Positions 1 to 64,000 of a DNA stretch of 64,000 nucleotides are shown here, piece after piece. Within the stretch, counting starts at the first letter, position 1. Every line of letters starts with the position of its first letter. The position numbers and the translations under genes are program-made. Location: contig NZ_JAKZMM010000007.1 of NCBI RefSeq assembly GCF_022809355.1, positions 62,001 through 126,000 on the forward strand, in the 5' to 3' direction. The stretch comes from Parabacteroides faecalis (GTDB lineage Bacteria > Bacteroidota > Bacteroidia > Bacteroidales > Tannerellaceae). The notes under the pieces are model-generated. The model was not told where the DNA came from. It did no database searches and saw only the letters and a list, made by a program, of their open reading frames with translations.

Positions 1-165
1 TTCGTGAAATGCCGTTTAGGGGCTTTCAGGGGACAAATTTATTATCAATATGACTACCGCCACACGGACGGCGAACTTTTCAGCATGGTAGCCAAAACGC
101 TGGACGAGTGCCGCCGCAGGCGTGACGAATGGGTAGTGAAGAAGAACGGAGTAATAAACAAGTAA
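1..165 (+). CDS. DUF3873-like small ICE protein, C-terminal part
   Basis: The reading frame is open from the first base and stops at 163-165. The visible 54 residues include QYDYRHTDGELFS and DECRRRRDEW, the signature of the small DUF3873 proteins that accompany Bacteroidales conjugative transposons. The start lies outside the window. It precedes the next plus-strand gene by 11 bp, so the two are probably co-transcribed. Function is unknown. Confidence 0.7.
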   Translation, partial: FVKCRLGAFRGQIYYQYDYRHTDGELFSMVAKTLDECRRRRDEWVVKKNGVINK

Positions 166-176
166 ATTTCAGGGAC

Positions 177-659
177 ATGAAAACAACAGAAGTAAACAAG
201 AAGCTTATCGGCAGGCGTTGCGAGTGTATTTTTACGGGCTTAATGGTAACGGGCGTTATCGAGGACACAGAAGAAAACGAACACACCATAGAGGTAAAAG
301 TCCGTTTCGACCACCCGCACCAGTGGGGCGATGATTTGTATAATGATGTGTGGGCGTGGGGGCGCAAAATAGACGAGTTCGGCACGCTGCACCATTTGCA
401 ACTGTTGGAGGACAAACCGGACTTTCAGATAATGACGGTAGTTTTCGGCGAGCCAATCAGCCGGATAGACCGCAGTGTTTTTGAAGATGTGGAAACGTGG
501 GGCGTCTGTTCCCTGCAAGGTTGGGTAAACAGCTATGAAAGTGTCCGGTTTGTAGCCATAGACGACCATACGGCAATCATCACGGGCGAATATAACATGG
601 AGCAGGTAAAGGTGTGGTTAGAGAAATACACGTCCATAAAGAGCCTTAAAACCAGTTGA
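177..659 (+). CDS. Hypothetical ICE accessory protein
   Basis: A 160-residue soluble protein, acidic and rich in beta-type segments, with no signal peptide or membrane segment. I do not recognise a family. The open frame extends upstream to 129, but that part overlaps the preceding gene, and the internal ATG at 177 (beginning MKTTEVNKKL) gives a normal gene junction. It converges with the minus-strand gene at 863-1183, and two strong hairpins lie between them. Its place at the far end of the tra region suggests an accessory ICE function, but the sequence gives no specific role. Confidence 0.6.
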   Translation: MKTTEVNKKLIGRRCECIFTGLMVTGVIEDTEENEHTIEVKVRFDHPHQWGDDLYNDVWAWGRKIDEFGTLHHLQLLEDKPDFQIMTVVFGEPISRIDRSVFEDVETWGVCSLQGWVNSYESVRFVAIDDHTAIITGEYNMEQVKVWLEKYTSIKSLKTS

Positions 660-862
660 TAGAGGACGGCGGCTGCTTGCCGCCGTTACTTTCTTCCGTG
701 AGCCTGCCAGCGGGTGAAGAAAGTAACAAAGAAGCCTTTCGTTTTCCCTATCATGGAAACAGCCCGCCGATGCTTCCCGGCGGGCTGTCTGCCCGATATT
801 TACGCTTTGCGTATCATTCCATACCCGGTTTCCCAAGAGGATGATAAAAACGGATGTCGCAA
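660..862. terminator. Convergent intergenic region with two GC-rich hairpins
   Basis: Two strong stem-loops fill this gap between convergent genes. The first pairs ACGGCGGC (666-673) with GCCGCCGT (679-686) and is followed by a short T-rich stretch. The second pairs an 11-bp arm at 759-769 with 778-788 (ACAGCCCGCCG and its complement). The first probably ends transcription of the plus-strand gene and the second that of the tra operon arriving from the right. No ORF here looks real. Confidence 0.55.
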
Positions 863-1183
863 CTATAAATCCTCATAGTGAATAAATTTTACCCCAAGTA
901 TGCACACGGTTTCTTCTTCCTCGATGTCATATTTCCATGTCCGTTTAGTGACAAGCATTTCCGTTTCGCAATCGAACCATACCATTACGGGCGCATCATC
1001 TTCTTCGTCCGCCCATTTGAAAACCTGATTGGACGGCGTTTTCCATAATTCAGCACTGTCACGTTCGGAAATACAGTCCTTGTCCACAATGATGATGTCA
1101 CCTACTGCCGGAACTGTATCTGTTTCCAACGTGGTTTCTATGTACCACGAGATACCTTCTATATCCAATTCTATTTTTACCAT
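863..1183 (-). CDS. Hypothetical acidic protein at the end of the tra operon
   Basis: A 106-residue, strongly acidic protein with no signal peptide or membrane segment. The middle and end contain runs of Glu/Asp (EEDDAP, DIEEEETV). It starts 12 bp after the TraQ-like gene stops and on the same strand, so it is probably the last gene of the tra transcript. I do not recognise the family. Confidence 0.6.
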   Translation of the reverse strand: MVKIELDIEGISWYIETTLETDTVPAVGDIIIVDKDCISERDSAELWKTPSNQVFKWADEEDDAPVMVWFDCETEMLVTKRTWKYDIEEEETVCILGVKFIHYEDL

Positions 1184-1195
1184 GTCGTTTTATTA

Positions 1196-1654
1196 TTAGG
1201 GGGTTATTGTTTCCGTTCCTTCTTCGCTGTTGTCATTATTAAATGATAGTGTAAGTTGCTGCATCTGCCCGAAGCTGTCGATGATATAAATGTCAATCGT
1301 CTGCTGGTCTGTCGATGCCGAGGTGTAGTAGAGCCGGAATGTTTCTTTCTCCAGCGGGTAAAAGTCATTGGGCAGGAACACCGTGCCGTTATCCATTTCC
1401 AGCTTCCCTTTGCCGTCCGGCTGGAAGTACCTTATCTGATAGGTAGTCGGCTGGTAGTAGCCGCCACGCACCAGTCGGCAGCGTATTTCGGCGGTTTCCC
1501 CGACTTTCAGCCTTTTGGGTACTGGCAGTGTTTCGATGCTGAACGGGTACGCCTGCTGAATATCCAAGTTGTCATTACAGGCGGTCACAAGCACGAGGGC
1601 GGCCACGATGCAGCAGCCCATGATGATTTTATACATTACATTCTTCATATACAT
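1196..1654 (-). CDS. traQ: Conjugative transposon protein TraQ (DUF3872)
   Basis: A 152-residue exported lipoprotein. After an N-terminal hydrophobic segment comes a lipobox (VTAC, Cys about residue 26), then a soluble beta-rich domain typical of DUF3872, the TraQ family of Bacteroidales conjugative transposons. The next ATG, two codons inside (1648), is an equally possible start. It follows traO by 13 bp. In CTnDOT a primase gene, traP, sits between traO and traQ; here it is absent, and a primase-helicase is encoded elsewhere (23703-25775). The role in the mating apparatus is not established; an outer-membrane or periplasmic location follows from the lipobox. Confidence 0.8.
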   Translation of the reverse strand: MYMKNVMYKIIMGCCIVAALVLVTACNDNLDIQQAYPFSIETLPVPKRLKVGETAEIRCRLVRGGYYQPTTYQIRYFQPDGKGKLEMDNGTVFLPNDFYPLEKETFRLYYTSASTDQQTIDIYIIDSFGQMQQLTLSFNNDNSEEGTETITP

Positions 1655-1667
1655 TATTATATAGCGG

Positions 1668-2249
1668 TCAGTTGATAATGAATTTCAGTCCCAAAGATAC
1701 CTGCGTGTGGAACTTGCCGATGTCCGAGCCGAACAACGCCCGTTCCCTTGCGTTCAACAGCAGAGCCACCCGGTCGGTCAGGTAGGTTTCCAGTTCCAGC
1801 GTCAGCGCACCGCCGTAAATGAAGCAGTCCTTATCCAGCAAGGTAGAGCCGTCCGGCAGCAGCTTTTCGCTTCGGTTGCTTGTTTCGTACCCGGCGAGAG
1901 CCGACAAGCCCAATGAAAGGAAAAAGGTCTTTCGTCTGTCCGATAGGAATTTCAGGTAATAGCCGCCCTCTGCGGTGAACTGTTCTACGGGTATCTGCAT
2001 ATCCTTGTAGTCATACTTCTTGTGCAGGTATTCGCCGCCAATCACCCAGCGGTTGGCGTTCTTGGTGTAAACGCTGTACGCCGCCCCGATGTGGTAGGCG
2101 AAATCACTGCCAGCGTTCCAATGCACCCCGTCCGTCATGCCCGCCGTGACCTGCAAGCCTTTCATGCCCGGCAGGTATCTTTGTGCGTGTGCCTGAAACG
2201 AGGTCAGGCACAGCGCAAAGAGCATCATTATAAAGATGTGTCTTTTCAT
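1668..2249 (-). CDS. traO: Conjugative transposon protein TraO
   Basis: A 193-residue protein with a cleavable signal peptide (hydrophobic core then AHAQ at about residues 20-23) and alternating amphipathic strands that look like a small outer-membrane beta-barrel (for example GGEYLHKKYDY and the C-terminal VSLGLKFIIN). This matches the TraO family of Bacteroidales conjugative transposons. It sits 3 bp after traN on the same strand, in the conserved tra gene order. It probably forms part of the outer-membrane side of the mating channel; that role is inferred from location. Confidence 0.88.
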   Translation of the reverse strand: MKRHIFIMMLFALCLTSFQAHAQRYLPGMKGLQVTAGMTDGVHWNAGSDFAYHIGAAYSVYTKNANRWVIGGEYLHKKYDYKDMQIPVEQFTAEGGYYLKFLSDRRKTFFLSLGLSALAGYETSNRSEKLLPDGSTLLDKDCFIYGGALTLELETYLTDRVALLLNARERALFGSDIGKFHTQVSLGLKFIIN

Positions 2250-2252
2250 TCC

Positions 2253-3188
2253 CTATTTGATTTTTAGTTCGTCAATCACTTCTGCGTTCACGATGTCGGC
2301 GTTTTCCACCCGTATGGTCTGATGCCGCCCGCCGTTCTTCTCGTAGAGTTCCACGACCAGCAGCTTGTCGTCAGGAATGGTAAACTTCGGCAGGGCGTAC
2401 ACCGTGCGCACGGTCGATTTCCCGGCAATCTCTATCACCTCGTTGTAGCTGCGTACCGCATCCAGTACCGTTTCCTGAATAGCCGTGCGTTTGGGCACTT
2501 TTTTATCGGTTATCTTAAACCTGATGAAGTCCGTGTCGAAAGGCACGTTGGAACTGTTCTTTGTCTGCGTGTGCACGTAGAGCATCCCGTTATATGTGTA
2601 AATCCCCTTGATTAAGAACTGTATGCCGAAACGCTTGCTACCCAAGTGGCGCACTTTCCGGTCATTGTTCTTGTAGATACTCTGCATTATCAGCTTCACC
2701 AGCAGCGGGCTTTCATTACCCAGTTCCCGGAAATAGATGTTCATGCGGGTATGCGAAAAGTCGCTGGTGTCCTCGTTCTCCAAGAAGTCTTTCATTTCGA
2801 TGTTGAGCATTTCCGGTTCACGTGCATATTTGGCGTTGAATGAAAAGAAACTCCCGTCCTCGCAAATGACGGAGAAGTTCGTTTCTCCCGGAAAGCCCTC
2901 TGTCGTGGCTTTCACCCGGATTACGTTCTCCGCACCGTCCGCCTTGCCCGCTATGATGTGGTTGCTTCCCAAATCCACGTAGCGGACGGCGGCGGGGAAG
3001 ATGATATGCACCGTCTTGGCAAAGGTCACTTCCACGCCGTAGGGCGTTACCATTTGTCGGTACGGGAGTTTCCGGGTAATCCCCCGGTACAAGTCGTTGC
3101 CAGCCGCATACTTCACTGTGTCGGTTTCCTGTGCGTTTGCTGCACACACGCCCAGCAAGAGGGCGAGCAATACAAAAATCTGTTTCAT
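2253..3188 (-). CDS. traN: Conjugative transposon protein TraN (DUF4138)
   Basis: A 311-residue secreted protein of the DUF4138/TraN family, regarded as the VirB9-like component of the Bacteroidales mating channel. A signal peptide ends at about AANAQ. The longer frame begins with a TTG at 3194; the ATG at 3188 is the better start, since a conserved ICE motif (CCACTAAAATTTTAATT) ends a few bases upstream. The middle carries the beta-sandwich pattern expected for a VirB9-like protein. It lies between traM and traO. Confidence 0.88.
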   Translation of the reverse strand: MKQIFVLLALLLGVCAANAQETDTVKYAAGNDLYRGITRKLPYRQMVTPYGVEVTFAKTVHIIFPAAVRYVDLGSNHIIAGKADGAENVIRVKATTEGFPGETNFSVICEDGSFFSFNAKYAREPEMLNIEMKDFLENEDTSDFSHTRMNIYFRELGNESPLLVKLIMQSIYKNNDRKVRHLGSKRFGIQFLIKGIYTYNGMLYVHTQTKNSSNVPFDTDFIRFKITDKKVPKRTAIQETVLDAVRSYNEVIEIAGKSTVRTVYALPKFTIPDDKLLVVELYEKNGGRHQTIRVENADIVNAEVIDELKIK

Positions 3189-3228
3189 TGTCAATTAAAA
3201 TTTTAGTGGATGAATATTTGTTGAGTAA

Positions 3229-4560
3229 TTATTGCTGTTTGGCGTAAAGCATCACCCTGTACCCGGCTTTCAGCTTCACTTTCACGGTTCGGAACTTCTT
3301 GGCGAGGTAGCCGGACGTTCCTTGCAGCAAGCCCCTTGTCACGTCCATAGCCACCTGCTGCCCGGCACTTTGGGCAAAGGATATGCTTGTACCCAGCCCG
3401 CTTCCGATATTCGCCATAGCTTCGTTGAACGCTTCCTGCTCCATAGAGGACGGGACGGAAAGCCCCTTTTGCCCGTCCGTGTCGAACACGGCGAGTTCCA
3501 CCGGGATGATGTTGCCAGCGTACTCAATCGAGGACACCAGTATGTCGAGCCGTTCGCCCTGCACCTTTGCCGTTCCCGCCACAAGGGTATTCTTCGGCAC
3601 AACGATATTTCCCGCCTGCATGGGTTCGAGCAACCGGAGTTTCACCGCCTGCCCGTCCACCAGCGTTTGGTCTTGGTGTATGCAGGCGGCTACCGTGTTC
3701 TTTCCCATAGCGTACCCCGTGCCTACCGCCGTGTTGAAGCCGTAGTTTCGTGGCTGGCTGTAAGCCCGGATGAAGTCGGCATCGCTCATGGGCTGCTGCA
3801 ATCCCGAAACGGTCGTTTCCCGGATAGCCTGCACCGGAATAGCCGGAGTGCCGATACCGCCACCGTTCTGCCCGGCTGTCGGTATTTGGGCAATCTGTCC
3901 CCTTTGTCCGTCCTGCCCGTTCATATACTTTGCCGCCAGCTCGTAGGACTTTTCCAAGAGTGCCATTTGGTCGTCAGCCGTAGGCGTGGCGTTCTGCTGC
4001 TGTTTCAGTCGGTCGGTCAGTTCCGCCACCTGCCGTTTCAATTCCTCTTTTTCCTCGTCCACAGGGGGCGTTTCGTAGAACGTGCTTAACTGGCGGTTGA
4101 TGTCCCGGTAAGCCGCCCTTGAAGAAGCACCGCCGCCCCTTTGTGGCTTCGGATCTTCTTCCGGCATCAGATTGATTTCCTCTTGTGGTTCTTCCGTATC
4201 ATCGTCCAGCGTGAAACCGAAGTCCTGCAAGGATTGTATCTTGTCCTGCTGTTTGCGGTTTGTCACCGCCTGCTCGTAAGCCTTTTGCTTGTCGGCTATA
4301 ATCCCGTCCTCTGCGGGCAGGGGTATGTCGGCATTGAAGCCGCCCACGCTTTCCACATTCACGTCCTCTTTGCCGGAGGGTGCGAATATCAGGTACATGC
4401 ACCCTGCAAAGGCAAGGAACATCAGCGGGAAGACTATCATTTTCCTGCGCTGCTGCACCTGCTGCGGGGTAAGTTCCCGTTTGGGTTTATCTTCCTTTTT
4501 CGGCTTCCCGTCCGCCTGCGGTACGGTCGTGCCGTTCTCATTCTTCTGTACTTCTTCCAT
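3229..4560 (-). CDS. traM: Conjugative transposon protein TraM (VirB10-like)
   Basis: A 443-residue inner-membrane-anchored protein. A cytoplasmic basic N-terminus (about 40 residues) is followed by one transmembrane helix (MIVFPLMFLAFAGCMYLIF), a long Gln/Pro-rich and coiled linker (about 70-240), and a conserved C-terminal domain containing KNTLVAGTAKVQGERL, the VirB10/TrbI-like core. This is the TraM family (PF12508). It overlaps the end of traL by 23 bp, which suggests translational coupling, and precedes traN. By family it links inner and outer membrane parts of the mating channel. Confidence 0.93.
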   Translation of the reverse strand: MEEVQKNENGTTVPQADGKPKKEDKPKRELTPQQVQQRRKMIVFPLMFLAFAGCMYLIFAPSGKEDVNVESVGGFNADIPLPAEDGIIADKQKAYEQAVTNRKQQDKIQSLQDFGFTLDDDTEEPQEEINLMPEEDPKPQRGGGASSRAAYRDINRQLSTFYETPPVDEEKEELKRQVAELTDRLKQQQNATPTADDQMALLEKSYELAAKYMNGQDGQRGQIAQIPTAGQNGGGIGTPAIPVQAIRETTVSGLQQPMSDADFIRAYSQPRNYGFNTAVGTGYAMGKNTVAACIHQDQTLVDGQAVKLRLLEPMQAGNIVVPKNTLVAGTAKVQGERLDILVSSIEYAGNIIPVELAVFDTDGQKGLSVPSSMEQEAFNEAMANIGSGLGTSISFAQSAGQQVAMDVTRGLLQGTSGYLAKKFRTVKVKLKAGYRVMLYAKQQ

Positions 4561-4834
4561 ATTGCGGTCTGTTTAACGGGTTGATACTTTTGGTTGTGTC
4601 ATTGCCGTGCAACGGCAGTTGTCTGATGTGTTCTATTTGCAGCCTTTGCCCGTCCCGTTTCCCGATATTGTAGATTGATGAAACGGTGATGTAGATAGAC
4701 AAGCCGCCGAAAAAGAAGAACATCAGGAGGATAACCGCCAGCCTTTTGCCCGGCGTAATCCGTCCGCACATTCGGCGCAGGCGGTCGTCCGCCCAGTCCC
4801 GCACCTTTTCGATGTGGTTTCGTTTTCTTTCCAT
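4538..4834 (-). CDS. traL: Conjugative transposon protein TraL
   Basis: A 98-residue protein with a basic N-terminus and a single strong transmembrane helix (about 30-52), followed by a short polar tail. This matches the small TraL proteins of Bacteroidales ICEs. The open frame extends further upstream, but the ATG at 4834 (MERKRNHIEK) starts 4 bp after traK stops and is the expected start. The gene overlaps traM. The function is structural within the mating channel by context only. Confidence 0.82.
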   Translation of the reverse strand: MERKRNHIEKVRDWADDRLRRMCGRITPGKRLAVILLMFFFFGGLSIYITVSSIYNIGKRDGQRLQIEHIRQLPLHGNDTTKSINPLNRPQYGRSTEE

Positions 4835-4838
4835 AAGG

Positions 4839-5462
4839 CTATCTTTTAATGGTCTGCAAATCCTTGTTCTCGGTAATGGTGAACGCTTCGATGATAAAGC
4901 CGTGCGGGTTGTTGTCGCTCCGTGTGGCGTTAAGCAACCGGCACGAGGTGACAAGGCTTCGCACCGTCAGGCTGCTTTCCCGGACAATCAACTGGCGGGC
5001 ATACGTGTTCACCTTGTAGGGGTACTGGTCGAAGTCGCACTTCACGCTGTCAATCTCCACCGTCTGCGTGACGTTTCCGGAAATCACCCGGTTGTAGTAG
5101 CCCTTTTCCGCCAAGTCCTTGTAATAGTTGAAAGCGGTCTTGTCGGCGAGAAACAACGAGCGTTTGATGTTGCTTTCGATAGCCCCCTTTTCGGGTGATA
5201 AGGTGAAGAAAAGTTCGTGGAAACGCCGCACGTGCGACTTCGCTTCCACGGGTCTGTTCTGCGCCATGTCCTGCGAGAGTGCCAGCATCAGGCTTTTGCC
5301 GTTGTCGAGGACGTATATCTTCTGCCGCTGCTTTTCGGCGAAGCTGTACGAGTTCCACACGGCAAAGCCCGTCACCAGTGCGCACAGGCAGATGAATACC
5401 AGCGCAAAGAGCCGGATTTGCCGGAAACTCGTTTCGATGTTCGTTAATGACTTAAATTCCAT
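4839..5462 (-). CDS. traK: Conjugative transposon protein TraK (VirB8-like)
   Basis: A 207-residue protein with a short cytoplasmic N-terminus, one transmembrane helix at about 17-38 and a periplasmic domain, the layout of VirB8-type channel components. The sequence from MEFKSLTNIE to the C-terminal AFTITENKDL is typical of the TraK family. It lies between traJ (20 bp away) and traL (4 bp away) in the conserved order. A role as a periplasmic scaffold of the mating channel follows from the family. Confidence 0.9.
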   Translation of the reverse strand: MEFKSLTNIETSFRQIRLFALVFICLCALVTGFAVWNSYSFAEKQRQKIYVLDNGKSLMLALSQDMAQNRPVEAKSHVRRFHELFFTLSPEKGAIESNIKRSLFLADKTAFNYYKDLAEKGYYNRVISGNVTQTVEIDSVKCDFDQYPYKVNTYARQLIVRESSLTVRSLVTSCRLLNATRSDNNPHGFIIEAFTITENKDLQTIKR

Positions 5463-5482
5463 ATACTAAATATTGATGTTGG

Positions 5483-6484
5483 TTATTTGAGTAGTTTCCC
5501 GGTTACTTTCCCGCTTGCCGCACCGACCGCAGCCCCGGCGATTGAACCAGCCCGTGCCACGTTGCGGTTATAGGCAGACGTACCGCCAGCCGACACTATC
5601 CAGCTTGCCACCGTTGGAATGGTGAAGTAGCCCACGATGCCGATAATCATAAAGATTATATACACGGTGCTGCTCCCGTCCGGGATGAAATCCGGGTCTG
5701 AAAGCTGCTCGATGTCTTTTTGGAGCATCAGGGTTTGTATGCGTGCCAGCACGCTGCTGAACAAGTCCGACACGGGCAGCCACAGGTAAATGGAGATATA
5801 GCGTGAAATCCACCGGGTCAGCGTGCTTTGGAAACCGTCATAAACGGAAATCGCAAACGCCAGCGGACCCAGTATGCTTAACACGATTAGGAAGAACGTG
5901 CGCAGCGTGTCTATAATCAGCCCCGCCGCCTGAAAGAGCATTTCCAATAACTCCCTGAACCAGTCCCGGACGGACTTCTTGATGTTGTAAGCCGTCCTGT
6001 CCATGTACATGCCCGTCATAGTCACCATGTCGGAGGGCGACCAGCCCAGTTCTTCCAGTTGTCGGTCAAATTCCTCGTCCGATGCGAGGTAAGCCGTTTC
6101 GGGGCTTCGCATCAGGGCTTCATATTCCAGTCGGTCTTTCTGCGCCCGGTACTCGTTCATGTCGAAAGTCTGCGTTTCCATAAGCTGGTTGCACCCTTTT
6201 ACCACTGGCGACAATACCGTGTTGATAGTCCCCAGCACGAAAGTTGGAAAAAACATGATGCACAGCCCCAACGCAAAGGGACGCAGGAGCGGGTACACAT
6301 CTATGGGTTCGGCACGTGCGAGCGACTGCCACACTTTGGCGGCTACATAGAACAAAGCTCCCAGCCCGGCTATCCCTTTGGCTACCCCCGTCATGTTGCT
6401 GCACAAGGGCATCATTTCATCGTACAGCACCCGCAACACTTGGTGCAGGTTGTCAAAATCCACCGCTGCTAATAACATAGGCAT
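5483..6484 (-). CDS. traJ: Conjugative transposon protein TraJ (VirB6-like)
   Basis: A 333-residue polytopic inner-membrane protein. Hydrophobic helices are visible at about 38-50, 70-90, 180-215, 225-240 and 270-300, and the C-terminal tail is Gly/Ala-rich. This is the TraJ family of Bacteroidales conjugative transposons, the position and topology corresponding to VirB6. A second ATG two codons inside (6478) is an alternative start. It lies 13 bp after traI and before traK. It probably forms the inner-membrane base of the DNA channel. Confidence 0.9.
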   Translation of the reverse strand: MPMLLAAVDFDNLHQVLRVLYDEMMPLCSNMTGVAKGIAGLGALFYVAAKVWQSLARAEPIDVYPLLRPFALGLCIMFFPTFVLGTINTVLSPVVKGCNQLMETQTFDMNEYRAQKDRLEYEALMRSPETAYLASDEEFDRQLEELGWSPSDMVTMTGMYMDRTAYNIKKSVRDWFRELLEMLFQAAGLIIDTLRTFFLIVLSILGPLAFAISVYDGFQSTLTRWISRYISIYLWLPVSDLFSSVLARIQTLMLQKDIEQLSDPDFIPDGSSTVYIIFMIIGIVGYFTIPTVASWIVSAGGTSAYNRNVARAGSIAGAAVGAASGKVTGKLLK

Positions 6485-6497
6485 ACCGATTTATATG

Positions 6498-7124
6498 TTA
6501 CCAGTAGCGTTCATCCGCCGAGCCGTAGAGAGCCAGCACCCGGTCGGTGTCGTTCTTCTTCTTCGCCCGCAGGTAGGACACGGATATGTTCTTTCGGGTG
6601 TAGTAGTTCACGAGGTTGCGGTAGTTGAGCAGGCTTTTATAGGCGTTGTTGATTACCGCCAGCCTTTCGGCATCCGTCAGCGACATGCCCGTCACGTTCA
6701 CTACATTCTTCAAGTCCTGCAACACGTCCGCACTTTCGGAGAGCAGCTTGGCGTACCCGGCTGAAATGGCGGTGAGTTCATCCGGCGTGTAGTTCGGGTC
6801 TGCCAGCATGTTCTGATAGTTTCGCACGTAGATTTCGGATATTTCCGCCACCAGCTCAATGGACTTCTTCACCTTGATGCCGCCCTTGACAACATCGTGT
6901 ACCGCTTTGAGCGCATCGTAATATTTTTTACCCTGCTGGAAAATCTTCTGCGCTTCCATGAAGCCGTCCAGCGTGTTCTTGGCAGTGGTGGAAGTCTGCA
7001 CTATCTGCTTGGTGGTGTTGATGATGCCCTGCGCCAAGTTGCCGGGGTCTGACACCACCCACTGTGCGGATGCCTTGCCGATGAAGCAAAGGCACACCGC
7101 CATAAGGAGAATTGTTCTTTTCAT
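6498..7124 (-). CDS. traI: Conjugative transposon protein TraI (DUF4141)
   Basis: A 208-residue secreted protein with a signal peptide ending at GKASAQ, then a largely helical periplasmic domain. The start region after cleavage (WVVSDPGNLAQGI) is the hallmark of the DUF4141/TraI family. Its start codon shares one base with the stop of the upstream lipoprotein gene, so the two are translationally coupled. By position and helical make-up it may be a VirB5-like channel protein, but that is inference. Confidence 0.88.
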   Translation of the reverse strand: MKRTILLMAVCLCFIGKASAQWVVSDPGNLAQGIINTTKQIVQTSTTAKNTLDGFMEAQKIFQQGKKYYDALKAVHDVVKGGIKVKKSIELVAEISEIYVRNYQNMLADPNYTPDELTAISAGYAKLLSESADVLQDLKNVVNVTGMSLTDAERLAVINNAYKSLLNYRNLVNYYTRKNISVSYLRAKKKNDTDRVLALYGSADERYW

Positions 7125-7474
7125 TATCTTTTGTTTTCAGGGTTTGTAACTCGTTTGTATTCGCCGCCGGGCATGAGCGTTATCCGGTCGGTCTTTTTGT
7201 CATAGGTGAACTGTATGCGGAAGCCCGTTTCGATGAACAGGCAGCCGTTCCGTTCTGTTACCGGGTAAGCCGTTTCCAGTATTCTGCCCCTGACATTCGC
7301 TTTCCGGGTGACGGTGTATCTGCCGCCCGTTTCCGAGAGTGTGAAAGCCGGGTGTCCCCTGACGTGTACCCAATAGCCCTGCATCCTTTCCAGCTCCTTG
7401 CTTCCGCTGTCCTCGCAGCCCGCCAGCAGGCAGGCGGACAATAGCGTGTATATCAGATTGTCAATCCATTTCAT
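7124..7474 (-). CDS. DUF3876-type lipoprotein of the tra operon
   Basis: A 116-residue lipoprotein: hydrophobic N-terminus and lipobox LLAGC (Cys at about residue 20), then a small beta-rich domain with GYWVHV and FRIQFTYDKKTDRITL. It matches the DUF3876 proteins found between traG and traI in Bacteroidales ICEs, the place of traH in CTnDOT. It is 11 bp downstream of traG. The lipobox points to the outer membrane or periplasm. Its role in mating is unknown. Confidence 0.75.
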   Translation of the reverse strand: MKWIDNLIYTLLSACLLAGCEDSGSKELERMQGYWVHVRGHPAFTLSETGGRYTVTRKANVRGRILETAYPVTERNGCLFIETGFRIQFTYDKKTDRITLMPGGEYKRVTNPENKR

Positions 7475-7485
7475 GTTCCTAATTT

Positions 7486-9999
7486 TTAAGTTGTTGATGA
7501 TTGGGGATTTCTTTTGCTTTCTGCAAGCCGCTTGATAGCCAGTTCAAGGTTGCCGTCCAGCTTCTCGGCAAGAGCGAACAGTTCCATTTTTTCGCTTTCC
7601 TCGGTCGTGTACGTGTAATATTCTTCCAATGAAACTTCCGTGGCGTACACCGCCGATTGTGTGCCGCCCAGCGAGAAGAAAACTTCCTTGTACTTCCGTC
7701 CGGGGTGGTTCGCCATGTTGATAGACAATATCTGCGAACGCTCCTTGTCGGTCAGTCCCAAGAGGTTCTGTATGCTGTCGAACTTGTTAAGGTATTTCCT
7801 TTGGTCTAACAATATTTTGCAGTCCGAGTTATTGATGATACTCTCTTTCACGATAGGGGAAGAAATAATATCCTCTACCTCTTGCGTGACTACAATCGCT
7901 TCCCCGAAATACTTTCGGACGGTCTTGTACAAATATTTTATGTAGTCCGCCATGTTCGCCGATGCAATCGCTTTCCACGCTTCCTCGATTAGTATTAACT
8001 TCCTTATCCCCTTTAACTTGCGCATCTTGTTTATAAAAGCTTCCATGATGATGATAGTCGTTACCGGGAATAAAATCTTGTGGTCTTTGATGTTATCCAA
8101 TTCAAAGACAATGAAGCGTTTATGCAGCAAATCCAGCTCTTTGTCGGAGTTCAGCAGGTAGTCGTACTCACCGTCACGATAGTACGGTTCAAGCACGTTC
8201 AGGAAATTGTCAATGTCAAAATCCTTTTCCCTGACGTTCTTCTGTTCAAGCTGTCGGCGGTAATCATCCCGGACAAACTCGTAGAACGTGTTGAAGCAGG
8301 GCGTTACCGAACTGTTTTTGCCTATCAGGTCGATATAGGCACTTACCGCATTGGACAACGCCACTTCTTCCGACCGTTTGGGGGCTTCATCGTCCCGCTT
8401 CCACAGGGTGAGTATCAGGGTCTTGATACTCTCTTTCTTCTCGATGTCAAATACCCCGTCTTCGACATAGAACGGGTTGAACGCTATCGGGTTCTCGTTG
8501 GTGTAGGTGAAATAAATCCCGTCCTCGCCGTGCGTGCGGTTGTGGATAAGCTGGGACAGCCCCAAGTAACTGTTACCCGTATCTACCAGCAGCACGTGCG
8601 CACCCTGCTCGTAATACTGGCGCACCATGTGGTTGGTAAAGAAGGACTTACCCGACCCGCTCGGCCCAAGTATGAACTTGTTTCTGTTGGTCGTGATGCC
8701 TTTCTTCATGGGCAAATCCGATATGTCGATGTGCAGCGGACGACCGCTTACCCTGTCCACCATTTTGATGCCGAACGGCGAAAGCGAACTCTTGTAGTTC
8801 GTTTCTTCCACGAACAGACAGAGAGCCTGCCCCAAGAACGTGTAGAAACTTTCCTCTGTGGGGAAGTCGGCTTCGTTGCCGGGTATGCCCGCCCAAAAGA
8901 GCGTGGGCGTATCGACCGTGTTGTGGCGTGGCTTGCACTCCATTAGCGCAAGCTGGCTTCCCACATCGTTGCGTATGCGTTTGAGTTCGTCCCTGTCGTC
9001 ACTCCATGCCATGACGTTGCAGTGGCAGCGTACCGAAATAAGCCCCTTACTGTGGGCTTCGTTCAGGTACTCGTCTATCCACTCCTTGTTCACTTGGTTG
9101 GCACGGGAATAACGGGAGAGCGATTGCATATTCCGGGCGGTCTGCTCGAAGTTCTTCAGGTTTTCGGCGTGGTCGTCTATGAAGATGAACTGGTTATAGA
9201 CGTGGTTACACGACAACAGCACGCCCACCGGGGCGGCGAATGACAGTCGGCAGTCGCTCCGGTCAGTGGATAGCTTCTCAAATCGGCAGTCCGTCCCGAC
9301 CTTTCCGGGCAAATCTTCCACGTCCGAGAGCGTGTGCAGGCACAGTATGTCGTCCCCGACCCGCATTTCTTCCGGGTACAGCCCGATGTCTTTCAGACAG
9401 GTGGTATCTGTTTGCGAGAGCGAGAAGTATTTCTCGATGATGCCCGCCTTTCCGTCCTGCCCGGTGATTTCCGATGCCGCCAGCCGGGTAAGGGTGACAA
9501 AACCGCTGTCGTTCATAATCCTTTCAAACTGCCCGACCGCTTCGATGAACTTTGCCGCCGTTTCCTTGTCGGCTATCTCCTGCGGAACAATCCTGCCCCG
9601 GCATAGGGTGGAGAAATCGCTCTGTCGGCGGCTTCTCTCCCTTGTCGTCTTTGTCAGGAACAGGTAGCAGTAATGGTTCAGGAACGGGCGTTCATTGAAG
9701 TGCCGTTCAAAGGAGCGGCTTAAAAAACTAAGCTCGTCCCTTTCGGTGTCGGGCTGGTAGTTCTCCTTGATGAAGAAGTCCTGCTTGTGTACTATGGAGT
9801 AGTCGGGCAGCACCTTGACCGCCTTGTACCACGCCGAATGTATAGCTTCGTACTCGGCACTGGTGACGGTGAACAGTTCGGGCAGTTCCACCCTGAAAGC
9901 CACCGTCAGGTCTGCATCCTTTGATATGATGCAGCCGTTCTCCACCGCCAAAAGGGGAAATTTCCTTTCCAGCGTGGTAGCCTTTAACATATTCCTCAT
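7486..9999 (-). CDS. traG: TraG conjugation ATPase (VirB4-like)
   Basis: An 837-residue cytoplasmic ATPase that powers assembly or operation of the mating channel. The Walker A motif GPSGSGKSFF is at about residues 443-452 and the Walker B strand LILIEEAWKAI at about 670; the C-terminal RecA-like domain includes the conserved LIGLTDKERSQI-type region. The open frame runs 84 codons further upstream, but the ATG at 9999 (MRNMLKATTL) overlaps the traF stop as ATGA and is clearly the right start. Length and motifs are normal for the family. Confidence 0.95.
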   Translation of the reverse strand: MRNMLKATTLERKFPLLAVENGCIISKDADLTVAFRVELPELFTVTSAEYEAIHSAWYKAVKVLPDYSIVHKQDFFIKENYQPDTERDELSFLSRSFERHFNERPFLNHYCYLFLTKTTRERSRRQSDFSTLCRGRIVPQEIADKETAAKFIEAVGQFERIMNDSGFVTLTRLAASEITGQDGKAGIIEKYFSLSQTDTTCLKDIGLYPEEMRVGDDILCLHTLSDVEDLPGKVGTDCRFEKLSTDRSDCRLSFAAPVGVLLSCNHVYNQFIFIDDHAENLKNFEQTARNMQSLSRYSRANQVNKEWIDEYLNEAHSKGLISVRCHCNVMAWSDDRDELKRIRNDVGSQLALMECKPRHNTVDTPTLFWAGIPGNEADFPTEESFYTFLGQALCLFVEETNYKSSLSPFGIKMVDRVSGRPLHIDISDLPMKKGITTNRNKFILGPSGSGKSFFTNHMVRQYYEQGAHVLLVDTGNSYLGLSQLIHNRTHGEDGIYFTYTNENPIAFNPFYVEDGVFDIEKKESIKTLILTLWKRDDEAPKRSEEVALSNAVSAYIDLIGKNSSVTPCFNTFYEFVRDDYRRQLEQKNVREKDFDIDNFLNVLEPYYRDGEYDYLLNSDKELDLLHKRFIVFELDNIKDHKILFPVTTIIIMEAFINKMRKLKGIRKLILIEEAWKAIASANMADYIKYLYKTVRKYFGEAIVVTQEVEDIISSPIVKESIINNSDCKILLDQRKYLNKFDSIQNLLGLTDKERSQILSINMANHPGRKYKEVFFSLGGTQSAVYATEVSLEEYYTYTTEESEKMELFALAEKLDGNLELAIKRLAESKRNPQSSTT

Positions 10000-10331
10000 G
10001 TTCTTTCTTCCTTTCTTCTTTTGTAGTTGAACAGCCGGGGTATCGCCTTTCGGCTGATAATGAAGCGTGGGTGTCTTTTGCGTGCGGCTGCTTTCATCAG
10101 CCCGTGCGTGCCGTACTTGGCGTTGAGCCGGAACGTCTGCCACACGAGCAGCAGCGAAGCCGACACGATGAAACCGATACATAGCCACTGGTTCACGCCT
10201 GCCATGAACAGGACGATGAACACCACGAAGACAGCGAGCAAGCCGCCGCAAAAGATAAAGAGGTACTGGCTTTTCAGCCCCTTGAACTCCACCGGCTTCC
10301 CGATACCCCTGTTTACCGGATATTCAGACAT
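9996..10331 (-). CDS. traF: Conjugative transposon protein TraF (DUF4133)
   Basis: A 111-residue inner-membrane protein with two adjacent transmembrane helices (about 22-41 and 46-65) and a basic C-terminus, typical of DUF4133/TraF and of VirB3-like proteins that precede VirB4. The ATG at 10331 (MSEYPVNRGIGK) is chosen; the open frame extends upstream into traE. The stop overlaps the traG start by 4 bp (ATGA). Confidence 0.88.
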   Translation of the reverse strand: MSEYPVNRGIGKPVEFKGLKSQYLFIFCGGLLAVFVVFIVLFMAGVNQWLCIGFIVSASLLLVWQTFRLNAKYGTHGLMKAAARKRHPRFIISRKAIPRLFNYKRRKEERT

Positions 10332-10341
10332 TGCCGCCTTT

Positions 10342-10638
10342 TTAGAGGAAGAACGAACGCAGGATAGTGGCGGCGACAATCAGGAAGATGCACGCCCCGA
10401 ACCAACTGGCGGCGGTCTTTGAGGTGTCGGGGTCTCCGCTTGAAAACTTGTTATATACTTTTACCCCGCCAATCAAGCCGCAGACCGCCCCGATTGCGTA
10501 CACCAGTTTTGTTCCGGGGTCAAAATACCCGGTGATTAGGTTCGTGGCTTCGGTGATGCCCGCCTGCCCGTTTCCTTGTGCGTAGGCACTTACCACGGCG
10601 GCAAGTATAGCCGCCGACAAGAAGATTTTCTTTCTCAT
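10342..10638 (-). CDS. traE: Conjugative transposon protein TraE (DUF4134)
   Basis: A 98-residue protein with a signal peptide (cleavage after SAYAQ) and two further hydrophobic helices (about 43-60 and 78-96). This is the DUF4134/TraE family, whose size and topology match VirB2-type pilins. It starts the traE-traF-traG run, 10 bp before traF. A hairpin leader lies just upstream (10656-10690). The pilin role is inference from topology and gene order. Confidence 0.88.
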   Translation of the reverse strand: MRKKIFLSAAILAAVVSAYAQGNGQAGITEATNLITGYFDPGTKLVYAIGAVCGLIGGVKVYNKFSSGDPDTSKTAASWFGACIFLIVAATILRSFFL

Positions 10639-10806
10639 TGTGATTTGTTTTTAATGCCGGGCGGCGGGTGGATAGTCCGCCTTTCCCGGCTGGTGAATAA
10701 TTTGAAATTTTAGTGTCGGGGATAGTCCCGTTTGTCTGTTTGTTTTCAGGTTGCCAATCAACCGTAATCCCGTTGTTTCATGCTGTCAGGCTTATACATT
10801 ATTATA
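10639..10806 (-). promoter_or_regulatory. Gap between traD and traE with a hairpin leader
   Basis: The only sizeable gap in the tra operon (168 bp). A stable hairpin pairs GCCGGG (10656-10661) with CCCGGC (10685-10690), with a second inner pairing GGCGG/CCGCC, only 18 bp before the traE start. Upstream is a copy of a recurring ICE motif (10697-10715, CACTAAAATTTCAAATTATT on the minus strand). The region could separate or tune expression of traE onward relative to traABD. No TAnnTTTG promoter box is evident. Confidence 0.4.
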
Positions 10807-11469
10807 TTATAGGAAGTCGTTCATGTCGAACGCTTCGTGTTCCTCGCTTGTATCGCCAGTTCCGGCAGGGACAGCAGCCGTAGCCAGTTCCGCTTCGTTG
10901 CGTCCCAGCAGTTCCGCCACCCTTGCCAGCCCGCCGTTGATGTTCTCCACCACCGCATCGTAGAGGTTCGTCCCCTCAATGCTTGCCAGTGTCCCGGCGG
11001 CTTGCCGTTTCTCCGCTTCGGTGGGGTTGTCGGCGTTCGCCGTGCGTACCGCTTCGCCCAGTTCATCGAAGCTCACGCCCGTAGCCCGCTCGGTATCATC
11101 GTCACCGTCCATGTACCCGGCTATTTCCTCGTCCTCGTGGTCGAGTTCGTCATTCTCGTAACCGGGCGTTTCTTCCGCTTCGGCTACTGCTTCCGGAATG
11201 TTTTCTTCCGGCTGTCCGTCAGCCTGCGGCGCAAAAATAGTATCATTTTCAGCCGCTTGCGGGAGGTGTCCCGATTTGTCCTGCTCTGTCCCGATTAGTC
11301 CGCCCTTGTATCGGCTTTCACCTATCAGCGTGTAGCCCGAAACCCCGTTTCGTGGGAGTGGCGCATCATCCGTTCTGCCCGGTGATGTCCGGCTGTCCGT
11401 GTAGCGATACCACAGCCATAGGGCGATATAGTACACCAAAAGCCCGGTAAGTATGCAATAGATTATCAT
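10807..11469 (-). CDS. traD: Conjugal transfer protein TraD
   Basis: A 220-residue protein with an N-terminal transmembrane helix (first 20 residues) and a long acidic, low-complexity cytoplasmic region (runs such as EDEEIAGYMDGDDD). The C-terminal part (about 130-220) is more conserved-looking and helical. This corresponds to the TraD position, between traB and traE, in Bacteroidales ICEs. It begins 2 bp after traB stops. Its function is unknown. Confidence 0.7.
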   Translation of the reverse strand: MIIYCILTGLLVYYIALWLWYRYTDSRTSPGRTDDAPLPRNGVSGYTLIGESRYKGGLIGTEQDKSGHLPQAAENDTIFAPQADGQPEENIPEAVAEAEETPGYENDELDHEDEEIAGYMDGDDDTERATGVSFDELGEAVRTANADNPTEAEKRQAAGTLASIEGTNLYDAVVENINGGLARVAELLGRNEAELATAAVPAGTGDTSEEHEAFDMNDFL

Positions 11470-11471
11470 AG

Positions 11472-11873
11472 TCAGACAGGCTTTTGGAAGTGGCTTTCGT
11501 ACAGGGTGTTTATCTCGTCTTGGTACTGCTCGAAGTGCCGCAGCAGAATGTTTTCCACGTAGCTGCTTACCGTCACCTTGCGCCCGCCTATCACTGTCAC
11601 GATACGCATCAGCTTCTCGTGCGTGGTACGGCTCACGTATAAGGGCTGTCGGTCTGCCAGTTCCACTTTCTGAAAGTAGGTTTCCCGGTAGTCGCCCGAA
11701 CCGCCCTTGCGCCTGCGGGGTGTCGGTTTCTCTACTTGCACCGTTTCTGTTTGTGTTTCTTGCGGTACATCATTCGTCTTATTATTATCTTGTTTACTGG
11801 GAACACCCTGCGAGATAAGCTCTTTCATGAAATCCTCGTCTATCTTCGGCATCCCGCCGCTTTGCTTTGCCAT
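11472..11873 (-). CDS. traB: Conjugal transfer protein TraB (DUF3408)
   Basis: A 133-residue protein whose C-terminal half (YVSRTTHEKLMRIVTVIGGRK, about 78-98, then SSYVENILLRHFE) is the DUF3408 domain, which resembles a ribbon-helix-helix DNA-binding fold. The N-terminal half is polar and disordered. It is one base from the traA stop and 2 bp from traD. A ParA-type ATPase followed by a small DNA-binding partner looks like a partition-type pair; that reading is inference. Confidence 0.82.
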   Translation of the reverse strand: MAKQSGGMPKIDEDFMKELISQGVPSKQDNNKTNDVPQETQTETVQVEKPTPRRRKGGSGDYRETYFQKVELADRQPLYVSRTTHEKLMRIVTVIGGRKVTVSSYVENILLRHFEQYQDEINTLYESHFQKPV

Positions 11874-11874
11874 A

Positions 11875-12642
11875 TCATTTTAATTTGATGTAGTACGTTA
11901 TTTCGGTTATCAGTTCTTCCAAGTTGCTTCCCCTTACCAGCGGGCGGCTGGCGGGAAAGAGCGTGGAGCGGAACACCGCCTTTTTATCCGCCACCAGTTC
12001 CTTTTTGTAGCGTTTGGTATCGGGGATAAAGGTTTTCATCAACGGCAGTTCCAGTTCCTTAATGGTCTTGTCGTAGGCGGTGTAAAGGTCTGTTTTCTCC
12101 CGCCCGTCCACCATGTTCCAAAAGAGGTACAGCCCGGCAAGTCGGCAGGCTTCATTCCTCACCAATAGCTTTTGGATAGCCATTGCGAACGACAGGCTGC
12201 TTTCCAGTACCACCTTGTCGGCTGAAATGGGGGTGAAAATGTAGTCCATGCCCGCAAGGGAGTTTATCACGCCCTCGCTGTTCACCGTGCCGGGCAGGTC
12301 GAAAAACACTATATCCGGCACGTGTCCGGCGGCTATATATCCGTCAGCCGTTGCAATCGCCTTTTCAGGTGAACTGCACAATACCGGGTAGGCTTTCTTT
12401 CCCAACCGGGTGAACTGTTCATACGCCATGCGCTTGTAATCTTCATCCGCCCCGACCTGCTCGGCATCCCGCTTTCGCATCCCGGCAATGGAGTGTTGGG
12501 GATAGTCGCAATCGACCACCGCCACATCGTAGCCTTTGAGGTAGTAGAGGTAACTCGCCGCCAGCACGGTAAAGGTTGTTTTGCCGACCCCGCCCTTTTG
12601 GGTGGAAAAGGCGACATACAGGGGTGTTTTCTCGTTTTCCAT
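11875..12642 (-). CDS. traA: TraA, ParA-family ATPase
   Basis: A ParA/MinD-type ATPase of about 255 residues. The deviant Walker A motif KGGVGKTT lies at about residues 16-23 and the conserved VDCDYPQ follows at about 43; DLPGTVN is the Walker B-like region. It is the first gene of the tra operon in CTnDOT-like elements. The ATG at 12642 is preferred; an upstream in-frame ATG at 12657 is possible. The role may be positioning of the element or of the transfer machinery. A repeat-rich intergenic region lies directly upstream. Confidence 0.9.
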   Translation of the reverse strand: MENEKTPLYVAFSTQKGGVGKTTFTVLAASYLYYLKGYDVAVVDCDYPQHSIAGMRKRDAEQVGADEDYKRMAYEQFTRLGKKAYPVLCSSPEKAIATADGYIAAGHVPDIVFFDLPGTVNSEGVINSLAGMDYIFTPISADKVVLESSLSFAMAIQKLLVRNEACRLAGLYLFWNMVDGREKTDLYTAYDKTIKELELPLMKTFIPDTKRYKKELVADKKAVFRSTLFPASRPLVRGSNLEELITEITYYIKLK

Positions 12643-12679
12643 ATTGCTTCCGTTCATTATTGGTTGATAGATTTATTTA

Positions 12680-12866
12680 TTGCTTTCAATCATTCATTCC
12701 ATATTGCAATCTTGAAATATTGAAAGATTGTTTTATTTCAATCTTGTTTTCCTGCTTTCATTCTTTCTTGAAATATTGAAATCCTGCAATCACGTTTTAT
12801 TGCAATCCTGCTTTCAATCATTCTTTCCTGATTGGAATATTTCTTTCAATCTTGCTTTCAATCTTG
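12680..12866. repeat. Array of TTTCAATC/TTGCAATC repeats upstream of traA
   Basis: The gap between the divergent traA and mobA genes is filled on the traA side by an AT-rich array. TTTCAATC occurs at about 12683, 12736, 12812, 12843 and 12856, and TTGCAATC or TGCAATC at about 12703, 12784 and 12799. Two copies of CTTGAAATATTGAAA (about 12711 and 12768) add inverted orientation. It is a plausible binding array for TraA/TraB or an operator of the tra operon; nothing in the sequence settles which. Confidence 0.5.
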
Positions 12867-13059
12867 AAATCCGATGCAAAAAAAGGGAGAAAAAACGTCC
12901 CCTGAAAACCTTGTCCCGATTTGTCCTGCGCTGTCCCGTTTTGTCCACCAACCACCTATTTTACAGCATTATAAATCACCGTTACTTTGCAGCGGAGTAA
13001 CGAACCGCAGGAGGCGCAGGTGTAAAACCGGGCTGGTGAACGCAGGGCTTACCGTTCCA

Positions 13060-13165
13060 CGCTAACCCCAATCCGTCCGTGACGGATTTCGATTTTCGTC
13101 AGAAAATAGCAAGGTGTGTTCTATGGCACATAGAACCGTTTTCCGTGCCTGAAAACGCCTTGCCC
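13060..13165. other. oriT: Candidate origin of transfer (oriT) upstream of mobA
   Basis: Three nested hairpins lie 55-150 bp before the mobA start: AATCCGTC/GACGGATT (13070-13077 with 13081-13088), GTTCTATG/CATAGAAC (13118-13125 with 13129-13136) and an outer pair GCAAGG/CCTTGC (13109-13114 with 13158-13163). In related elements oriT lies immediately upstream of the mob genes, and such inverted repeats are the usual landing sites of relaxosome proteins. The nick site cannot be pointed to from sequence alone. Confidence 0.5.
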
Positions 13166-13218
13166 CTTGCGGGGGTGAAAATCACTCCGAAGTCGTAATT
13201 TTTTTAATCCAAAGAAGC

Positions 13219-13641
13219 ATGGAAACAAGAAAACCTAACAAGGGCGGTCGCCCCGCCCTCGCAGACCCGGCGAAGCATCGCCATGTCCTTTACCTGAACG
13301 ACCGGGAGAACGCCCGCTTCCTCTCGCAATGGGAGCAGTCGGGCGTCACGAGCAAGTCCCGTTTCATCGCCGCCCGGCTGTTCGGCGAGCCGTTCCGGGT
13401 GGTGAAAGTGGACAAATCGGCAGTAGAATATTGCGCCCGGCTGACCGAATTTTATGCACAATTCAGAGCCGTGGCGGTCAATTACAACCAAGTTGTAAAG
13501 GCGTTGCACAACAACTTTTCGGAGAAAAAGACACTGGCTTTTCTCTATAAATTAGAGAAAGCGACCACCGAACTGGCGATGTTGAACCGTCAGGTTATCG
13601 ACCTGACAAACGAGTGCAAGGAACTATGGTTGCCAAAATAA
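13219..13641 (+). CDS. mobA: Mobilisation protein MobA (relaxosome accessory)
   Basis: A 140-residue basic protein. The N-terminal part (RKPNKGGRPALADPAKHR and a following short helix) resembles the ribbon-helix-helix DNA-binding regions of relaxosome accessory proteins; the rest is helical. It is followed by the relaxase gene with a 16-bp overlap, a typical mobA-mobB arrangement. By family it binds oriT and helps the relaxase. It is transcribed divergently from the tra operon. Confidence 0.85.
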   Translation: METRKPNKGGRPALADPAKHRHVLYLNDRENARFLSQWEQSGVTSKSRFIAARLFGEPFRVVKVDKSAVEYCARLTEFYAQFRAVAVNYNQVVKALHNNFSEKKTLAFLYKLEKATTELAMLNRQVIDLTNECKELWLPK

Positions 13642-14894
13642 GCACGGGCGGCAATATGTTCGGCACACTGGCGTACAACCAAAACAAGGTGGACAGCGGG
13701 GAAGCAAAGGTGCTTTTCTCCAACCGGATGCTGTTGAGCGAGGACGGGAATTTCTCTATCGGCGAGTGTATGCGCAGCTTTGAAATGCAGATGCCCGTCC
13801 AGCTATCCACCAAGAAGCCGATACTTCATATTTCCATAAACCCGCACCCGGAAGACGTGCTGACCGACCAGCAGCTTTCCGACATTGCCAAAGAGTATAT
13901 GCGGAAGTTGGGCTATGGCGACCAGCCCTATTTGGTGTACAAGCATACCGACATCGACCGCCACCACATCCACATCGTGGGGTTGCGGGTGGACGAGAAC
14001 GGCAAGCCGCTGAATGACAAGTTCGAGCATCGGCGCAGCAAGCAAATCACCCGTGAACTGGAAAAGAAATACGGGCTGCACCCGGCAGAGCGAAAGGAAC
14101 GTGCCGAACGCCCGGAACTTAAAAAGGTGGACTATGCCGCCGGGGACGTGAAGCACCAAATCGGCAATACCGTGAAAGCGGCTTGCTATGGCTACCGCTT
14201 CCAGTCGTTCGGGGAGTACAAGGCTTTGCTTGCCGCTTACAACGTGTGCGCCGAGGAAGTCAAGGGTGAAGTGAACGGCAAGCCCTATCAGGGCATTGTC
14301 TATTCCGCCATGAACGACAAGGGCGAAAAGGCGGGCAACCCGGTAAAGGCTTCCCGCATCGGCAAGTCGGTGGGTTATGAAGCGGTGCAGCGCAGAATGG
14401 AGAAATCGGGCGAAGCAATCAGGAACGGGAAACTGAAAGAGCGCACCCGGAAGATTGTAGCCACTGCCATGCAGACCACCCGCAGCCGCAAGGAACTGGA
14501 ACAACAGCTAAAGAAGCAGGGCATTGACGTGGTATTCCGTCAGAATGACAGCGGGCGCATCTATGGCGTTACGTTCATCGACCATGACAGCCGGGTGGTG
14601 CTGAACGGTTCACGCTTGGGCAAGGAGTATTCGGCGAACGTGTTCAACGAACGTTTTTCGGGCGAAACCGGAAAGATGCACCAGCCCGAAGTGTCAGCAC
14701 CGCAGCAAGACCAGCCCACGCATCAGGAACAACCGGGGTTCATGCCGAAATCCGACATCGTTCCGGGTGTGGCTTCCGTGTTGGGTGCGTTCGGTGGATT
14801 GCTGGGCGGCGGTGCATCAGGCGGTGACGATCCGCAGGACACCGCCCGCCAAAAGAGAAAGAAGAAAAAGAAGCGCACAAGGCGCATCGACTAA
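13626..14894 (+). CDS. mobB: MobB relaxase
   Basis: A 422-residue relaxase (PF03432 type) that nicks oriT and pilots the transferred strand. The three-histidine motif is visible as HTDIDRHHIH with His107, Asp109, His114 and His116, following a conserved early motif NPHPED. The C-terminal third is Gln/Pro-rich and ends in a strongly basic tail (KKKKKRTRR). The start at 13626 (MVAKISTGGN) is preferred over the in-frame ATG at 13614. It lies between mobA and mobC on one transcript. Confidence 0.93.
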   Translation: MVAKISTGGNMFGTLAYNQNKVDSGEAKVLFSNRMLLSEDGNFSIGECMRSFEMQMPVQLSTKKPILHISINPHPEDVLTDQQLSDIAKEYMRKLGYGDQPYLVYKHTDIDRHHIHIVGLRVDENGKPLNDKFEHRRSKQITRELEKKYGLHPAERKERAERPELKKVDYAAGDVKHQIGNTVKAACYGYRFQSFGEYKALLAAYNVCAEEVKGEVNGKPYQGIVYSAMNDKGEKAGNPVKASRIGKSVGYEAVQRRMEKSGEAIRNGKLKERTRKIVATAMQTTRSRKELEQQLKKQGIDVVFRQNDSGRIYGVTFIDHDSRVVLNGSRLGKEYSANVFNERFSGETGKMHQPEVSAPQQDQPTHQEQPGFMPKSDIVPGVASVLGAFGGLLGGGASGGDDPQDTARQKRKKKKKRTRRID

Positions 14895-14914
14895 CTTAAA
14901 AAAACATTACAATC

Positions 14915-16924
14915 ATGCAACAGGAAGATGATTTGAGAGGGCTTGCAAGGGTCATGGACTTTATGCGGGCTGTCAGTATTCTATTCGTGGGAATAAACGT
15001 GTACTGGTTCTGTTACTCCACCCTGAAAGAGTGGGGAGTGACCTTTGAAGTGATAGACAAGATACTGTGGAACTTTCAGCGCACCACCGGGCTGTTCTCG
15101 TCCGTTCTTTGGACAAAACTATTTTCGGTGGTGTTCCTCGCCCTGTCGTGTATCGGCACTAAGGGCGTGAAAGAGGAAAAGATAACGTGGGCGAAGATAC
15201 ATTGCAGCCTTGCGGCAGGTGTCGTGTTGTTTTTTCTGAACTGGTGGCTGCTGGAACTTCCGCTGCCACACACGGCGGACACTGTGTTTTATATCGCCAC
15301 GCTGTCGGCGGGCTATATCTGTATGCTCATGGCGGGTACATGGATGTCCCGGCTGTTGAAGAACAACCTAATGGATGATGTCTTTAATACCGAGAACGAA
15401 AGTTTCCAGCAGGAAACAAGGCTTATCGAGAACGAGTATTCGGTAAATCTGCCTACCCGGTTCTACTATAAGAAGAAATGGAATAACGGTTGGATAAATG
15501 TCGTGAACCCGTTCCGTGCCAGCCTTGTGTTGGGTACGCCGGGTAGTGGCAAATCGTATGCAGTGGTGAACAGTTACATAAAACAGCAAATCGAGAAAGG
15601 TTTTGCGCTTTACTGCTATGATTATAAGTTTCCCGATTTGTCGGAAATCGCTTATAATCATTTGCTTAACCACTTGGACGGGTATAAGGTAAAGCCCAAA
15701 TTCTACATTATCAATTTTGACGACCCCCGCAAGAGCCACCGATGCAACCCGATAAACGCCAGCTTCATGTCAGACATTGCGGATGCCTACGAAGCCAGCT
15801 ACACGATAATGCTTAACCTCAATCGAAGTTGGATAAGCAAGCAGGGCGACTTCTTCGTGGAAAGCCCGATTATTCTTTTGGCGGCTATAATTTGGTATCT
15901 CCGTATCTATCAAGGCGGTAAGTATTGCACGTTCCCCCATGCCATTGAACTATTGAACAAGAAATACGCCGATGTATTCACTATTTTGCGCAGTTATCCC
16001 GAACTGGAAAACTACCTTTCGCCGTTCGTAGATGCTTGGGAATCAGACGCTCAAGAGCAGTTGCAGGGTCAAATAGCAAGTGCGAAAATCCCGCTTTCAA
16101 GGATGATTTCACCCGCTCTTTACTGGGTAATGACAGGTGATGATTTCTCGCTGGACATCAACAACCCGAAAGAGCCTAAAATCTTGGTTGTCGGCAACAA
16201 TCCCGACCGTCAGAACATCTATTCGGCGGCACTGGGATTATATAACAGTAGAATAGTGAAGCTGATAAACAAGAAAGGTCAGCTTAAAAGTTCGGTGATA
16301 ATAGATGAATTACCGACTATATATTTTCGTGGGCTTGATAATTTGATTGCGACCGCCCGAAGCAACAAGGTTGCGGTTCTGCTGGGCTTTCAGGATTACA
16401 GCCAGCTTACCCGTGACTATGGGGACAAGGAAAGCCGTGTGATACAAAATACTGTGGGCAACGTGTTTAGCGGTCAGGTAGTCGGTGAAACGGCAAAAAT
16501 ACTGTCGGAGCGTTTCGGAAAGGTGTTGCAGAAACGGCAGAGCATGACAATCAACCAGCGGGAGAAGTCCACCTCGATAAGTACCCAAATGGACAGCCTG
16601 ATACCCGCCAGCAAAATATCCAACCTCACGCAAGGTATGTTCGTGGGGGCTGTGGCGGACAATTTCGATGAACGGATAGAGCAGAAGATTTTCCACTGTG
16701 AAATCGTGGTGGACAATGAAAAGGTGAAGCGGGAAACCGCCCGTTACGTGAAGTTGCCGCAGATAATTGACTTCACCGACAAGGACGGCAACGACCGGAT
16801 GCAGGAAGAGATACAAGCCAACTATGACCGCATCCGTCAGGAAGTCCGGCAGATTGTCGAGGACGAGATAACCCGGATTAAGAACGACCCGGAGCTATGC
16901 CACTTGATTAAGGAGGAAGAATAG
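14915..16924 (+). CDS. mobC: MobC/TraG-type coupling protein (VirD4-like ATPase)
   Basis: A 669-residue type IV coupling protein. Transmembrane helices lie near residues 18-37, 65-85, 95-115 and 122-140; the Walker A motif LGTPGSGKSYA follows at about 207-217 and a Walker B strand SSVIIDELPTIYF at about 458. It brings the relaxase-DNA complex to the mating channel. The gene starts 20 bp after mobB. In Bacteroidales ICEs it is annotated as MobC or as a TraG-family coupling protein; it is distinct from the VirB4-like TraG at 7486-9999. Confidence 0.93.
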   Translation: MQQEDDLRGLARVMDFMRAVSILFVGINVYWFCYSTLKEWGVTFEVIDKILWNFQRTTGLFSSVLWTKLFSVVFLALSCIGTKGVKEEKITWAKIHCSLAAGVVLFFLNWWLLELPLPHTADTVFYIATLSAGYICMLMAGTWMSRLLKNNLMDDVFNTENESFQQETRLIENEYSVNLPTRFYYKKKWNNGWINVVNPFRASLVLGTPGSGKSYAVVNSYIKQQIEKGFALYCYDYKFPDLSEIAYNHLLNHLDGYKVKPKFYIINFDDPRKSHRCNPINASFMSDIADAYEASYTIMLNLNRSWISKQGDFFVESPIILLAAIIWYLRIYQGGKYCTFPHAIELLNKKYADVFTILRSYPELENYLSPFVDAWESDAQEQLQGQIASAKIPLSRMISPALYWVMTGDDFSLDINNPKEPKILVVGNNPDRQNIYSAALGLYNSRIVKLINKKGQLKSSVIIDELPTIYFRGLDNLIATARSNKVAVLLGFQDYSQLTRDYGDKESRVIQNTVGNVFSGQVVGETAKILSERFGKVLQKRQSMTINQREKSTSISTQMDSLIPASKISNLTQGMFVGAVADNFDERIEQKIFHCEIVVDNEKVKRETARYVKLPQIIDFTDKDGNDRMQEEIQANYDRIRQEVRQIVEDEITRIKNDPELCHLIKEEE

Positions 16925-16947
16925 CTGTATATAATAATGTATGGAGT

Positions 16948-16982
16948 GAAGAACAGCCGATGTAGCTTTACGGTTGTTCTTC
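16948..16982. terminator. Bidirectional terminator between mobC and abiEii
   Basis: A 12-bp stem with one G-T pair joins 16948-16959 (GAAGAACAGCCG) and 16971-16982, between convergent genes. The right arm overlaps the end of the AbiEii gene. It probably ends the mob transcript and the AbiE transcript. Confidence 0.6.
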
Positions 16983-17984
16983 ATTTTGCTTTTTGGTGCG
17001 GTAGGCTTCAAAACGCACTAATATTTCGTGCAGGTTCTTCAATGCTTCCACAGCCTTGCCTATCGGCGGCATCTTGCTTTTGTCGAAAGTCAGTTTCTTC
17101 AAATCGGCAGTGTACGCCGTAGCCACTTCGGGCAACGCCATGACCGCTTCGGCATCCTTGAATATCGGTGCATCAGCCAGCGACAAGTGCGAACGGGAGT
17201 TTTTATTTAGTCCGTCCTCTATCGTCACCCGGTACATGGCATCCAAGAAATCTTCCGAATGTAGGTAATCGTTATATTCCTGATTGTGGTAGAGTGCCGA
17301 CAAGTCGTAAACGTCACGGATATGCTTTGCCAACAGTGCGGCTGCATCCTCATTGTAAGACAGCTTTACCAGCCTTGAAACCTTGTCGCAGATAGTCTTT
17401 CGGGGGTTGATACACTGCGTTTCAAAACTTCCCAGCCCGTAGGTGCTTATCAGTTCCTCTTGCCCGATGCTTTCAAGAAAGGCGGTCACAATCGGTTTGA
17501 TAACCCGCTTGTCCGCCGGGTAGAACATCCGTTTTTTGTCCGGCAGGTCACAGGATTTTATCTCTACTTCCAAATGTTCTTTCAGTCCCACGCCTTGAAA
17601 TACATTGTCATACGAGAAATACAGTTTACGGTAATTACCGCCCGTTTCCGACAAATCTTCCTTGTATATGTCACTATTGAGTTCGGCTATGTATTTGGAA
17701 AGTTTCTTGTTCAATGTCTTTTCCGCCTGCTTGGACGCACCTTTGTCACCCGTGAACACGAACAAGTCCAAATCTTCCGAGAAACGTTCTATCAGCCCGT
17801 AGGCTTTGGAAAGTGAAGTTCCGCCTTTGAAGTAGGTCTTATCCGCATATTCGGACATGGAAATATCCCGCAGTATCTTCGATACCCAGTAATCCTTTTC
17901 CACGTGCGACTGCTCGTAGCCGAAATGTTCAGCCGCCAGTGCGATGATTTCCTTGAACGCTTCCTTGTCCGAATGTAAATTCAT
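16968..17984 (-). CDS. abiEii: AbiEii-family nucleotidyltransferase toxin
   Basis: A 338-residue AbiEii-type toxin. The nucleotidyltransferase motif is KGGTSLSKAYGLIERFSEDLDLF, here cited as its key parts KGGTSLSK (about 53-60) and SEDLDL (about 69-74); the two aspartates coordinate metal. Family members modify tRNA or otherwise block growth and act in phage abortive infection. It lies 9 bp after its antitoxin gene, forming a two-gene operon. The pair is cargo between mobC and the replication genes. Confidence 0.88.
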   Translation of the reverse strand: MNLHSDKEAFKEIIALAAEHFGYEQSHVEKDYWVSKILRDISMSEYADKTYFKGGTSLSKAYGLIERFSEDLDLFVFTGDKGASKQAEKTLNKKLSKYIAELNSDIYKEDLSETGGNYRKLYFSYDNVFQGVGLKEHLEVEIKSCDLPDKKRMFYPADKRVIKPIVTAFLESIGQEELISTYGLGSFETQCINPRKTICDKVSRLVKLSYNEDAAALLAKHIRDVYDLSALYHNQEYNDYLHSEDFLDAMYRVTIEDGLNKNSRSHLSLADAPIFKDAEAVMALPEVATAYTADLKKLTFDKSKMPPIGKAVEALKNLHEILVRFEAYRTKKQNEEQP

Positions 17985-17993
17985 ATTTCTGTC

Positions 17994-18695
17994 CTATGCT
18001 GTTTTATAATCCAAGTTGAACCGTGTCGTGGGAAGAATGGTCTTTACCATTTCCGTTTGCAACACGGTTTGTCTGATGTCGCCCAGTATGTCCGCCACCA
18101 CCTTTCTGACACGTGGCGGGTAACTTTTCGCCAAAGATACGATTTTTTCCAGTTCCGGCAGGCTGTACCCGTTGAAATATTGGCTTTTGACCCGGTTGTA
18201 GATGTCCTGCCCGGTTGTTCCGGGTATGCGCTTCATGTCCTTTATCGCATCGAGCAGCCGCAAGTATGGGACAAGGCTTTCATCCGGATAGACCATGCAG
18301 TAGGCTTTCACGCACTCTATATCCAAGTTCTTGAAACGGAAACGGCGAACCGGGTTAGGAGTGGCTATCGTTATGGTTGTGGCTACCTGTTCGGTCAGCC
18401 CCATTTTGTTATAGACGTAAGCCCCCGTGATATAGCCGTTCAGTTTTTCAGTCAGGTAGCGGAACTGTTCATCCTGATAGACAGGCAGCTTTCCCAGTCC
18501 CAGCACTGATTTCTTGGGACGGTAGTACGCCCCCTTTTCAACCCGTACCAGTACCCCTTTGCGGCTCTGTTCGGAAAGTAGCACCGCAACATTGGCGGTC
18601 TTTTCCGTTTCAAACGACAAATCCCGGAACGTGAATATACGCCCGGTATCTATCCGTTCAATCTGCCCAAGTATCTCTTTTCTGAATGAAGCCAT
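17994..18695 (-). CDS. abiEi: AbiEi-like antitoxin (DUF6088 family)
   Basis: A 233-residue protein: an N-terminal winged-helix-like region (FTFRDLSFETEKTANVAVLL, about 18-37) and a longer helical part, as in DUF6088/AbiEi antitoxins that neutralise AbiEii and repress their own promoter. The open frame begins at 18722, but the promoter -7 box occupies 18720-18727, so the ATG at 18695 (MASFRKEILG) must be the start. It is directly followed by the toxin gene. Confidence 0.8.
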   Translation of the reverse strand: MASFRKEILGQIERIDTGRIFTFRDLSFETEKTANVAVLLSEQSRKGVLVRVEKGAYYRPKKSVLGLGKLPVYQDEQFRYLTEKLNGYITGAYVYNKMGLTEQVATTITIATPNPVRRFRFKNLDIECVKAYCMVYPDESLVPYLRLLDAIKDMKRIPGTTGQDIYNRVKSQYFNGYSLPELEKIVSLAKSYPPRVRKVVADILGDIRQTVLQTEMVKTILPTTRFNLDYKTA

Positions 18696-18719
18696 ATTTA
18701 TGTCCTTTGTTTCTATATG

Positions 18720-18751
18720 CAAAGATAGTATATTATGTAATCACCTGCAAA
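18720..18751 (-). promoter_or_regulatory. Promoter of the AbiE operon
   Basis: On the minus strand TTTG (18748-18751) and TATCTTTG (18720-18727) are separated by exactly 20 bp, matching the Bacteroidales -33/-7 consensus. Transcription would begin near 18713, giving a leader of about 18 nt before the ATG at 18695. Confidence 0.75.
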
Positions 18752-18840
18752 AACATAACAAAGATTTTGCCGAAGATGTTTTCTTTTTGTCGTGTCACCT
18801 GATAATAGAAGAATAACGGAAACTCAATCAAAGGCTTGCC

Positions 18841-19037
18841 AAACGCTTCACAAACGTTCCAAAAATAAGCTGTATTTCAGTATTAATTTTGATATGTAGC
18901 TCATTATTAGCCTATTGATAAAATAGCAAACGTTTCATAAACGCTTCACAAATGGCTCGCAAGCATAATGCAAATTTTAATAAGTCGTTGATTATAAGGC
19001 ATAAGGTCTATAATTAAATGGCTCATAAATGGCTCAC
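18841..19037 (+). repeat. Seven 11-bp iterons (AAAYGnYTCAN)
   Basis: Direct repeats of 11 bp occur in three clusters: 18841-18851 and 18852-18862; 18928-18938, 18939-18949 and 18950-18960; 19016-19026 and 19027-19037. Copies within a cluster are head to tail without spacing. Examples are AAACGCTTCAC (twice, identical), AAACGTTTCAT, AAATGGCTCAT and AAATGGCTCAC. The one-turn spacing places bound proteins on one DNA face. The array lies between the AbiE promoter and the DUF3945/topB genes. Confidence 0.75.
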
Positions 19038-19040
19038 TCC

Positions 19041-19107
19041 AAGAGAGTGATTAACTTCGCTCTCTTTTTTATGCCCTTTTCAATTCTGCAACCAATGGTT
19101 GCAGAAT
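19041..19107. promoter_or_regulatory. Terminator-like hairpin and 11-bp palindrome
   Basis: AAGAGAG (19041-19047) pairs with CTCTCTT (19060-19066) followed by T residues, a rho-independent terminator on the plus strand. Next comes a perfect 11-bp inverted repeat with a 3-base centre: ATTCTGCAACC (19083-19093) and GGTTGCAGAAT (19097-19107). The palindrome is 86 bp before the promoter -7 box of the next gene (TACCTTTG, 19193-19200) and may be an operator. Confidence 0.55.
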
Positions 19108-19240
19108 TTCATCCCACCCGGACAATTTCAGACAGCGCAGGACAAATTCGGACAGTCCTTGCCGCCCGTCCAAATATAGCATATTTAGTCGCTACCTTTG
19201 GGCGGGACTATTCCCGTAACCACTAAAATTCCAATTATTT

Positions 19241-20563
19241 ATGGCAAACAGAATGACCCCGCCCGCAGAGGGGCAGGAAAAAGACGTGCTGCTGGTCTTG
19301 GATAAACAGCAGGGAAAGGTGAGTGCCGTTAAGGGTATCGACAAGGACGGCAATTTGCAGACCGTGCCACCCACTACCGGACACGGCGGCGAGTTCATGC
19401 AGGTGGACAAGAACAGCGATGTGTTCAGCAACTTCATTTCCAACTTCTACCGCAAGTATCAGGACACTTCCGGGCTGGAACTGTTCAGCGTCAAGGCTTC
19501 CGAAGCGGAGCGGGACGCAAAGGCAATCGAGGACAACCACCGCAACCCTACACCGGAGGGTGACAAGCGGGCTGAAATGCTTCGAGTTCCGAAGCCCGAC
19601 TTCCACGAGTTCAAGCAGGGCTACCGCTTCGACCCTGCAAAAATCGACTGGGAGAACCTGAAAAAAGTCGGCATCACCGCCGACACCCTGAAAAACACGA
19701 GGGACTTCGACCGGGTGATGCGTGGCTACAAGTCCCGCAACACCTACACCGTTTCGGGGACGGTGGGCGGCTTCTACCTCAAACCTACCGATGTCAAGCT
19801 CTCTTTCTATCAGGCAAAGGACGGCATGGTAGTACCCAAGCTGCACGGCGTGCAGCAGGACGAGAAACTGCTGCAACGCCCGTTCCATGAACACGAGTTC
19901 ACCAAGCAGGAACAGGGCAACTTGCAAGGCACTGGCAACTTGGGCGGCATCGCTGAAATCAAAGACCCCAAAAGCGGCGAGCAAATCCCCGTGTTCGTCA
20001 GCCGGGACAGGTACACGCACGAACTGGAGTATATGCGGGCTGACAAGTGGAAATGCCCCGATACAATCTGTAACGTGCAAGTCAGTCCGGAACAGAAAGC
20101 CGCCTTTGAAGCCGGGCAAGCGGTGAAAATGGAAAACCTGCAATTCAGGGACGGCACGCAGCGCAGTGCCTATTTGCAGGTCAGTGCGGTGGAGCGTGGC
20201 TTGGAGTTCCTGCCCCGTGCCGCCGTCCAGTTCTTGCAGCAGTGGCAGCAGCCCGCAGAGCGGCAGGTCGCCGGGCTAAAGGACGGCAAGGGCGTTGAGT
20301 TCAACGGTCATGTACAGCCCGGCGCACAGGGCAAATCCCCCGACAAGGTGCAGCCGAAAGACGTTACCCCCACCGCCGAGAGCCGGACGCAGGTGGCGGT
20401 CAATTCGGGGGGCAAGACCAACGAAGCCACCAAGCAGGGCAAAGAGCCGTTGAAACAGGGTCAGGACAAGCCCACCGCCAAGCAGAAAGAGAAGCAGGAG
20501 AAAGCGCAGGACAAGAGCCTGAAAGCTGACAAGCCCAAGAAGTCCAGAGGAATGAAAATGTAA
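19241..20563 (+). CDS. DUF4099/DUF3945 domain protein
   Basis: A 440-residue soluble protein found next to topB in Bacteroidales ICEs. An N-terminal region (about 1-110) is followed by a DUF4099-like part with PDFHEFKQGYRFDPAKIDW, here about residues 115-133, and two DUF3945-like repeats with YKSRNTYTV and FQFRDGTQRSAYLQV-like strands; the last 100 residues are Lys/Gln-rich and disordered. A -7 box (TACCTTTG) at 19193-19200 lies 41 bp upstream. It is probably DNA-associated and co-expressed with topB, 26 bp downstream. The biochemical role is unknown. Confidence 0.8.
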   Translation: MANRMTPPAEGQEKDVLLVLDKQQGKVSAVKGIDKDGNLQTVPPTTGHGGEFMQVDKNSDVFSNFISNFYRKYQDTSGLELFSVKASEAERDAKAIEDNHRNPTPEGDKRAEMLRVPKPDFHEFKQGYRFDPAKIDWENLKKVGITADTLKNTRDFDRVMRGYKSRNTYTVSGTVGGFYLKPTDVKLSFYQAKDGMVVPKLHGVQQDEKLLQRPFHEHEFTKQEQGNLQGTGNLGGIAEIKDPKSGEQIPVFVSRDRYTHELEYMRADKWKCPDTICNVQVSPEQKAAFEAGQAVKMENLQFRDGTQRSAYLQVSAVERGLEFLPRAAVQFLQQWQQPAERQVAGLKDGKGVEFNGHVQPGAQGKSPDKVQPKDVTPTAESRTQVAVNSGGKTNEATKQGKEPLKQGQDKPTAKQKEKQEKAQDKSLKADKPKKSRGMKM

Positions 20564-20589
20564 TATCCACCATTAAAAAGTAAAGAATT

Positions 20590-22677
20590 ATGATTGCATT
20601 GATAGCAGAAAAGCCCAGCGTGGCAAAGGACATCGCCCGCATCATCGGTGCGACCGGGCGTAATGACGGTTATCTTTCAGGCAACGGGTATATGGTGACA
20701 TGGGCGTTCGGCCACTTAATCCAGCTTGCCATGCCGGAAGCCTACGGCGTGGCGAACTTCCGCAGGGAGAGCCTGCCCATACTGCCGCCCGATTTCCAGC
20801 TAATCCCCCGTCAGGTAAAAGCGGAGAAAGGCTACAAGGCAGACCCCAGCGTGCTGAAACAGTTGAAAGTGATAAAGGAAGTGTTCGACCAGTGCGACCG
20901 GATTATTGTCGCCACCGATGCCGGGCGTGAGGGTGAGTTAATCTTCCGCTATATCTTCCATTACCTGAACTGCCGGAAACCATTTGTGCGCCTGTGGATA
21001 AGCAGCCTTACCGACAAGGCAATCCGTGAGGGGCTGGATAACTTGCAGCCGGGAGAGCGTTACGATAACCTTTACCTCTCTGCCAAGTCCCGCAGCGAAG
21101 CGGACTGGCTGATAGGGATAAACGCCACCCAAGCGTTGAGCGTTGCCGCCGGGCAGGGGGTGTTCTCGCTGGGCAGGGTGCAGACACCCACGCTCGTGAT
21201 GATATGCAGCCGCTATTTGGAGAACAAGAATTTCGTACCCGCCAAGTTTTGGCAACTCAAAGCGGCGACCGCCAGCGGGGGAATAAATTTTACCGCCCAA
21301 TCGACCGCCAAGTGGGAACAGCAGCCCGAAGCCATAGCCGCCCTGCAACGGGTAAAGGATGCCGGGCAACTTGTGGTTAAATCCGTTGAGAGGAAAGAAG
21401 CCTGCCAAGAACCGCCGCTTTTGTACGACCTTACCACGCTGCAAAAGGAAGCGAACACGAAGCTGAACTTCTCGGCTGACAAGACGCTTTCCATAGCGCA
21501 AAGCCTGTATGAAAAGAAAGTGATGTCCTACCCAAGAACCGGAAGCCGCTATATTCCGGAGGACGTTTTCGATGAAATGCCGGAACGTGTCGCCCTGCTG
21601 GGGCAATACCCCCGCTTTGCCGGGTATGCCGCCGGGCTGGACGGCACACCCCTGAACCGCCGCAGCGTGAATGACGGCAAAGTGACCGACCACCACGCCT
21701 TAATCATTACCGAGAACCTGCCCGGCGAACTTTCCAAAGACGAGCGGGCGGTTTACGAGCTGGTAGCCGGGCGTATGCTGGAAGCCTTTTCGGGCAAGTG
21801 CGTGAAAGACGTTACCACCGCCTTGCTGTCAGGGGGAGATACCGACTTCACGGTGAAAGGGTCTGTGATGAAAGAAGCCGGGTGGCGTGCCGTGTTCGGC
21901 GAGCAGGAAACGGGCGGGGATGAAGAAGCCGCCAGCCTGCCGCCACTCCAAGAGGGAGAATATTTGCCACTCTCCGGCGTGGATCTGCTCGAAAAGCAGA
22001 CCAAGCCGAAACCGCTGCACACGGAAAGCAGCCTGTTGGCGGCAATGGAGAACGCAGGCAGGGAACTGGAAGATGCCGAACTGAAAGCCAGCCTGAAAGA
22101 TGCCGGGATAGGCACGCCCGCCACTCGTGCGGCGATTATCGAAACGCTGTTCGCCCGCCAGTACATCGTGCGTGAGAAGAAGAACCTTGTGCCTACCGAC
22201 AAGGGGCTTGCCGTTTATGGGATTGTCAAGGACAAGAAGATCGCCGATGTCGAAATGACGGGCATGTGGGAAACCGCCCTTGCCAAGATAGAAGCGGGCA
22301 GCATGGATGCGGACACGTTCCGGAAGGGCATCGAGGTGTACGCAACGCAAATCACCGCAGAACTGCTATCGGTGCAGCTATCTGTCGCTGCTGGTGAAAC
22401 CTGCCCCTGCCCGAAATGCGGCAGCGGGCGCATCCTGTTCTACCCGAAAGTGGCGAAGTGTTCCAACGTGGACTGCACGCTTACCATATTCCGCAACAAG
22501 TGCGACAAGCAGCTTTCCGACAAGCAGATTGTCGAGCTGGTGACGAAACGCAAGACCGGGCTAATCAAGGGCTTCAAGGGCAAGAACGGCAAGGCTTTCG
22601 ATGCTTCGCTGGTACTGGACGAGCAGTTCAATGTCGGTTTTTCATTCCCCGAAAAGAAAGCGAAACCGAAGAAATAG
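20590..22677 (+). CDS. topB: DNA topoisomerase III
   Basis: A 695-residue type IA topoisomerase. The Toprim domain begins MIALIAEKPSVAKDIA, with DAGREGEL at about 112-119. The active-site tyrosine is Tyr314 in MSYPRTGSRYI. A C-terminal zinc-ribbon-like segment has CPCPKCGSG and KCSNVDC (about 600-630). Such enzymes on Bacteroidales ICEs relax or decatenate the element during excision and transfer. It shares a transcript with the DUF3945 gene and ends near a strong terminator. Confidence 0.95.
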   Translation: MIALIAEKPSVAKDIARIIGATGRNDGYLSGNGYMVTWAFGHLIQLAMPEAYGVANFRRESLPILPPDFQLIPRQVKAEKGYKADPSVLKQLKVIKEVFDQCDRIIVATDAGREGELIFRYIFHYLNCRKPFVRLWISSLTDKAIREGLDNLQPGERYDNLYLSAKSRSEADWLIGINATQALSVAAGQGVFSLGRVQTPTLVMICSRYLENKNFVPAKFWQLKAATASGGINFTAQSTAKWEQQPEAIAALQRVKDAGQLVVKSVERKEACQEPPLLYDLTTLQKEANTKLNFSADKTLSIAQSLYEKKVMSYPRTGSRYIPEDVFDEMPERVALLGQYPRFAGYAAGLDGTPLNRRSVNDGKVTDHHALIITENLPGELSKDERAVYELVAGRMLEAFSGKCVKDVTTALLSGGDTDFTVKGSVMKEAGWRAVFGEQETGGDEEAASLPPLQEGEYLPLSGVDLLEKQTKPKPLHTESSLLAAMENAGRELEDAELKASLKDAGIGTPATRAAIIETLFARQYIVREKKNLVPTDKGLAVYGIVKDKKIADVEMTGMWETALAKIEAGSMDADTFRKGIEVYATQITAELLSVQLSVAAGETCPCPKCGSGRILFYPKVAKCSNVDCTLTIFRNKCDKQLSDKQIVELVTKRKTGLIKGFKGKNGKAFDASLVLDEQFNVGFSFPEKKAKPKK

Positions 22678-22745
22678 CTTATCTTTGCCGCTGAAATTTC
22701 ATTGTGATAGGTTTTACAGCTTATAATAATTGAAATTTTAGTGGT

Positions 22746-22777
22746 TGCGCCCGGAGGGAAACCGGGCGCATTTTTTT
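22746..22777 (+). terminator. Rho-independent terminator after topB
   Basis: A 9-bp GC-rich stem, TGCGCCCGG (22746-22754) with CCGGGCGCA (22762-22770), is followed by seven T residues. It ends plus-strand transcription just before the convergent reductase gene. Confidence 0.85.
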
Positions 22778-23294
22778 ATATGTTCCCGCCAAACAGGTAG
22801 GTCGAACAGACCACCCCGTTATCCAGCACCCTGCTTTCCGAGAGCTTCCACAGCGAGCCGGATGTTTCCCCGACAAAACCGATGCCTTTGCCCGCCATGA
22901 CCGGGACGGTGTAGATTGTCAGGCTGTCCAGCAGTCCGGCTTTAATCAATGAAGTAAGCAGCTTGCCGCCACCCACCACCAGCATGTCGGTTTCCAGTTT
23001 CAGTTCATAGACCCTTTGCAGCGGTTCTTCGGTCAGGAACTCCACCCCGCAGTCCGGCGTCACGTTGGTATCGTAGTGTGACACCACAAAAGACCGTTTG
23101 CTTTTGTGCGGCCACCCGCCCCAGTGTTCAAAGATGTAGTTGTAGGTGTTAGCCCCCATAAGCAGGCAGCTTGCGGCGGCGTGTTCCCTTGCCGCCAGTT
23201 CCTTGACCTCACGGGGCATCCAGTCCAGTTCATAGTCCGGCGTGGCGGTATGCCCGTCCAGCGATACGGCGATGTGCGCTTTGATTTGTTCCAT
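22776..23294 (-). CDS. RibD C-terminal-like (dihydrofolate reductase-fold) protein
   Basis: A 172-residue protein of the RibD C-terminal/DHFR-like family: early AHIAVSLDGHTA, then LMGANTYNYI and the nucleotide-binding stretch MLVVGGGKLLTSLIKAGL (about 112-129). Related enzymes reduce pteridine- or riboflavin-type substrates with NADPH; the real substrate here cannot be read. It is commonly carried by Bacteroidales ICEs. It has an unusually long, structured leader (see 23364-23518). It could confer antifolate tolerance, which is speculation. Confidence 0.82.
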   Translation of the reverse strand: MEQIKAHIAVSLDGHTATPDYELDWMPREVKELAAREHAAASCLLMGANTYNYIFEHWGGWPHKSKRSFVVSHYDTNVTPDCGVEFLTEEPLQRVYELKLETDMLVVGGGKLLTSLIKAGLLDSLTIYTVPVMAGKGIGFVGETSGSLWKLSESRVLDNGVVCSTYLFGGNI

Positions 23295-23363
23295 ATTGTC
23301 AGGTATTAAAGTGATATAAATCCCTACTGTCTTGGCACGTTAGCCGCCACCCCCAAAAAGAAA

Positions 23364-23518
23364 GCGTGGCATGACGCTGTTTCAAAGTAGAGGTACTGGC
23401 ATACCCAAAAGAGGAAACAGTGCAGCCACGCTATGACAAACGCATAGCATATCCTGCGCTGAATATCCCCTCTTTTTGAAAAGTGCCAGTTTTCTACTTT
23501 GGGACGTTCGGCGAACGT
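23364..23518 (-). ncRNA. Long structured leader or RNA element
   Basis: A large imperfect hairpin pairs 23383-23414 with 23469-23501 (arms include CAAAGTAG/CTACTTTG, ACTGGCA/TGCCAGT and CCAAAAGAGG/CCTCTTTTTG). Inside it is a small hairpin GCTATG/CATAGC (23430-23435 with 23443-23448). A separate perfect hairpin ACGTTC/GAACGT sits at 23504-23518. All of it lies in the predicted 5' leader of the RibD-like gene. The 92-codon open frame here (23324-23602) starts upstream of the predicted transcript start and is therefore doubtful as a gene. Confidence 0.5.
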
Positions 23519-23589
23519 ATATGTTATATATAAAGGCAATATTCCGGCAACCGCCGTCCAACTGCCGTTACTTTTCCGTGTAACTTCTG

Positions 23590-23597
23590 CAAAGTTA
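23590..23597 (-). promoter_or_regulatory. -7 promoter box for the RibD-like gene
   Basis: TAACTTTG on the minus strand fits the Bacteroidales -7 consensus TAnnTTTG. A good -33 TTTG at the usual distance is not present. Transcription from here gives a leader of roughly 290 nt before the ATG at 23294. Confidence 0.45.
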
Positions 23598-23635
23598 AGC
23601 AAATACCCTGAAAAATCACGTGCAAACAGAAAAAA

Positions 23636-23664
23636 TCCTGCCGTGTTATCACAACAGGGCAGGA
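23636..23664 (-). terminator. Terminator of the primase-helicase transcript
   Basis: TCCTGCC (23636-23642) pairs with GGCAGGA (23658-23664); on the minus strand the stem is followed by six T residues. It lies 40 bp past the stop of the primase-helicase gene. Confidence 0.7.
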
Positions 23665-23702
23665 CACAAGCACCTAAAAATACACAAGTTCAGCCCATAC
23701 GC

Positions 23703-25775
23703 CTACGGGCAGCTTGCGTTCCTTTGAAGATTATATGAACCGATGACAAAACAGCTTTGGTTCGCCGTGTCTTTGGTGATGATGTCCCTTTCCCGCATGA
23801 AGCGGATATAGCTCTTTGCGGTGCGCTCCTTGATGTCCAATACCTGCTGCAACTGCTCGCAAAGGTCTATGTAGGTGATGCGTGTCTGCCGCCCGAAGAT
23901 GTCACGTGCGACATTCACCAGTTCCCTTTCCTTGCGCTTCTCCTTTTCCTCACGTGGTTTCTCGCCCTTGTACACGTGCATCCCGGCTTCCTTGTCCCAA
24001 GCAAAGAGCATCAGCGGCACGTCCAGCGGGCTTCCGTCCCTTACTTTCAGGGCTTTTACCACCGACTGGGTAGGTTCTTCGTCTTTCTCAATGGACAGGA
24101 TAGTAGCCGCCTTGCGCTGCAACTCGCTGCCCAAATGTCCCCGCAGTTTCAATCCGTTGGGGACGAAGTGCAGCACGCACAGAATACACGTGTTGTAGAT
24201 GCCCGCCAGCCGATAAAGTTCATCTATCACCGCCACGCTTTCCGCTTCATCGTTGGCACTCTTAACAAGGTCTGCGATGCCGTCAATGACGACCAACTGG
24301 ATGCCGCCGTACTGGTAGTAGAACTTGTCCATGCTTTGTACAATGGCGTTCAGGCGTTCTTTGCGTGACATACCGGTAAGACAAAACGCTTTCAGTTCAT
24401 CGGGTTTGTCCGGCTGTTTGGCACGTGCCAGCAGGTTGCTTACGTTCTTGAACAGTTGCACTTCCGACTGTTCGGTGTCGTAGAGCAAGACCGCCTTGTG
24501 TTTGCCGTTGGCGGTTATCTGTATGCCCAGCGTATCTACTTCCGCACCAGCCGGGCAGATGCAGCCCGCCACGATTGCGGCTACGTAATTGCTCTTTCCC
24601 GTTCCCTCGCCCCCGGTGATGCCGAACAGGTTGCCTTGCGTTCCTAACGGAACGTCACCCGCCGAAATAATCTCTTGCGCTTTGGCGGGCGGGTTGTTGA
24701 AATCTATCTCGCACGATTTAAGCATAATCAATGTATCGCTATACAGGTTGTCTAAAAATTCGATAAACAGTTTCAGGAAATCTTCACGGGTGTTCCCGGC
24801 TTTGAAGTAGTCGGATATGTCCTTTTCCTCTTTCGTTCCCGGAAGCGGCAGCAGCAGGCGTTTCACGCCAAATTCTTCCAACAGTTTTTCCTGCTTGCAT
24901 GAACTTTCCCTGCCCGTCTTGTCCATGTCAAAGAGCAGGACGATGTGTTTGAAGCGGAACGTCAGCCGATAGACCAGCGTGGGCGGTATCGTCACCGTTT
25001 CGCTGTTGAAGCAGATAGCGTGAAAACCGTGCGCCGCCAGCGAAAGCACGTCTTTCTCGCCGCCCGTGATGAATAGCGTGTCGCCTTTGGCTGGCAGTTG
25101 TTCCAGCCCGAAACAGTAGTTCTCACCGAAGCTGCCGCCGTAGAGGAAGCGGGGCGTGGAGAACGGGCGGTACAGCTTGATGTGCTGTTTGCCCTTGTAG
25201 CCGTACATGGGTTCTGCCACCGATGAAGTGTAGGTGTACGGTTTGCCCTCTGCCGTTTCGCTGTTGTATTCCCGGAGCGAGCAGACCTTGTAACGTTCCA
25301 GCAGTTCGGGCGTGATGCCGTACTGTTGCCAGTACACCAGTTCGGCAAGCGGGAACTTCTGTTCCCGGAACTGGTAGGGCTTGACGGGCTTTTCGGGCGT
25401 TTCTTCGGGTTTGTCCGGCACTGCCCGGCAGACGGTTGCCGGGGGAACGGAAACCAGAGTGCCGGAAGCCAGCCCCAAGCCCAAATCCCGGTCGATGATT
25501 TCCAGTATCTCCACGAAGTCAGCCGCCCGGTTGCAGTCCAGCCCCTTTAACTGCCCCACGAGGAAGAAACAGTCGCCGCTGTAACTGTCGTTGCCGAAGT
25601 CTTTCATCTTGTAGATACCGCCCCGGCGGTCGAAATAGATGTTGCAGGAAGCCTTGCTGTCCTCGTACAACGGGTTAAGGAAGTTGCGACCTATGCGCCA
25701 GTTGCCGGGCAGGTAGTGTTTGAACACCGCCAGCCCGTTACTTGTTCTTTCTAAGATTTCCTCTTTCCTTAGCAT
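23703..25775 (-). CDS. Toprim primase fused to RecA-like helicase
   Basis: A 690-residue replication protein. The N-terminal third holds a primase-like region with a Toprim domain (LFITGGEKDVLSLAAHGF, about 231-248, and VLLFDMDKTGRES, about 275-287). The second half is a RecA/RepA-type ATPase with Walker A GGEGTGKSNYV (about 396-406) and Walker B LVVIDGIADL (about 500). The last 90 residues contain a winged-helix-like segment. It probably primes and unwinds the element after transfer, taking the place of the missing traP. It overlaps the upstream HTH gene by 38 bp. Confidence 0.85.
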   Translation of the reverse strand: MLRKEEILERTSNGLAVFKHYLPGNWRIGRNFLNPLYEDSKASCNIYFDRRGGIYKMKDFGNDSYSGDCFFLVGQLKGLDCNRAADFVEILEIIDRDLGLGLASGTLVSVPPATVCRAVPDKPEETPEKPVKPYQFREQKFPLAELVYWQQYGITPELLERYKVCSLREYNSETAEGKPYTYTSSVAEPMYGYKGKQHIKLYRPFSTPRFLYGGSFGENYCFGLEQLPAKGDTLFITGGEKDVLSLAAHGFHAICFNSETVTIPPTLVYRLTFRFKHIVLLFDMDKTGRESSCKQEKLLEEFGVKRLLLPLPGTKEEKDISDYFKAGNTREDFLKLFIEFLDNLYSDTLIMLKSCEIDFNNPPAKAQEIISAGDVPLGTQGNLFGITGGEGTGKSNYVAAIVAGCICPAGAEVDTLGIQITANGKHKAVLLYDTEQSEVQLFKNVSNLLARAKQPDKPDELKAFCLTGMSRKERLNAIVQSMDKFYYQYGGIQLVVIDGIADLVKSANDEAESVAVIDELYRLAGIYNTCILCVLHFVPNGLKLRGHLGSELQRKAATILSIEKDEEPTQSVVKALKVRDGSPLDVPLMLFAWDKEAGMHVYKGEKPREEKEKRKERELVNVARDIFGRQTRITYIDLCEQLQQVLDIKERTAKSYIRFMRERDIITKDTANQSCFVIGSYNLQRNASCP

Positions 25776-26097
25776 ACAACTGGTGGTTGGTTATCAGGTT
25801 GTCGATGTTCTCCTTGTTGCTCCTTATCAGGCGTTCTTCCAGCATCCGGCGTATCTCGCTGACCTTGTAGAAGTAACGTCCCCTGATGTTGGAATAGGCG
25901 ATAGTCCCCGACACCCGCAGGCGTTGCAGGGTCTTTTCGCTTATTTTCAGGAACGTGCAGACCTCGTAGCTGTCCACCCACATGTCTTCCTCGCTTTGCC
26001 TTGCCGTTTCCATGTGGTTGAAGATGTAGTCGGCAATGGCGGTAATCTTGTTGTCCAGTTCCTTGTAGGCTTTGGACTCGAATGTTATTATTTCCAT
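25738..26097 (-). CDS. Helix-turn-helix (excisionase-like) DNA-binding protein
   Basis: A 119-residue protein. Its centre (WVDSYEVCTFLKISEKTLQRL, key residues DSYEVCTFLKISEKTL, about 44-60) is a MerR/excisionase-type helix-turn-helix followed by the wing GTIAYSNIRGRYFYKVSEI. Such proteins are universal in Bacteroidales mobile elements and act in excision or transcription control. The ATG at 26097 (MEIITFESKA) is preferred over the upstream ATG at 26166, which lies within the rteC terminator region. It overlaps the primase-helicase gene, so the two are coupled. Confidence 0.82.
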   Translation of the reverse strand: MEIITFESKAYKELDNKITAIADYIFNHMETARQSEEDMWVDSYEVCTFLKISEKTLQRLRVSGTIAYSNIRGRYFYKVSEIRRMLEERLIRSNKENIDNLITNHQLYAKERGNLRKNK

Positions 26098-26148
26098 AAC
26101 GGTAACTAATTGATTTGCCGCAAAGTTCGGGTGTCCTGAAAAATAAAA

Positions 26149-26174
26149 CGCCACAGATGTACCCACCTGTGGCG
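26149..26174 (-). terminator. Hairpin terminator after rteC
   Basis: CGCCACAG (26149-26156) pairs perfectly with CTGTGGCG (26167-26174), 28 bp past the rteC stop and flanked by A/T-rich tracts. It separates rteC from the HTH gene. Confidence 0.65.
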
Positions 26175-26201
26175 AAATAAATTTTGTTAAAGCACGGTTG
26201 C

Positions 26202-27062
26202 CTAATCCTGCTCCCTCATGCGCATCAGCAACCTGTCTTTCAGGGTGGAGAGGAAGCCCGTTCGGTCTTTGGTCTTGGCTTTTAGTTCCATGTAGGTGTG
26301 GTAGAAGTCGCCGAGGTCGATGTCGAACACGTATTCAAAGTAGGCTACAATCTCCTTAATATCAACCGTCCCCTTGTTCAGACAGCCGCAGGCGTCCAGT
26401 GCGTAGATAAGTTCCACCAACGCCCTTTTCGTCCCCGTCCAGCGCAACACCTTTCCCATGAAGCCGTTCTTCACCCGCTTGCGTTGTTCCCGGCGTTCCA
26501 GCTCGTGCAGACGGTTGGTGAGGTATATTTCCAGCAGTTCGTTGGCTAAAATCTTGGCTACCTTGAAATCGTGACTGGTGCTGAACTGTGGGTCTGTTTC
26601 GTAATAGAAACTGTCCACGATGATTTGTATGTCAGGCTTCCCACGCATGAAATACTGCCTGTCCAAGTAGGTGGCTTTCGTTCGGTGGTACTGGTAGAAC
26701 GCCAAGTTCCGCTGGAACGACTTTGAAATCCGGTCGGTTTCCGACAGCAGGTAGTCCCTTTGCACTTCCTCGCTGCCGCTGGGGAAGCGCACCTCTATCT
26801 TGTAAACGGTGTTGTAATAGATGATTTTGCTCGCTAAAAGCGGTTTCAGTTCCTTGAAGAAGTGTATTTCCTCTTCCGTGCTGGCGAACGGGTAGGAGAT
26901 TATAAAGTTTTTGAGTTCGCCCAGTATCTCTTGCAGGTAGTCCACGCACAGGCGGCAGAGCGTCAGCGTGTCCGCTGCGGTGTCCTCGTATTCCTGTATC
27001 TGCCATTCCACTTTTTGAAGCAGTCCGGCGAAGTATGTTTCCAACGGTATCTTATGTTCCAT
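26202..27062 (-). CDS. rteC: RteC-family regulator
   Basis: A 286-residue protein of the RteC family, which in CTnDOT activates the excision genes after tetracycline induction. Recognisable parts are the helical N-terminus, the central FQRNLAFYQYHRTKATYLD, and the C-terminal winged-helix-like WTGTKRALVELIYALDACG (about 218-236), the DNA-binding region. The ATG at 27062 is chosen since the upstream ATG at 27104 lies ahead of the probable promoter. No rteA/rteB two-component genes are visible, so the inducing signal must differ, perhaps through the AraC gene upstream. Confidence 0.9.
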   Translation of the reverse strand: MEHKIPLETYFAGLLQKVEWQIQEYEDTAADTLTLCRLCVDYLQEILGELKNFIISYPFASTEEEIHFFKELKPLLASKIIYYNTVYKIEVRFPSGSEEVQRDYLLSETDRISKSFQRNLAFYQYHRTKATYLDRQYFMRGKPDIQIIVDSFYYETDPQFSTSHDFKVAKILANELLEIYLTNRLHELERREQRKRVKNGFMGKVLRWTGTKRALVELIYALDACGCLNKGTVDIKEIVAYFEYVFDIDLGDFYHTYMELKAKTKDRTGFLSTLKDRLLMRMREQD

Positions 27063-27066
27063 AACC

Positions 27067-27097
27067 TTGTGCTTATCTTTTATGAAGCACAAAGTTA
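27067..27097 (-). promoter_or_regulatory. rteC promoter and inverted repeat
   Basis: TAACTTTG on the minus strand (27090-27097) is a -7 box. Just downstream an 8-bp inverted repeat, TTGTGCTT (27067-27074) and AAGCACAA (27085-27092), overlaps the box and ends 5 bp before the rteC start. It could be an operator or a leader hairpin hiding the start region. Confidence 0.5.
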
Positions 27098-27135
27098 CGG
27101 GCATAAAAAATCTGTTTTATTCTTGATTTTTCACA

Positions 27136-27978
27136 TTACGTTCTTGTAACTGTGCATTTTCTTGTTTCCTGCGCTTTTCTGCGTATCTCGCCCGGTGTGT
27201 CCAGCAAGTAAGCCTTGCAAAAGTCGTTCAGGTTCGATGTCGATGCGAACCCGGTGGTGAACGCCACTTCGGTAAGTGTGAGGTTGGTGTTCTTCAGGTA
27301 GTGTTCCACGTCCTTTGCACGCTCCTTTATCACCCATTCCTTAGCCGTGTACCCGGTCATTTTCTTTACCTTCCGTCGGAACGAGCCGTATTCCATGCCG
27401 CATTTGTCCGCCAGTTGCTCGGCATCATAGACCATGTAGCCTTTCAGACGCACCATTTCGGTGAATGTCTGCCTGCCCAGCTCCGGCAGCATCCGTTCGG
27501 CGTGGCGCAGTTCCTTTTCCGTCACCAGCAGGCGGTTGTCCCTTACCGGGTTTCTCCGTAGCAGGTGGAAAGCGTGGCATACCGTGTTGTACACGTTGCA
27601 GAGGTACTGCCGTCCCGGTCGCATCCAGTGGAGCGCATCGCAGTAGGCGGTCAGTTCGGGTATCTCGTCCCGCTTGCGGTGCTGTTCCGCCAGTTCGTCC
27701 AGTATGGCGTAATGGGTGGTGGACATACCCAGCAGGATAATGATTGCCTTGTAGTCCTTGTATGTCGCCAGTGTCGGCGTTTCCGGCAGGCTCTTGAGCG
27801 TGTCGCACACGTGGGCGCACAGCCGCCCGTCCTTGCTGAACGGTTCAAGTTCCAAGTAGTTGTCCATTTTCCGGCTGTTGTGCAGCAGCCATGTTACCTT
27901 TTCGTCCAGTTCCTTGCAGGACGCTTCCAGTTCCGCTTCGGGAGCGGGCAGCAATAATGATGTAATCCGTTGTTCCAT
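27136..27978 (-). CDS. AraC-family transcription regulator
   Basis: A 280-residue protein whose last 100 residues form a double helix-turn-helix AraC domain: CGMEYGSFRRKVKKMTG (about 187-203), LTLTEVAFTTGFASTSNLNDF (key residues LTLTEVAFTTGFAS, about 234-247). The N-terminal part is helical and not a cupin. It lies between the cassette array and rteC on the same strand and may control rteC or the cassette region. Confidence 0.88.
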   Translation of the reverse strand: MEQRITSLLLPAPEAELEASCKELDEKVTWLLHNSRKMDNYLELEPFSKDGRLCAHVCDTLKSLPETPTLATYKDYKAIIILLGMSTTHYAILDELAEQHRKRDEIPELTAYCDALHWMRPGRQYLCNVYNTVCHAFHLLRRNPVRDNRLLVTEKELRHAERMLPELGRQTFTEMVRLKGYMVYDAEQLADKCGMEYGSFRRKVKKMTGYTAKEWVIKERAKDVEHYLKNTNLTLTEVAFTTGFASTSNLNDFCKAYLLDTPGEIRRKAQETRKCTVTRT

Positions 27979-28008
27979 ATCTGAATAAATTGATTTGTTT
28001 TCTGTACG

Positions 28009-28560
28009 TTACCCGGTAGCCCATAGCCAAAACTTTTGGATTAGCCGCCAAACCACGTGATAAAGGAACATGGCGGCAAGCATAAGAAAACCTGCCCGCA
28101 GGAAATATTCTTCAATGCGCTGCCAAACGCTCGTTTTTTGTTCGGGCATCAGTATGTCCGCCACTTCCTCAAAGGTCTTGCAGGCGAAAATCGCTTGCCG
28201 GAACTCGTCTGCGCTGTTCCAGCATTCTTCCTTGAACCACCGTGTCTTGGGGTATCGTTCCGCTACCAGTTCTTGCAGTTTTCGTAGTGGGAACGGTTCG
28301 GGGTTGTCCCCGTACTCGTATTCAATGGAAATCACACGTCCCTGCATCCTGATGCAATATCCGAATATCCCTTGCCACTTCACTTTGTGCGCCCCCTTTT
28401 CAACATATTTCGTCCCGGTTGCATCCACAACAATGTAGTTCTTCCGCTTCTTCAACAACTCGGTATTGGTCGTTGTGTATAGTTTTTCCTTGCGAAACAC
28501 GTATATCATGTTGCCTTTGGGGGCAAAACTGAATATCGGGTATTTTAACTTCACTTTCAT
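28009..28560 (-). CDS. Hypothetical protein with C-terminal membrane helix
   Basis: A 183-residue protein: an N-terminal beta-rich domain (about 1-85), a helical segment and a transmembrane helix near the C-terminus (about 152-172). No family recognised. It lies 13 bp after the 63-codon gene and no hairpin site separates it from that gene, so it may share one multi-gene cassette with the two genes to its right or be the fixed ICE flank of the array. Its base composition is less AT-rich than the array, which favours the second reading. Confidence 0.6.
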   Translation of the reverse strand: MKVKLKYPIFSFAPKGNMIYVFRKEKLYTTTNTELLKKRKNYIVVDATGTKYVEKGAHKVKWQGIFGYCIRMQGRVISIEYEYGDNPEPFPLRKLQELVAERYPKTRWFKEECWNSADEFRQAIFACKTFEEVADILMPEQKTSVWQRIEEYFLRAGFLMLAAMFLYHVVWRLIQKFWLWATG

Positions 28561-28573
28561 TGTAAATGGTTTA

Positions 28574-28765
28574 TTATCTTATAAAAGCAAAATAAAGCAG
28601 GATAATACCCAGCGCAATTCCAAAAAAGACAAGCCCTGTCAGGAGAAAGACCCAATCCGAATAATGGAAATCAATCTCCTTGTAAGGAATGGCAGTTTTC
28701 TTCACATACTTGTTCCATGCCCATATAAGAACTCTTCCCAATCGTTCTGCTTCAATATAGCTCAT
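28574..28765 (-). CDS. Small membrane protein
   Basis: A 63-residue protein with a polar N-terminal half and one strong transmembrane helix (about 38-61, WVFLLTGLVFFGIALGIILL). No family recognised. It lies between the 170-residue membrane protein gene (30 bp) and the 183-residue gene (13 bp), with no hairpin site between them. Confidence 0.5.
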   Translation of the reverse strand: MSYIEAERLGRVLIWAWNKYVKKTAIPYKEIDFHYSDWVFLLTGLVFFGIALGIILLYFAFIR

Positions 28766-28795
28766 AATTATTTTTACTTTTCAATTAGAATTTCC

Positions 28796-29308
28796 TCATA
28801 CACTACTAAACAACAAATAAAAGGTTGCAAACTGGATAATCAGAGAAACGACATAGATACTGTAATAGAGCAAATACTTTTTCTTTTTGTCAAACTCGGC
28901 GAAATACTTCTTGTATTTGTCCCCCTTTAATAAGAATATCTCATTGACGTAATATCCGCATATCCCGATGAGTATCAAAAGCAAAATAAAGACACCGTTT
29001 CCCAAAATGCTTAATAGGCTTATCCTGAAAATCTTGATGTAAGCAAGGCAGACAAGACAACATATCCAAAGGCTGATGAAACATGGGGTGCTAAGTGCCA
29101 TAGTGCTGTAAGGAAGATAGATGCCTTTATCCATTCCGCCTTCTTCTATTTTCTTACCAGTCGAAACTAACCATTTTATGTAGCGGTTGTCCCATTTCAA
29201 GAGGCTTAGCCAATACAAAGGGTTTAGCATCCTCCAAAAAATGAAAAACAGCAGCTTATAAGTGCAGTAATAATTGATGTTGTAATATTTCTCTAATAAT
29301 TTCCTCAT
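28796..29308 (-). CDS. Three-helix membrane protein, immunity-type cassette
   Basis: A 170-residue AT-rich gene. The protein has an aromatic N-terminal stretch (YYNINYYCTYKLLFFIFW), then hydrophobic helices at about 75-95, 102-122 and 147-167, and a basic segment (GDKYKKYFAEFDKKKK) before the last helix. Two other cassette proteins (31804-32193 and 33516-33917) share this plan. Such proteins are plausible immunity factors against membrane-acting toxins; this is inference. It begins 6 bp from a hairpin site. Confidence 0.6.
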   Translation of the reverse strand: MRKLLEKYYNINYYCTYKLLFFIFWRMLNPLYWLSLLKWDNRYIKWLVSTGKKIEEGGMDKGIYLPYSTMALSTPCFISLWICCLVCLAYIKIFRISLLSILGNGVFILLLILIGICGYYVNEIFLLKGDKYKKYFAEFDKKKKYLLYYSIYVVSLIIQFATFYLLFSSV

Positions 29309-29313
29309 GCCTT

Positions 29314-29363
29314 TAATGGCTTGACAAGGAGCTGCGTTCAGCAGCTATCTTGGCTCGTTAATA
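29314..29363 (-). repeat. Cassette hairpin site 1 (attC-like, type B)
   Basis: On the plus strand the site runs from TAATGG to CGTTAATAA. Stem: CAAG, then unpaired G, then AGCTGC, loop GTTCA, GCAGCT, unpaired AT, CTTG. It sits between the 323-residue gene and the 170-residue gene. Confidence 0.85.
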
Positions 29364-29375
29364 ATAATTACAATG

Positions 29376-30347
29376 TTATTCGTATAAAAGATTCACATTT
29401 AGCAGAGGAATACTTTCTTTTAAGCACCCCTCGCTTCTATGAATTAGAAATGAAACTAATACTGTTTCAAATTCATAATCTTCAAGGATATAAGGAGTTA
29501 AGTGTGCTATTTTTCCTTTGCCATTCAATGATATTTTAGTCCATTCTTTTTGTGTAAATTCCGGCCACTTCCTTAATTCGTAGCCCGGAATTAAACTCAA
29601 CTCTCTTATGTCTTCCTTGATGTAAAAGCGACCCTCTTGCTTATACTCTCGCCCCAATAAAGGACGGATAGAATCAACATTTTCAGAACTGTAAATCGGA
29701 TAAGAATAGGGATGAATACCCCAAGTTATCATGATTATTTCTTGGCTGAACAGTTCATCGATTAGCTCTGTATTGGAAAATTCGTCTATTAAGTCCAACT
29801 TCCGATTGCCATATTTTCGAGTTATTATTTCTTCCATTTTTGCTAAGTCCACAAGAATGAAGCCGAGATAATCATAAGAATCAAAGTATTTGTCAGATAT
29901 AGAGTAAACCAAATTTTCATTTAGTTTCATTTCTGAAAAATAGAAGTAAATAGTGATAATTTCAACAGGTATTGGAAGAACATCAATAGCGGGCAAGGTG
30001 TGAACAGGCTTGTCCTTAAAAATCTTAACATCTATATTAAATTCTCCTTGTAAGCTAAAATCTATTTTATGTTCAGACAAACCACTATTCGGAGAAAGCA
30101 ATCGTATATCTGACTTGTCATTGATATAGACTTTCCCCAAATAAGTTTGATTTATTAGTTCGCCTAAAATGGAATCACTAAAGGTTAATTGGTTTTCAAC
30201 CTTTTCAAACACACATCTAACATTATATTGACCTGATATACGATTCATGACATCAGGAATCGTATAACTAATCCGGTCAATACATAGCTGTAAACTGGCA
30301 ATTAAATCGTTGCCACCTCTAAATGCTATTGTTTTTATTCTTTCCAT
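29376..30347 (-). CDS. Hypothetical cassette protein (323 aa)
   Basis: A soluble 323-residue protein with no signal peptide or membrane helix, rich in Ile, Asp and Glu. I recognise no family. The gene is AT-rich like its neighbours and is bounded by hairpin sites on both sides (29314-29363 and 30384-30430), so it forms one complete single-gene cassette. By company it may be an immunity protein. Confidence 0.65.
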   Translation of the reverse strand: MERIKTIAFRGGNDLIASLQLCIDRISYTIPDVMNRISGQYNVRCVFEKVENQLTFSDSILGELINQTYLGKVYINDKSDIRLLSPNSGLSEHKIDFSLQGEFNIDVKIFKDKPVHTLPAIDVLPIPVEIITIYFYFSEMKLNENLVYSISDKYFDSYDYLGFILVDLAKMEEIITRKYGNRKLDLIDEFSNTELIDELFSQEIIMITWGIHPYSYPIYSSENVDSIRPLLGREYKQEGRFYIKEDIRELSLIPGYELRKWPEFTQKEWTKISLNGKGKIAHLTPYILEDYEFETVLVSFLIHRSEGCLKESIPLLNVNLLYE

Positions 30348-30383
30348 CTTATGTGAATCTTTTTTTTACGAACTCATTTATTA

Positions 30384-30430
30384 TTAATGGTTAGCAGGGA
30401 ACGGCTTGTCCGTTATCCTGCGTTGTTAGC
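30384..30430 (-). repeat. Cassette hairpin site 2 (attC-like, type A)
   Basis: Plus strand from TTAATGGTTAG to GTTGTTAGC. Stem: CAGG, unpaired G, AACGG, loop CTTGT, CCGTT, unpaired AT, CCTG. The stop codon of the ankyrin gene lies 2 bp away. Confidence 0.88.
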
Positions 30431-30431
30431 A

Positions 30432-31049
30432 TTATTTTTTTTGTTTCATCCATTGCAAAAGTAAATTTTCAATCTCTTTTACACCTGTTTCCTTAGCCAA
30501 AGCAAGAGGGGTGCTGCCGTTACTATCTTTTATATCAAGGTCTGCATGATATTCTAAAAGCAACTTCACCAGTTCTATGTTATTATTGGCAATGGCTTCC
30601 ATAATCGGATATATTTTATAGGTGTCGCATGGACTTTGGTAACCATTTACGTTAATGCCATGCTCCAGCAAGATATGGGCTAACTTTACGTTAGACAATT
30701 TGCAGGCGTATGTCAGGAGCGTAAGTCCATACTCATCGCTATATACTCTATCGTTTATGTCCTTGTATCTGGTAAGGGCATATTTTAGTACATCTTCTTT
30801 GTCAAAGTAGATTGCCGTATAGAGTATATCAAACTCGTAACAATCGTTACCCATTGCCATAGGTTCATCTTTTGCTGCCAGCAACTGTTTTATGGTTTCC
30901 ACATCATTGTTGCGGCAAGCAACCCCTAACGGATAAAGCTGGTAGGTTGCATCCCGTATAGTATCTTGCAGCAATGGGCTTGCTTTCACGCTATCCAAAC
31001 TACAAAAAAGCGTTGCAAGAAAAAGTAATGTCCAATTTATTATTTTCAT
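30432..31049 (-). CDS. Secreted ankyrin-repeat protein, immunity-type cassette
   Basis: A 205-residue protein with a signal peptide (about 1-23, ending SVKAS) and four or so ankyrin repeats: GVACRNNDVETIKQLL, GLTLLTYACKLSNVKLAHILLEHG and SNGSTPLALAKETGVKEIENLL-type units, the best at about 110-135 and 175-198. The ATG at 31049 puts the signal peptide at the N-terminus; the frame extends to 31070. Secreted ankyrin proteins often serve as immunity proteins for exported enzymes acting in the periplasm. It is a single-gene cassette between two type A hairpins. Confidence 0.8.
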   Translation of the reverse strand: MKIINWTLLFLATLFCSLDSVKASPLLQDTIRDATYQLYPLGVACRNNDVETIKQLLAAKDEPMAMGNDCYEFDILYTAIYFDKEDVLKYALTRYKDINDRVYSDEYGLTLLTYACKLSNVKLAHILLEHGINVNGYQSPCDTYKIYPIMEAIANNNIELVKLLLEYHADLDIKDSNGSTPLALAKETGVKEIENLLLQWMKQKK

Positions 31050-31078
31050 ATTAACTTTTCTAAGTCGCATGTTAATGC

Positions 31079-31125
31079 TAATGGTTAGCAGGGAACGGCT
31101 TGTCCGTTATCCTGCGTTGTTATCA
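31079..31125 (-). repeat. Cassette hairpin site 3 (attC-like, type A)
   Basis: Nearly identical to site 2: TAATGGTTAGCAGGGAACGG followed by the same loop and complementary arm, ending CGTTGTTATC. It separates the Tdi1-like gene from the ankyrin gene. Confidence 0.88.
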
Positions 31126-31138
31126 ACCTGTTCTAACC

Positions 31139-31729
31139 TCAAAGTTTATCAGACCGCTTAAATCTGCCGATTGTTTGCGTGCTAATATCAATGTATGGAA
31201 GTGTCTTGACTATCTCAATATTTTCAAAGTTCTCACTTCCACCCATTGCCAATAGAGGGGAATACCCGAAACATTCATCAATGTTAGGCGTTCCGAGTTT
31301 CTCTTGTATTACAGGATAATTTTCTAAATCAAACCAACCTTTCAAGAAACTTTGATTGAAAATTATCTTATTAAGAAGTACTGTAAGATTATCAGGGAGT
31401 ATTAAATACGTTCCGTATCTGACATTCAGATAAACGATGTAGTTATTCAGTTTCGGGTTCTTTACGTAGGCAAAGACATCACCGAAAGCCGTACACATGA
31501 ACGGCAGAAACGATTTATAATACTCCATGACATAACAAGAGTTTAGCACATATTGGTAATCAGACGGATTTATGATTTTAAGCATCCCGTCACAATAACT
31601 GCCCAGCCCGACTTCTTGCCATAAAGTAGTCAGTTCGGTATAAGACAAATCGGCATATTTAGCAATAAAGGTATCATCTACTGATTGTCTGATACTATTG
31701 AGGTTCTTTTCTAAAAATTTCTCGTACAT
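31139..31729 (-). CDS. T6SS immunity protein, GAD-like/DUF1851 (Tdi1 type)
   Basis: A 196-residue protein with an N-terminal GAD-like domain (about 10-95; YTELTTLWQEVGLGSYCDGML) and a C-terminal DUF1851 domain (GTPNIDECFGYSPLLAMGG, about 148-166, then EIVKTLPYIDI). This is the architecture of Tdi1, which neutralises the type VI secretion DNase Tde1 of Agrobacterium. No toxin gene is adjacent, so it is an orphan immunity gene. It occupies a complete cassette between two type A hairpins. It is the best functional anchor for the array. Confidence 0.85.
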   Translation of the reverse strand: MYEKFLEKNLNSIRQSVDDTFIAKYADLSYTELTTLWQEVGLGSYCDGMLKIINPSDYQYVLNSCYVMEYYKSFLPFMCTAFGDVFAYVKNPKLNNYIVYLNVRYGTYLILPDNLTVLLNKIIFNQSFLKGWFDLENYPVIQEKLGTPNIDECFGYSPLLAMGGSENFENIEIVKTLPYIDISTQTIGRFKRSDKL

Positions 31730-31750
31730 ATTTGTGCGCTTTATGGTTGA

Positions 31751-31796
31751 TAATGGTTCAGCAGGGAACGGCTTGTCCGTTATCCTGCTTCGTTAA
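31751..31796 (-). repeat. Cassette hairpin site 4 (attC-like, type A)
   Basis: TAATGGTTCAGCAGGGAACG, the type A stem and loop, then CCTGCTTCGTTAA. The stop codon of the next gene is 8 bp away. The flank differs from sites 2 and 3 (GTTCAG, CTTCGTTAA) in the same way as site 8. Confidence 0.88.
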
Positions 31797-31803
31797 TGGT
31801 AAA

Positions 31804-32193
31804 TTATATTTTTCCTTGTCTGTGCAATGCCTCTATGAAAAAGCAAATAAAGGTTGCCACTATATATACAGTAAGTGCCCACACTCCAACTTTACGTTGC
31901 ACAGAGTTTTCATCCTCATACTTGGTTATAATTCTTCTGTACCTTTTCTTGAAGAAAAATCTGCCACACAGCAATGCTATTAAACTGCCTTCAATGATAT
32001 AGTATTGAGTATCGGACGGATAATCAATGATTCCGTATTGGGTTAATATACCCCATGCGGTTAATACATTTGTACTTAACATGACCGAAAACAAAAGCAT
32101 TGCCAAAAATGTGGCTCCTTCCGATACAGAAGAATGAAGCCATAATCTATAAAACCTATAATATAAATAGTCTATCATATACCTTATTACCAT
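31804..32193 (-). CDS. Three-helix membrane protein, immunity-type cassette
   Basis: A 129-residue protein: aromatic amphipathic N-terminus (DYLYYRFYRLWLHSS), helices at about 26-47 and 64-82, a basic loop (FFKKRYRRIITKYEDEN) and a third helix at about 102-122. The plan equals those at 28796-29308 and 33516-33917. Its start codon touches the next hairpin site. Function unknown; immunity to a membrane-targeting toxin is inferred from context. Confidence 0.62.
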   Translation of the reverse strand: MVIRYMIDYLYYRFYRLWLHSSVSEGATFLAMLLFSVMLSTNVLTAWGILTQYGIIDYPSDTQYYIIEGSLIALLCGRFFFKKRYRRIITKYEDENSVQRKVGVWALTVYIVATFICFFIEALHRQGKI

Positions 32194-32239
32194 TAATGGT
32201 TAGAAAGGAGCATCGTCAGATGCTATCTTTCGTTGTTAT
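32193..32239 (-). repeat. Cassette hairpin site 5 (attC-like, type C)
   Basis: TTAATGGTTAG, then stem AAAG, unpaired G, AGCATC, loop GTCA, GATGCT, unpaired AT, CTTT, ending CGTTGTTA. The stop codon of the lipoprotein gene (32236-32238) is inside the site and the start codon of the next gene abuts it. Confidence 0.85.
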
Positions 32240-32952
32240 AAACTTAATTGTTCTTGCTCACTTACATTTTCGTTTATTAGTCTGCACATATATTCTTGCA
32301 GGCAATAATTATATATTTCAGCAGTAAGTAATGATTTTATATATTCCACATTTTCATATATGTATTTCATTTTATAAGCTAATATTTCAAAGGGCATATC
32401 TTCGTTATTATATGTAGCCATTATCTGCCATAAATTTGAAATCGTTTGGCTTATGTCATTATCTTGGTACTGTTTATTGGCTTCCATATTCTGATATTTA
32501 TAGATGTAATATTCTGTGTATGCTGGTATGCGGTATGTTTCATGTGCAAAGCCAGTTCCGCCCCCGGCAATACATCTCAACATATCATTTACACAATAGA
32601 ATATTTTGTTTAATGTCTTACGTTCACAACGATAGTGTTTCCTATTATTGGCATTAAACTGTGCATACCATATACAATATAAGTCAAATCCAGTTTCTCC
32701 ATAGAAATAACCTTGCAATGAAGTATATTGTTGGCGGTATAATGTATCGGGATAAACCGCTGCCGAATTTGCAAACAATCTTTCCGCATCTTCTTCTATA
32801 TAGCGGTACTCTTTTTTACTTTGTTTACGGAATTTATCAATATTGAGTATATCATCTTGTATGTTACGTTCACACAGAGTTTTACTACAAGAGCAACCCA
32901 TTACCACGAAAATGGCAAGAACAAATAGTACTATGTTTGCAATGCGATACAT
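32236..32952 (-). CDS. Lipoprotein, immunity-type cassette
   Basis: A 238-residue lipoprotein: hydrophobic N-terminus and lipobox VMGC (Cys at about residue 20). The remainder is helical and rich in Tyr, Asn and Glu (IYKYQNMEANKQYQDND). No family recognised. A periplasmic or outer-membrane location suits immunity against effectors that act in the periplasm. Its stop codon is part of hairpin site 5 and its start lies 8 bp from site 6. Confidence 0.62.
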   Translation of the reverse strand: MYRIANIVLFVLAIFVVMGCSCSKTLCERNIQDDILNIDKFRKQSKKEYRYIEEDAERLFANSAAVYPDTLYRQQYTSLQGYFYGETGFDLYCIWYAQFNANNRKHYRCERKTLNKIFYCVNDMLRCIAGGGTGFAHETYRIPAYTEYYIYKYQNMEANKQYQDNDISQTISNLWQIMATYNNEDMPFEILAYKMKYIYENVEYIKSLLTAEIYNYCLQEYMCRLINENVSEQEQLSL

Positions 32953-32960
32953 ATTGTTTA

Positions 32961-33010
32961 TAATGGCTTGACAAGGAGCTGCGTTCAGCAGCTAACTTGG
33001 CTTGTTAGTA
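32961..33010 (-). repeat. Cassette hairpin site 6 (attC-like, type B)
   Basis: A near-copy of site 1: TAATGGCTTGACAAGGAGCT and complement, ending CTTGTTAGT. One side of the internal loop reads AA where site 1 has AT, so the change leaves the stem intact. Confidence 0.85.
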
Positions 33011-33015
33011 ATAAT

Positions 33016-33420
33016 TCATTCCTCTTTCTGTTCATCCAAACATTCATTTACCCATTCTCTAAGTCCTTCATCAATATCTTTCTGCAATGTTTCTTCTAAA
33101 ATATCTATGCCTTCTGATTTTTCGGAAGTGTCAAGAGAGTTTAAGAATCTGTTAAGCATCCATATATTATATTCAGTAGGCACTCTATGAATAGAAGCAT
33201 ATAAAAACGGAGCGTAAGTGCCATCATCAAATTTTTCCAAATAATGGACTACACGACCGGGATTGCCAAAGTTGAAATGTGGATGCCTTTCAAGCAATCT
33301 AAATAAAGGCTCAATTAAAGCATTATCCATTTCAGTTAAAACAGATTCTACCTCTTGCAAATCTTCTTCGGATTGAAGATTCATATTGTTGATTTTAGAA
33401 ATAATCTCATTTACATTCAT
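33016..33420 (-). CDS. Helical cassette protein, possibly Imm30-like
   Basis: A 134-residue acidic, all-helical soluble protein. The pattern NALIEPLFRLLERHPHFNFGNPG, here about residues 33-55, followed by RVPTEYNIWMLNRFLNS, resembles HEAT-like immunity proteins of polymorphic-toxin systems (Imm30-type). The assignment is tentative. It is a complete cassette between sites 6 and 7. Confidence 0.6.
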   Translation of the reverse strand: MNVNEIISKINNMNLQSEEDLQEVESVLTEMDNALIEPLFRLLERHPHFNFGNPGRVVHYLEKFDDGTYAPFLYASIHRVPTEYNIWMLNRFLNSLDTSEKSEGIDILEETLQKDIDEGLREWVNECLDEQKEE

Positions 33421-33448
33421 ACTTCGTTTATGTTTATCAAGTTATTAC

Positions 33449-33496
33449 TAATGGGTTGGAAAGGAACACCGTTTAGGGGTTATCTTTCCTTGTTAA
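33449..33496 (-). repeat. Cassette hairpin site 7 (attC-like, type D)
   Basis: TAATGGGTT, stem GGAAAG, unpaired G, AACACC, loop GTTTAG, GGGGTT, unpaired AT, CTTTCC, ending TTGTTAA. One A-G mismatch in the inner stem. Sequence differs widely from the other types while the fold is kept. Confidence 0.82.
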
Positions 33497-33515
33497 TATT
33501 GTTTTGTTGGGTATT

Positions 33516-33917
33516 TCAATTTGGTATATACATAAATTTTCCTTTGTAAGAAAACGCACAAATAAAGTATATTACAAAAATCACTAATGTTAGCATGATA
33601 CAAATCACATTCTTCTTTTTCTCATTCTTTTCCCGATAAATGCTTCTTCCTATCCTTGCTTTCTTTTCCGACCAAAACAAGAATCCATTAAAGCAATAAA
33701 TCATTATTATAAAAATGAAATGTGAACAAGGATGCGCAATATACTTTAGAATTGAGTATTCAAGCATCATATTTGTATAAGCTCCCAATAAGCTATATAT
33801 CATATATATGATAAAACTAAAACACACCACAGAAAATGCCTTATTCTGTTCTCTGTCTTTACCAAAGGAATCATAAATAAAGAAAATTGTGTAATACCAA
33901 TACTTATACCAACTCAT
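33516..33917 (-). CDS. Three-helix membrane protein, immunity-type cassette
   Basis: A 133-residue protein: aromatic N-terminus (SWYKYWYYTIFFIYDSFG), helices at about 26-46 and 62-82, basic loop (RSIYREKNEKKKN) and a final helix at about 104-124. It shares its plan with the products of 28796-29308 and 31804-32193 but little obvious sequence identity. It is a complete cassette between sites 7 and 8. Confidence 0.62.
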   Translation of the reverse strand: MSWYKYWYYTIFFIYDSFGKDREQNKAFSVVCFSFIIYMIYSLLGAYTNMMLEYSILKYIAHPCSHFIFIIMIYCFNGFLFWSEKKARIGRSIYREKNEKKKNVICIMLTLVIFVIYFICAFSYKGKFMYIPN

Positions 33918-33930
33918 AACAGATTTAATA

Positions 33931-33977
33931 TTAATGGTTCAGCAGGGAATGGCTTGTCCGTTATCCTGCTTCGTTAA
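33931..33977 (-). repeat. Cassette hairpin site 8 (attC-like, type A)
   Basis: TTAATGGTTCAGCAGGGAAT, type A loop and complementary arm, ending GCTTCGTTAAC. The stem has AATGG where other type A copies have AACGG, turning a C-G pair into a T-G pair. Confidence 0.88.
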
Positions 33978-34018
33978 CATCATATTTTATTTTCACATCA
34001 GTGTACCATACACCATAA

Positions 34019-34576
34019 TCACAAGATTTTATATATTTCATTTGTCTGTTGTTCAATATATTTATAGGCATATTGTTTCAATTCTGTATCTTTGGGAAAA
34101 TTCATTATTAACGTTTCTGCCTCTTGTGAAAATCCTCTTATTTTCCGTCGATATAAAGCATACAGCAATTGAAACGCCATGCGTGATGAATTCCAAAAAT
34201 CCTTTTTTTCAATGGCAATTTGTTTTAAGCTATCATCCATTTTTAGGATATAAAGCAAGTAAATAAATCCGCTTCTCCCTTTTTTGTATTTTTCGGTGTT
34301 AATAACATCTAATATAAACTTTCGGATAACGTGTGATTTTTTATTCTTCTTGTTTTTTTGTAAATGGGCATCTATGCTTAATGCAATATCTGTAATTTCA
34401 GCTTCAAACTCTATGTCATATCCTTCATAGATGTTTTCAGGCTCTTTCAAATTGTCATAAGCATAATCTACCGCTTTTTGTGTCATATCAACAACCTGCG
34501 TATCTTGATAATCAGAGCTATTGAATCTAAGTTCTTTTTTTAGACTAATATAGTCATTCCTATTTTTTATATTCAT
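34019..34576 (-). CDS. Hypothetical helical cassette protein (185 aa)
   Basis: A 185-residue soluble, Lys/Asp-rich, all-helical protein with no signal peptide. I recognise no family. The gene is very AT-rich. It lies between hairpin sites 8 and 9, with 41 bp between site 8 and its stop codon and about 70 bp between its start and site 9, more spacing than in other cassettes. An immunity role is inferred from the array only. Confidence 0.6.
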   Translation of the reverse strand: MNIKNRNDYISLKKELRFNSSDYQDTQVVDMTQKAVDYAYDNLKEPENIYEGYDIEFEAEITDIALSIDAHLQKNKKNKKSHVIRKFILDVINTEKYKKGRSGFIYLLYILKMDDSLKQIAIEKKDFWNSSRMAFQLLYALYRRKIRGFSQEAETLIMNFPKDTELKQYAYKYIEQQTNEIYKIL

Positions 34577-34647
34577 ATGCTAATAAGGGATGAAGAACAT
34601 TCTTTGTACTTAATTCTTGTTTCCATATATGGTACACCGTCTTGATG

Positions 34648-34695
34648 TTAATGGCTGGCAGCTAATCGCTGTTTAGGCGATTTAGGTGCGTGTTA
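34648..34695 (-). repeat. Cassette hairpin site 9 (attC-like, type E)
   Basis: GTTAATGGCTG at one end and GCGTGTTACTG at the other. The inner stem ATCGC/GCGAT is perfect; the outer stem is weaker and the internal loop differs from the other types. It is the site nearest the recombinase. Confidence 0.7.
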
Positions 34696-34701
34696 CTGAT
34701 A

Positions 34702-34929
34702 TTATTTGTTAGACTTAAATAATTCATAAATATATGAACAAGCATCCTCTTCATTACAAAAAACTTTTTCGCAATTCCGTCCTCCACGTTCATCAAAATA
34801 AAAAACTTCCCATTTGCTATAATTTTGATATAGGACTATTTTGTCCGACTCAATGTTCCCATTAAGCGAATATTCATTTGGATTAACACCCAGCTTGTCT
34901 AATTCTTTTTTTAATATATCTTTGTTCAT
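34702..34929 (-). CDS. Small cassette protein, immunity type
   Basis: A 75-residue protein with the stretch KWEVFYFDERGGRNCEKVF (about 39-57) and then NEEDACSYIYELF. The W-x-V-x-Y-x-E-R-G pattern plus a C-terminal helix with E-E-A-C recalls small immunity proteins encoded beside polymorphic toxins, of the Imm59 kind; I hold this loosely. It is the first cassette after the recombinase gene, its stop codon 7 bp from hairpin site 9. Confidence 0.6.
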   Translation of the reverse strand: MNKDILKKELDKLGVNPNEYSLNGNIESDKIVLYQNYSKWEVFYFDERGGRNCEKVFCNEEDACSYIYELFKSNK

Positions 34930-34951
34930 ATATATTATCAGTAATGTTATT

Positions 34952-34999
34952 TATAACCGCACCTTATGGTGTCGTTCCTACACTTCTATAACTGCACCT
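34952..34999 (-). repeat. Candidate entry site (attI-like) with 13-bp direct repeats
   Basis: TATAACCGCACCT (34952-34964) and TATAACTGCACCT (34987-34999) form a direct repeat with one difference, in the 69-bp gap between the recombinase stop and the first cassette. The first copy is part of a small hairpin (CACC/GGTG) and of a palindrome GTTATTTATAAC. There is no TAATGG...GTTA hairpin here. By position it corresponds to the attI site of integrons. Confidence 0.45.
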
Positions 35000-36105
35000 C
35001 ACGAATTATCCAGTGTATCAAGAGGATTAGGGATTTTTGCTTTATGGGCACTTGACACATGAAGATAAATGGTTGTGGTCTTGATGTCGTTGTGTCCCAG
35101 CAATTCCTGTATCGTGTGCAGGTCTGTTCCCTGTTCCAGCAAGTGTGTGGCAAAGGAGTGGCGCAGCATGTGTACGTGTACACGGTGTTTGATGCCTGCA
35201 CGATGTGCGGCTTCTTTCAGCACTTTCACCAATGCACTTGCCGAATATTGCTCTCCGGGTGTTTCGCCCTCAAACAACCATTTTTGTGGACGATATTCCC
35301 GAAAGTAGTGCCGTAGTTCTTCCAGCAACTTGGGCGAAAGGAGTGAATAACGGCATTTCTTCCCCTTGCCCATGATACGAACCGACATTGTTTCACTGTT
35401 GATGTCCTGCGGGGTCAGGTTAAGCAATTCGCTTCTTCTAAGTCCGGCAGAGTAAACCAACGAAATCATGCAGTGATGCTTGATGTTGGAAATTTGTGCA
35501 AGGATGCGCTTAATTTCATTCTTGCTCAACACTTCGGGCAGGCTCTTGTACTCTTTGGCACGGGTGATACCGCCGTAGTATTGCCGTTTGCCGCCTTTCA
35601 CCTGTTCGTAATAGAACTTGATAGCATTGATGCGCATATTCTGTTGCGACACCGAGATTTTCTTCTCGTTCACAAGATAGAGTATGTACTTGTTGATGTC
35701 CGGCACTTTCAGGCGGTCGATGTTCCGTCCCTTGTGATATTCCATGAAGTCGCTGAAATAGGCACGGTATGTTTTGACGGTCGAGGGGCTGTAACGCTTC
35801 TGTTCCAGCAGTTCGAGGTAGCCTTTCGGCAGTGTGTATTCCCTTTTAGGTTTGGGATGCCGCACGTAAACCCGGCTGTAATCAATATAGGCGTGGGGCG
35901 AATAGCGGTCGTAGAAATCCGGCAGGCTGAAAGCGGCTGATGCCATGTATGCAGAGCCGTTGCCAGCCATTTCCATACCCGTGTCTTGGGCGAGCAGTTG
36001 GGTTACAGCCTGACTGTTCGCATATTCTATCCGTATGTAGTCTGCACCGTCCCTTGTTTCTTTGTGTAGCACGATGCTTCCTCTTTGTTTCTGAACCTTA
36101 TCCAT
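34999..36105 (-). CDS. XerC/D-type tyrosine recombinase of the cassette array
   Basis: A 368-residue tyrosine recombinase. An N-terminal extension (about 1-95) is followed by a SAM-like core-binding domain (RYSPSTVKTYRAYFSDFMEY, about 110-130) and a catalytic domain with Arg in YSAGLRRSELLNL, the HMLRHSFATHLLEQG box, LLGHNDIKTT, and the tyrosine in IYLHVSSAH. The start at 36105 (MDKVQKQRGS) is chosen: a -7 box and a palindromic operator lie between it and the longer frame start at 36171. It may move cassettes, integrate the ICE, or both; adjacency to the array favours the former. Confidence 0.88.
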   Translation of the reverse strand: MDKVQKQRGSIVLHKETRDGADYIRIEYANSQAVTQLLAQDTGMEMAGNGSAYMASAAFSLPDFYDRYSPHAYIDYSRVYVRHPKPKREYTLPKGYLELLEQKRYSPSTVKTYRAYFSDFMEYHKGRNIDRLKVPDINKYILYLVNEKKISVSQQNMRINAIKFYYEQVKGGKRQYYGGITRAKEYKSLPEVLSKNEIKRILAQISNIKHHCMISLVYSAGLRRSELLNLTPQDINSETMSVRIMGKGKKCRYSLLSPKLLEELRHYFREYRPQKWLFEGETPGEQYSASALVKVLKEAAHRAGIKHRVHVHMLRHSFATHLLEQGTDLHTIQELLGHNDIKTTTIYLHVSSAHKAKIPNPLDTLDNS

Positions 36106-36129
36106 GTCGCTGAATTTTGCTTCATGCTC

Positions 36130-36173
36130 CAAAGATAAAACAAAAACGCCACATTTTGAACATACGTTCAAAA
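36130..36173 (-). promoter_or_regulatory. Recombinase promoter with 20-bp palindromic operator
   Basis: The minus strand carries TATCTTTG at 36130-36137 (-7 box). Upstream, TTTTGAAC (36154-36161) and GTTCAAAA (36166-36173) form a perfect 8-bp inverted repeat around ATAC. It covers the -33 region, so a bound repressor would block the polymerase. The TetR-family gene next to it is the obvious candidate ligand-controlled repressor. Confidence 0.7.
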
Positions 36174-36202
36174 ATAATAGAAGTTAAAAAAACAAAACTG
36201 TA

Positions 36203-36817
36203 TCAGGCTTTAAGCAGCGAATAGATATAGCGAAAGTTTTCTGCCAGTTCGTCCACGTTTAGACCGTTCAGAAATGCTTGTTCGTATGACAGTCCTAAAA
36301 ACATTTGCCGGAACATGGTAGCCGTTTTCTTCACGTCCGTGTCGTTTCTGATTTCCCCGCTGTTTTTTGCTTTTTGTATGACTTTCTCCCATAGGTCATA
36401 GTCTTGTCGGTAGATTTTCTCAATTTTCTGCCTGATGCCCGGATAGTACATACGCACTTGTGACAGGAAATGAAAGTAGTAGAAGTTAGGGCTACAATCA
36501 TGCGGGCTGCTATTATCGTCAATCAGTTCAACAATCCTTTTCATGGAAGCGGCTACCCCCGCCACGTATTGCCCGATGAACTTCTCCAACGTATCGGCAG
36601 GAGCGGCAAACTTGTTTCCCGGTTCGTGCATTTTTAGCACGTATTTGTCTGCCACAGCCATGAATAAATCCAGCTTGTGCGGAAAATAATAAACGATGCC
36701 CGTTTTTGTCACTCCGCAGGCTTTGGCAAGCGTGATGATGCTTGCTTTCTCGTAGTTCATCCTGACAAATACTCCGAACGCTTTATCTATTACTTCTTCA
36801 CGGTTAGTTATTATCAT
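36203..36817 (-). CDS. TetR-family transcription regulator
   Basis: A 204-residue TetR-type protein. The N-terminal helix-turn-helix is ASIITLAKACGVTKTGIVYYFPHK, key residues about 25-48; the rest is an all-helical ligand-binding domain. It lies directly upstream of the recombinase gene on the same strand with 97 bp to the chosen start. A weak -7 box (TATCTTCG, 36841-36848 minus strand) precedes it. It probably represses the recombinase through the 20-bp palindrome, linking cassette or ICE recombination to a small-molecule signal. Confidence 0.88.
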   Translation of the reverse strand: MIITNREEVIDKAFGVFVRMNYEKASIITLAKACGVTKTGIVYYFPHKLDLFMAVADKYVLKMHEPGNKFAAPADTLEKFIGQYVAGVAASMKRIVELIDDNSSPHDCSPNFYYFHFLSQVRMYYPGIRQKIEKIYRQDYDLWEKVIQKAKNSGEIRNDTDVKKTATMFRQMFLGLSYEQAFLNGLNVDELAENFRYIYSLLKA

Positions 36818-36887
36818 ACACGTTTGTTTTTAATCGGTTACGAAGATACGGATTTTGTTTTAACCATTTGTACCCCAGTGCTTTTTT

Positions 36888-36940
36888 TTAGTGCAAGGTG
36901 CAAGTATATATTTATATATATAGCTTGCACCTTGCACTAA
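36888..36940. repeat. Perfect 17-bp inverted repeat made of GTGCAAG units
   Basis: TTAGTGCAAGGTGCAAG (36888-36904) and its exact complement (36924-36940) flank a 19-bp A/T spacer. Each arm contains two head-to-tail copies of GTGCAAG, giving four sites in all. It lies between the tetR gene and the ICE end. It could be a set of recombinase or excisionase arm sites, a regulator site, or a transcription stop. Confidence 0.7.
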
Positions 36941-37127
36941 CCCAAAAATATTTATTATCAGATATTTGCGAGTTTCAAAAGAATGCCGTATCTTTGAACC
37001 CGAAAGTTAGGCAGACAAACAGCGGTCAAAGTTGGACAGGCTTAACGGTTGAAAATCGTTACTGTTTCGTTACCTATTTGAAATTTTGAAAGCAAAGTAG
37101 CTGAAATATAAGCGGTTAGAGTCATAG

Positions 37128-37150
37128 GTTCAAAACCCTCTCTCTCCGCT
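37128..37150 (+). other. ICE right attachment site (3' end of a tRNA-Ser gene)
   Basis: The 23 bp from 37128 end in CCCTCTCTCTCCGCT, the T-arm 3' side, acceptor strand and discriminator of a Bacteroidales tRNA-Ser. No tRNA body precedes it: the bases to the left do not pair. The reverse complement encodes the tell-tale spurious peptide SAEREGFEP. Integration into the 3' end of a tRNA gene, which is restored by the other ICE end, explains this remnant. Confidence 0.7.
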
Positions 37151-37468
37151 GAAAGGGTGTAAATCAAGTAATTACGAGATTTATTCCCTTTTTTATTATC
37201 TACTAAAGTAGTGAAGCCAATATAATTGGCTTCGTTTTGCAACGGAAAATTCAACTTGAAATCATTAATAAATTATGTTATTGGTTATAATTTCACTTTG
37301 CTTAATATCTATCGCTTGTATGATAAAAAATAAGAAATTGAGATATACTTTATTTGTATTAGCTATTCTTATTTCTGTATTAAGTATGGTTTTATAATAT
37401 AATATTGGACTTGTAAAAAATAATGCGTGAATTTGATGATTATTTAGATAGGATAAAATACATATTCT
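37151..37468. other. Non-coding chromosomal flank of the ICE
   Basis: AT-rich, no convincing ORF. A hairpin-like repeat, AAGCCAATATAATTGGCTT (37214-37232), may be the terminator of the disrupted tRNA-Ser gene. Short open frames between 37270 and 37400 look like chance or a decayed small membrane peptide. Confidence 0.5.
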
Positions 37469-38137
37469 CTATGTTGTTTTAAATTCTACCATATTAAGTA
37501 TTTCCTTCTCTATCTCATCAATTGATGCATGAATATATCTTTTTCGAATACAATGACTATGTAGAAAATCAATCTCATCACATAGTTCATGTAATGTATT
37601 GATAAGATGAGATGATATTATGATAGTCTTCCCTTTGTTTTTCAAATCCCGAATAATTCTTTTTAGTTGAATACATCCGTAAAGATCAACTCCGTTGAAA
37701 GGTTCGTCAAGAATGTACAGGTCATTATCTTGAAGGAGCAAGGACATAAGCGCGAGCTTTTTCTTCATCCCGGTAGAATAGTCTGAAGCGAATCTTTCCA
37801 GTGGCAGTTGAAAGATTTTATTCAAGGAATCTATGGCTTTAGCATCCATCTTCTTTCCTTTGGCTTTAATACAGAATTCAATATATTCTTTTCCGGTAAT
37901 GAGGGAATAGAAAAAACTTTCAGCCGGCATATAGCCAACTTCTATTTGGGATGATTTCCTTATCTCACCGTCATAATCAGTTGCTCCCATAATACAGTTG
38001 AAAAGTGTTGTCTTTCCGGCTCCGTTTTCTCCCACCAATCCGTAGATCTTTCCGGATTCGAAAGAAACGGAAAGGTTGTCAAGGACTTTCGTTTTACCGT
38101 ATGCCTTGCTCAAATCTTTTATATATATCAGTTCCAT
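37469..38137 (-). CDS. ABC transporter ATP-binding protein
   Basis: A 222-residue ABC ATPase. Walker A is GENGAGKTTL (about 36-45), the signature is the variant YSTGMKKKLAL (about 119-129) and Walker B is DLYILDEPFNGVD (about 138-150); the H-loop follows in IISSHL. It overlaps the permease gene by 10 bp, so the two form a two-component exporter of the CcmA/bacitracin-resistance style. The substrate is unknown; small peptide or antibiotic export is typical. Confidence 0.9.
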   Translation of the reverse strand: MELIYIKDLSKAYGKTKVLDNLSVSFESGKIYGLVGENGAGKTTLFNCIMGATDYDGEIRKSSQIEVGYMPAESFFYSLITGKEYIEFCIKAKGKKMDAKAIDSLNKIFQLPLERFASDYSTGMKKKLALMSLLLQDNDLYILDEPFNGVDLYGCIQLKRIIRDLKNKGKTIIISSHLINTLHELCDEIDFLHSHCIRKRYIHASIDEIEKEILNMVEFKTT

Positions 38138-39069
38138 ATATGCTTATATTTTTTCTTGACCGAAAGAGTCAGACCAATATTCAAAACCAAATAGGGAATC
38201 AGTACAATAGGGATCATAATTGAAACTAAAAACAAAGGTAATGGTAAAAGTAACCAGTATATCCCCATTACAGCTTGTGTCTCAAAGGAGAATCTTGCCA
38301 TTCCCATATTCCAAAGATAAAGCATGGCTGAAGAAAACAATACAAGGCAGAAATACATAGTATCTGTATCATGTATAAGCACAAGCATAAGTAGGATAAA
38401 AGGAAACATGGTTATAGACATATTCCTCAGACCTGATTTAACTAACATCAGCTGATACATGCTGAGGCCGTTATAAACAGAAAGTTCATGCTTCGGTGGT
38501 GTCACCATATATGCTGTTCCCTGAATAATTCCCCAGAATATCAGGCATACTTTACAGAGATTGATATTGTTATGCAGTACTCCCATGAAAGACAGAATGA
38601 GCAATACCGCATACATTGGTACTTGCTTTCGAAACATCCTTCTATACAACAAGTCTCCGCTGTATAATAAAGGCAAAGGCAGAACGATGGTATGATACCT
38701 GATAGAATGTATCCACGGCATAATAACCGCAGTCAGTATGATAATCGGTACAGAAATGTAATTAGTAGCAATAATCCCAGAAATAACAAACGGTAAACTG
38801 AGCAATAAATACTCTGCTATAAATAATCTTTTGACTCCATGCTCCTGTAAATACAGAAACTCCTTGTCCTTTCTCCCGTTATGATACAACCAAAGTATAA
38901 GCAGATAACACACTGGCAATATCCACACATTTGTTACTTTAGTGCTTACATAAAACAGCATGGTCGCCATACTAAGAAGAAACAGACACCGGAACGGTCC
39001 GATGCCTACAAGTATACGCACAATCTGTTTGGAGCGTAGATTTATATAGATTGAAATGTTATTATTCAT
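38128..39069 (-). CDS. ABC transporter permease
   Basis: A 313-residue integral membrane protein with about eight hydrophobic helices and no large soluble domain. The ATG at 39069 (MNNNISIYINL) is preferred to an upstream start at 39135. It directly precedes and overlaps the ATPase gene. Composition is AT-rich compared with the genes to its right. I do not recognise a more specific family. Confidence 0.75.
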   Translation of the reverse strand: MNNNISIYINLRSKQIVRILVGIGPFRCLFLLSMATMLFYVSTKVTNVWILPVCYLLILWLYHNGRKDKEFLYLQEHGVKRLFIAEYLLLSLPFVISGIIATNYISVPIIILTAVIMPWIHSIRYHTIVLPLPLLYSGDLLYRRMFRKQVPMYAVLLILSFMGVLHNNINLCKVCLIFWGIIQGTAYMVTPPKHELSVYNGLSMYQLMLVKSGLRNMSITMFPFILLMLVLIHDTDTMYFCLVLFSSAMLYLWNMGMARFSFETQAVMGIYWLLLPLPLFLVSIMIPIVLIPYLVLNIGLTLSVKKKYKHIWN

Positions 39070-39284
39070 GACTTTAAATAAATGTAGCAACAAAAATATA
39101 ACTTTTCCATCTGATAAGATAAAAGCAACTACCAAAACTTCAATCCTCTGCTTTTCCTTGGTTTTTCTGTTGGTCTTCGTAAACTTTGCCGTAATTTATC
39201 GAACATCTGTTTCAATAAAATTGCAAGTTATTAACTCGTTACTGAAAAAAGCTAAAGTGTTTCTGCTTCGAATAGTAGAATGGA

Positions 39285-40361
39285 TCAGAAAGTTGATTGG
39301 GATTTATGTGCATTCCAATTCAAGTTGTAACCGAATCGGATCATGCCGACCAGTTTTTGTCCGTATGTGTTTTTAATGAAGTGCAAGGCCGGTTGTAAAT
39401 ATCCGTTTTTCAGGCAAGGAAATTTCCAGGTAATTTCGCAAGCGCATTCTCCCATGGAAGAAAAGTCTGCGTAGTCAATAAAGAAACCTCCTTCTGATCG
39501 GGTTGTAGATAAGATCAAACCTGTACCGAGGTAATATCGGCATCCTTTGTTTCTTGGGGTATTGATTGAATATTGAGCCAATACTTTCACTTGGGGAACT
39601 AATGTTTGTTCTGCATAAGTCCATAGTGTAGCGTTCATTCCTTTCTTTTGTGTCTTGATTGTTTCTTCTTGGTTTCCCACTTCATTACTAGGAAACATCC
39701 CGTTATATAAAGCAATACCCATAAAATAACTGTTGCCATAGTTTTGATAATTTAAGGATGTGATACTGAATATTCCGTCTGTTTGTGGACAAAAGCGGAA
39801 AATGTTTTCTTTACCTGATAAGTTCCGGTATCCGGTTCCGTTGTAAATAGAGGTTTCGAGAAACCATTTCTTCAAGTTTAGTTTATAATCTATTCCAACC
39901 GAAGCTACCGGATAATTGGCTATTGGATAGTTAGCCGAAATAGTAGGAAAAATACCACAGGAACTATTTGTAAACAAGGCCGTACATGGCGAAGTAAAAT
40001 AGTCTTCGTTGACATTACGTATGCCGATGAAGAGAGAAGAGTTTTTCATCTGCCAATTGATGCCTAGAACAGCCAGTGTCCATGGAATGTTTTCTGTATC
40101 GATGTTAGAAAAAGTCTGTAAGTCATTTGCGATGTATGTATCACTGGTCTTTGATACGCTGAAGGATGCTAATTCAAATCCTATCTGATTGTTGACTGGA
40201 AAACACAGATCTGTCCGAAGCAGATTGATCCATTTAAATCCTTTGTGGAAGTTAGTCTCTAATTCTGTTATATAATTCAGATCCAAGCTCTGGGCAACGA
40301 GGCGGTGGCTGCCAATCGCAGCTACCGTCATCGTTAAACATACAATTATTTTTCTCATCAT
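39285..40361 (-). CDS. Outer-membrane porin (OprB-like)
   Basis: A 358-residue protein with a signal peptide (ends HRLVAQ, about residue 24) and alternating aromatic strands typical of an outer-membrane beta-barrel, closing in a strand MIRFGYNLNW. It most resembles the carbohydrate porin (OprB-like) proteins of Bacteroidales. It starts 6 bp after the mgtA stop on the same strand, so it shares the mgtA transcript and may let Mg2+ or another solute cross the outer membrane. Confidence 0.6.
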   Translation of the reverse strand: MMRKIIVCLTMTVAAIGSHRLVAQSLDLNYITELETNFHKGFKWINLLRTDLCFPVNNQIGFELASFSVSKTSDTYIANDLQTFSNIDTENIPWTLAVLGINWQMKNSSLFIGIRNVNEDYFTSPCTALFTNSSCGIFPTISANYPIANYPVASVGIDYKLNLKKWFLETSIYNGTGYRNLSGKENIFRFCPQTDGIFSITSLNYQNYGNSYFMGIALYNGMFPSNEVGNQEETIKTQKKGMNATLWTYAEQTLVPQVKVLAQYSINTPRNKGCRYYLGTGLILSTTRSEGGFFIDYADFSSMGECACEITWKFPCLKNGYLQPALHFIKNTYGQKLVGMIRFGYNLNWNAHKSQSTF

Positions 40362-40367
40362 GGTTCA

Positions 40368-43016
40368 TTATAGCCATTTTACAAATCGTTTGATATACCA
40401 GTTCTTGATAATTTGAGTCAGTATGCAGTAGGATAACAGGATTCCTATTAACCAAGGGAAATAACTGAGAGGTAACGGCTCTAATCCAATAGAATGTCCG
40501 ATTGGAGAGAATGGTATCAGGATGCCGATTGCCATGACCAGAAAAGTCATTCCCGTTACTTGCCAGGAAGCACAGCTTTGGAAGAAAGGAATCTTTCGGG
40601 TACGGATCATATGTACAATTAATGTTTGCGAAAGAAGCCCTTCGATGAACCAGCCGGATTGGAATAAAGTCTGCTGTCCGATGCTGTTACAACTGAATAC
40701 ATACCACATGACGAGGTAAGTCAAGATGTCAAAGATGGAACTGATCGGACCGATAAATATCATGAATCTGCTCAAATCAGAAGCTTCCCATTTGCGAGGA
40801 CTCTTTAGATAATCCGCATCCATCCGGTCAAAAGGGATGGTTGTTTGTGAAATATCATATAGTAAATTCTGTATGAGCAAGTGTATCGGGAGCATGGGCA
40901 GGAACGGAAGGAAAGCACTGGCTGCCATCACACTGAACATGTTTCCGAAATTGGAACTGGCCGTCATCTTAATGTATTTGGTGATATTTCCAAATGTCTT
41001 TCTGCCTTCCAAGACTCCATCTTCCAATACCATCAGATCTTTTTCCAGCAAAATGATGTCGGCACTTTCTTTAGCTATATCAACTGCCGAATCGACCGAA
41101 ATACCAATATCCGACTGGCGGAGAGCCGCTGCGTCATTAATGCCATCGCCTAAGAAGCCAACTGTGTTTTGTTGGTCTTGAAGCAACGTGATGATTTGTG
41201 TCTTCTGCATAGGTGTGAGCTTGGAAAAGACAGTTGTCTCACAGACCGCTTTATGCTGTTCTTCTTCGTTCATGGCTTCCAGCTCAATACCTGTAAGCGC
41301 ATTGCTGGTGTCGATTCCTACTTGCCGGGCAATGGTTTGTACGACTGCATCGTTGTCACCGGATAATATTTTAACCTCTATTCCATATTCATGTAGTTGT
41401 TTGATGGCTCTTGCCGCTGATTGTTTAGGTGGATCCAAGAATGCCAGGAAACCTATTAATACCATGTCTTGTTCGTCCTCAATACAGAAATCGGAAGCCT
41501 TGCTCAAATAACTTTTGTGGGCAATGGCAAGAACGCGCATACCTTGTTTATTCATTTGCAAACTGATTTCCTGCGCCTTCTTTTTCAGGGCGGAAGTAAA
41601 AGGATGAACCGAACCGTCGAATTCGGCATGTGAACAGATTTCCAGCATTTCTTCTACGGCTCCTTTGGTAATAATTTGTCTTTTCCCTTGTTTGTCTTCA
41701 ACGACGACCGACATTCTTCGACGGGTGAAGTCGAATGGTATTTCATCCACCTTCTTATAATCTTCTTTCAGATACTCCAAACCAAGTTCTTTGATGTGTG
41801 AAAGAATGGCTTTATCCATCAGGTTCTTTAATCCTGTCTGGAAGAAACTATTGAAATAAGCGTGTCGTAATATACGTTTGTCGTGATCACTGCTGCCATC
41901 GGCGTTGATATATTTCTCCAATACAATCTGGTCGCAAGTAAGTGTGCCGGTCTTATCCGTACAAAGGATATTCATGGCTCCGAAGTTTTGAATGGCATTC
42001 AAATCTTTTACGATGGTCTTCTTCTTCGACATCGCCACGGCTCCTTTGGCAAGATTCGCCGTAACAATCATGGGTAACATTTCAGGCGTTAATCCAACTG
42101 CTACCGAAATCGCAAAGATGAAGGCTTCCAGCCAGTCTCCTTTGGTTAATCCATTCACGAGGAAAACAAAAGGAATCATAACCAGCATAAAGCGGATCAA
42201 CAGAAAACTAACCTTACTGATTCCTTTATCGAAGGCAGTAGCTGCACGATGACCGGCAATACTTTTAGCAATGGTTCCCAAGTATGTATTGTTTCCAGTC
42301 TCGAACACAATACCCGTTGCGGATCCGCTGACGACATTCGAACCCATGAAACAGATGTTGTCTAACTCAATGACGCTTCCTTTATGATATTTCCCTTCTT
42401 TTACCTCGGCATGTTTCTCGATAGGATCTGATTCTCCAGTAAGAGAAGATTGGCTGACAAACAAGTCTTTGGCTTCGATGATACGGATATCTGCCGGAAT
42501 CATATCGCCTGCTGCTATGTGAATGATATCGCCCGGAACCAGGTTGGCTATATTTATTTCTTCATCACTTGTACCACTTCGTTTGACATAGCAAGTGTTT
42601 GTTACCATCTTCAACAGAGCTTCGCTTGACATGTTGGCTTTCCATTCCTGATAAAATCGGAGAATGGCACTGGAGATCACCATGGTTGAAATGATAATAA
42701 TGGCAGTCCAGTCTTGTTCTCCCGGATCGGCTAATAGAATGTCAAGGAAAAAGGAAATAACAACCAGACCGGTCAGAACACCGATAAAAGGATTAATGAA
42801 AGCTTTGATGAAGGTTGAGAACGGATTCTTTTTCTGTTCATGTTCTACTTCGTTCTTTCCGTAGTGGGATAACCTTTTTTCTACCTCTTCCGACGTTAAT
42901 CCGATCCGGCTTGTCTGGAAATAACTGAAGACAGAACCCAGTGGTTGAGTAGCAGCTAAAAATACCTTTTCCGTATTAAAAGAGAATTGCTCTTTTTGTT
43001 TCTTTTTCTTCCACAT
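40368..43016 (-). CDS. mgtA: Magnesium-translocating P-type ATPase
   Basis: An 882-residue MgtA/MgtB-type transporter. The TGES box is visible as LTGESDP; the phosphorylation motif CTDKTGTLTC follows NFGAMNI; the hinge is GDGINDAAALR; ten or so membrane helices are spread through the chain, with VGLTPEMLPM in helix 4. It imports Mg2+ at low supply. It lies downstream of a two-component system with four 11-bp repeats in its promoter (43066-43134), so expression is probably controlled by that system. Confidence 0.95.
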   Translation of the reverse strand: MWKKKKQKEQFSFNTEKVFLAATQPLGSVFSYFQTSRIGLTSEEVEKRLSHYGKNEVEHEQKKNPFSTFIKAFINPFIGVLTGLVVISFFLDILLADPGEQDWTAIIIISTMVISSAILRFYQEWKANMSSEALLKMVTNTCYVKRSGTSDEEINIANLVPGDIIHIAAGDMIPADIRIIEAKDLFVSQSSLTGESDPIEKHAEVKEGKYHKGSVIELDNICFMGSNVVSGSATGIVFETGNNTYLGTIAKSIAGHRAATAFDKGISKVSFLLIRFMLVMIPFVFLVNGLTKGDWLEAFIFAISVAVGLTPEMLPMIVTANLAKGAVAMSKKKTIVKDLNAIQNFGAMNILCTDKTGTLTCDQIVLEKYINADGSSDHDKRILRHAYFNSFFQTGLKNLMDKAILSHIKELGLEYLKEDYKKVDEIPFDFTRRRMSVVVEDKQGKRQIITKGAVEEMLEICSHAEFDGSVHPFTSALKKKAQEISLQMNKQGMRVLAIAHKSYLSKASDFCIEDEQDMVLIGFLAFLDPPKQSAARAIKQLHEYGIEVKILSGDNDAVVQTIARQVGIDTSNALTGIELEAMNEEEQHKAVCETTVFSKLTPMQKTQIITLLQDQQNTVGFLGDGINDAAALRQSDIGISVDSAVDIAKESADIILLEKDLMVLEDGVLEGRKTFGNITKYIKMTASSNFGNMFSVMAASAFLPFLPMLPIHLLIQNLLYDISQTTIPFDRMDADYLKSPRKWEASDLSRFMIFIGPISSIFDILTYLVMWYVFSCNSIGQQTLFQSGWFIEGLLSQTLIVHMIRTRKIPFFQSCASWQVTGMTFLVMAIGILIPFSPIGHSIGLEPLPLSYFPWLIGILLSYCILTQIIKNWYIKRFVKWL

Positions 43017-43065
43017 TGTACCTTTAATTTATTAAGCGTTACTACTATGTTTCGTTTTGACGACA

Positions 43066-43134
43066 CAAAAGTAGGCAAGGCTCTTTCTGGTACCTGTTAG
43101 AAAACTATTAGAGTGCTATTAGAAAACTATTAGA
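43066..43134 (-). promoter_or_regulatory. mgtA promoter with four 11-bp direct repeats
   Basis: TACTTTTG on the minus strand (43066-43073) is a perfect -7 box. Starting 17 bp upstream, four head-to-tail 11-bp units fill 43091-43134; on the minus strand each begins TCTAATA (one TCTAACA): TCTAATAGTTT, TCTAATAGCAC, TCTAATAGTTT, TCTAACAGGTA. They replace the -33 element, the usual arrangement for OmpR-type activators that bind tandem repeats one turn apart. Confidence 0.75.
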
Positions 43135-43163
43135 AACATGGTTCGTACCTGAAACAAGGCTTG

Positions 43164-44534
43164 TTAGATGTGCGGTAGTTCGATGATAAAAGTTGTTCCT
43201 TCGCCTTGTTGGGAATGTACGGCAATGCTTCCCTGGTGAAGATGGATGATCTTTTGGGATAAAGTCATCCCAATGCCGTGTCCTTCTACTTGCTTTTCCT
43301 GTTCTCCGCGGTAGAATAAGGTGAAGAGTTTTTCTTTTTCGGTATCCGTCATGCCAATACCATCGTCGGAAAGACGGATAATGCTCCATTTATCCCAATA
43401 AGAGATTTGAACGAACGACGATTTATCGGCCGAGTATTTGCAATTGTTTTCTATTAAATTGGAAAAGGCAATGTTGAGCAGATATAAATTCCCCTTGACT
43501 GTAATCAGGCGGTCGTCGTCTGCATCTTCTTCTACGAACAAGAGATGGATATTGTATTCCGGATGTGCTTTCAGAATATATTCCCGAACGTCGAGCAGAA
43601 GTTCATCCAAACGGATTTCCTGCATCTTGATCTGTTCTTTCTGATAGTCGGCTTTGGCCAGATTAAGAAGACCGTCAATGAGCTTGGTCATTCTTCGGGC
43701 ATCTTGTAATGCATGCTGAATGGCTTCTTTGTATTGTTGTTCGCTTCTTTCCTTTTGTAAAGACAAATCCAGTTCGGCAATCAGGGCTGCTAATGGTGTC
43801 CGCATTTCATGGGAAACATTACTGACGAACATCTTTTGGGAGTTGAAAGAAGCTTCCAGCCGATTCAGCAAAGCATTGAATGTAATGCTCAGTTCGCCCA
43901 ATTCGTCTTTTTCGTTCTTGACCGGTAAACGTCGGTCCATTTGTGAACTGGTAATCGTTTCTGCTTCCTGCACGATATCTCTGATAGGTTTCAGGGAAAA
44001 CCGGGCCAGTAAGTAGCCAACGATAAAGAGTAAGGTCAGTCCTACGATGAAAAGGACAGACAATGTCTTTTGCAGTTCGTACAGGTTGTTGTAGCCGTAA
44101 CCGTCGTAAGCGGCGGCTGTAACGATATAGTCTTTTCCCTGAAACGAGTAAAGCATACCGAGTCCTTGGTATTTGCCGATATAGAATTCTATTTCCTTTT
44201 CTTGCAAGATACGGTTTATCATCGCCCTATCTTCTTTTATGATGTCATTCTGTATGGCATCATGATAAAGCATCCGAAAATCGGTTGTATAGACAGCTAC
44301 TTCTACTTCGTTGATGAATTGCTTGTTGTTGAGGTAAATGGATTGCATGGTTTGTGCATCCACCTGGCTCTGAAGAAACAAGTGGGCTTTGGTAATGGCT
44401 TCACTTCTCAGGTCATGGAAGAATGTAGTACTGCGGGTATGTTCACTGACGAAGTAAATCATCAGCATACAGAGTAGAAAGACCGTCGCTGTTGCTCCGG
44501 TATTCTTGAGTGTGAGAGCCGTGCGTATTTTCAT
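43164..44534 (-). CDS. Sensor histidine kinase
   Basis: A 456-residue membrane kinase: helix at about 12-29, periplasmic sensor region (30-165), second helix (about 167-188), HAMP (about 190-245), HisKA with the phospho-acceptor in NVSHEMRTPLAAL (about 250) and the HATPase domain with NLIENNCKYS, DDGIGM and GHGIGMTL. Its start overlaps the response-regulator stop by 4 bp. It probably senses envelope or cation conditions and drives mgtA. Confidence 0.92.
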   Translation of the reverse strand: MKIRTALTLKNTGATATVFLLCMLMIYFVSEHTRSTTFFHDLRSEAITKAHLFLQSQVDAQTMQSIYLNNKQFINEVEVAVYTTDFRMLYHDAIQNDIIKEDRAMINRILQEKEIEFYIGKYQGLGMLYSFQGKDYIVTAAAYDGYGYNNLYELQKTLSVLFIVGLTLLFIVGYLLARFSLKPIRDIVQEAETITSSQMDRRLPVKNEKDELGELSITFNALLNRLEASFNSQKMFVSNVSHEMRTPLAALIAELDLSLQKERSEQQYKEAIQHALQDARRMTKLIDGLLNLAKADYQKEQIKMQEIRLDELLLDVREYILKAHPEYNIHLLFVEEDADDDRLITVKGNLYLLNIAFSNLIENNCKYSADKSSFVQISYWDKWSIIRLSDDGIGMTDTEKEKLFTLFYRGEQEKQVEGHGIGMTLSQKIIHLHQGSIAVHSQQGEGTTFIIELPHI

Positions 44535-45217
44535 AGCTTATCGGATAAAATGAATCCTACTCCGGGTTTTGTGTGAATCAGCTTTTTGCCGAAGTCTTTA
44601 TCTATCTTTTTACGGAGATAGTTGATATATACATCGATGAAATTAGTCCCTGTATCGAAGTGAGTATTCCAAACCTTTTCGGCTATCTCGACGCGGGTAA
44701 TAACTTTCTCTGCATTCTCCAGCATGTATAAAAGCAGATTGTATTCTTTCGGAGATAGTTTGATAGCGATATTGTTTCGTGTTACTTCGCGCAGATTCAA
44801 GTTGACAGATAAATCAGCATAGGTTATCTGTTCGGGAGGTCTGACCACTGTTTCTGCATTTCTTTTCAATAATACTTTGACACGCGCATTCAATTCACGG
44901 AAATCGAAGGGTTTGACCATATAATCGTCGGCTCCGGCATCGAATCCTTCCAGCTTATCGTCGGCCGAACCCAAGGCTGTCAACATCAGGATAGGAATTC
45001 GTTCGTTTAATTTCCGAATTTCCTTACATAGTTCGAAACCATCCAGTTTCGGAAGAATAATATCTGAGATGACCAGTTGGAACGAGTTGGATTGGAAAAG
45101 GCGTAAACCCATGGCTCCGTCGTAGGCAACCATGGTTTGATATCCGTTCTCTTCCAAGCCGATTTTCAGTAAGTCGGCTACTCTTTTCTCATCTTCAACA
45201 ATCAAAATGGTTTGCAT
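44531..45217 (-). CDS. OmpR-family response regulator
   Basis: A 228-residue regulator: receiver domain with EDEK, phospho-acceptor Asp in QLVISDIILPK and the conserved Lys in VKPFDF, then a winged-helix domain (LSPKEYNLLLYMLENAEKV; about 155-173). It is the first gene of a transcript with the kinase, and its likely target is the repeat array in front of mgtA. Confidence 0.93.
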   Translation of the reverse strand: MQTILIVEDEKRVADLLKIGLEENGYQTMVAYDGAMGLRLFQSNSFQLVISDIILPKLDGFELCKEIRKLNERIPILMLTALGSADDKLEGFDAGADDYMVKPFDFRELNARVKVLLKRNAETVVRPPEQITYADLSVNLNLREVTRNNIAIKLSPKEYNLLLYMLENAEKVITRVEIAEKVWNTHFDTGTNFIDVYINYLRKKIDKDFGKKLIHTKPGVGFILSDKL

Positions 45218-45313
45218 ACAATGTTTGTATTAAGGTGATTAAAAACGGAACCGATTTCTGGCCTTGATATTTGGCTAGAATAAACGGTTATCTTTTCCTT
45301 CTCTCTTTATCGG

Positions 45314-45345
45314 CAAAGATAGGATTTTTGCCCTTTGAGAACAAG
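45314..45345 (-). promoter_or_regulatory. Promoter of the two-component operon
   Basis: On the minus strand CTTG (45342-45345) and TATCTTTG (45314-45321) are 20 bp apart, close to the Bacteroidales consensus. The leader to the regulator start at 45217 is about 90 nt. Confidence 0.65.
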
Positions 45346-45423
45346 TGTTTTTCTTTACCTCCTTGTCTATATACCTTATATTATATAACATTCTTCCGGG
45401 ATTACTTGGGATTTTGACTGCAT

Positions 45424-46440
45424 TTATGGAATGACTGTCGGTGATGTTTCTTCTTTCCTGACACAAAATACATAATGAGGCATGTAGATTCCCCGGTAAT
45501 GTTTTATGATTGTGTCAATCGGTTGCATCCCGTTGCGGAGGGCTACGCGCTGGGAAGCCTGATTGGTATCTCGGATGATGGAATACAATGCCGGGAATTG
45601 TAATGTATTAAAGCCGTATTCCCGGCAGGCGATGGCTGCCTCGGTGGCATATCCTTGGTGCCAGTACCGGCGTTGTAACAGGTAACCTATTTCGGGAACT
45701 TCCTGATCCTTGTATGCTTGCATGGTGATGCCGCATTGCCCGATCCATTCCTGCGTATCTTTTCGGATCATTGCCCATAATCCGAAGTGATAAGTTTGGT
45801 AACGGTTTAGCTGTTTGTCCAACCAGGCTTGTGCTTCCTGGTCACTGAAAGCGCCTTCATAGGCATACATTGTTTCGTCGTCTTGCAGTAACCGGCAGAG
45901 GTCGTTATAGTCTTCTTGTACAAGTTCGCGCAAGATGAGCCGTTCGGTTTCAAGAATTGTTTTCATGTGAATATGTATAGGTGTTTTTGCAATAGGTTTC
46001 GGATCGAATTGCCTTCGTATCCATTCCATGATCACGGCGACGGCATACTGTTGTTCTTCACTGGTCAGTTTTCTGCCGGCAGGTATGTGATGCCATTTGG
46101 AAAAACAACCACGACAGCAACAACCCGTGGCATGTTGGGCAATGAATACAGGATGTCCCCGCATGGGAGTTTGTTGTCCGTCGTTGGGAATGAAGGCAGG
46201 AGCCAGGCGTTTCCGGATGAAGTCTGCGGCATGTTGACGGATTGTGTCCCATCCTTTTTCCTGAATATAGGCCTTGTCTTTCGCCTTCAGGGCAAAGCGG
46301 CTTCGGAAGTTCGATTGGGAAAGTCGGACAAACAGTTCGTCCAATGAAGCGTTCTTTCCGGTCTGAACTACTATCGTCTTGTCGGTCGTCTTGTCTACCT
46401 TGTCGGAAGAAAAAAGATCGCCTTGTATATACTTCTCCAT
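45424..46440 (-). CDS. DUF4186-GNAT acetyltransferase fusion
   Basis: A 338-residue protein of two parts. Residues 1-150 are a DUF4186 domain: NFRSRFALKAKDKAYIQEKG, RGHPVFIAQHATGCCCRGC with clustered cysteines, and KWHHIPAGRKLTSEEQ. Residues 165-330 are a GNAT N-acetyltransferase with TERLILRELVQEDY, the acetyl-CoA-binding HQGYATEAA and NQASQRVALRNGM. The two domains are normally separate proteins. No stop or frameshift joins them. The substrate is unknown. Confidence 0.85.
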   Translation of the reverse strand: MEKYIQGDLFSSDKVDKTTDKTIVVQTGKNASLDELFVRLSQSNFRSRFALKAKDKAYIQEKGWDTIRQHAADFIRKRLAPAFIPNDGQQTPMRGHPVFIAQHATGCCCRGCFSKWHHIPAGRKLTSEEQQYAVAVIMEWIRRQFDPKPIAKTPIHIHMKTILETERLILRELVQEDYNDLCRLLQDDETMYAYEGAFSDQEAQAWLDKQLNRYQTYHFGLWAMIRKDTQEWIGQCGITMQAYKDQEVPEIGYLLQRRYWHQGYATEAAIACREYGFNTLQFPALYSIIRDTNQASQRVALRNGMQPIDTIIKHYRGIYMPHYVFCVRKEETSPTVIP

Positions 46441-46595
46441 ATAAATCCTGTTTGATTCGTAGGGTAAAGATACATGAATTCCCGGATTAAACGGAGCATA
46501 CGTCCGGTAATAAATTTTCGGAGGCGATTAAATCCGGGATTACAATCGGATAAAGATGAGGAAACAGGCAGTGAAAATGTGATTTCATGTAGTCA

Positions 46596-46689
46596 ATTCT
46601 TTAGTTCACGGCGTGAACTAAGTAAACCACGACGTGAACTACTTAATCCACGACGTGAACTAAGTAATCCGCATCGTGAACTAAAGAAT
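46596..46689. repeat. 21-bp tandem repeat bounded by 15-bp inverted repeats
   Basis: Three 21-bp units begin GTGAACTA at 46613, 46634 and 46655, with a partial fourth at 46676. The whole block is framed by a perfect 15-bp inverted repeat (ATTCTTTAGTTCACG at 46596-46610 and its complement at 46675-46689). The first junction is also a 9-bp palindrome TAGTTCACG/CGTGAACTA. It lies in a 357-bp gap between divergent genes. The short open frame across it (46474-46707) encodes only the repeat (RRELSNP-type heptads) and is not convincing. Confidence 0.75.
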
Positions 46690-46749
46690 GATTCAGGAAG
46701 TAAATAAAAATAATAGACGGGATCTGTATTTTTTACTTACTGAAATGAC

Positions 46750-46757
46750 TACATTTG
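46750..46757 (+). promoter_or_regulatory. -7 box before the GH95 gene
   Basis: TACATTTG fits the TAnnTTTG consensus and lies 41 bp before the ATG of the fucosidase gene. No good -33 TTTG at the normal spacing. Confidence 0.4.
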
Positions 46758-46797
46758 CCAATGTATGTATTAATGAAAGCCGGATAAAGAAAAACGT

Positions 46798-49299
46798 ATG
46801 AAAAACAACCTCATGTATGTCCTTTGGGCTTGTATAAGTTTGTTGCCTTATTATGGTCAGGCCCAAAAAGAAACCTCTGTGTCGGATACGGGCAGATGGA
46901 AATTATGGTATAAGCAGCCAGCCGAACGCTGGTCGGAAGCATTGCCTTTGGGAAATTCCCGTTTGGGAGCCATGGTTTATGGTGGAATCGAACGAGAAGA
47001 GATCCAGTTGAATGAAGAAACCTTTTGGGCTGGTGGTCCGCATCGGAACGATAATCCGGCAGCTCTTGCCCATCTGGATTCGGTCAGACACCTGATTTTT
47101 GCCGGAAAGAATGCAGATGCCCAAAAGTTGATCGACAAGACTTTTTACAGTACTTCGCATGGAATGCCTTATCTGACGTTGGGCAGCTTGGTAATTGAAG
47201 GGACTTCGCCTGAACAAGTGTCGGATTATTATCGGGATTTGAATCTGGAAACCGCCATAGCGACAACGCAATATCAGGCGGATGGCGTGCATTATAAGCG
47301 GGAAGTATTTGCTTCGCAGGTTGATCCTGTTGTGATCATCCGGTATATGGCTGATAAGTCGGGACAACTGGATCTGACAATCGGATATGATTCTCCGTTG
47401 AAAAGCAAGATTTTGCGAAAAGGGCAGAAACTGATTATGCAGAGTAGGGGAACGGATCATGAAGGAATCCGGGGTGTTATTGAAGTGGAAACGCAAACGC
47501 AAGCTGATGTGTCTGGAGGAAAAATGAAACTGGATAACCAGCACATTTATATAGAAGATGCAGATACGGTAACGTTGTATGTGACGGCTGCCACAAACTT
47601 TGTCGATTATAAGACCGTCAACGCGAATGAAGGGAAAAAGGCTTCCCAACAGTTGTCGTCGGCCATGCAGAAAAACTATACGAAAGCCCGTCGTGATCAT
47701 ATAAGTCGGTATCAGCAACAGTTCAATCGAGTGTCGTTGGATTTGGGAAAAAGTGAAGCCGAACAGTTGGAAACAACCGAACGCATAGCCCGGTTTCAGG
47801 AAGGAAATGACTTACCTTTAGTGGCGTTGATGTTTCAATATGGCCGTTATCTGCTGATTTCTTCGTCGCAACCCGGTGGACAGCCCGCCAACTTACAGGG
47901 TATTTGGAATAATATGCTGTTGCCCCCGTGGGATTCGAAATATACGATCAATATCAATACGGAAATGAATTACTGGCCGGCCGAGGTAACCAACTTATCG
48001 GAAACGCATGAACCGCTGTTTGCGATGTTGAAAGAGCTGTCGGTAACCGGACAGGAAACGGCTCGGGTTATGTATGGAGCCAAAGGTTGGGTGGCTCATC
48101 ATAATACGGATTTATGGCGGATAACCGGTCCGGTGGATAATGCTTTTTACGGGACATGGCCCAATGGAGGTGCCTGGCTTTCAACTCATTTGTGGCAACA
48201 TTATTTATATACGGGAGATAAAGCCTTCCTGAAAGAAGCTTATCCGGTTCTAAAAGGTGCCGCCGATTTCTTCTTGTCCTTCCTGGTAAAACACCCGCAA
48301 TATGGCTGGATGGTCAGTGCTCCGTCCATGTCTCCCGAACATGGTCCGGGCGGAGAAGATGTCAACCAGGCATCAACCATTACAGCTGGATGTACCATGG
48401 ATAATCAAATCGTCTTTGATGTATTGAATCAGGCGAAAGAAGCAGCGGAAATATTGGGAAAACCGGTTGCTTATCAGGACTCATTGCAGCGAATGTTGGA
48501 ACAGTTGCCTCCGATGCAGATCGGAAGATACAATCAGTTGCAGGAATGGCTGGAAGATGCCGACGATCCCAAAGATCAGCATCGACATATTTCGCATGTG
48601 TATGGCCTTTATCCCAGTAATCAGGTTTCGCCTTATTCCCATCCGCTTTTGTTTCAGGCAGCAAAGAATACGTTGATTCAACGAGGTGACGAAGCAACGG
48701 GCTGGTCGATGGGTTGGAAAATTAATCTTTGGGCACGTCTGCTGGATGGGAATCATGCATTTAAGATGATCAATAACCTGTTGGAATTGTTGCCAAGTGA
48801 TGAGGTAAAAGATAAGTATCCGCAGGGCCGTATCTATCCGAACATGTTGGATGCACATCCGCCTTTCCAGATTGATGGAAACTTTGGTTATACGGCCGGT
48901 GTTGCCGAAATGTTGTTACAAAGTCACGACGGAGCATTGCATGTCTTACCTGCTTTACCTGATGCCTGGCAGGAAGGCGAAGTAAAAGGTCTGGTAGCTC
49001 GTGGTGGATTTGTTGTTGATATGAAATGGAAGAATGGGCAGTTTATGTCTGGTAGGATTCATGCTCGTCTGGGCGGACTTTTACGGATTCGTTCGTATGT
49101 GCCGTTACAAGGAAAGGGACTTACTGAGGCAAAAGGAGAAAATCCGAATCCATTTTATAAAACGGCCCAGATAAAAGAGCCCTTAGTCTCTGATGAAATT
49201 CAACCGCAATACCCGTTGTTGCTGAAAGTTTATGAATATGATCTGATGACCGAAGCCGGGGAAGTCTACGATCTGGTACGAGGTACGGTCAATGAATAA
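46798..49299 (+). CDS. GH95 alpha-L-fucosidase
   Basis: An 833-residue secreted glycoside hydrolase with a signal peptide (ends YYGQAQ, about residue 23). Family GH95 features: N-terminal beta domain with [19 protein letters not shown], the catalytic-region Asn pair in [19 protein letters not shown] with a candidate acid Glu, and the late FQIDGNFG motif. Such enzymes remove alpha-1,2-linked fucose or related sugars from host or plant glycans. No susC/susD genes are adjacent. Length is normal for the family. Confidence 0.92.
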
Positions 49300-49325
49300 G
49301 AACCTTTTTAGCAAGGAGATTGTAT

Positions 49326-49994
49326 ATGCAAGTCAAAATAGCAGACAGTTGGCAGAAAAGACTTCAGAAGGAATTTGACCAACCCTATTTTGCCCGGTTG
49401 GCGGCCTTTGTGAAAGATGAATATGCGCATTATCATGTACTTCCCAAAGGATCACAGATATTCCATATCTTTAATGCCTGTCCGTTTGAACAAGTCAAAG
49501 TCGTTATTTTAGGACAAGATCCGTATCCGACTCCGGGACAATATTACGGCGTTTGCTTTTCCGTACCGGAACATACGCCGATTCCAGGTTCGTTGTTCAA
49601 TATCTATCAGGAAATCCATACTGATCTGGGACTTCCTATGCCTGTTTCCGGTTGTCTGGATAAGTGGGTTGAACAGGGAGTCTTCTCGATGAATACGGTT
49701 TTGACCGTCCGGGCCTATCAAACCGGTTCGCATAAAGGGAAAGGATGGGAAACTTTCACCGATGCCGTTATCCGCTTGTTGAGCGAAGAACGGGAACATT
49801 TGGTCTTTATGCTGTGGGGCGCTTATGCTAAAGAGAAGATACCATTGATCGATCAGCATAAACATTTGATATTAACCGCGGCTCATCCTTCTCCGCGTTC
49901 GGCTGATCATGGTTTCTTCGGATGCCGTCATTTCAGTAAGGCGAATGCTTTTCTGGTGCAACACGGCATGACTCCAATAGATTGGTCTGTCTGA
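49326..49994 (+). CDS. ung: Uracil-DNA glycosylase
   Basis: A 222-residue family 1 UDG that removes uracil from DNA. The water-activating Asp lies in GQDPYP, the uracil pocket includes GVCFSVP, and the HPSPRSADHGFFGC loop carries the catalytic histidine. The ATG at 49326 is chosen; an ATG two codons upstream (49320) is possible. It lies 26 bp after the fucosidase gene, on the same strand. Confidence 0.95.
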   Translation: MQVKIADSWQKRLQKEFDQPYFARLAAFVKDEYAHYHVLPKGSQIFHIFNACPFEQVKVVILGQDPYPTPGQYYGVCFSVPEHTPIPGSLFNIYQEIHTDLGLPMPVSGCLDKWVEQGVFSMNTVLTVRAYQTGSHKGKGWETFTDAVIRLLSEEREHLVFMLWGAYAKEKIPLIDQHKHLILTAAHPSPRSADHGFFGCRHFSKANAFLVQHGMTPIDWSV

Positions 49995-50085
49995 GAAAGC
50001 CAGAAAAGAATCAGGTGAATATGAATATAGATTCGTGATTTATATTATTTTTGTCCCCTAAAAAGATATAGATATTATAAAGGAA

Positions 50086-51258
50086 ATGAAACATTATAAT
50101 TTTGATGAGATAATAGACCGTAAGGGAACCAGTTGTGTAAAATACGATGGACTGAAGAATGCTTATCAGGGAAAAGAAAATCTGATACCTTTATGGGTAG
50201 CGGATATGGATTTCGCAACTCCGGATTTTATTGTAGAAGCCTTGAAGAAACGTTGTGAACATCCTGTTTTCGGATATACATTCGATGACGATGAATACTA
50301 TGAAAGTATCCAGACTTGGCTGGACTATAAGTATCATTGGAAGACAGAACGGGAGTGGATTTCTTATATTCCCGGCATTGTGAAAGGCATCGGATTAGCC
50401 GTTCAGTGTTTTACCCAACCGGGAGATAAAGTAATCATACAACCTCCAGTATATCATCCGTTTCGTTTGGTCCCGACCCGTATGGGACGCGAAGTGGTTT
50501 ATAATCCATTGAAGCTTGAAGATGGTGTATATAAGATGGATTTCGAGCAGTTGGAAAGCCTGATTGATAAGGACTGCAAAATGCTTATCCTTTCTAACCC
50601 GCATAATCCGGGTGGAGTTGTATGGGAAAAAGAAGCATTGGTGAAGTTGGCTCAGATATGTTCGGCTCATGGAATTCTGGTTATTTCGGATGAAATCCAT
50701 GCAGAGATGACCTATCCGCAGTTCAGACATCATCCGTTTGCTACGGTTTCGGAAGAAGCAGCTGCTTGCAGTGTGACGTTTATGGCACCAAGTAAGACTT
50801 TCAATATTGCTGGAATTGTTAGTTCGTATGCCCTTGTTCCGGATAGTCGGATAAGAGAGAAATTCTATTCTTTCTTGGAAGCAGGAGAATTGAATGCAGG
50901 TACTATCTTTGCTTTTACCGCCACAAAAGCAGCTTATACGTATGGAGCCGAATGGTTGCAGCAGATGCGTTCATACGTTATTGAGAATGTAAACTTTGTG
51001 GATGAATATCTGAAGAAAAACATTCCGCAGATCAAGGTGTATCGTCCGCAAGCTTCTTTCTTGGTTTGGCTTGACTGTCGGGAACTGAAGTTAACTCAAT
51101 CGGAACTGGTTCAATTGTTTGAAGACAAAGCCGGATTGGCCCTGAACGATGGAACCATGTTTGGAAAAGAAGGCGAAGGCTTTATGCGCTTGAACATCGG
51201 TTGTCCGCGTTCGATATTGAATCAGGCACTTGAGTCGTTGAAGAAAGCGATCGGTTAG
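50086..51258 (+). CDS. patB: PatB/MalY-type cystathionine beta-lyase
   Basis: A 390-residue fold-type I PLP enzyme. Typical features: PLWVADMDFATP near the N-terminus (about 36-47), LILSNPHNPGG (about 168-178), SDEIHAEM (about 203-210) and the PLP-lysine in APSKTFNIAG. Members cleave C-S bonds of cystathionine or cysteine or act as aminotransferases. The gene stands alone in the ung-slyD interval with about 90 bp on either side. Confidence 0.9.
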   Translation: MKHYNFDEIIDRKGTSCVKYDGLKNAYQGKENLIPLWVADMDFATPDFIVEALKKRCEHPVFGYTFDDDEYYESIQTWLDYKYHWKTEREWISYIPGIVKGIGLAVQCFTQPGDKVIIQPPVYHPFRLVPTRMGREVVYNPLKLEDGVYKMDFEQLESLIDKDCKMLILSNPHNPGGVVWEKEALVKLAQICSAHGILVISDEIHAEMTYPQFRHHPFATVSEEAAACSVTFMAPSKTFNIAGIVSSYALVPDSRIREKFYSFLEAGELNAGTIFAFTATKAAYTYGAEWLQQMRSYVIENVNFVDEYLKKNIPQIKVYRPQASFLVWLDCRELKLTQSELVQLFEDKAGLALNDGTMFGKEGEGFMRLNIGCPRSILNQALESLKKAIG

Positions 51259-51341
51259 TATTTTCAAGGAAAGCCGAAGGCGCACATGAAAAATAAGTTG
51301 TATATTTGTCCACTGTATATCAATCAAAATAAAATAGACAG

Positions 51342-51920
51342 ATGAAAATTTCAGCAAACAAATTCGTTGCAGTAACCTACGACCTGTATGTTGGTGAAGG
51401 AGAAGAACGTGAATTGATGGAAAAAGCGACACGCGAAGTTCCATTGAAGTTTATTTATGGAACAGGATCCATGATCCAGGCATTTGAAGATGCTTTGATG
51501 GGATTGGAATCGGGAGCCGCTTTCGACTTTACGATTACTCCGGAAAACGCTTATGGCGAATACAACGAAGACTATGTGTTGGATTTGCCGAAGAATATCT
51601 TTGAAGTAGATGGTAAGTTTGACTCAGAGATGATTCAGGAAGGAAATACAGTCCCGATGATGGATTCAAACGGTAACCGGATGAATGGGTCGGTATTGGA
51701 AGTCCGCGATGATGTAGTTGTCATGGATTTCAATCATCCGTTGGCAGGAGAGACTTTGCATTTCAAAGGTGAAGTAATCGACGTACATGAACCTACAGCT
51801 GAAGAAATAGCAGCAATGACAGCTCCGGCAGGAGGTTGTGGCTGCGGTTGCGACAGCTGCGGAGGCGGTTGTGGTGATCATGAACACGGCGATGGCTGTG
51901 GTTGCAGCGGTTGTCATTAA
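51342..51920 (+). CDS. slyD: SlyD-type FKBP peptidyl-prolyl isomerase
   Basis: A 192-residue protein: FKBP domain split by an IF (chaperone) insert, with [21 protein letters not shown], here key residues GTGSMI and FEDALMG, and [14 protein letters not shown]; then a metal-binding tail with many Cys/His ([20 protein letters not shown] is the core). SlyD assists protein folding and donates nickel. It precedes aroC with a 29-bp gap. Confidence 0.93.
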
Positions 51921-51949
51921 ATAAATCGTATCATCCAGGTTCGGGTTTT

Positions 51950-53029
51950 ATGAATACATTTGGGAATATATTCAGACTTACTTCTTTTGGTGAGTCGCAT
52001 GGCCCTGGAATCGGTGGCGTGATTGATGGTTGTCCGTCGGGTTTCGAACTGGATATGGAAGCAATCCAGAAAGAACTGAACCGAAGAAAACCCGGACAGT
52101 CCCGGATTACAACTCCAAGAAAGGAAGATGACGAAGTTCAGTTCCTTTCGGGTATTTACGAGGGAAAGACAACCGGAACACCAATTGGATTTATTGTTTG
52201 GAACAAGAATCAGCATTCGGCTGATTACGATAATATGAAACAGGTGTATCGTCCGTCGCATGCCGATTATACATATCAAATGAAGTATGGCATCCGTGAT
52301 CCAAGAGGCGGAGGCCGTTCGTCGGCTCGAGAGACGATTTCACGCTGTGTGGCTGGTGCGATTGCCCGTCAAATCTTGGCAAAGCAAGGGATCGATATCA
52401 AAGCTTATACTTCTCAAGTAGGAAATATCTGTTTGGATAAACCTTGGGAAGCTTATGATTTGAATCGGATAGAAGAGAATCCGGTCCGTTGTCCTGATCC
52501 TGATAAAGCTATCGAAATGGAAGAACTGATAGCTAAAGTAAAAAGTCAGGGAGATACAATCGGAGGTATTATTTCCGGAGTCATCACAGGAGTGCCAGTT
52601 GGATTGGGGGAACCTGTTTTTGGTAAGTTGCACGCTGCATTAGGTAATGCGATGCTTTCAATCAATGCCGTCAAAGGTTTTGAGTATGGTGATGGTTTTG
52701 CTGCTGCGGGATTCCAAGGTTCAGAACGGAATGACCGTTTCTTTAATGACCATGGAAAAATCAATGTCCGAACGAATCATTCGGGAGGTATTCAAGGCGG
52801 TATTTCCAATGGTCAGCCTATTTATTTCCGGGTCGCTTTTAAATCGGTAGCAACCTTATTGATGGAACAAGAAACAGTCGATATGGAAGGCAACGATACA
52901 ATTCTGAAAGCTCGAGGAAGACATGATCCGTGTGTATTGCCTCGTGCTGTTCCTATCGTGGAAGCGATGGCGGCTATGACCCTGTTGGATTATTGGTTGA
53001 TGCAACAAGCCAGAGTGATGGAAAGATAA
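51950..53029 (+). CDS. aroC: Chorismate synthase
   Basis: A 359-residue enzyme of the shikimate pathway converting EPSP to chorismate with reduced FMN. Signatures: [18 protein letters not shown] at the N-terminus, SGRSSARET-like [10 protein letters not shown] at about 120-130, and the C-terminal [20 protein letters not shown]. The ATG at 51950 (MNTFGNIFR) is the family-typical start; the frame continues upstream into slyD. A strong terminator follows. Confidence 0.97.
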
Positions 53030-53051
53030 TCGTTTTATCAATCTTAATAAG

Positions 53052-53089
53052 AGGAGAGTCTGTATGTAATAATCCTAACAGACTCTCCT
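53052..53089. terminator. Terminator after aroC
   Basis: A perfect 12-bp stem, AGGAGAGTCTGT (53052-53063) with 53078-53089, followed by T residues; it also serves the convergent TPR gene. Confidence 0.85.
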
Positions 53090-53096
53090 TTTTCTC

Positions 53097-54773
53097 TTAT
53101 AAAGAGGCTATGAACTCATCGAAACTCATATTCTCTATTCCGATCTTTTCTTTCAATCTCATTTTCTTGCGCGAGATGCTGCCTTTGGCTATATGGTAAA
53201 TTTCTGCCAAAACAGACAAGGGCAGTTCCATCTTTACGAGGCAGCAGAAATTTATTTCTTCTTCCGTGAGTTGCGGATAGAGCTTTTTCAATCTTTCTGT
53301 AAAATGATCAAAGCAAGCGTTGGTATTGTTGCGGATAATTGTCCAGTCGTTTTCCTGTAAATGCAAGGCTCCAGCTTTGTTCCTGTTTTGCATTAAAATA
53401 GGAATAGTAATCTCGTTCAGTTGCTTGAAATATTCCAATCGCTGATTCAATCGGGCAAGAGCTATGGTTTCCTTTTCTTCTTTCTCTTTCAAGTATTGAA
53501 TTTCGGCTTCTTTCCTTTTGAGATCACTTTGGTTTCTTTCTTGTTCGGTACGAAGTAGTTGGATCTTCAGCTTGTTTTTGTTTTGTTTGATACGATAATA
53601 AAACAAAAAGGATGCTAAGATGATGATGGCAAAAAAGGCAACAACCCGGTGTAAAAGAACTTCTTTGTCTGATAAGTTCTTTTCAACTTGAAGAATCCGT
53701 TCTTGTTGCTTTTTGTATTCTCGCAGGTTTTGCATTCTTTCCAGTAGCTCTTCTTTTCTTCCGTAGTAAGTAGAATCGCGCAGTCGGATATGTTCTTCCA
53801 GAAATTTCCGGGATTCATTCATTTTCCCTTGTTTTTTCATTTCTTCAGCCGCATAGCGATAAGCAAGAATTCTTTTATCCAAAGGAAGCATTTCGATCAC
53901 TTTCCAAAAATAATCGATGGCATGCTCTTTTTGGTGAATATAAGCATCCAGACCTGCACTTTGAAGGCGGTATAAAGGATTCTGCTTATCTGTTTGTGCT
54001 GCCAGATTCAAGTAATGATAGGCCGAATCAGTCTGTAATAAAAGTAAGTGAACGATACCGGATTCGCTATATATTTGAGCTATTTGAGTAGTATCTGATG
54101 TTTCTGCATAGTTCTGGGCATCATGTAAGTAACTTAACGCTTCTTGGTAGAGCTTTTGTTCTTTCATCAGATTGCTTTTCAATAGGCATAATCTTGTAAT
54201 TAGCTTGGAGTCTTTGTGTTGAATAGCTAATTGGCAGGCTTGTTCTAATAATTGTTCTTCTCTATCATAAATACGATAAAAATGGTACAGATTACTCATG
54301 CTTATCTTTAAATCAATAAGTAATCGGTAATCTGTTTCGGGTGTTATATATTGAATAGCTGTTTCATAATCATCTTGTGCTTTGATTAAATAGTAATGCT
54401 GATGATTGATTTTTCCTTTCAGGTAATAAATCCGGCATAGTTTACTGGAGTCATTTTGGGCTTCAAAGTAAACTCGAGCCTTTTCTAGGGAAGTGTTACT
54501 TTCCGGCAGTTTGTTCTGAAGGGCTAAGCTGGTATAATAGAGATAGAAGTATAATGCTTTATCTCCAACATTTAATTGAGTAGTATCAATTTGTTGTAAG
54601 GACGAAAGGACAGAATCCGGTTGATTCTGCATTTTTTCCAGATCGGATAACATAGAATTTGTTTTATCACGATGGCAAGCAGGTAATAGAAGTAGCAGGA
54701 ATGCTAATATGACCTGACAAATATTAGGATATTGTTGTCCTTTTCGATAAGTTTTATGAAGTCCTTTTCTCAT
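53097..54773 (-). CDS. TPR-containing membrane-bound regulator with HTH
   Basis: A 558-residue protein: signal or anchor segment with lipobox-like LLPAC (about 36), tetratricopeptide repeats from about 40 to 330, a coiled coil, a transmembrane helix (about 385-405), a second coiled coil (410-470) and a C-terminal LuxR-like helix-turn-helix (LTEEEINFCCLVKMELPLSVLAEIYH, key residues around 500-525; SRKKMRLKEKIGI). Bacteroidales encode many such proteins, which link envelope signals to transcription. It is divergent from the lipoprotein gene. Confidence 0.82.
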   Translation of the reverse strand: MRKGLHKTYRKGQQYPNICQVILAFLLLLLPACHRDKTNSMLSDLEKMQNQPDSVLSSLQQIDTTQLNVGDKALYFYLYYTSLALQNKLPESNTSLEKARVYFEAQNDSSKLCRIYYLKGKINHQHYYLIKAQDDYETAIQYITPETDYRLLIDLKISMSNLYHFYRIYDREEQLLEQACQLAIQHKDSKLITRLCLLKSNLMKEQKLYQEALSYLHDAQNYAETSDTTQIAQIYSESGIVHLLLLQTDSAYHYLNLAAQTDKQNPLYRLQSAGLDAYIHQKEHAIDYFWKVIEMLPLDKRILAYRYAAEEMKKQGKMNESRKFLEEHIRLRDSTYYGRKEELLERMQNLREYKKQQERILQVEKNLSDKEVLLHRVVAFFAIIILASFLFYYRIKQNKNKLKIQLLRTEQERNQSDLKRKEAEIQYLKEKEEKETIALARLNQRLEYFKQLNEITIPILMQNRNKAGALHLQENDWTIIRNNTNACFDHFTERLKKLYPQLTEEEINFCCLVKMELPLSVLAEIYHIAKGSISRKKMRLKEKIGIENMSFDEFIASL

Positions 54774-55276
54774 AATGCAAATATATAAAATCTGTGATAA
54801 ACAAGGTAAAAGAGTTGTTTAAATACGAGATAAAAGTAGTGTTGTACATCATGTCTATCTGAGGTTTTATTGTAATGTACTGAATTATATGTGTTTATTG
54901 ATTTCGTCATGTACATTGGAATTTTGTGCTTTACTGAGTTAAGGCAGCTATCTTTGCATTCGAAAAACAGTGAGATATCAAGTTTACTGTGAATGGTTAG
55001 ATTCCGGTACTAGGTTGTGGGATGATATCTTACTGTATTTCCCTCTTATTTTATGTGTTTGGTTCAGTTTTTAAGGTGAATAAGATTGTTTAGTTTAGTT
55101 TTGTTGTTCCGTTAATTGTTAGGTCAGGCGAATGCCGGCTGCCTTGCCTACAATAAATAAAATGAAAAGTATGTACTCGTGCCTGACGTTTCCTTGGAAA
55201 TCTCGACGGGTAATTACTGGTAGCGGAACTTATATGGAATTTAATAAGTTGATTTATGAAACGTGTAAATTATTGG
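54774..55276 (+). promoter_or_regulatory. Divergent intergenic region with a plus-strand promoter and long leader
   Basis: A plausible promoter reads TTTG (54923-54926) and TATCTTTG (54949-54956), spaced 22 bp. Transcription from about 54963 would leave a leader of about 310 nt before the lipoprotein ATG at 55277. The leader holds GCGAATGCCGGCTGCCTTGC-like GC-rich pieces but no clear riboswitch. An 82-codon frame (55132-55380) overlaps the lipoprotein gene and lacks convincing features. Confidence 0.45.
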
Positions 55277-55981
55277 ATGAAGAGAAGTGGATATATAGTG
55301 AGTTGTGTATTCGTATTAGTTATGTGCTGTTGTTTATTTTCTTGTACAGAAGAAATGTCAGAAAATTTAAAGGCTACTGATGTTATCTTCCAGAAGTACA
55401 GAGTTGATTTTTCTAATACGCAAGACACATGGGTTTATGCTCGTTTTGTAAAAGATGAGGATAAGGCTTTTAATGAACTGAAGCTGACAGGTGAACAACA
55501 GATTACAGTGAATGATAAGTCTATGAACTATCATTATGTCAATGATCAGGCTCCGGTGGATTATAGTTATTCATTGAAGTTGGGCAAAGTGGATCAGGTA
55601 GATTTTACTTTCCAGCGGGCTAAGAATAAACAATATAAGAATACGGCGTTAAGATCGGCTGTTCTTCCGGTTTCTATACCTGCAGATTTGGCCTTTATTC
55701 AAAATGATGTTGCCTGGAAGTGGAATGGGGAAGATTTGAAAGCGGGTGAAAAGCTTGAGGTTACATTGGAAACAGATAAGGATGGTTATGCCATTTATTA
55801 TGGTAGTATATCTGATGACGGAAGAGAAGTTACGTTTTCGAATGTACCAAAAGGAGATTATGTTTTGACTCTTCGCCGAATGGTTGTTTCAGAGACACAG
55901 GATAACGACCTGCCGGCTAAAGGAGAAATGACAATATGCTATTATGACAAGAGGAAAATATCCGTAAAAGAGAGTGTGTGA
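55277..55981 (+). CDS. Hypothetical lipoprotein
   Basis: A 234-residue lipoprotein with lipobox LFSC (Cys at about residue 23) and a beta-rich mature domain (about 25-230) with paired strands such as YSYSLKLGKVDQVDFTF and EKLEVTLETDKDGYAIYYG. No family recognised. The ATG at 55277 places the hydrophobic segment at the N-terminus; an upstream ATG at 55256 adds seven residues. A good terminator follows. Proximity to the divergent TPR regulator suggests, but does not show, that the regulator controls it. Confidence 0.65.
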   Translation: MKRSGYIVSCVFVLVMCCCLFSCTEEMSENLKATDVIFQKYRVDFSNTQDTWVYARFVKDEDKAFNELKLTGEQQITVNDKSMNYHYVNDQAPVDYSYSLKLGKVDQVDFTFQRAKNKQYKNTALRSAVLPVSIPADLAFIQNDVAWKWNGEDLKAGEKLEVTLETDKDGYAIYYGSISDDGREVTFSNVPKGDYVLTLRRMVVSETQDNDLPAKGEMTICYYDKRKISVKESV

Positions 55982-55990
55982 ATTGTAAGG

Positions 55991-56025
55991 GACAAGGCTT
56001 TGGCAGTTTTCTGCCAGGCCTTGTC
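55991..56025. terminator. Terminator after the lipoprotein gene
   Basis: GACAAGGC and GCCTTGTC flank an inner TGGCAG/CTGCCA pair with a TTTT loop; the 3' side is followed by ATATTTTTATC. It stands between convergent genes and can serve both. Confidence 0.85.
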
Positions 56026-56040
56026 ATATTTTTATCCTTT

Positions 56041-56997
56041 TCAGATAGCTACATTATTAATAATGTGTCCTTCTTGGAAAGAGCGTATGTTTTGAATAGC
56101 GATCTGCATCAGACGTACGCGTGCTTCATAAGTAGCCCAGGCAATATGGGGAGTGATATAACATTGGGTTGCCGTCAGAAGCGGATTGTCGGCTAGTGGC
56201 GGTTCAGATGACATTACATCAATACCGGCTGCAAATAAGGTCCGGTTGTTGAGCGCTTCTACTACGGCTTGTTCGTCAATCAAAGGTCCTCTGCCTGTAT
56301 TGATCAAGATAGCTGAAGGTTTCATGAGCGAAAGCATTTCTTTGTTGACGAAATGATGAGTATCGGCTGTGAGCGGGCAATGGAGCGTTAATATATCACT
56401 TTCGCGGAACAAGGTTTCTTTATCAACTGGAGTGATATAATCTTCCAACTGATCTTTAGACTTGGAAGTAAGTGCCAGTACTTGCATTCCAAACGCATGA
56501 GCTACGTGAGCTACCGACATACCGATATGTCCGAGTCCGACAATCCCCAACTTTTTACCGGCTAGTTCAAACAGTTTGGTATTCCAATAGCAGAAATCCG
56601 GATTCTGAGTCCATTTCCCCTTTCTGATTTCTTGCGTATAATGTTCTACTTGATTCGCAATATTGAGGATGTGGGCAAATACCATTTGAACGACCGAATC
56701 TGTACTGTACGCCGGAATGTTCGTAACAATGATTCCACGTTTTTTCGCTTCTTCAATATCAACTACATTGTAACCTGTTGCCAAAACACCAATATATTTC
56801 AATGCAGGAAGTGCGTCCATTTCCTTTTTCAGGATACGAACTTTATTGGTCAGTACAATTTCTGCACCTTGACAACGTTCGGTTACTTCATCTTCTTGCG
56901 TGTTTTCGTAGATATGACACTCACCTAATGCCTGCAAGCCATCCCAGGATAAATCTCCTTTGTTGAGTGTTCTGCCATCTAAAACTACTATTTTCAT
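56041..56997 (-). CDS. hprA: D-2-hydroxyacid dehydrogenase (glycerate dehydrogenase type)
   Basis: A 318-residue NAD-dependent dehydrogenase. The Rossmann motif is GIVGLGHIGMSVAHVA (about 150-165); the catalytic Arg lies in LINTGRGPLIDEQA, the Glu in SSEPPLADNPLL, and the His in ITPHIAWAT. It interconverts hydroxypyruvate and glycerate or a similar acid pair. Its stop is 22 bp from the promoter-proximal terminator; rlmH lies upstream on the same strand (22 bp). Confidence 0.88.
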   Translation of the reverse strand: MKIVVLDGRTLNKGDLSWDGLQALGECHIYENTQEDEVTERCQGAEIVLTNKVRILKKEMDALPALKYIGVLATGYNVVDIEEAKKRGIIVTNIPAYSTDSVVQMVFAHILNIANQVEHYTQEIRKGKWTQNPDFCYWNTKLFELAGKKLGIVGLGHIGMSVAHVAHAFGMQVLALTSKSKDQLEDYITPVDKETLFRESDILTLHCPLTADTHHFVNKEMLSLMKPSAILINTGRGPLIDEQAVVEALNNRTLFAAGIDVMSSEPPLADNPLLTATQCYITPHIAWATYEARVRLMQIAIQNIRSFQEGHIINNVAI

Positions 56998-57018
56998 ATC
57001 TGATCTATTTATACAAAA

Positions 57019-57492
57019 TTATTCATGATGATAAGGCTCATTATTCAATATAGTCATGGCCCGATAGATTTGTTCGACGAAGATAAGGCGAATCATCTGA
57101 TGCGAGAAAGTCATCTTGCTGAGTGAGACTTTTTCAGATGCTGCCTGATAAACAGCTTCGCTGAATCCATACGGACCGCCGATAACGAATACCAGCCTGC
57201 GGGAAACCGTGTGCATTTTCTTTTCTAGGTAGGAAGCAAACTGCATCGATGTAAATTCTTTCCCTTTTTCATCAAGCAATACCACGTAATCTCCGGCTTG
57301 CAGGGATTTCAGAATCAGTTCGCCTTCTTTTTCCTTTTGCTGGCTTTCCGACAAGTTCTTGGCATTCTTGATGTCAGGGATAACCTGCATTTCAAAAGGA
57401 ATATAATGGACCAGCCTGTTTTGGTATTCCCGGATAGCTTCGGAAAAGTAATTAGCGTCCGTTTTCCCAATGACAACTAAACTAATTTTCAT
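57019..57492 (-). CDS. rlmH: 23S rRNA (pseudouridine1915-N3)-methyltransferase
   Basis: A 157-residue SPOUT methyltransferase. The knot is visible in FVIGGPYGFSEAVYQAA (about 104-120) and the highly conserved C-terminus is LIFVEQIYRAMTILNNEPYHHE with terminal YHHE. It methylates pseudouridine 1915 in the 50S subunit at the end of ribosome maturation. It is divergent from the DUF4783 gene and followed by hprA. Confidence 0.96.
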   Translation of the reverse strand: MKISLVVIGKTDANYFSEAIREYQNRLVHYIPFEMQVIPDIKNAKNLSESQQKEKEGELILKSLQAGDYVVLLDEKGKEFTSMQFASYLEKKMHTVSRRLVFVIGGPYGFSEAVYQAASEKVSLSKMTFSHQMIRLIFVEQIYRAMTILNNEPYHHE

Positions 57493-57576
57493 TTGATTTT
57501 ATATTTCTATATTTGCAAAGACGAAGTTAGGGAAAATTCTTATCTTTGTCACCAGTATTCACAAAAAAGATCAGTG

Positions 57577-57948
57577 ATGAAACGATTCTTACTATTGATT
57601 GCCTTGGTCGTAGCGGCAATTAGTGTACAAGCAGCAGACATTACAGTTATTACAACAGCGTTAAAAACGGGAAATGCTACGAATTTACAGACATGTATGG
57701 ATAAATCTGTCGATATGGCTCTTGCCGATAAATCAAAGATTTGCAATGCGCAAGAAGCTGTTTCGATGTTGAATGGCTTTTTTAGTTCAAACAAGCCTTC
57801 TGCTTTTTCTTTGTTACACCATGCGGATAAAAAAGACAGTGGTTTTTTGGTGGCTAAACTGACGGCTGGTAATAAATCTTATCGGGTTAATGTGACGTAT
57901 AAAGTAGAAGGAGATAAGGTAGTAATACAATCAATCAGAATAGAATAA
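57577..57948 (+). CDS. DUF4783 secreted protein
   Basis: A 123-residue protein with a signal peptide (ends SVQAA) and an NTF2-like fold sequence (NAQEAVSMLNGFFSSNKPS and KSYRVNVTYKVEGDKVVI) typical of DUF4783 proteins. These are found beside nadC in many Bacteroidales. The ATG at 57577 is chosen; the frame extends upstream to 57493 beyond the -7 box TATCTTTG (57541-57548). It ends 9 bp before nadC, so the two share a transcript. Function unknown. Confidence 0.85.
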   Translation: MKRFLLLIALVVAAISVQAADITVITTALKTGNATNLQTCMDKSVDMALADKSKICNAQEAVSMLNGFFSSNKPSAFSLLHHADKKDSGFLVAKLTAGNKSYRVNVTYKVEGDKVVIQSIRIE

Positions 57949-57957
57949 TTTCAGAAG

Positions 57958-58815
57958 ATGAACGTAAAAGAAACAAAAGAACAGCTTATTGCCGAATTGA
58001 TCCGTTTGGCATTTGCCGAAGATATCGGTGACGGCGATCATACAACCTTGTGTTGTATTCCGGCTACGGAAATGGGAAAAAGCCAGTTAATCGTGAAAGA
58101 AGATGGTGTTTTGGCAGGAGTAGAAATGGCCCGTCTGATTTTCCATACATTTGATCCGGAACTGAAAATGACGACTTTCATTCAGGATGGTACGGAAGTG
58201 AAGAAAGGTGACATTGCCTTTGTAGTAGAAGGTAAGGTACAATCATTACTGCAAACCGAGCGTCTGATGCTAAATGTTATGCAACGTATGAGTGGTATTG
58301 CAACAACAACTCGCAAATATGTGAAAGCATTGGAAGGAACAAAAACACGTGTGTTGGATACGCGTAAGACAACGCCGGGACTTCGTATGATTGAGAAAGA
58401 AGCCGTTCGTATCGGTGGTGGTGTAAACCATCGGATTGGTTTGTTTGATATGATCTTGTTGAAGGATAATCATGTTGACTTTGCCGGTGGCATTGAAGCT
58501 GCTATCACTCGTTGCCATGAGTATCTGAAAGAAAAACATAAGGATTTGAAGATTGAAATTGAAGTCCGTAATTTTGATGAAATTCAGCAAGTATTGAAAA
58601 TTGGAGGTGTTGATCGTATCATGCTGGATAACTTTACACCTGAAAATACGAAGAAAGCTGTAGAAATGATCGGTGGACGTTTTGAAATCGAATCATCCGG
58701 AGGAATCACTTTTGATACTTTGCGTCAGTACGCTGAGTGTGGAGTTGATTTTATTTCGGTAGGAGCTTTGACTCATTCTGTAAAAGGTTTGGATATGAGC
58801 TTTAAAGCTTGTTGA
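57958..58815 (+). CDS. nadC: Nicotinate-nucleotide pyrophosphorylase
   Basis: A 285-residue quinolinate phosphoribosyltransferase of NAD synthesis. Signatures: EDIGDGDHTTLCCIPA, DTRKTTPGLRMIEKEAV (about 137-153), GGGVNHRIGLFDMILLKDNH and the phosphate-binding ESSGGITFDTLRQYA. Complete, with normal length. It sits after the DUF4783 gene and before two hairpins. Confidence 0.96.
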   Translation: MNVKETKEQLIAELIRLAFAEDIGDGDHTTLCCIPATEMGKSQLIVKEDGVLAGVEMARLIFHTFDPELKMTTFIQDGTEVKKGDIAFVVEGKVQSLLQTERLMLNVMQRMSGIATTTRKYVKALEGTKTRVLDTRKTTPGLRMIEKEAVRIGGGVNHRIGLFDMILLKDNHVDFAGGIEAAITRCHEYLKEKHKDLKIEIEVRNFDEIQQVLKIGGVDRIMLDNFTPENTKKAVEMIGGRFEIESSGGITFDTLRQYAECGVDFISVGALTHSVKGLDMSFKAC

Positions 58816-58835
58816 TAATCTTTACGATATAAAAA

Positions 58836-58921
58836 AGAAGAGAGGGAATTGTCTCTTCTCAAAATAAACGAGAATCGTTTTTGAATCTAATAAATTTTGA
58901 AAACGATTCTCGTTTATTTTG
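58836..58921. terminator. Tandem hairpins after nadC, the second a perfect 22-bp inverted repeat
   Basis: The first hairpin pairs AGAAGAGA (58836-58843) with TCTCTTCT (58852-58859). The second, directly adjacent, pairs 22 bp at 58860-58881 (CAAAATAAACGAGAATCGTT and two more) with 58900-58921 without mismatch around an 18-bp AT spacer. The rest of the gap up to 59149 is AT-rich and shows no ORF. Confidence 0.7.
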
Positions 58922-59149
58922 TTTTCTATATTAGTCCTTTTGGAACTATTGAAAAGCCATTTACGCCCGAATGAAAGGAAATATATGGAGTTGAAATAAT
59001 ATTGGGAATTTAATGATAAATAGAAAATTCTGTATATCTTTACCAAATATTGAACATTTTCTAAAAAAATAACCGATTTAAAAATGAAAAATACAATTAA
59101 GTCCCAAAAGAACTTTGTTGCTTATTAAGGACTTTAAGTAATTAGAACT

Positions 59150-59728
59150 ATGGAAGTTGATAAGAAAATACTGGAACGTTTGAAAAAAGGAGACGAAAGT
59201 GCTTTTGAATCCTTATTCTGGCAATACAACTCCCATATATACAATTTTGTCCTTTCTATCTTATACGATAAATCATTGGCAGAAGATATTACACAGACTG
59301 TTTTTTTGAAAATATGGGAAACTCATGAGCGGATAGATCCTGAACAAGGCATCAATGCTTACCTTTTTACGATTGCTCGACATTTGGTTTATAAGGAAAC
59401 AGAGAAAAAATTGATTTTTGAACAGGCATCGGATGTTATTTCTTCCTCTTCGGTTGATGATGATTCTGCATTGGAAAAACAGATGGAAGCCAATTCTTTA
59501 CGTGATTATATCTTACAATTGATTGAGGAGTTGCCTCCAGCCCGGAAAATGATTTTTAGTCTGAGTCGTTTTGAACATCTTTCAAATAAAGAAATAGCCA
59601 CTCGGCTCTCTATATCAGAAAAAACGGTAGAGACTCAAATTTACCGTTCACTTCAGTTCTTACGTGAGAAATTATCTTCGGATGTGTTTTTGGCTTGTTT
59701 TCTGATTTTTCTGGCAAATCGACTTTAA
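59150..59728 (+). CDS. ECF RNA polymerase sigma factor
   Basis: A 192-residue sigma-70 family protein with region 2 (ALFWQYNSHIYNFVLSILYDKSLAEDITQTVFLKIWETH, key residues DITQTVFLKIW) and region 4 helix-turn-helix (HLSNKEIATRLSISEKTVETQIYRSL, key residues SNKEIATRLSISEKTV). Bacteroidales ECF factors of this type usually precede a FecR anti-sigma gene; none follows here. The C-terminal hydrophobic segment (FLACFLIFLANRL) is typical of the group. The next gene is an oxidoreductase, 101 bp on. Confidence 0.92.
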   Translation: MEVDKKILERLKKGDESAFESLFWQYNSHIYNFVLSILYDKSLAEDITQTVFLKIWETHERIDPEQGINAYLFTIARHLVYKETEKKLIFEQASDVISSSSVDDDSALEKQMEANSLRDYILQLIEELPPARKMIFSLSRFEHLSNKEIATRLSISEKTVETQIYRSLQFLREKLSSDVFLACFLIFLANRL

Positions 59729-59829
59729 AGACTAGGAAATAAGGAAGGAATACCGTATTTTTGGTCTTGGCTGAAGAATAAATCAGATTGGAGTAAGATC
59801 TTTATTGTAGAACTTTATTATAAAATGTC

Positions 59830-61167
59830 ATGGAAAAACAAACGAAAAAGATGAACCGTCGTGAATTTTTAGGTTTATCAGCTTTAGGATTGGCTAGCTT
59901 TACGATTCTGCCCAGCTGGTCGGTTAATGGACAAAAATATGCACCGAGTGATCGGATCGTCTTTGGCTTTATTGGTTTGGGCCGTCAGGGAATGAGTGAT
60001 TTCTATGCAGCTTCCAATTGTCCGGGAGTTCAAGTGGTGGCCGGATGTGATGTAGATGCCTTGAAAAGAGAGCGTTTTATGAAGCGAGTTACCGAGTGGC
60101 AAAAGAAAACCGGCTGGAATCCCCGTTGTGATACTTACGAATTTTATGAGGAAATGCTGGATCGGAAAGATATAGATGTTGTATCTATTGCTACTCCTGA
60201 CCATTGGCATGCTTTGGCTGCCATCCATGCTTGCCAGGCATCTAAAGATGTCTATCTGCAGAAACCGCTGACTTATACGATTTCTGAAAGTATAGCTTTG
60301 GTGCGTGCTGTCCGGGCCAACGACCGGGTATTACAAGTGGGAAGTCAGCAACGCTCAGACCGCGAATTCCAACGGGCAATAGAATTGGTGCGTGCCGGTG
60401 CGATTGGTCATATAGAAAGTGTTCAGGTTCATATTGGAGAACCTCCTAAACCGTTTGATTTGCCAGAAGTACCGGTTCCTCCTTATTTGAATTTCAATGC
60501 CTGGATGGGACCGCTTACGAGTCCGAACGTGCATTATCATCCGGATATGTGTCCGCCAATTGATAATCCGGAAATGGAAGAAAAAGGTCCGTGGGCAGTT
60601 TGGCGTAATTATCGGGAGACAGGAAATGGTTATACAGGCGATTGGGGTGCTCATCATTATGATATCACACAAGCCGCATTAGGTATGGATGGGTCTGGTC
60701 CTGTTGAATATATTCCGGCCGGATATAACGGAACGAAATATTGTACGATGAAATATGCGGATGGAATAGTCGTAACCGAACAGGTGATAGAAAACTTCCG
60801 GAAAGATAATCCCAACGAACTTGGTATTAAATTTATAGGAACAAAGGGTTGGCTGAAAGTAGCTCGCGGTTACATAGAATGTTCAGATCCTTCTCTGGTG
60901 AAAGATACGCCGATGGGAGCAGAAGTGTCTCATATGCAGAATTTTGTTAATTGTATCCGTTCGCGCCGGAATCCAATCGCTCCGGTAGAAGTAGGTTGCA
61001 GTACCAATATTATGTGTTGTCTGAATAATATCGCTCATGAGCTGGGTCGCCCGGTGAAGTGGGATCCGGCCACATTAAGCTTTGGCGATGATGTAGAAGC
61101 AGCCAATCATCGGCTTTATTACTATAAATATCGGAATCCTTATACCTTGCCTTATTGGGATAAATAA
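59830..61167 (+). CDS. Tat-exported Gfo/Idh/MocA-family oxidoreductase
   Basis: A 445-residue NAD(P)-dependent oxidoreductase with a twin-arginine signal (NRREFLGLSALGLASF, about 9-24). The Rossmann motif is GFIGLGRQGM (about 46-55); the catalytic region includes DHWHALAAIHAC and KDVYLQKPLTYT with the conserved Lys-Pro. Members act on sugars; related Bacteroidales enzymes cleave glycosidic bonds by transient oxidation. The product would act in the periplasm. A terminator follows at 61196-61231. Confidence 0.92.
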   Translation: MEKQTKKMNRREFLGLSALGLASFTILPSWSVNGQKYAPSDRIVFGFIGLGRQGMSDFYAASNCPGVQVVAGCDVDALKRERFMKRVTEWQKKTGWNPRCDTYEFYEEMLDRKDIDVVSIATPDHWHALAAIHACQASKDVYLQKPLTYTISESIALVRAVRANDRVLQVGSQQRSDREFQRAIELVRAGAIGHIESVQVHIGEPPKPFDLPEVPVPPYLNFNAWMGPLTSPNVHYHPDMCPPIDNPEMEEKGPWAVWRNYRETGNGYTGDWGAHHYDITQAALGMDGSGPVEYIPAGYNGTKYCTMKYADGIVVTEQVIENFRKDNPNELGIKFIGTKGWLKVARGYIECSDPSLVKDTPMGAEVSHMQNFVNCIRSRRNPIAPVEVGCSTNIMCCLNNIAHELGRPVKWDPATLSFGDDVEAANHRLYYYKYRNPYTLPYWDK

Positions 61168-61195
61168 CAACTGATTTCCTGCCTAGGAATGATTT

Positions 61196-61231
61196 AAAAA
61201 GAGGGTTTGTTAAAAAGTACACCCTCTTTTT
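61196..61231 (+). terminator. Terminator after the MocA-type gene
   Basis: An 11-bp stem, AAAAAGAGGGT (61196-61206) with ACCCTCTTTTT (61221-61231), 14-base loop, 29 bp past the stop codon. Confidence 0.8.
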
Positions 61232-61239
61232 GTCTATTA

Positions 61240-61990
61240 GTCTTGTCTAGTCCTAAAATAGCGTTACATGTAAAAAAAGTAACAGTATGGAAAAGACAGA
61301 AACAAAGTACGTTAAATGTACCTAAAGAGTTACAGCATGTCCTTTAAATTATCAGTAGTGTAAGAGAGCGAAGCAAGAAAAGTAAGTTTAGGTTCCTTTT
61401 GGCATAAATATGGGATACAAGGATGCTATACAGTTAAGAGTTGGATCTAAAAATATGTAACTTTGATATATCAAACAAATTCCACACGCCTATGGGAAAT
61501 AGTAAGGATCAGAACTACTTGAGCTAGAGTATAAATAAGGTTGCTGGAACGTAAAAATGCCCGTTGAAAAAAGAAACTAAGGCGGAAAAATCTGAAAAAT
61601 AGTTTTTTTAGATATGATGATAAATATGGCAAAGAAGGAATATAATATTAACATACGAAAAACTTCTATCCCGAGCACTCATCTAATATAAGGAAGAAAA
61701 ACACATAAGTATCAGAGGAATCTGCCTACTACTCGAGATAAGTAGGCTGAGATATTACCGTTAAAAGTGGAATATAAATTGAAGTCGATAAAAAGCGACG
61801 AAAGTTGTAGAAATGATACAGAGTATCCGTTTGGAGTTGTATAGGAACTCGTAAACTTTATTATATGCTTTATCAGCCGTTAAAGGAGAAAAAAGTTAGT
61901 AGAGACAATGTTAAGATCTTAATGAATAAGGTTAAAGGTCGTAAGATCTCCTTCGTCCTATAAAATAGTTATAATACACACAACATTTAG
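61240..61990 (+). pseudogene. Decayed IS3-family insertion element (orfA/orfB remnant)
   Basis: No long frame is open, but conceptual translation in shifting frames gives recognisable pieces of IS3-type transposases: an OrfA-like KYGIQG and tVKSWI region (about 61400-61460), then KNARxKKKLRRKNLKNSFFRYDDKYGKE-type coiled coil (about 61550-61640) and EYNINIRK (61638-61661), then OrfB-like ICLLLEISRLRYYR (about 61700) and MIQSIRLEL (61813-61839). Several stops and frameshifts interrupt it and the catalytic DDE part is missing. The rest of the gap to 62227 is AT-rich without genes. Confidence 0.6.
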
Positions 61991-62227
61991 GAGTATGGTT
62001 TGTTCTAATGTTTACGTTTTTATCTTCTAGAATATATCTTTCATGTTAATGGAAAAATTCCTAATAAAATTCATCTGTTATACAATATATTTCTGTAATT
62101 TTACTCTCTGTGAACATAGAGATAATCGTTTAATTGTTATTATAAGTTAAATAGTTATAGCTATATGATTGATATTTAAATAGATACTTTAATTATATTG
62201 AACTAACTTATTTGATATTATTAACTA

Positions 62228-62254
62228 GAGGGCGTATTGCTCCAATACGTCCTC
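62228..62254 (+). promoter_or_regulatory. 12-bp hairpin in the leader of the GH3 gene
   Basis: GAGGGCGTATTG (62228-62239) pairs with CAATACGTCCTC (62243-62254), one G-T pair, loop CTC, followed by TTATTT. It lies 15 bp before the GH3 start codon. It may be a terminator-like attenuator or the end of an upstream transcript from the decayed IS. Confidence 0.6.
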
Positions 62255-62268
62255 TTATTTAGGTAAAT

Positions 62269-64000
62269 ATGATGAATCTTAAACTATTTATAGGTGTATT
62301 ATGCATTATTTCTATATTTAATTCAAATGTTTGTGCTCAGGATTTATTATATAGAAATGAAAATGCTCCCATGCATGATAGAATTGTTAATTTACTTTCT
62401 ATACTGACTGTTGAGGAAAAAATAAGTTTATTGCGGGCAACATCACCTGGTATTCCTCGATTGAATATTGAAAAATATTATCACGGAAATGAGGCCTTAC
62501 ATGGTGTAGTTCGTCCTGGTAATTTTACAGTTTTCCCTCAAGCTATTGGTTTGGCATCAATGTGGAATCCTAAATTACATTATGAGATTGCTACTGTTAT
62601 ATCGGACGAAGCGAGAGCTCGTTGGAATGAATTATGTTTAGGAAAAGAGCAATTAGGTCAGTTTAGTGATTTGTTGACATTTTGGTCCCCAACAGTAAAT
62701 ATGGCAAGAGATCCGCGTTGGGGACGTACACCGGAAACTTATGGTGAAGATCCTTATCTATCGGGAGTTTTGGGTAAACAATTTGTTAAAGGACTTCAAG
62801 GAAATCATCCACGTTATTTGAAAGTTGTTTCAACTCCTAAACATTTTGCAGCCAATAACGAAGAACATAACCGGTTTGAATGTAATCCTCAAATATCAGA
62901 AAAACAACTTCGTGAATATTATTTGCCGGCTTTTGAATCATGTGTAGTTGACGGAAATTCAGAATCTATAATGACGGCTTATAATGCAATTAATGATGTA
63001 CCCTGTACATTAAATACTTGGTTAATTCAAAAAGTTCTACGTGGAGATTGGAATTTTGATGGCTATGTTGTATCAGATTGTGGTGGTCCAGGGCTTTTGG
63101 TGAATGGCCATCATTATGTTAAGACGAAGGAAGCAGCAGCGACTTTGTCTATTAAGGCTGGGTTAGATTTGGAATGTGGCGATGACGTTTATATAGAACC
63201 TTTATTGAACGCTTATAAATTAGGTATGGTTTCTGATGCTGATATAGACTCAGCTGCTTATCATGTATTACGAGCAAGAATGAGGTTAGGTTTATTTGAT
63301 GATCCAAATCATAATCCATATAATAAAATTTCTCCATCAATAATAGGTTCTGAATCTCATAAGGCATTGGCATTGGAAGCTGCAAGGCAAAGCATCGTTC
63401 TTTTGAAAAATGAAAATAATATTCTTCCTATCAATTTAAAGAAACTGAAATCTATAGCTGTTGTAGGTATTAATGCTGGAAGTTGTGAGTTTGGTGATTA
63501 TAGTGGAACGCCTGTAGGAGAACCAATTTCTATTTTGCAAGGAATCAAAGATAGAGTTGGTGATAAGGTTAAAGTAAATTATGCTCCGTGGGTTTCTTCC
63601 CAAGATGGTTATGAACTAATTGATAAGTCATATTTTCCTAATGGACTTACAGCCAAATATTTTACTTCAAATGATTTGAAAGGGACATATAAAGAGCGGA
63701 TAGATGATTGGGTTAATTTTGAGCCTGCGAATCAAGCACCAGATCCTTTTTTACCTAAATCTCCTGTATCTATACAATGGCAGGGAGATTTATGTCCTAA
63801 TATTTCAGGAAAGTATACGATAGGTTTTAAAACGGATGATGGTTGTCGTTTATATATAGATGATAAATTACTAATTGACTCATGGAGAACTCGGTCAGCC
63901 GAGACTGATCAGGTTGAATTAGAACTTAAGGCAGGTCAAAAATATAAGATTGTAGCAGAGTATTTTGATTCAGGGGGTGAAGCCTTAGCTAAATTATATT
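62269..64000 (+). CDS. GH3 beta-glycosidase with PA14-like segment, 5' part
   Basis: The frame is open to the window end (577 codons). A signal peptide (ends NVCAQ) precedes a GH3 barrel: YYHGNEALHGV, ARDPRWGRTPETYGEDPYLSG and STPKHFAANNEEHNR, with the nucleophile region DGYVVSDCGG (about 265-274). Residues from about 465 (LTAKYFTSNDLKGT, then GKYTIGFKTDDGCRLYIDDKLLID) look like a PA14 carbohydrate-binding domain inserted in the second GH3 domain. Substrates of such enzymes are beta-glucosides or xylosides. It is AT-richer than the genes before it. Two adjacent ATG codons (62269, 62272) are possible starts. Confidence 0.9.
   Translation, partial: MMNLKLFIGVLCIISIFNSNVCAQDLLYRNENAPMHDRIVNLLSILTVEEKISLLRATSPGIPRLNIEKYYHGNEALHGVVRPGNFTVFPQAIGLASMWNPKLHYEIATVISDEARARWNELCLGKEQLGQFSDLLTFWSPTVNMARDPRWGRTPETYGEDPYLSGVLGKQFVKGLQGNHPRYLKVVSTPKHFAANNEEHNRFECNPQISEKQLREYYLPAFESCVVDGNSESIMTAYNAINDVPCTLNTWLIQKVLRGDWNFDGYVVSDCGGPGLLVNGHHYVKTKEAAATLSIKAGLDLECGDDVYIEPLLNAYKLGMVSDADIDSAAYHVLRARMRLGLFDDPNHNPYNKISPSIIGSESHKALALEAARQSIVLLKNENNILPINLKKLKSIAVVGINAGSCEFGDYSGTPVGEPISILQGIKDRVGDKVKVNYAPWVSSQDGYELIDKSYFPNGLTAKYFTSNDLKGTYKERIDDWVNFEPANQAPDPFLPKSPVSIQWQGDLCPNISGKYTIGFKTDDGCRLYIDDKLLIDSWRTRSAETDQVELELKAGQKYKIVAEYFDSGGEALAKLY

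Follow-up and report, generated by a model that had tools for sequence, protein, structure and literature searches.

Integrons exchange antibiotic-resistance gene cassettes, the start of each cassette being complementary to the 5' end of its own attC site, and we know of no case in which this principle operates with a recombinase other than IntI. The pdif modules of Acinetobacter plasmids are moved by the host XerC/XerD, and dif sites are 28 bp long and alternate in orientation. In gut Bacteroidales, Ross et al. reportedly described rAID clusters in 2019, with a structure suggestive of active gene acquisition. In the excerpts available, the integron attC core is given as RYYYAAC...GTTRRRY (PMC3053210), Bacteroidota are listed among the phyla with integrons (PMC9668308), and IntegronFinder 2, applied to complete RefSeq genomes, found a single complete integron in Bacteroidetes proper, that of Salinibacter (PMC9024848). 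The corresponding parts of a 2025 preprint characterize rAID clusters by a recombinase, co-oriented short genes and conserved intergenic motifs and call the mechanism of their biogenesis an area of active research (PMC12247911); an excerpt on AID arrays with orphan Tdi immunity genes reports that two of them bind the toxin and protect (PMC10470768).

Here we describe a row of small genes on a conjugative element in the window, i.e. the whole 64,000-nt stretch of Parabacteroides faecalis DNA analysed, at least one of which is likely an antidote to neighbours' toxins. Judging from sequence comparison, the genes appear to be packaged with hairpins into cassettes that are collected, swapped and traded between species by a dedicated enzyme. 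We put the probability that the locus is an integron-like capture platform on a conjugative element, with a recombinase exchanging hairpin-bearing cassettes, at roughly three in four.

Table. Features of the array and its surroundings (tags are given as X/X'; Lnnn, other loci carrying the cassette).
Feature	Position	Strand	Description	Shared with
Presumed right ICE end	37127..37149	+	partial tRNA-Ser 3' copy, 2 mismatches in 23
Tyrosine recombinase	34999..36171	-	390 aa from TTG; N-terminal extension of ~100 aa before core-binding domain
Candidate entry (attI-like) site	34942..34998	-	between recombinase stop and first cassette; ends CATTA
Cassette 1	34649..34941	-	ORF 34929-34702 (75 aa); hairpin 34695-34649; CTGATA/TATCAG
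Cassette 2	33932..34648	-	ORF 34576-34019 (185 aa); hairpin 33976-33932; ACATCA/TGATGT
Cassette 3	33449..33931	-	membrane-protein-like ORF 33917-33516 (133 aa); hairpin 33495-33449; ATATT/AATAT	L031, L052
Cassette 4	32961..33448	-	ORF 33420-33016 (134 aa); hairpin 33007-32961; GTAATA/TATTAC
Cassette 5	32194..32960	-	lipoprotein-like ORF 32952-32236 (238 aa); hairpin 32238-32194; TAAAC/GTTTA	L051 (97.8% identity)
Cassette 6	31751..32193	-	small membrane-protein-like ORF 32193-31804 (129 aa); hairpin 31795-31751; ATGGTA/TACCAT	L030, L036, L037 (99.5-99.8% identity)
Cassette 7	31079..31750	-	Tdi1-type T6SS immunity ORF 31729-31139 (196 aa); hairpin 31122-31079; TCAACC/GGTTGA	L032, L036, L048, L051
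Cassette 8	30385..31078	-	ankyrin-repeat ORF 31070-30432 (212 aa), signal-peptide-like start; hairpin 30428-30385; GCATTA/TAATGC	L025, L029
Cassette 9	29314..30384	-	ORF 30347-29376 (323 aa); hairpin 29360-29314; ATAATA/TATTAT	L019 (98.1% identity)
Membrane-protein-like ORF	28796..29308	-	after last site, without own hairpin
63 aa ORF	28574..28765	-	platform tail, no hairpin

Nine hairpins of 44-47 nt follow nine ORFs downstream of the recombinase, all on the minus (recombinase) strand, and a covariance model built from them confirmed the arrangement of nine sites after nine short genes that the preliminary description had claimed. The model detected 236 sites in 33 of 38 sources, these nine included, with 0/236 on the opposite strand. 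No site was found in L020, L024 and L027, where 0.2-1.6 kb of downstream DNA was available, in the fragment L050, or in L043, despite a recombinase match over residues 9-346 and 10 kb of downstream DNA. Searching the whole genome, with 15 of 429 candidates scored, returned only the window's nine sites at E 1e-4, and 4 of 393 genomes of the order, G000 included, were positive in a search that scored 15 candidates per genome and whose filters lose weak matches. With Rfam at gathering scores, the window yielded rteR alone. The sites share the core TAAC...CATTA, flanked by a variable tag; the integron core RYYYAAC...GTTRRRY is not found in them. An alignment of 150 sites, many identical or nearly so, contained 76 distinct ones, among which 91.2% of cells were paired compared with 76.5% in shuffles and 180 cells were changed on both sides compared with 52 (0/500 shuffles as high), in an alignment that had been fitted to the structure. 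Further pair types in the stems were not above chance (21 vs 21.9 in shuffles). The stems vary in sequence and conserve their folded structure by covariation.

Each cassette opens with a tag X of 5-6 nt, whose reverse complement X' lies directly before the cassette's own hairpin (9/9 in the window). Across the loci, X and X' matched over at least 4 nt in 163 of 202 intervals, those above 2.6 kb being dropped, compared with 2/202 for the X and X' that meet at the same junction; this bears out the complete ORF-plus-hairpin cassette format proposed beforehand for the nine window units. The match averaged 4.59, compared with 0.34 for pairs meeting at a junction and 0.49 for shuffles (highest of 2000, 0.77), and after removal of repeats the rule still applied to 125/156 intervals. 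The twin array L039 was kept in these counts and in those of sites, cassette sharing, entry sites and longest ORFs. The tag rule predicted unseen sites: in 9 of the 33 intervals without a match, a divergent hairpin lies where the rule expects one, flanked by the predicted X' and X (control mean 0.9, maximum 6 in 500); the other 24/33 are not explained in this way. In two arrays (L053 and L054) of a sister family, with recombinases 47-48% identical, the rule was found in 24/30 intervals by a strict site pattern, with 2 in the same-junction control. This stricter pattern gave no site in L055 and 2/3 matching intervals in L056. A relaxed pattern, applied to L053, L054 and eight further loci, was rejected as too loose (46 opposite-strand matches vs 135 on the array strand); with it, 75/124 intervals of the ten loci matched (shuffle mean 9.5, largest 19; junction control 4). 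L053 and L054 also have three near-identical cassettes, not in differing order, and a 70 nt stretch of L053 had no match among plasmids. The rule of one tag pair per cassette is new here, and X and X' would come to lie side by side only in an excised circle, which is the logic of integron attC sites.

Consistent with such a circle, its predicted bottom strand folded better than that of the array junction in 144/161 cases. Lying between genes on the coding strand, the sites would also fold in a transcript, and the pairing of X, X' and hairpin might instead protect or separate transcripts, with gene exchange secondary. This we consider highly improbable: the bottom strand outfolds the top, coding strand in 135 cases vs 22, counted over sites related to each other, and the X adjoining a hairpin in the transcript belongs to the next cassette and does not pair with that hairpin (the 2/202 above). 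The excess of G.T pairs on the bottom strand (15 vs 8 on the coding strand, 76 distinct sites) points weakly the same way. A single folded strand, probably the bottom one, would be the recombination substrate.

The preliminary description had named cassette borders in relatives as a check, and these lay at exact hairpin ends: identity fell from 0.95 to 0.21 just after CATTA (129 pairs in 36 clusters, the twin array L039 dropped). In shared cassettes the break falls on the final base of CATTA, and the hairpin stays with its upstream ORF. Gene order, likewise named, is not fixed across relatives. Among 153 pairs of complete arrays, 32 share any cassette, with 6 conserved adjacencies vs 47 shared cassettes. 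Near-identical cassettes occur in distant platforms: 40 of 136 cassette pairs were at least 97% identical while the recombinase genes were at most 88% identical, and some were 100% identical behind recombinase genes of 76-79% identity (intervals above 2.7 kb and L039 dropped throughout, L047 and L049 also from the recombinase part). The window's own cassette 6 is an example, its three counterparts standing behind recombinase genes 77-81% identical to the window's. The arrays give weak signs of insertion at the recombinase end, with a shared distal run in 2/153 array pairs and a shared proximal run in 0/153. No relatives were found in a phage collection and viral contigs.

These borders bear on whether the hairpins are mere terminators or repeats, with arrays reshuffled by homologous recombination between 47 nt repeats and the recombinase a bystander. 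Many sites are near-identical, and such repeats can recombine. Homologous recombination would, however, scatter breakpoints rather than place them at one base, and it leaves unexplained both the differing yet covarying stems and a tag match confined to single cassettes; as for terminators, no T-run follows the window's hairpins. We regard this explanation as very unlikely.

The recombinase at the head of the array, perhaps starting at Met23, is an Xer-like tyrosine recombinase, the preliminary description having named XerC/D: profile searches gave Phage_integrase PF00589 at 2.5e-39 and a SAM-like domain at 2.1e-16, and NCBIfam scored XerA at 215.5 and XerD at 184.3 bits. R245, K269, H334, R337, H360 and Y369, which we take to be the catalytic residues of the tyrosine recombinase family, are invariant across 20 aligned proteins (20 of 28 rows; L028 and L045, which contain stops, and L020, L022, L023, L042, L011 and L005 were set aside). 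Recombinase matches were present in 32 of 33 site-bearing sources. The integron integrase model TIGR02249 scored 191.6 bits, below its cut-off of 265, matching in two blocks (8-179 and 239-315) with 18 residues between them, as it did in other Xer-like genes of the genome; the best PDB match, IntI4 (2a3v), is split at the same place. By both comparisons, the IntI-specific additional domain is missing from the window recombinase. In a tree that gives separation, not position relative to IntI, the recombinase clade stands apart from IntI1 and IntI2 (support 98/99). PADLOC, run on ten window proteins, left the recombinase unmatched and gave weak ankyrin matches; the PADLOC and NCBIfam searches left out ORF 32193-31804. 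The Xer-like character of the enzyme would also fit dif-like modules moved by the chromosomal XerC/XerD, as pdif modules are, the linked recombinase being unimportant. We think this very unlikely, as the sites are not dif-like but hairpins of ~47 nt in one orientation (236/236), and arrays are headed by the recombinase and a conserved entry site.

This entry site, put forward earlier as a candidate, is conserved after the recombinase, and in 27 of 32 loci it carries at its end an X that matches the first hairpin's X'; the test failed in 5/32. Relatives on the same ICE keep 96-97% identity as far as 34942, or no more than 12 nt past it, and then diverge, which places a putative exchange point at or near 34942. 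From its anatomy, the region may act as a fixed attI-like site beside the recombinase. The proposed location on a tRNA-Ser-targeted conjugative element is also supported. The tRNA-Ser 3' end repeat at 37127-37149 compares with a mean of 0.00 in 100 shuffles, identity to 13 other loci begins at 37149-37155, and outside the window are a tRNA-Ser, at a distance of ~3.4 kb, and an integrase-like ORF, at ~1.9 kb. The ICE appears to extend between this tRNA-Ser and the partial copy of its 3' end. At the distal side, identity to L018, L019 and L031 resumes at 28743. Relatives of the hairpin-less membrane-protein-like ORF stand after the last array site in L025 and L026, and it is possibly a decayed last cassette.

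The 11 co-oriented ORFs have 28-38% GC vs 48% for the recombinase, and across loci the longest ORF of an interval lay on the array strand in 198/201. The Tdi1-type immunity protein (PF08906 3.8e-16, PF08887 2.5e-11) and the secreted ankyrin protein (Ank_2 1.8e-23) of the preliminary description were recovered. Its three similar membrane proteins resemble each other weakly (best pair 25% identity, E 7e-4; the third joins at E ~0.1), and of the stop and start codons said to touch the sites, one stop (ORF 32952-32236, overlapping by 3 nt) and one start (ORF 32193-31804) do so, the remaining gaps being 3-42 nt for stops and 8-72 nt for starts. The idea of a mobile, shuffling immunity archive holds for borders and order; immunity function is assigned by family to one window cassette (Tdi1) and to ~30/120 cassette proteins overall. 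The genome had no match to VipB (T6SS), whose control was positive in E. coli alone, or to Ntox15, whose control was positive nowhere. The Bacteroides -7 box TAnnTTTG was found 0 times around the starts of 202 cassettes, a stretch that is mostly conserved site and for which no expectation was computed; this is only a hint that cassettes have no promoters of their own.

In the capture platform that we propose, the cassette unit consists of X, one short ORF, X' and TAAC-hairpin-CATTA. The linked recombinase would cut beside CATTA at two sites and release the cassette as a circle, in which X' and X meet and the folded site becomes fully paired, with an outer stem X'TAA/TTAX, asymmetric bulges, an inner stem and a small loop. 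Recombination of this folded single strand, probably the bottom one, would then insert the cassette at the entry site that follows the recombinase or at another hairpin. Arrays could in this way gain, lose and reorder whole immunity genes, those of different elements drawing on a shared pool, and the host may benefit through resistance to neighbours' toxins. We lean slightly towards a second, separately evolved kind of integron, in which an Xer-type recombinase that is not an IntI and has an N-terminal domain of its own recombines folded single-stranded hairpins into mobile libraries of toxin-immunity genes, the single strand perhaps stemming from ICE conjugation, with the design common to two recombinase families across gut Bacteroidales. 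Such an enzyme, lacking the IntI-specific domain, would need a way of recognizing hairpins other than that of integrons. If true, the integron principle would reach another recombinase lineage and gut bacterial warfare. Tag rule, exchange point and entry site turn the rAID gene collection into a testable mechanism, and because the model of the sites picks up cassettes that have no homologue among known immunity genes, their ORFs are candidate unknown immunity proteins.

The locus appears to work like an integron and is not one by definition, since the IntI-specific domain and the GTTRRRY core are missing. As in integrons, each cassette has one ORF and one folded site; sites are variable in sequence and conserved in structure, with asymmetric unpaired bases; the cassette start complements its site's 5' end (163/202; 9/9 in the window); an entry site lies by the recombinase; and the bottom strand folds better. 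Unlike in integrons, the recombinase is without the IntI-specific domain, groups apart from IntI1 and IntI2 and lies upstream in the array's direction, the core is TAAC...CATTA instead of RYYYAAC...GTTRRRY, the tag is very variable and the cargo is rich in immunity genes. With pdif modules the locus would share Xer-type recombination moving single genes between plasmids; these differ in their short dif sites of alternating orientation and host XerCD, with no folded site or tag rule. For AID arrays with orphan Tdi genes, the excerpt describes no recombination sites or cassette structure (PMC10470768). A close likeness in features is that to rAID clusters as outlined in the accessible parts of PMC12247911: a predicted tyrosine recombinase upstream of at least two co-oriented short genes below 41% GC (28-38% in the window), conserved intergenic motifs (here the hairpin sites) and orphan T6SS immunity genes (here one Tdi1 homologue), in Bacteroidales. 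Those parts contain nothing on a cassette format, a tag rule, an exchange point or an entry site. The array fits the published rAID description by these features and suggests how such clusters are built.

Eleven short ORFs lie downstream of, and on the same strand as, a tyrosine recombinase gene in the window (bases 62001-126000 of contig C7 in G000, a 4.3 Mb draft genome). Their GC content is 28-38%, against 45% for the window and 48% for the recombinase gene. A hairpin of 44-47 nt stands after each of nine of them, and the two most distal ORFs (29308-28796 and 28765-28574) have none. The window also holds genes for TraG, a relaxase, a coupling protein, a topoisomerase and RteC as well as the rteR sRNA, a set resembling that of CTnDOT-like elements. 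Because a tRNA-Ser gene and an integrase-like ORF lie on one side and the tRNA 3' end recurs on the other, we infer an ICE of about 40.6 kb with the recombinase and its array at the right end.

Features of the recombinase locus and of its putative carrier element
Feature	Position	Strand	Remarks
Tyrosine recombinase	36171-34999	minus	48% GC
Entry site	34998-34942		GGTGCAGTTATAG...GGTTATAAATAACATTA; conserved stretch between recombinase stop and first cassette
tRNA-Ser	C7:58496-58581
Integrase-like ORF	C7:58854-60083		409 aa; weak TIGR02249 match inside the ORF
tRNA-Ser 3'-end copy	window 37127-37149		2 mismatches in 23

The cassettes obey a simple rule. Each cassette opens with five or six bases (X) that follow the preceding CATTA; the reverse complement of X (X') directly precedes the TAAC of that cassette's hairpin. 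In the window, this holds for all nine cassettes, seven of which match at 6/6 bases and two at five. Across the compared loci, X and X' match at four or more leading bases in 163 of 202 cassette intervals (mean 4.59), whereas, at the same junctions, X and the X' of the cassette before it match in only 2 of 202 (mean 0.34) and shuffled cassettes give a mean of 0.49 (largest of 2000 runs, 0.77). After removal of repeated cassettes, the rule holds in 125 of 156 intervals, with 71 distinct six-base tags. The rule breaks down, with fewer than four of five bases matched, in 33 intervals, of which nine hold a divergent hairpin that our model had missed, with exactly the predicted X' and X on either side (control: mean 0.9, largest 6 of 500). 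The tag rule has predictive force, since it identified the flanks of these missed hairpins. For the remaining 24, decay, fusion or missed sites are candidate explanations.

Within the array, the ORF separates X' from X by hundreds of bases. Only if a cassette were closed into a circle would the two become adjacent and jointly complete one fully paired folded site. DNA folding predicted the circle junction to be more stable than the array junction in 144 of 161 distinct cases for the bottom strand and 138 for the top strand, and the bottom strand of the circle form to be more stable than the top in 135 cases versus 22, counts that are not independent since the sites are related to each other. 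Integron integrases are described as binding the folded bottom strand (PMC3053210).

We built a covariance model from the nine window sites and ran it against 38 sources (731,808 bases) with an E limit of 0.5. It returned 236 sites in 33 of the sources, all on the recombinase strand, a count that takes in the model's own nine sites and the twin arrays L038 and L039. Stem pairing is kept while the stem sequence changes. Among 150 aligned sites (76 distinct, 500 shuffles), 91.2% of cells were paired versus 76.5% in shuffles, ten stem pairs had changed on both sides (1/500 shuffles as high), 180 cells had done so versus 52 (0/500), and the covariation score was 0.40 versus 0.15 (0/500), all biased by an alignment fitted to the model's own structure. 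In the same aligned sites, further pair types did not exceed the shuffles (453/500 as high), and slid controls paired 26-44% of cells. An asymmetric bulge between the two stems, mostly AT opposite C, is nearly constant, as are the ends TAAC...CATTA. At the array heads of three compared loci (L022:12732, L025:12734 and 14295, L030:12749), a divergent form of the site recurs next to an entry site with a CATTC end; the divergent form reads TGAACAA... or GAACAA... and ends in CATTA or CATTC. Three of the 236 sites lie upstream of the recombinase in L025 (5595-8679), as though the present array had an older one ahead of it.

Cassettes were clustered by single linkage at 85% identity over 80% length, which sorted 202 cassettes into 120 clusters, 37 of them multi-member (one only in L038/L039). 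We aligned 129 cassette pairs from 36 clusters with differing neighbours. At the 3' border, identity fell from 0.95 at the final base of CATTA to 0.21 one base further on; offsets 5 and 6 beyond it were conserved at 0.77 and 0.84 and may be part of the enzyme's target. At the 5' border, identity was 0.84-0.93 in the bases that open the cassette and 0.94-0.98 over CCATTA, and 0.27-0.81 outside, except for one conserved base at offset -8. These drops in identity assign the hairpin to its upstream ORF and place the exchange point at or within CATTA; the invariance of these bases hides the exact exchanged bond.

With first cassettes added, 232 cassettes formed 131 clusters (45 multi-member). Eighteen complete arrays make 153 pairs, of which 32 have a cassette in common; 47 shared cassettes stand against 6 conserved adjacencies. 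A distal run is common to two array pairs (5 and 2 cassettes) and a proximal one to none of the 153, a weak hint that insertion may occur at the recombinase end. Furthermore, 40 of 136 cassette pairs reach 97% identity or more even though their recombinase genes are no more than 88% identical, and four of these pairs are 100% identical with recombinase genes at 76-79%. Window cassette 6 recurs at 99.5-99.8% identity in Bacteroides finegoldii (L030), B. bouchesdurhonensis (L036) and Phocaeicola coprocola (L037), whose recombinase genes are 77-81% identical to that of the window. In each of L036 (12063-12551 and 17494-17982) and L030 (13388-14149 and 14624-15394), a cluster is represented twice within a single array, a possible answer to the origin of two copies of one immunity gene in rAID clusters.

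In 27 of 32 loci, the first hairpin's X' has its matching X at the end of the entry site, 24 times after ATTA and three times after the variant CATTC. Two of the five failures match at 4/5 bases, two have a recombinase match that ends early and one is unexplained. The entry site contains a small inverted repeat, CACC-ATAA-GGTG (window 34960-34998), with variants in many of the compared loci. Five relatives carrying the same ICE (L016-L019, L051) match the window at 96-97% identity between about 37150 and a point at 34942 or up to 12 nt further on. Past the array, identity returns to 95.5-98.4% from 28743, 28560 or 27984; as the cassettes between differ, one backbone carries different arrays.

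The recombinase scored 215.5 for XerA (cut-off 220), 191.6 for IntI (cut-off 265) and 184.3 for XerD in NCBIfam. In the PDB, the best match by sequence is 2a3v (128 bits), which is labelled site-specific recombinase IntI4; the match is broken where IntI has its extra domain. In a tree, it forms one clade (98/99) with a sister family of 47-48% identity, separate from IntI1 and IntI2 (100/99), and both families have an N-terminal extension, matches starting at residue 25-30. The stems of the sister-family arrays differ and the tag rule is the same, holding in 11/16 and 13/14 intervals (same-junction control, 1 and 1). These two arrays, L053 and L054, share three stretches of 583-758 nt, 97.7-98.7% identical with different neighbours and in the same relative order; a fourth (82% identical) is out of order. 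Two decayed platforms (L056:9252-11090; L108:1431-6488, on a B. finegoldii element) have the first 110-164 recombinase residues fused in frame to other sequence; the catalytic part is absent, and sites and cassettes remain nearby. Among the matches listed, the next-ranked homologues outside Bacteroidales are recombinases beside IS91-family transposases on plasmid records H5 and H6 (Sphingomonas, Sinorhizobium).

The window cargo comprises a Tdi1-type T6SS immunity protein (PF08906), an ankyrin protein, a lipoprotein-like protein, membrane proteins and unknowns. We surveyed 120 cassette proteins: a single representative for 119 of the 120 clusters, and window ORF 1 as the only first cassette. 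Among the best 25 of 43 families, Tdi1 (6), SMI1/KNR4 (5), Imm-NTF2 (5), Imm5 (4), PoNi (4), Imm43 (2), Imm11 (2), Imm22 (1) and Imm68 (1) were matched, so that about 30 of 120 belong to a named immunity family if none is counted twice. NCBIfam gave TaeI (6, probably the Tdi1 proteins), Bfi1 (4) and one IS91 transposase. It also matched, weakly, effector families with ankyrin or leucine-rich repeats (internalin, XopL, Ank effectors), which we took for repeat similarity; the Ank matches of the window ankyrin ORF were far below cut-off. No polymorphic-toxin family was among the matches listed for cassette proteins. Orphan Tdi proteins from such arrays were protective in competition, according to PMC10470768.

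A contig collection holds 35 recombinase loci. At E 1e-60 or better, the recombinase is present in at least 6 of 123 genomes of the window's family. For another genome, G378, the figures are at least 24 of 399 genomes in its family and 4 of 20 in its genus. All are lower bounds, as the larger searches scored only part of the candidates in each genome.

The locus is very likely a rAID cluster. PMC12247911 lists rAID features and describes the mechanism of biogenesis as under study. Among the papers listed in our open-access literature search, none joined rAID to integron-type cassettes, although Ross et al. 2019 might draw that comparison. The integron core sites are given in PMC3053210 as RYYYAAC at the end of attC and TTRRRY at the cassette start. 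By the criteria of IntI and core sites, the locus is not an integron. Nevertheless, we hold with high confidence that it works like one in its cassette logic, and with moderate confidence that it does so through a folded strand; rAID assembly thereby gains a concrete, testable mechanism. In integrons, the RYYYAAC at the end of an attC and the TTRRRY that opens its own cassette stand in the same circle relation, and it is this relation that X' and X of the present cassettes reproduce.
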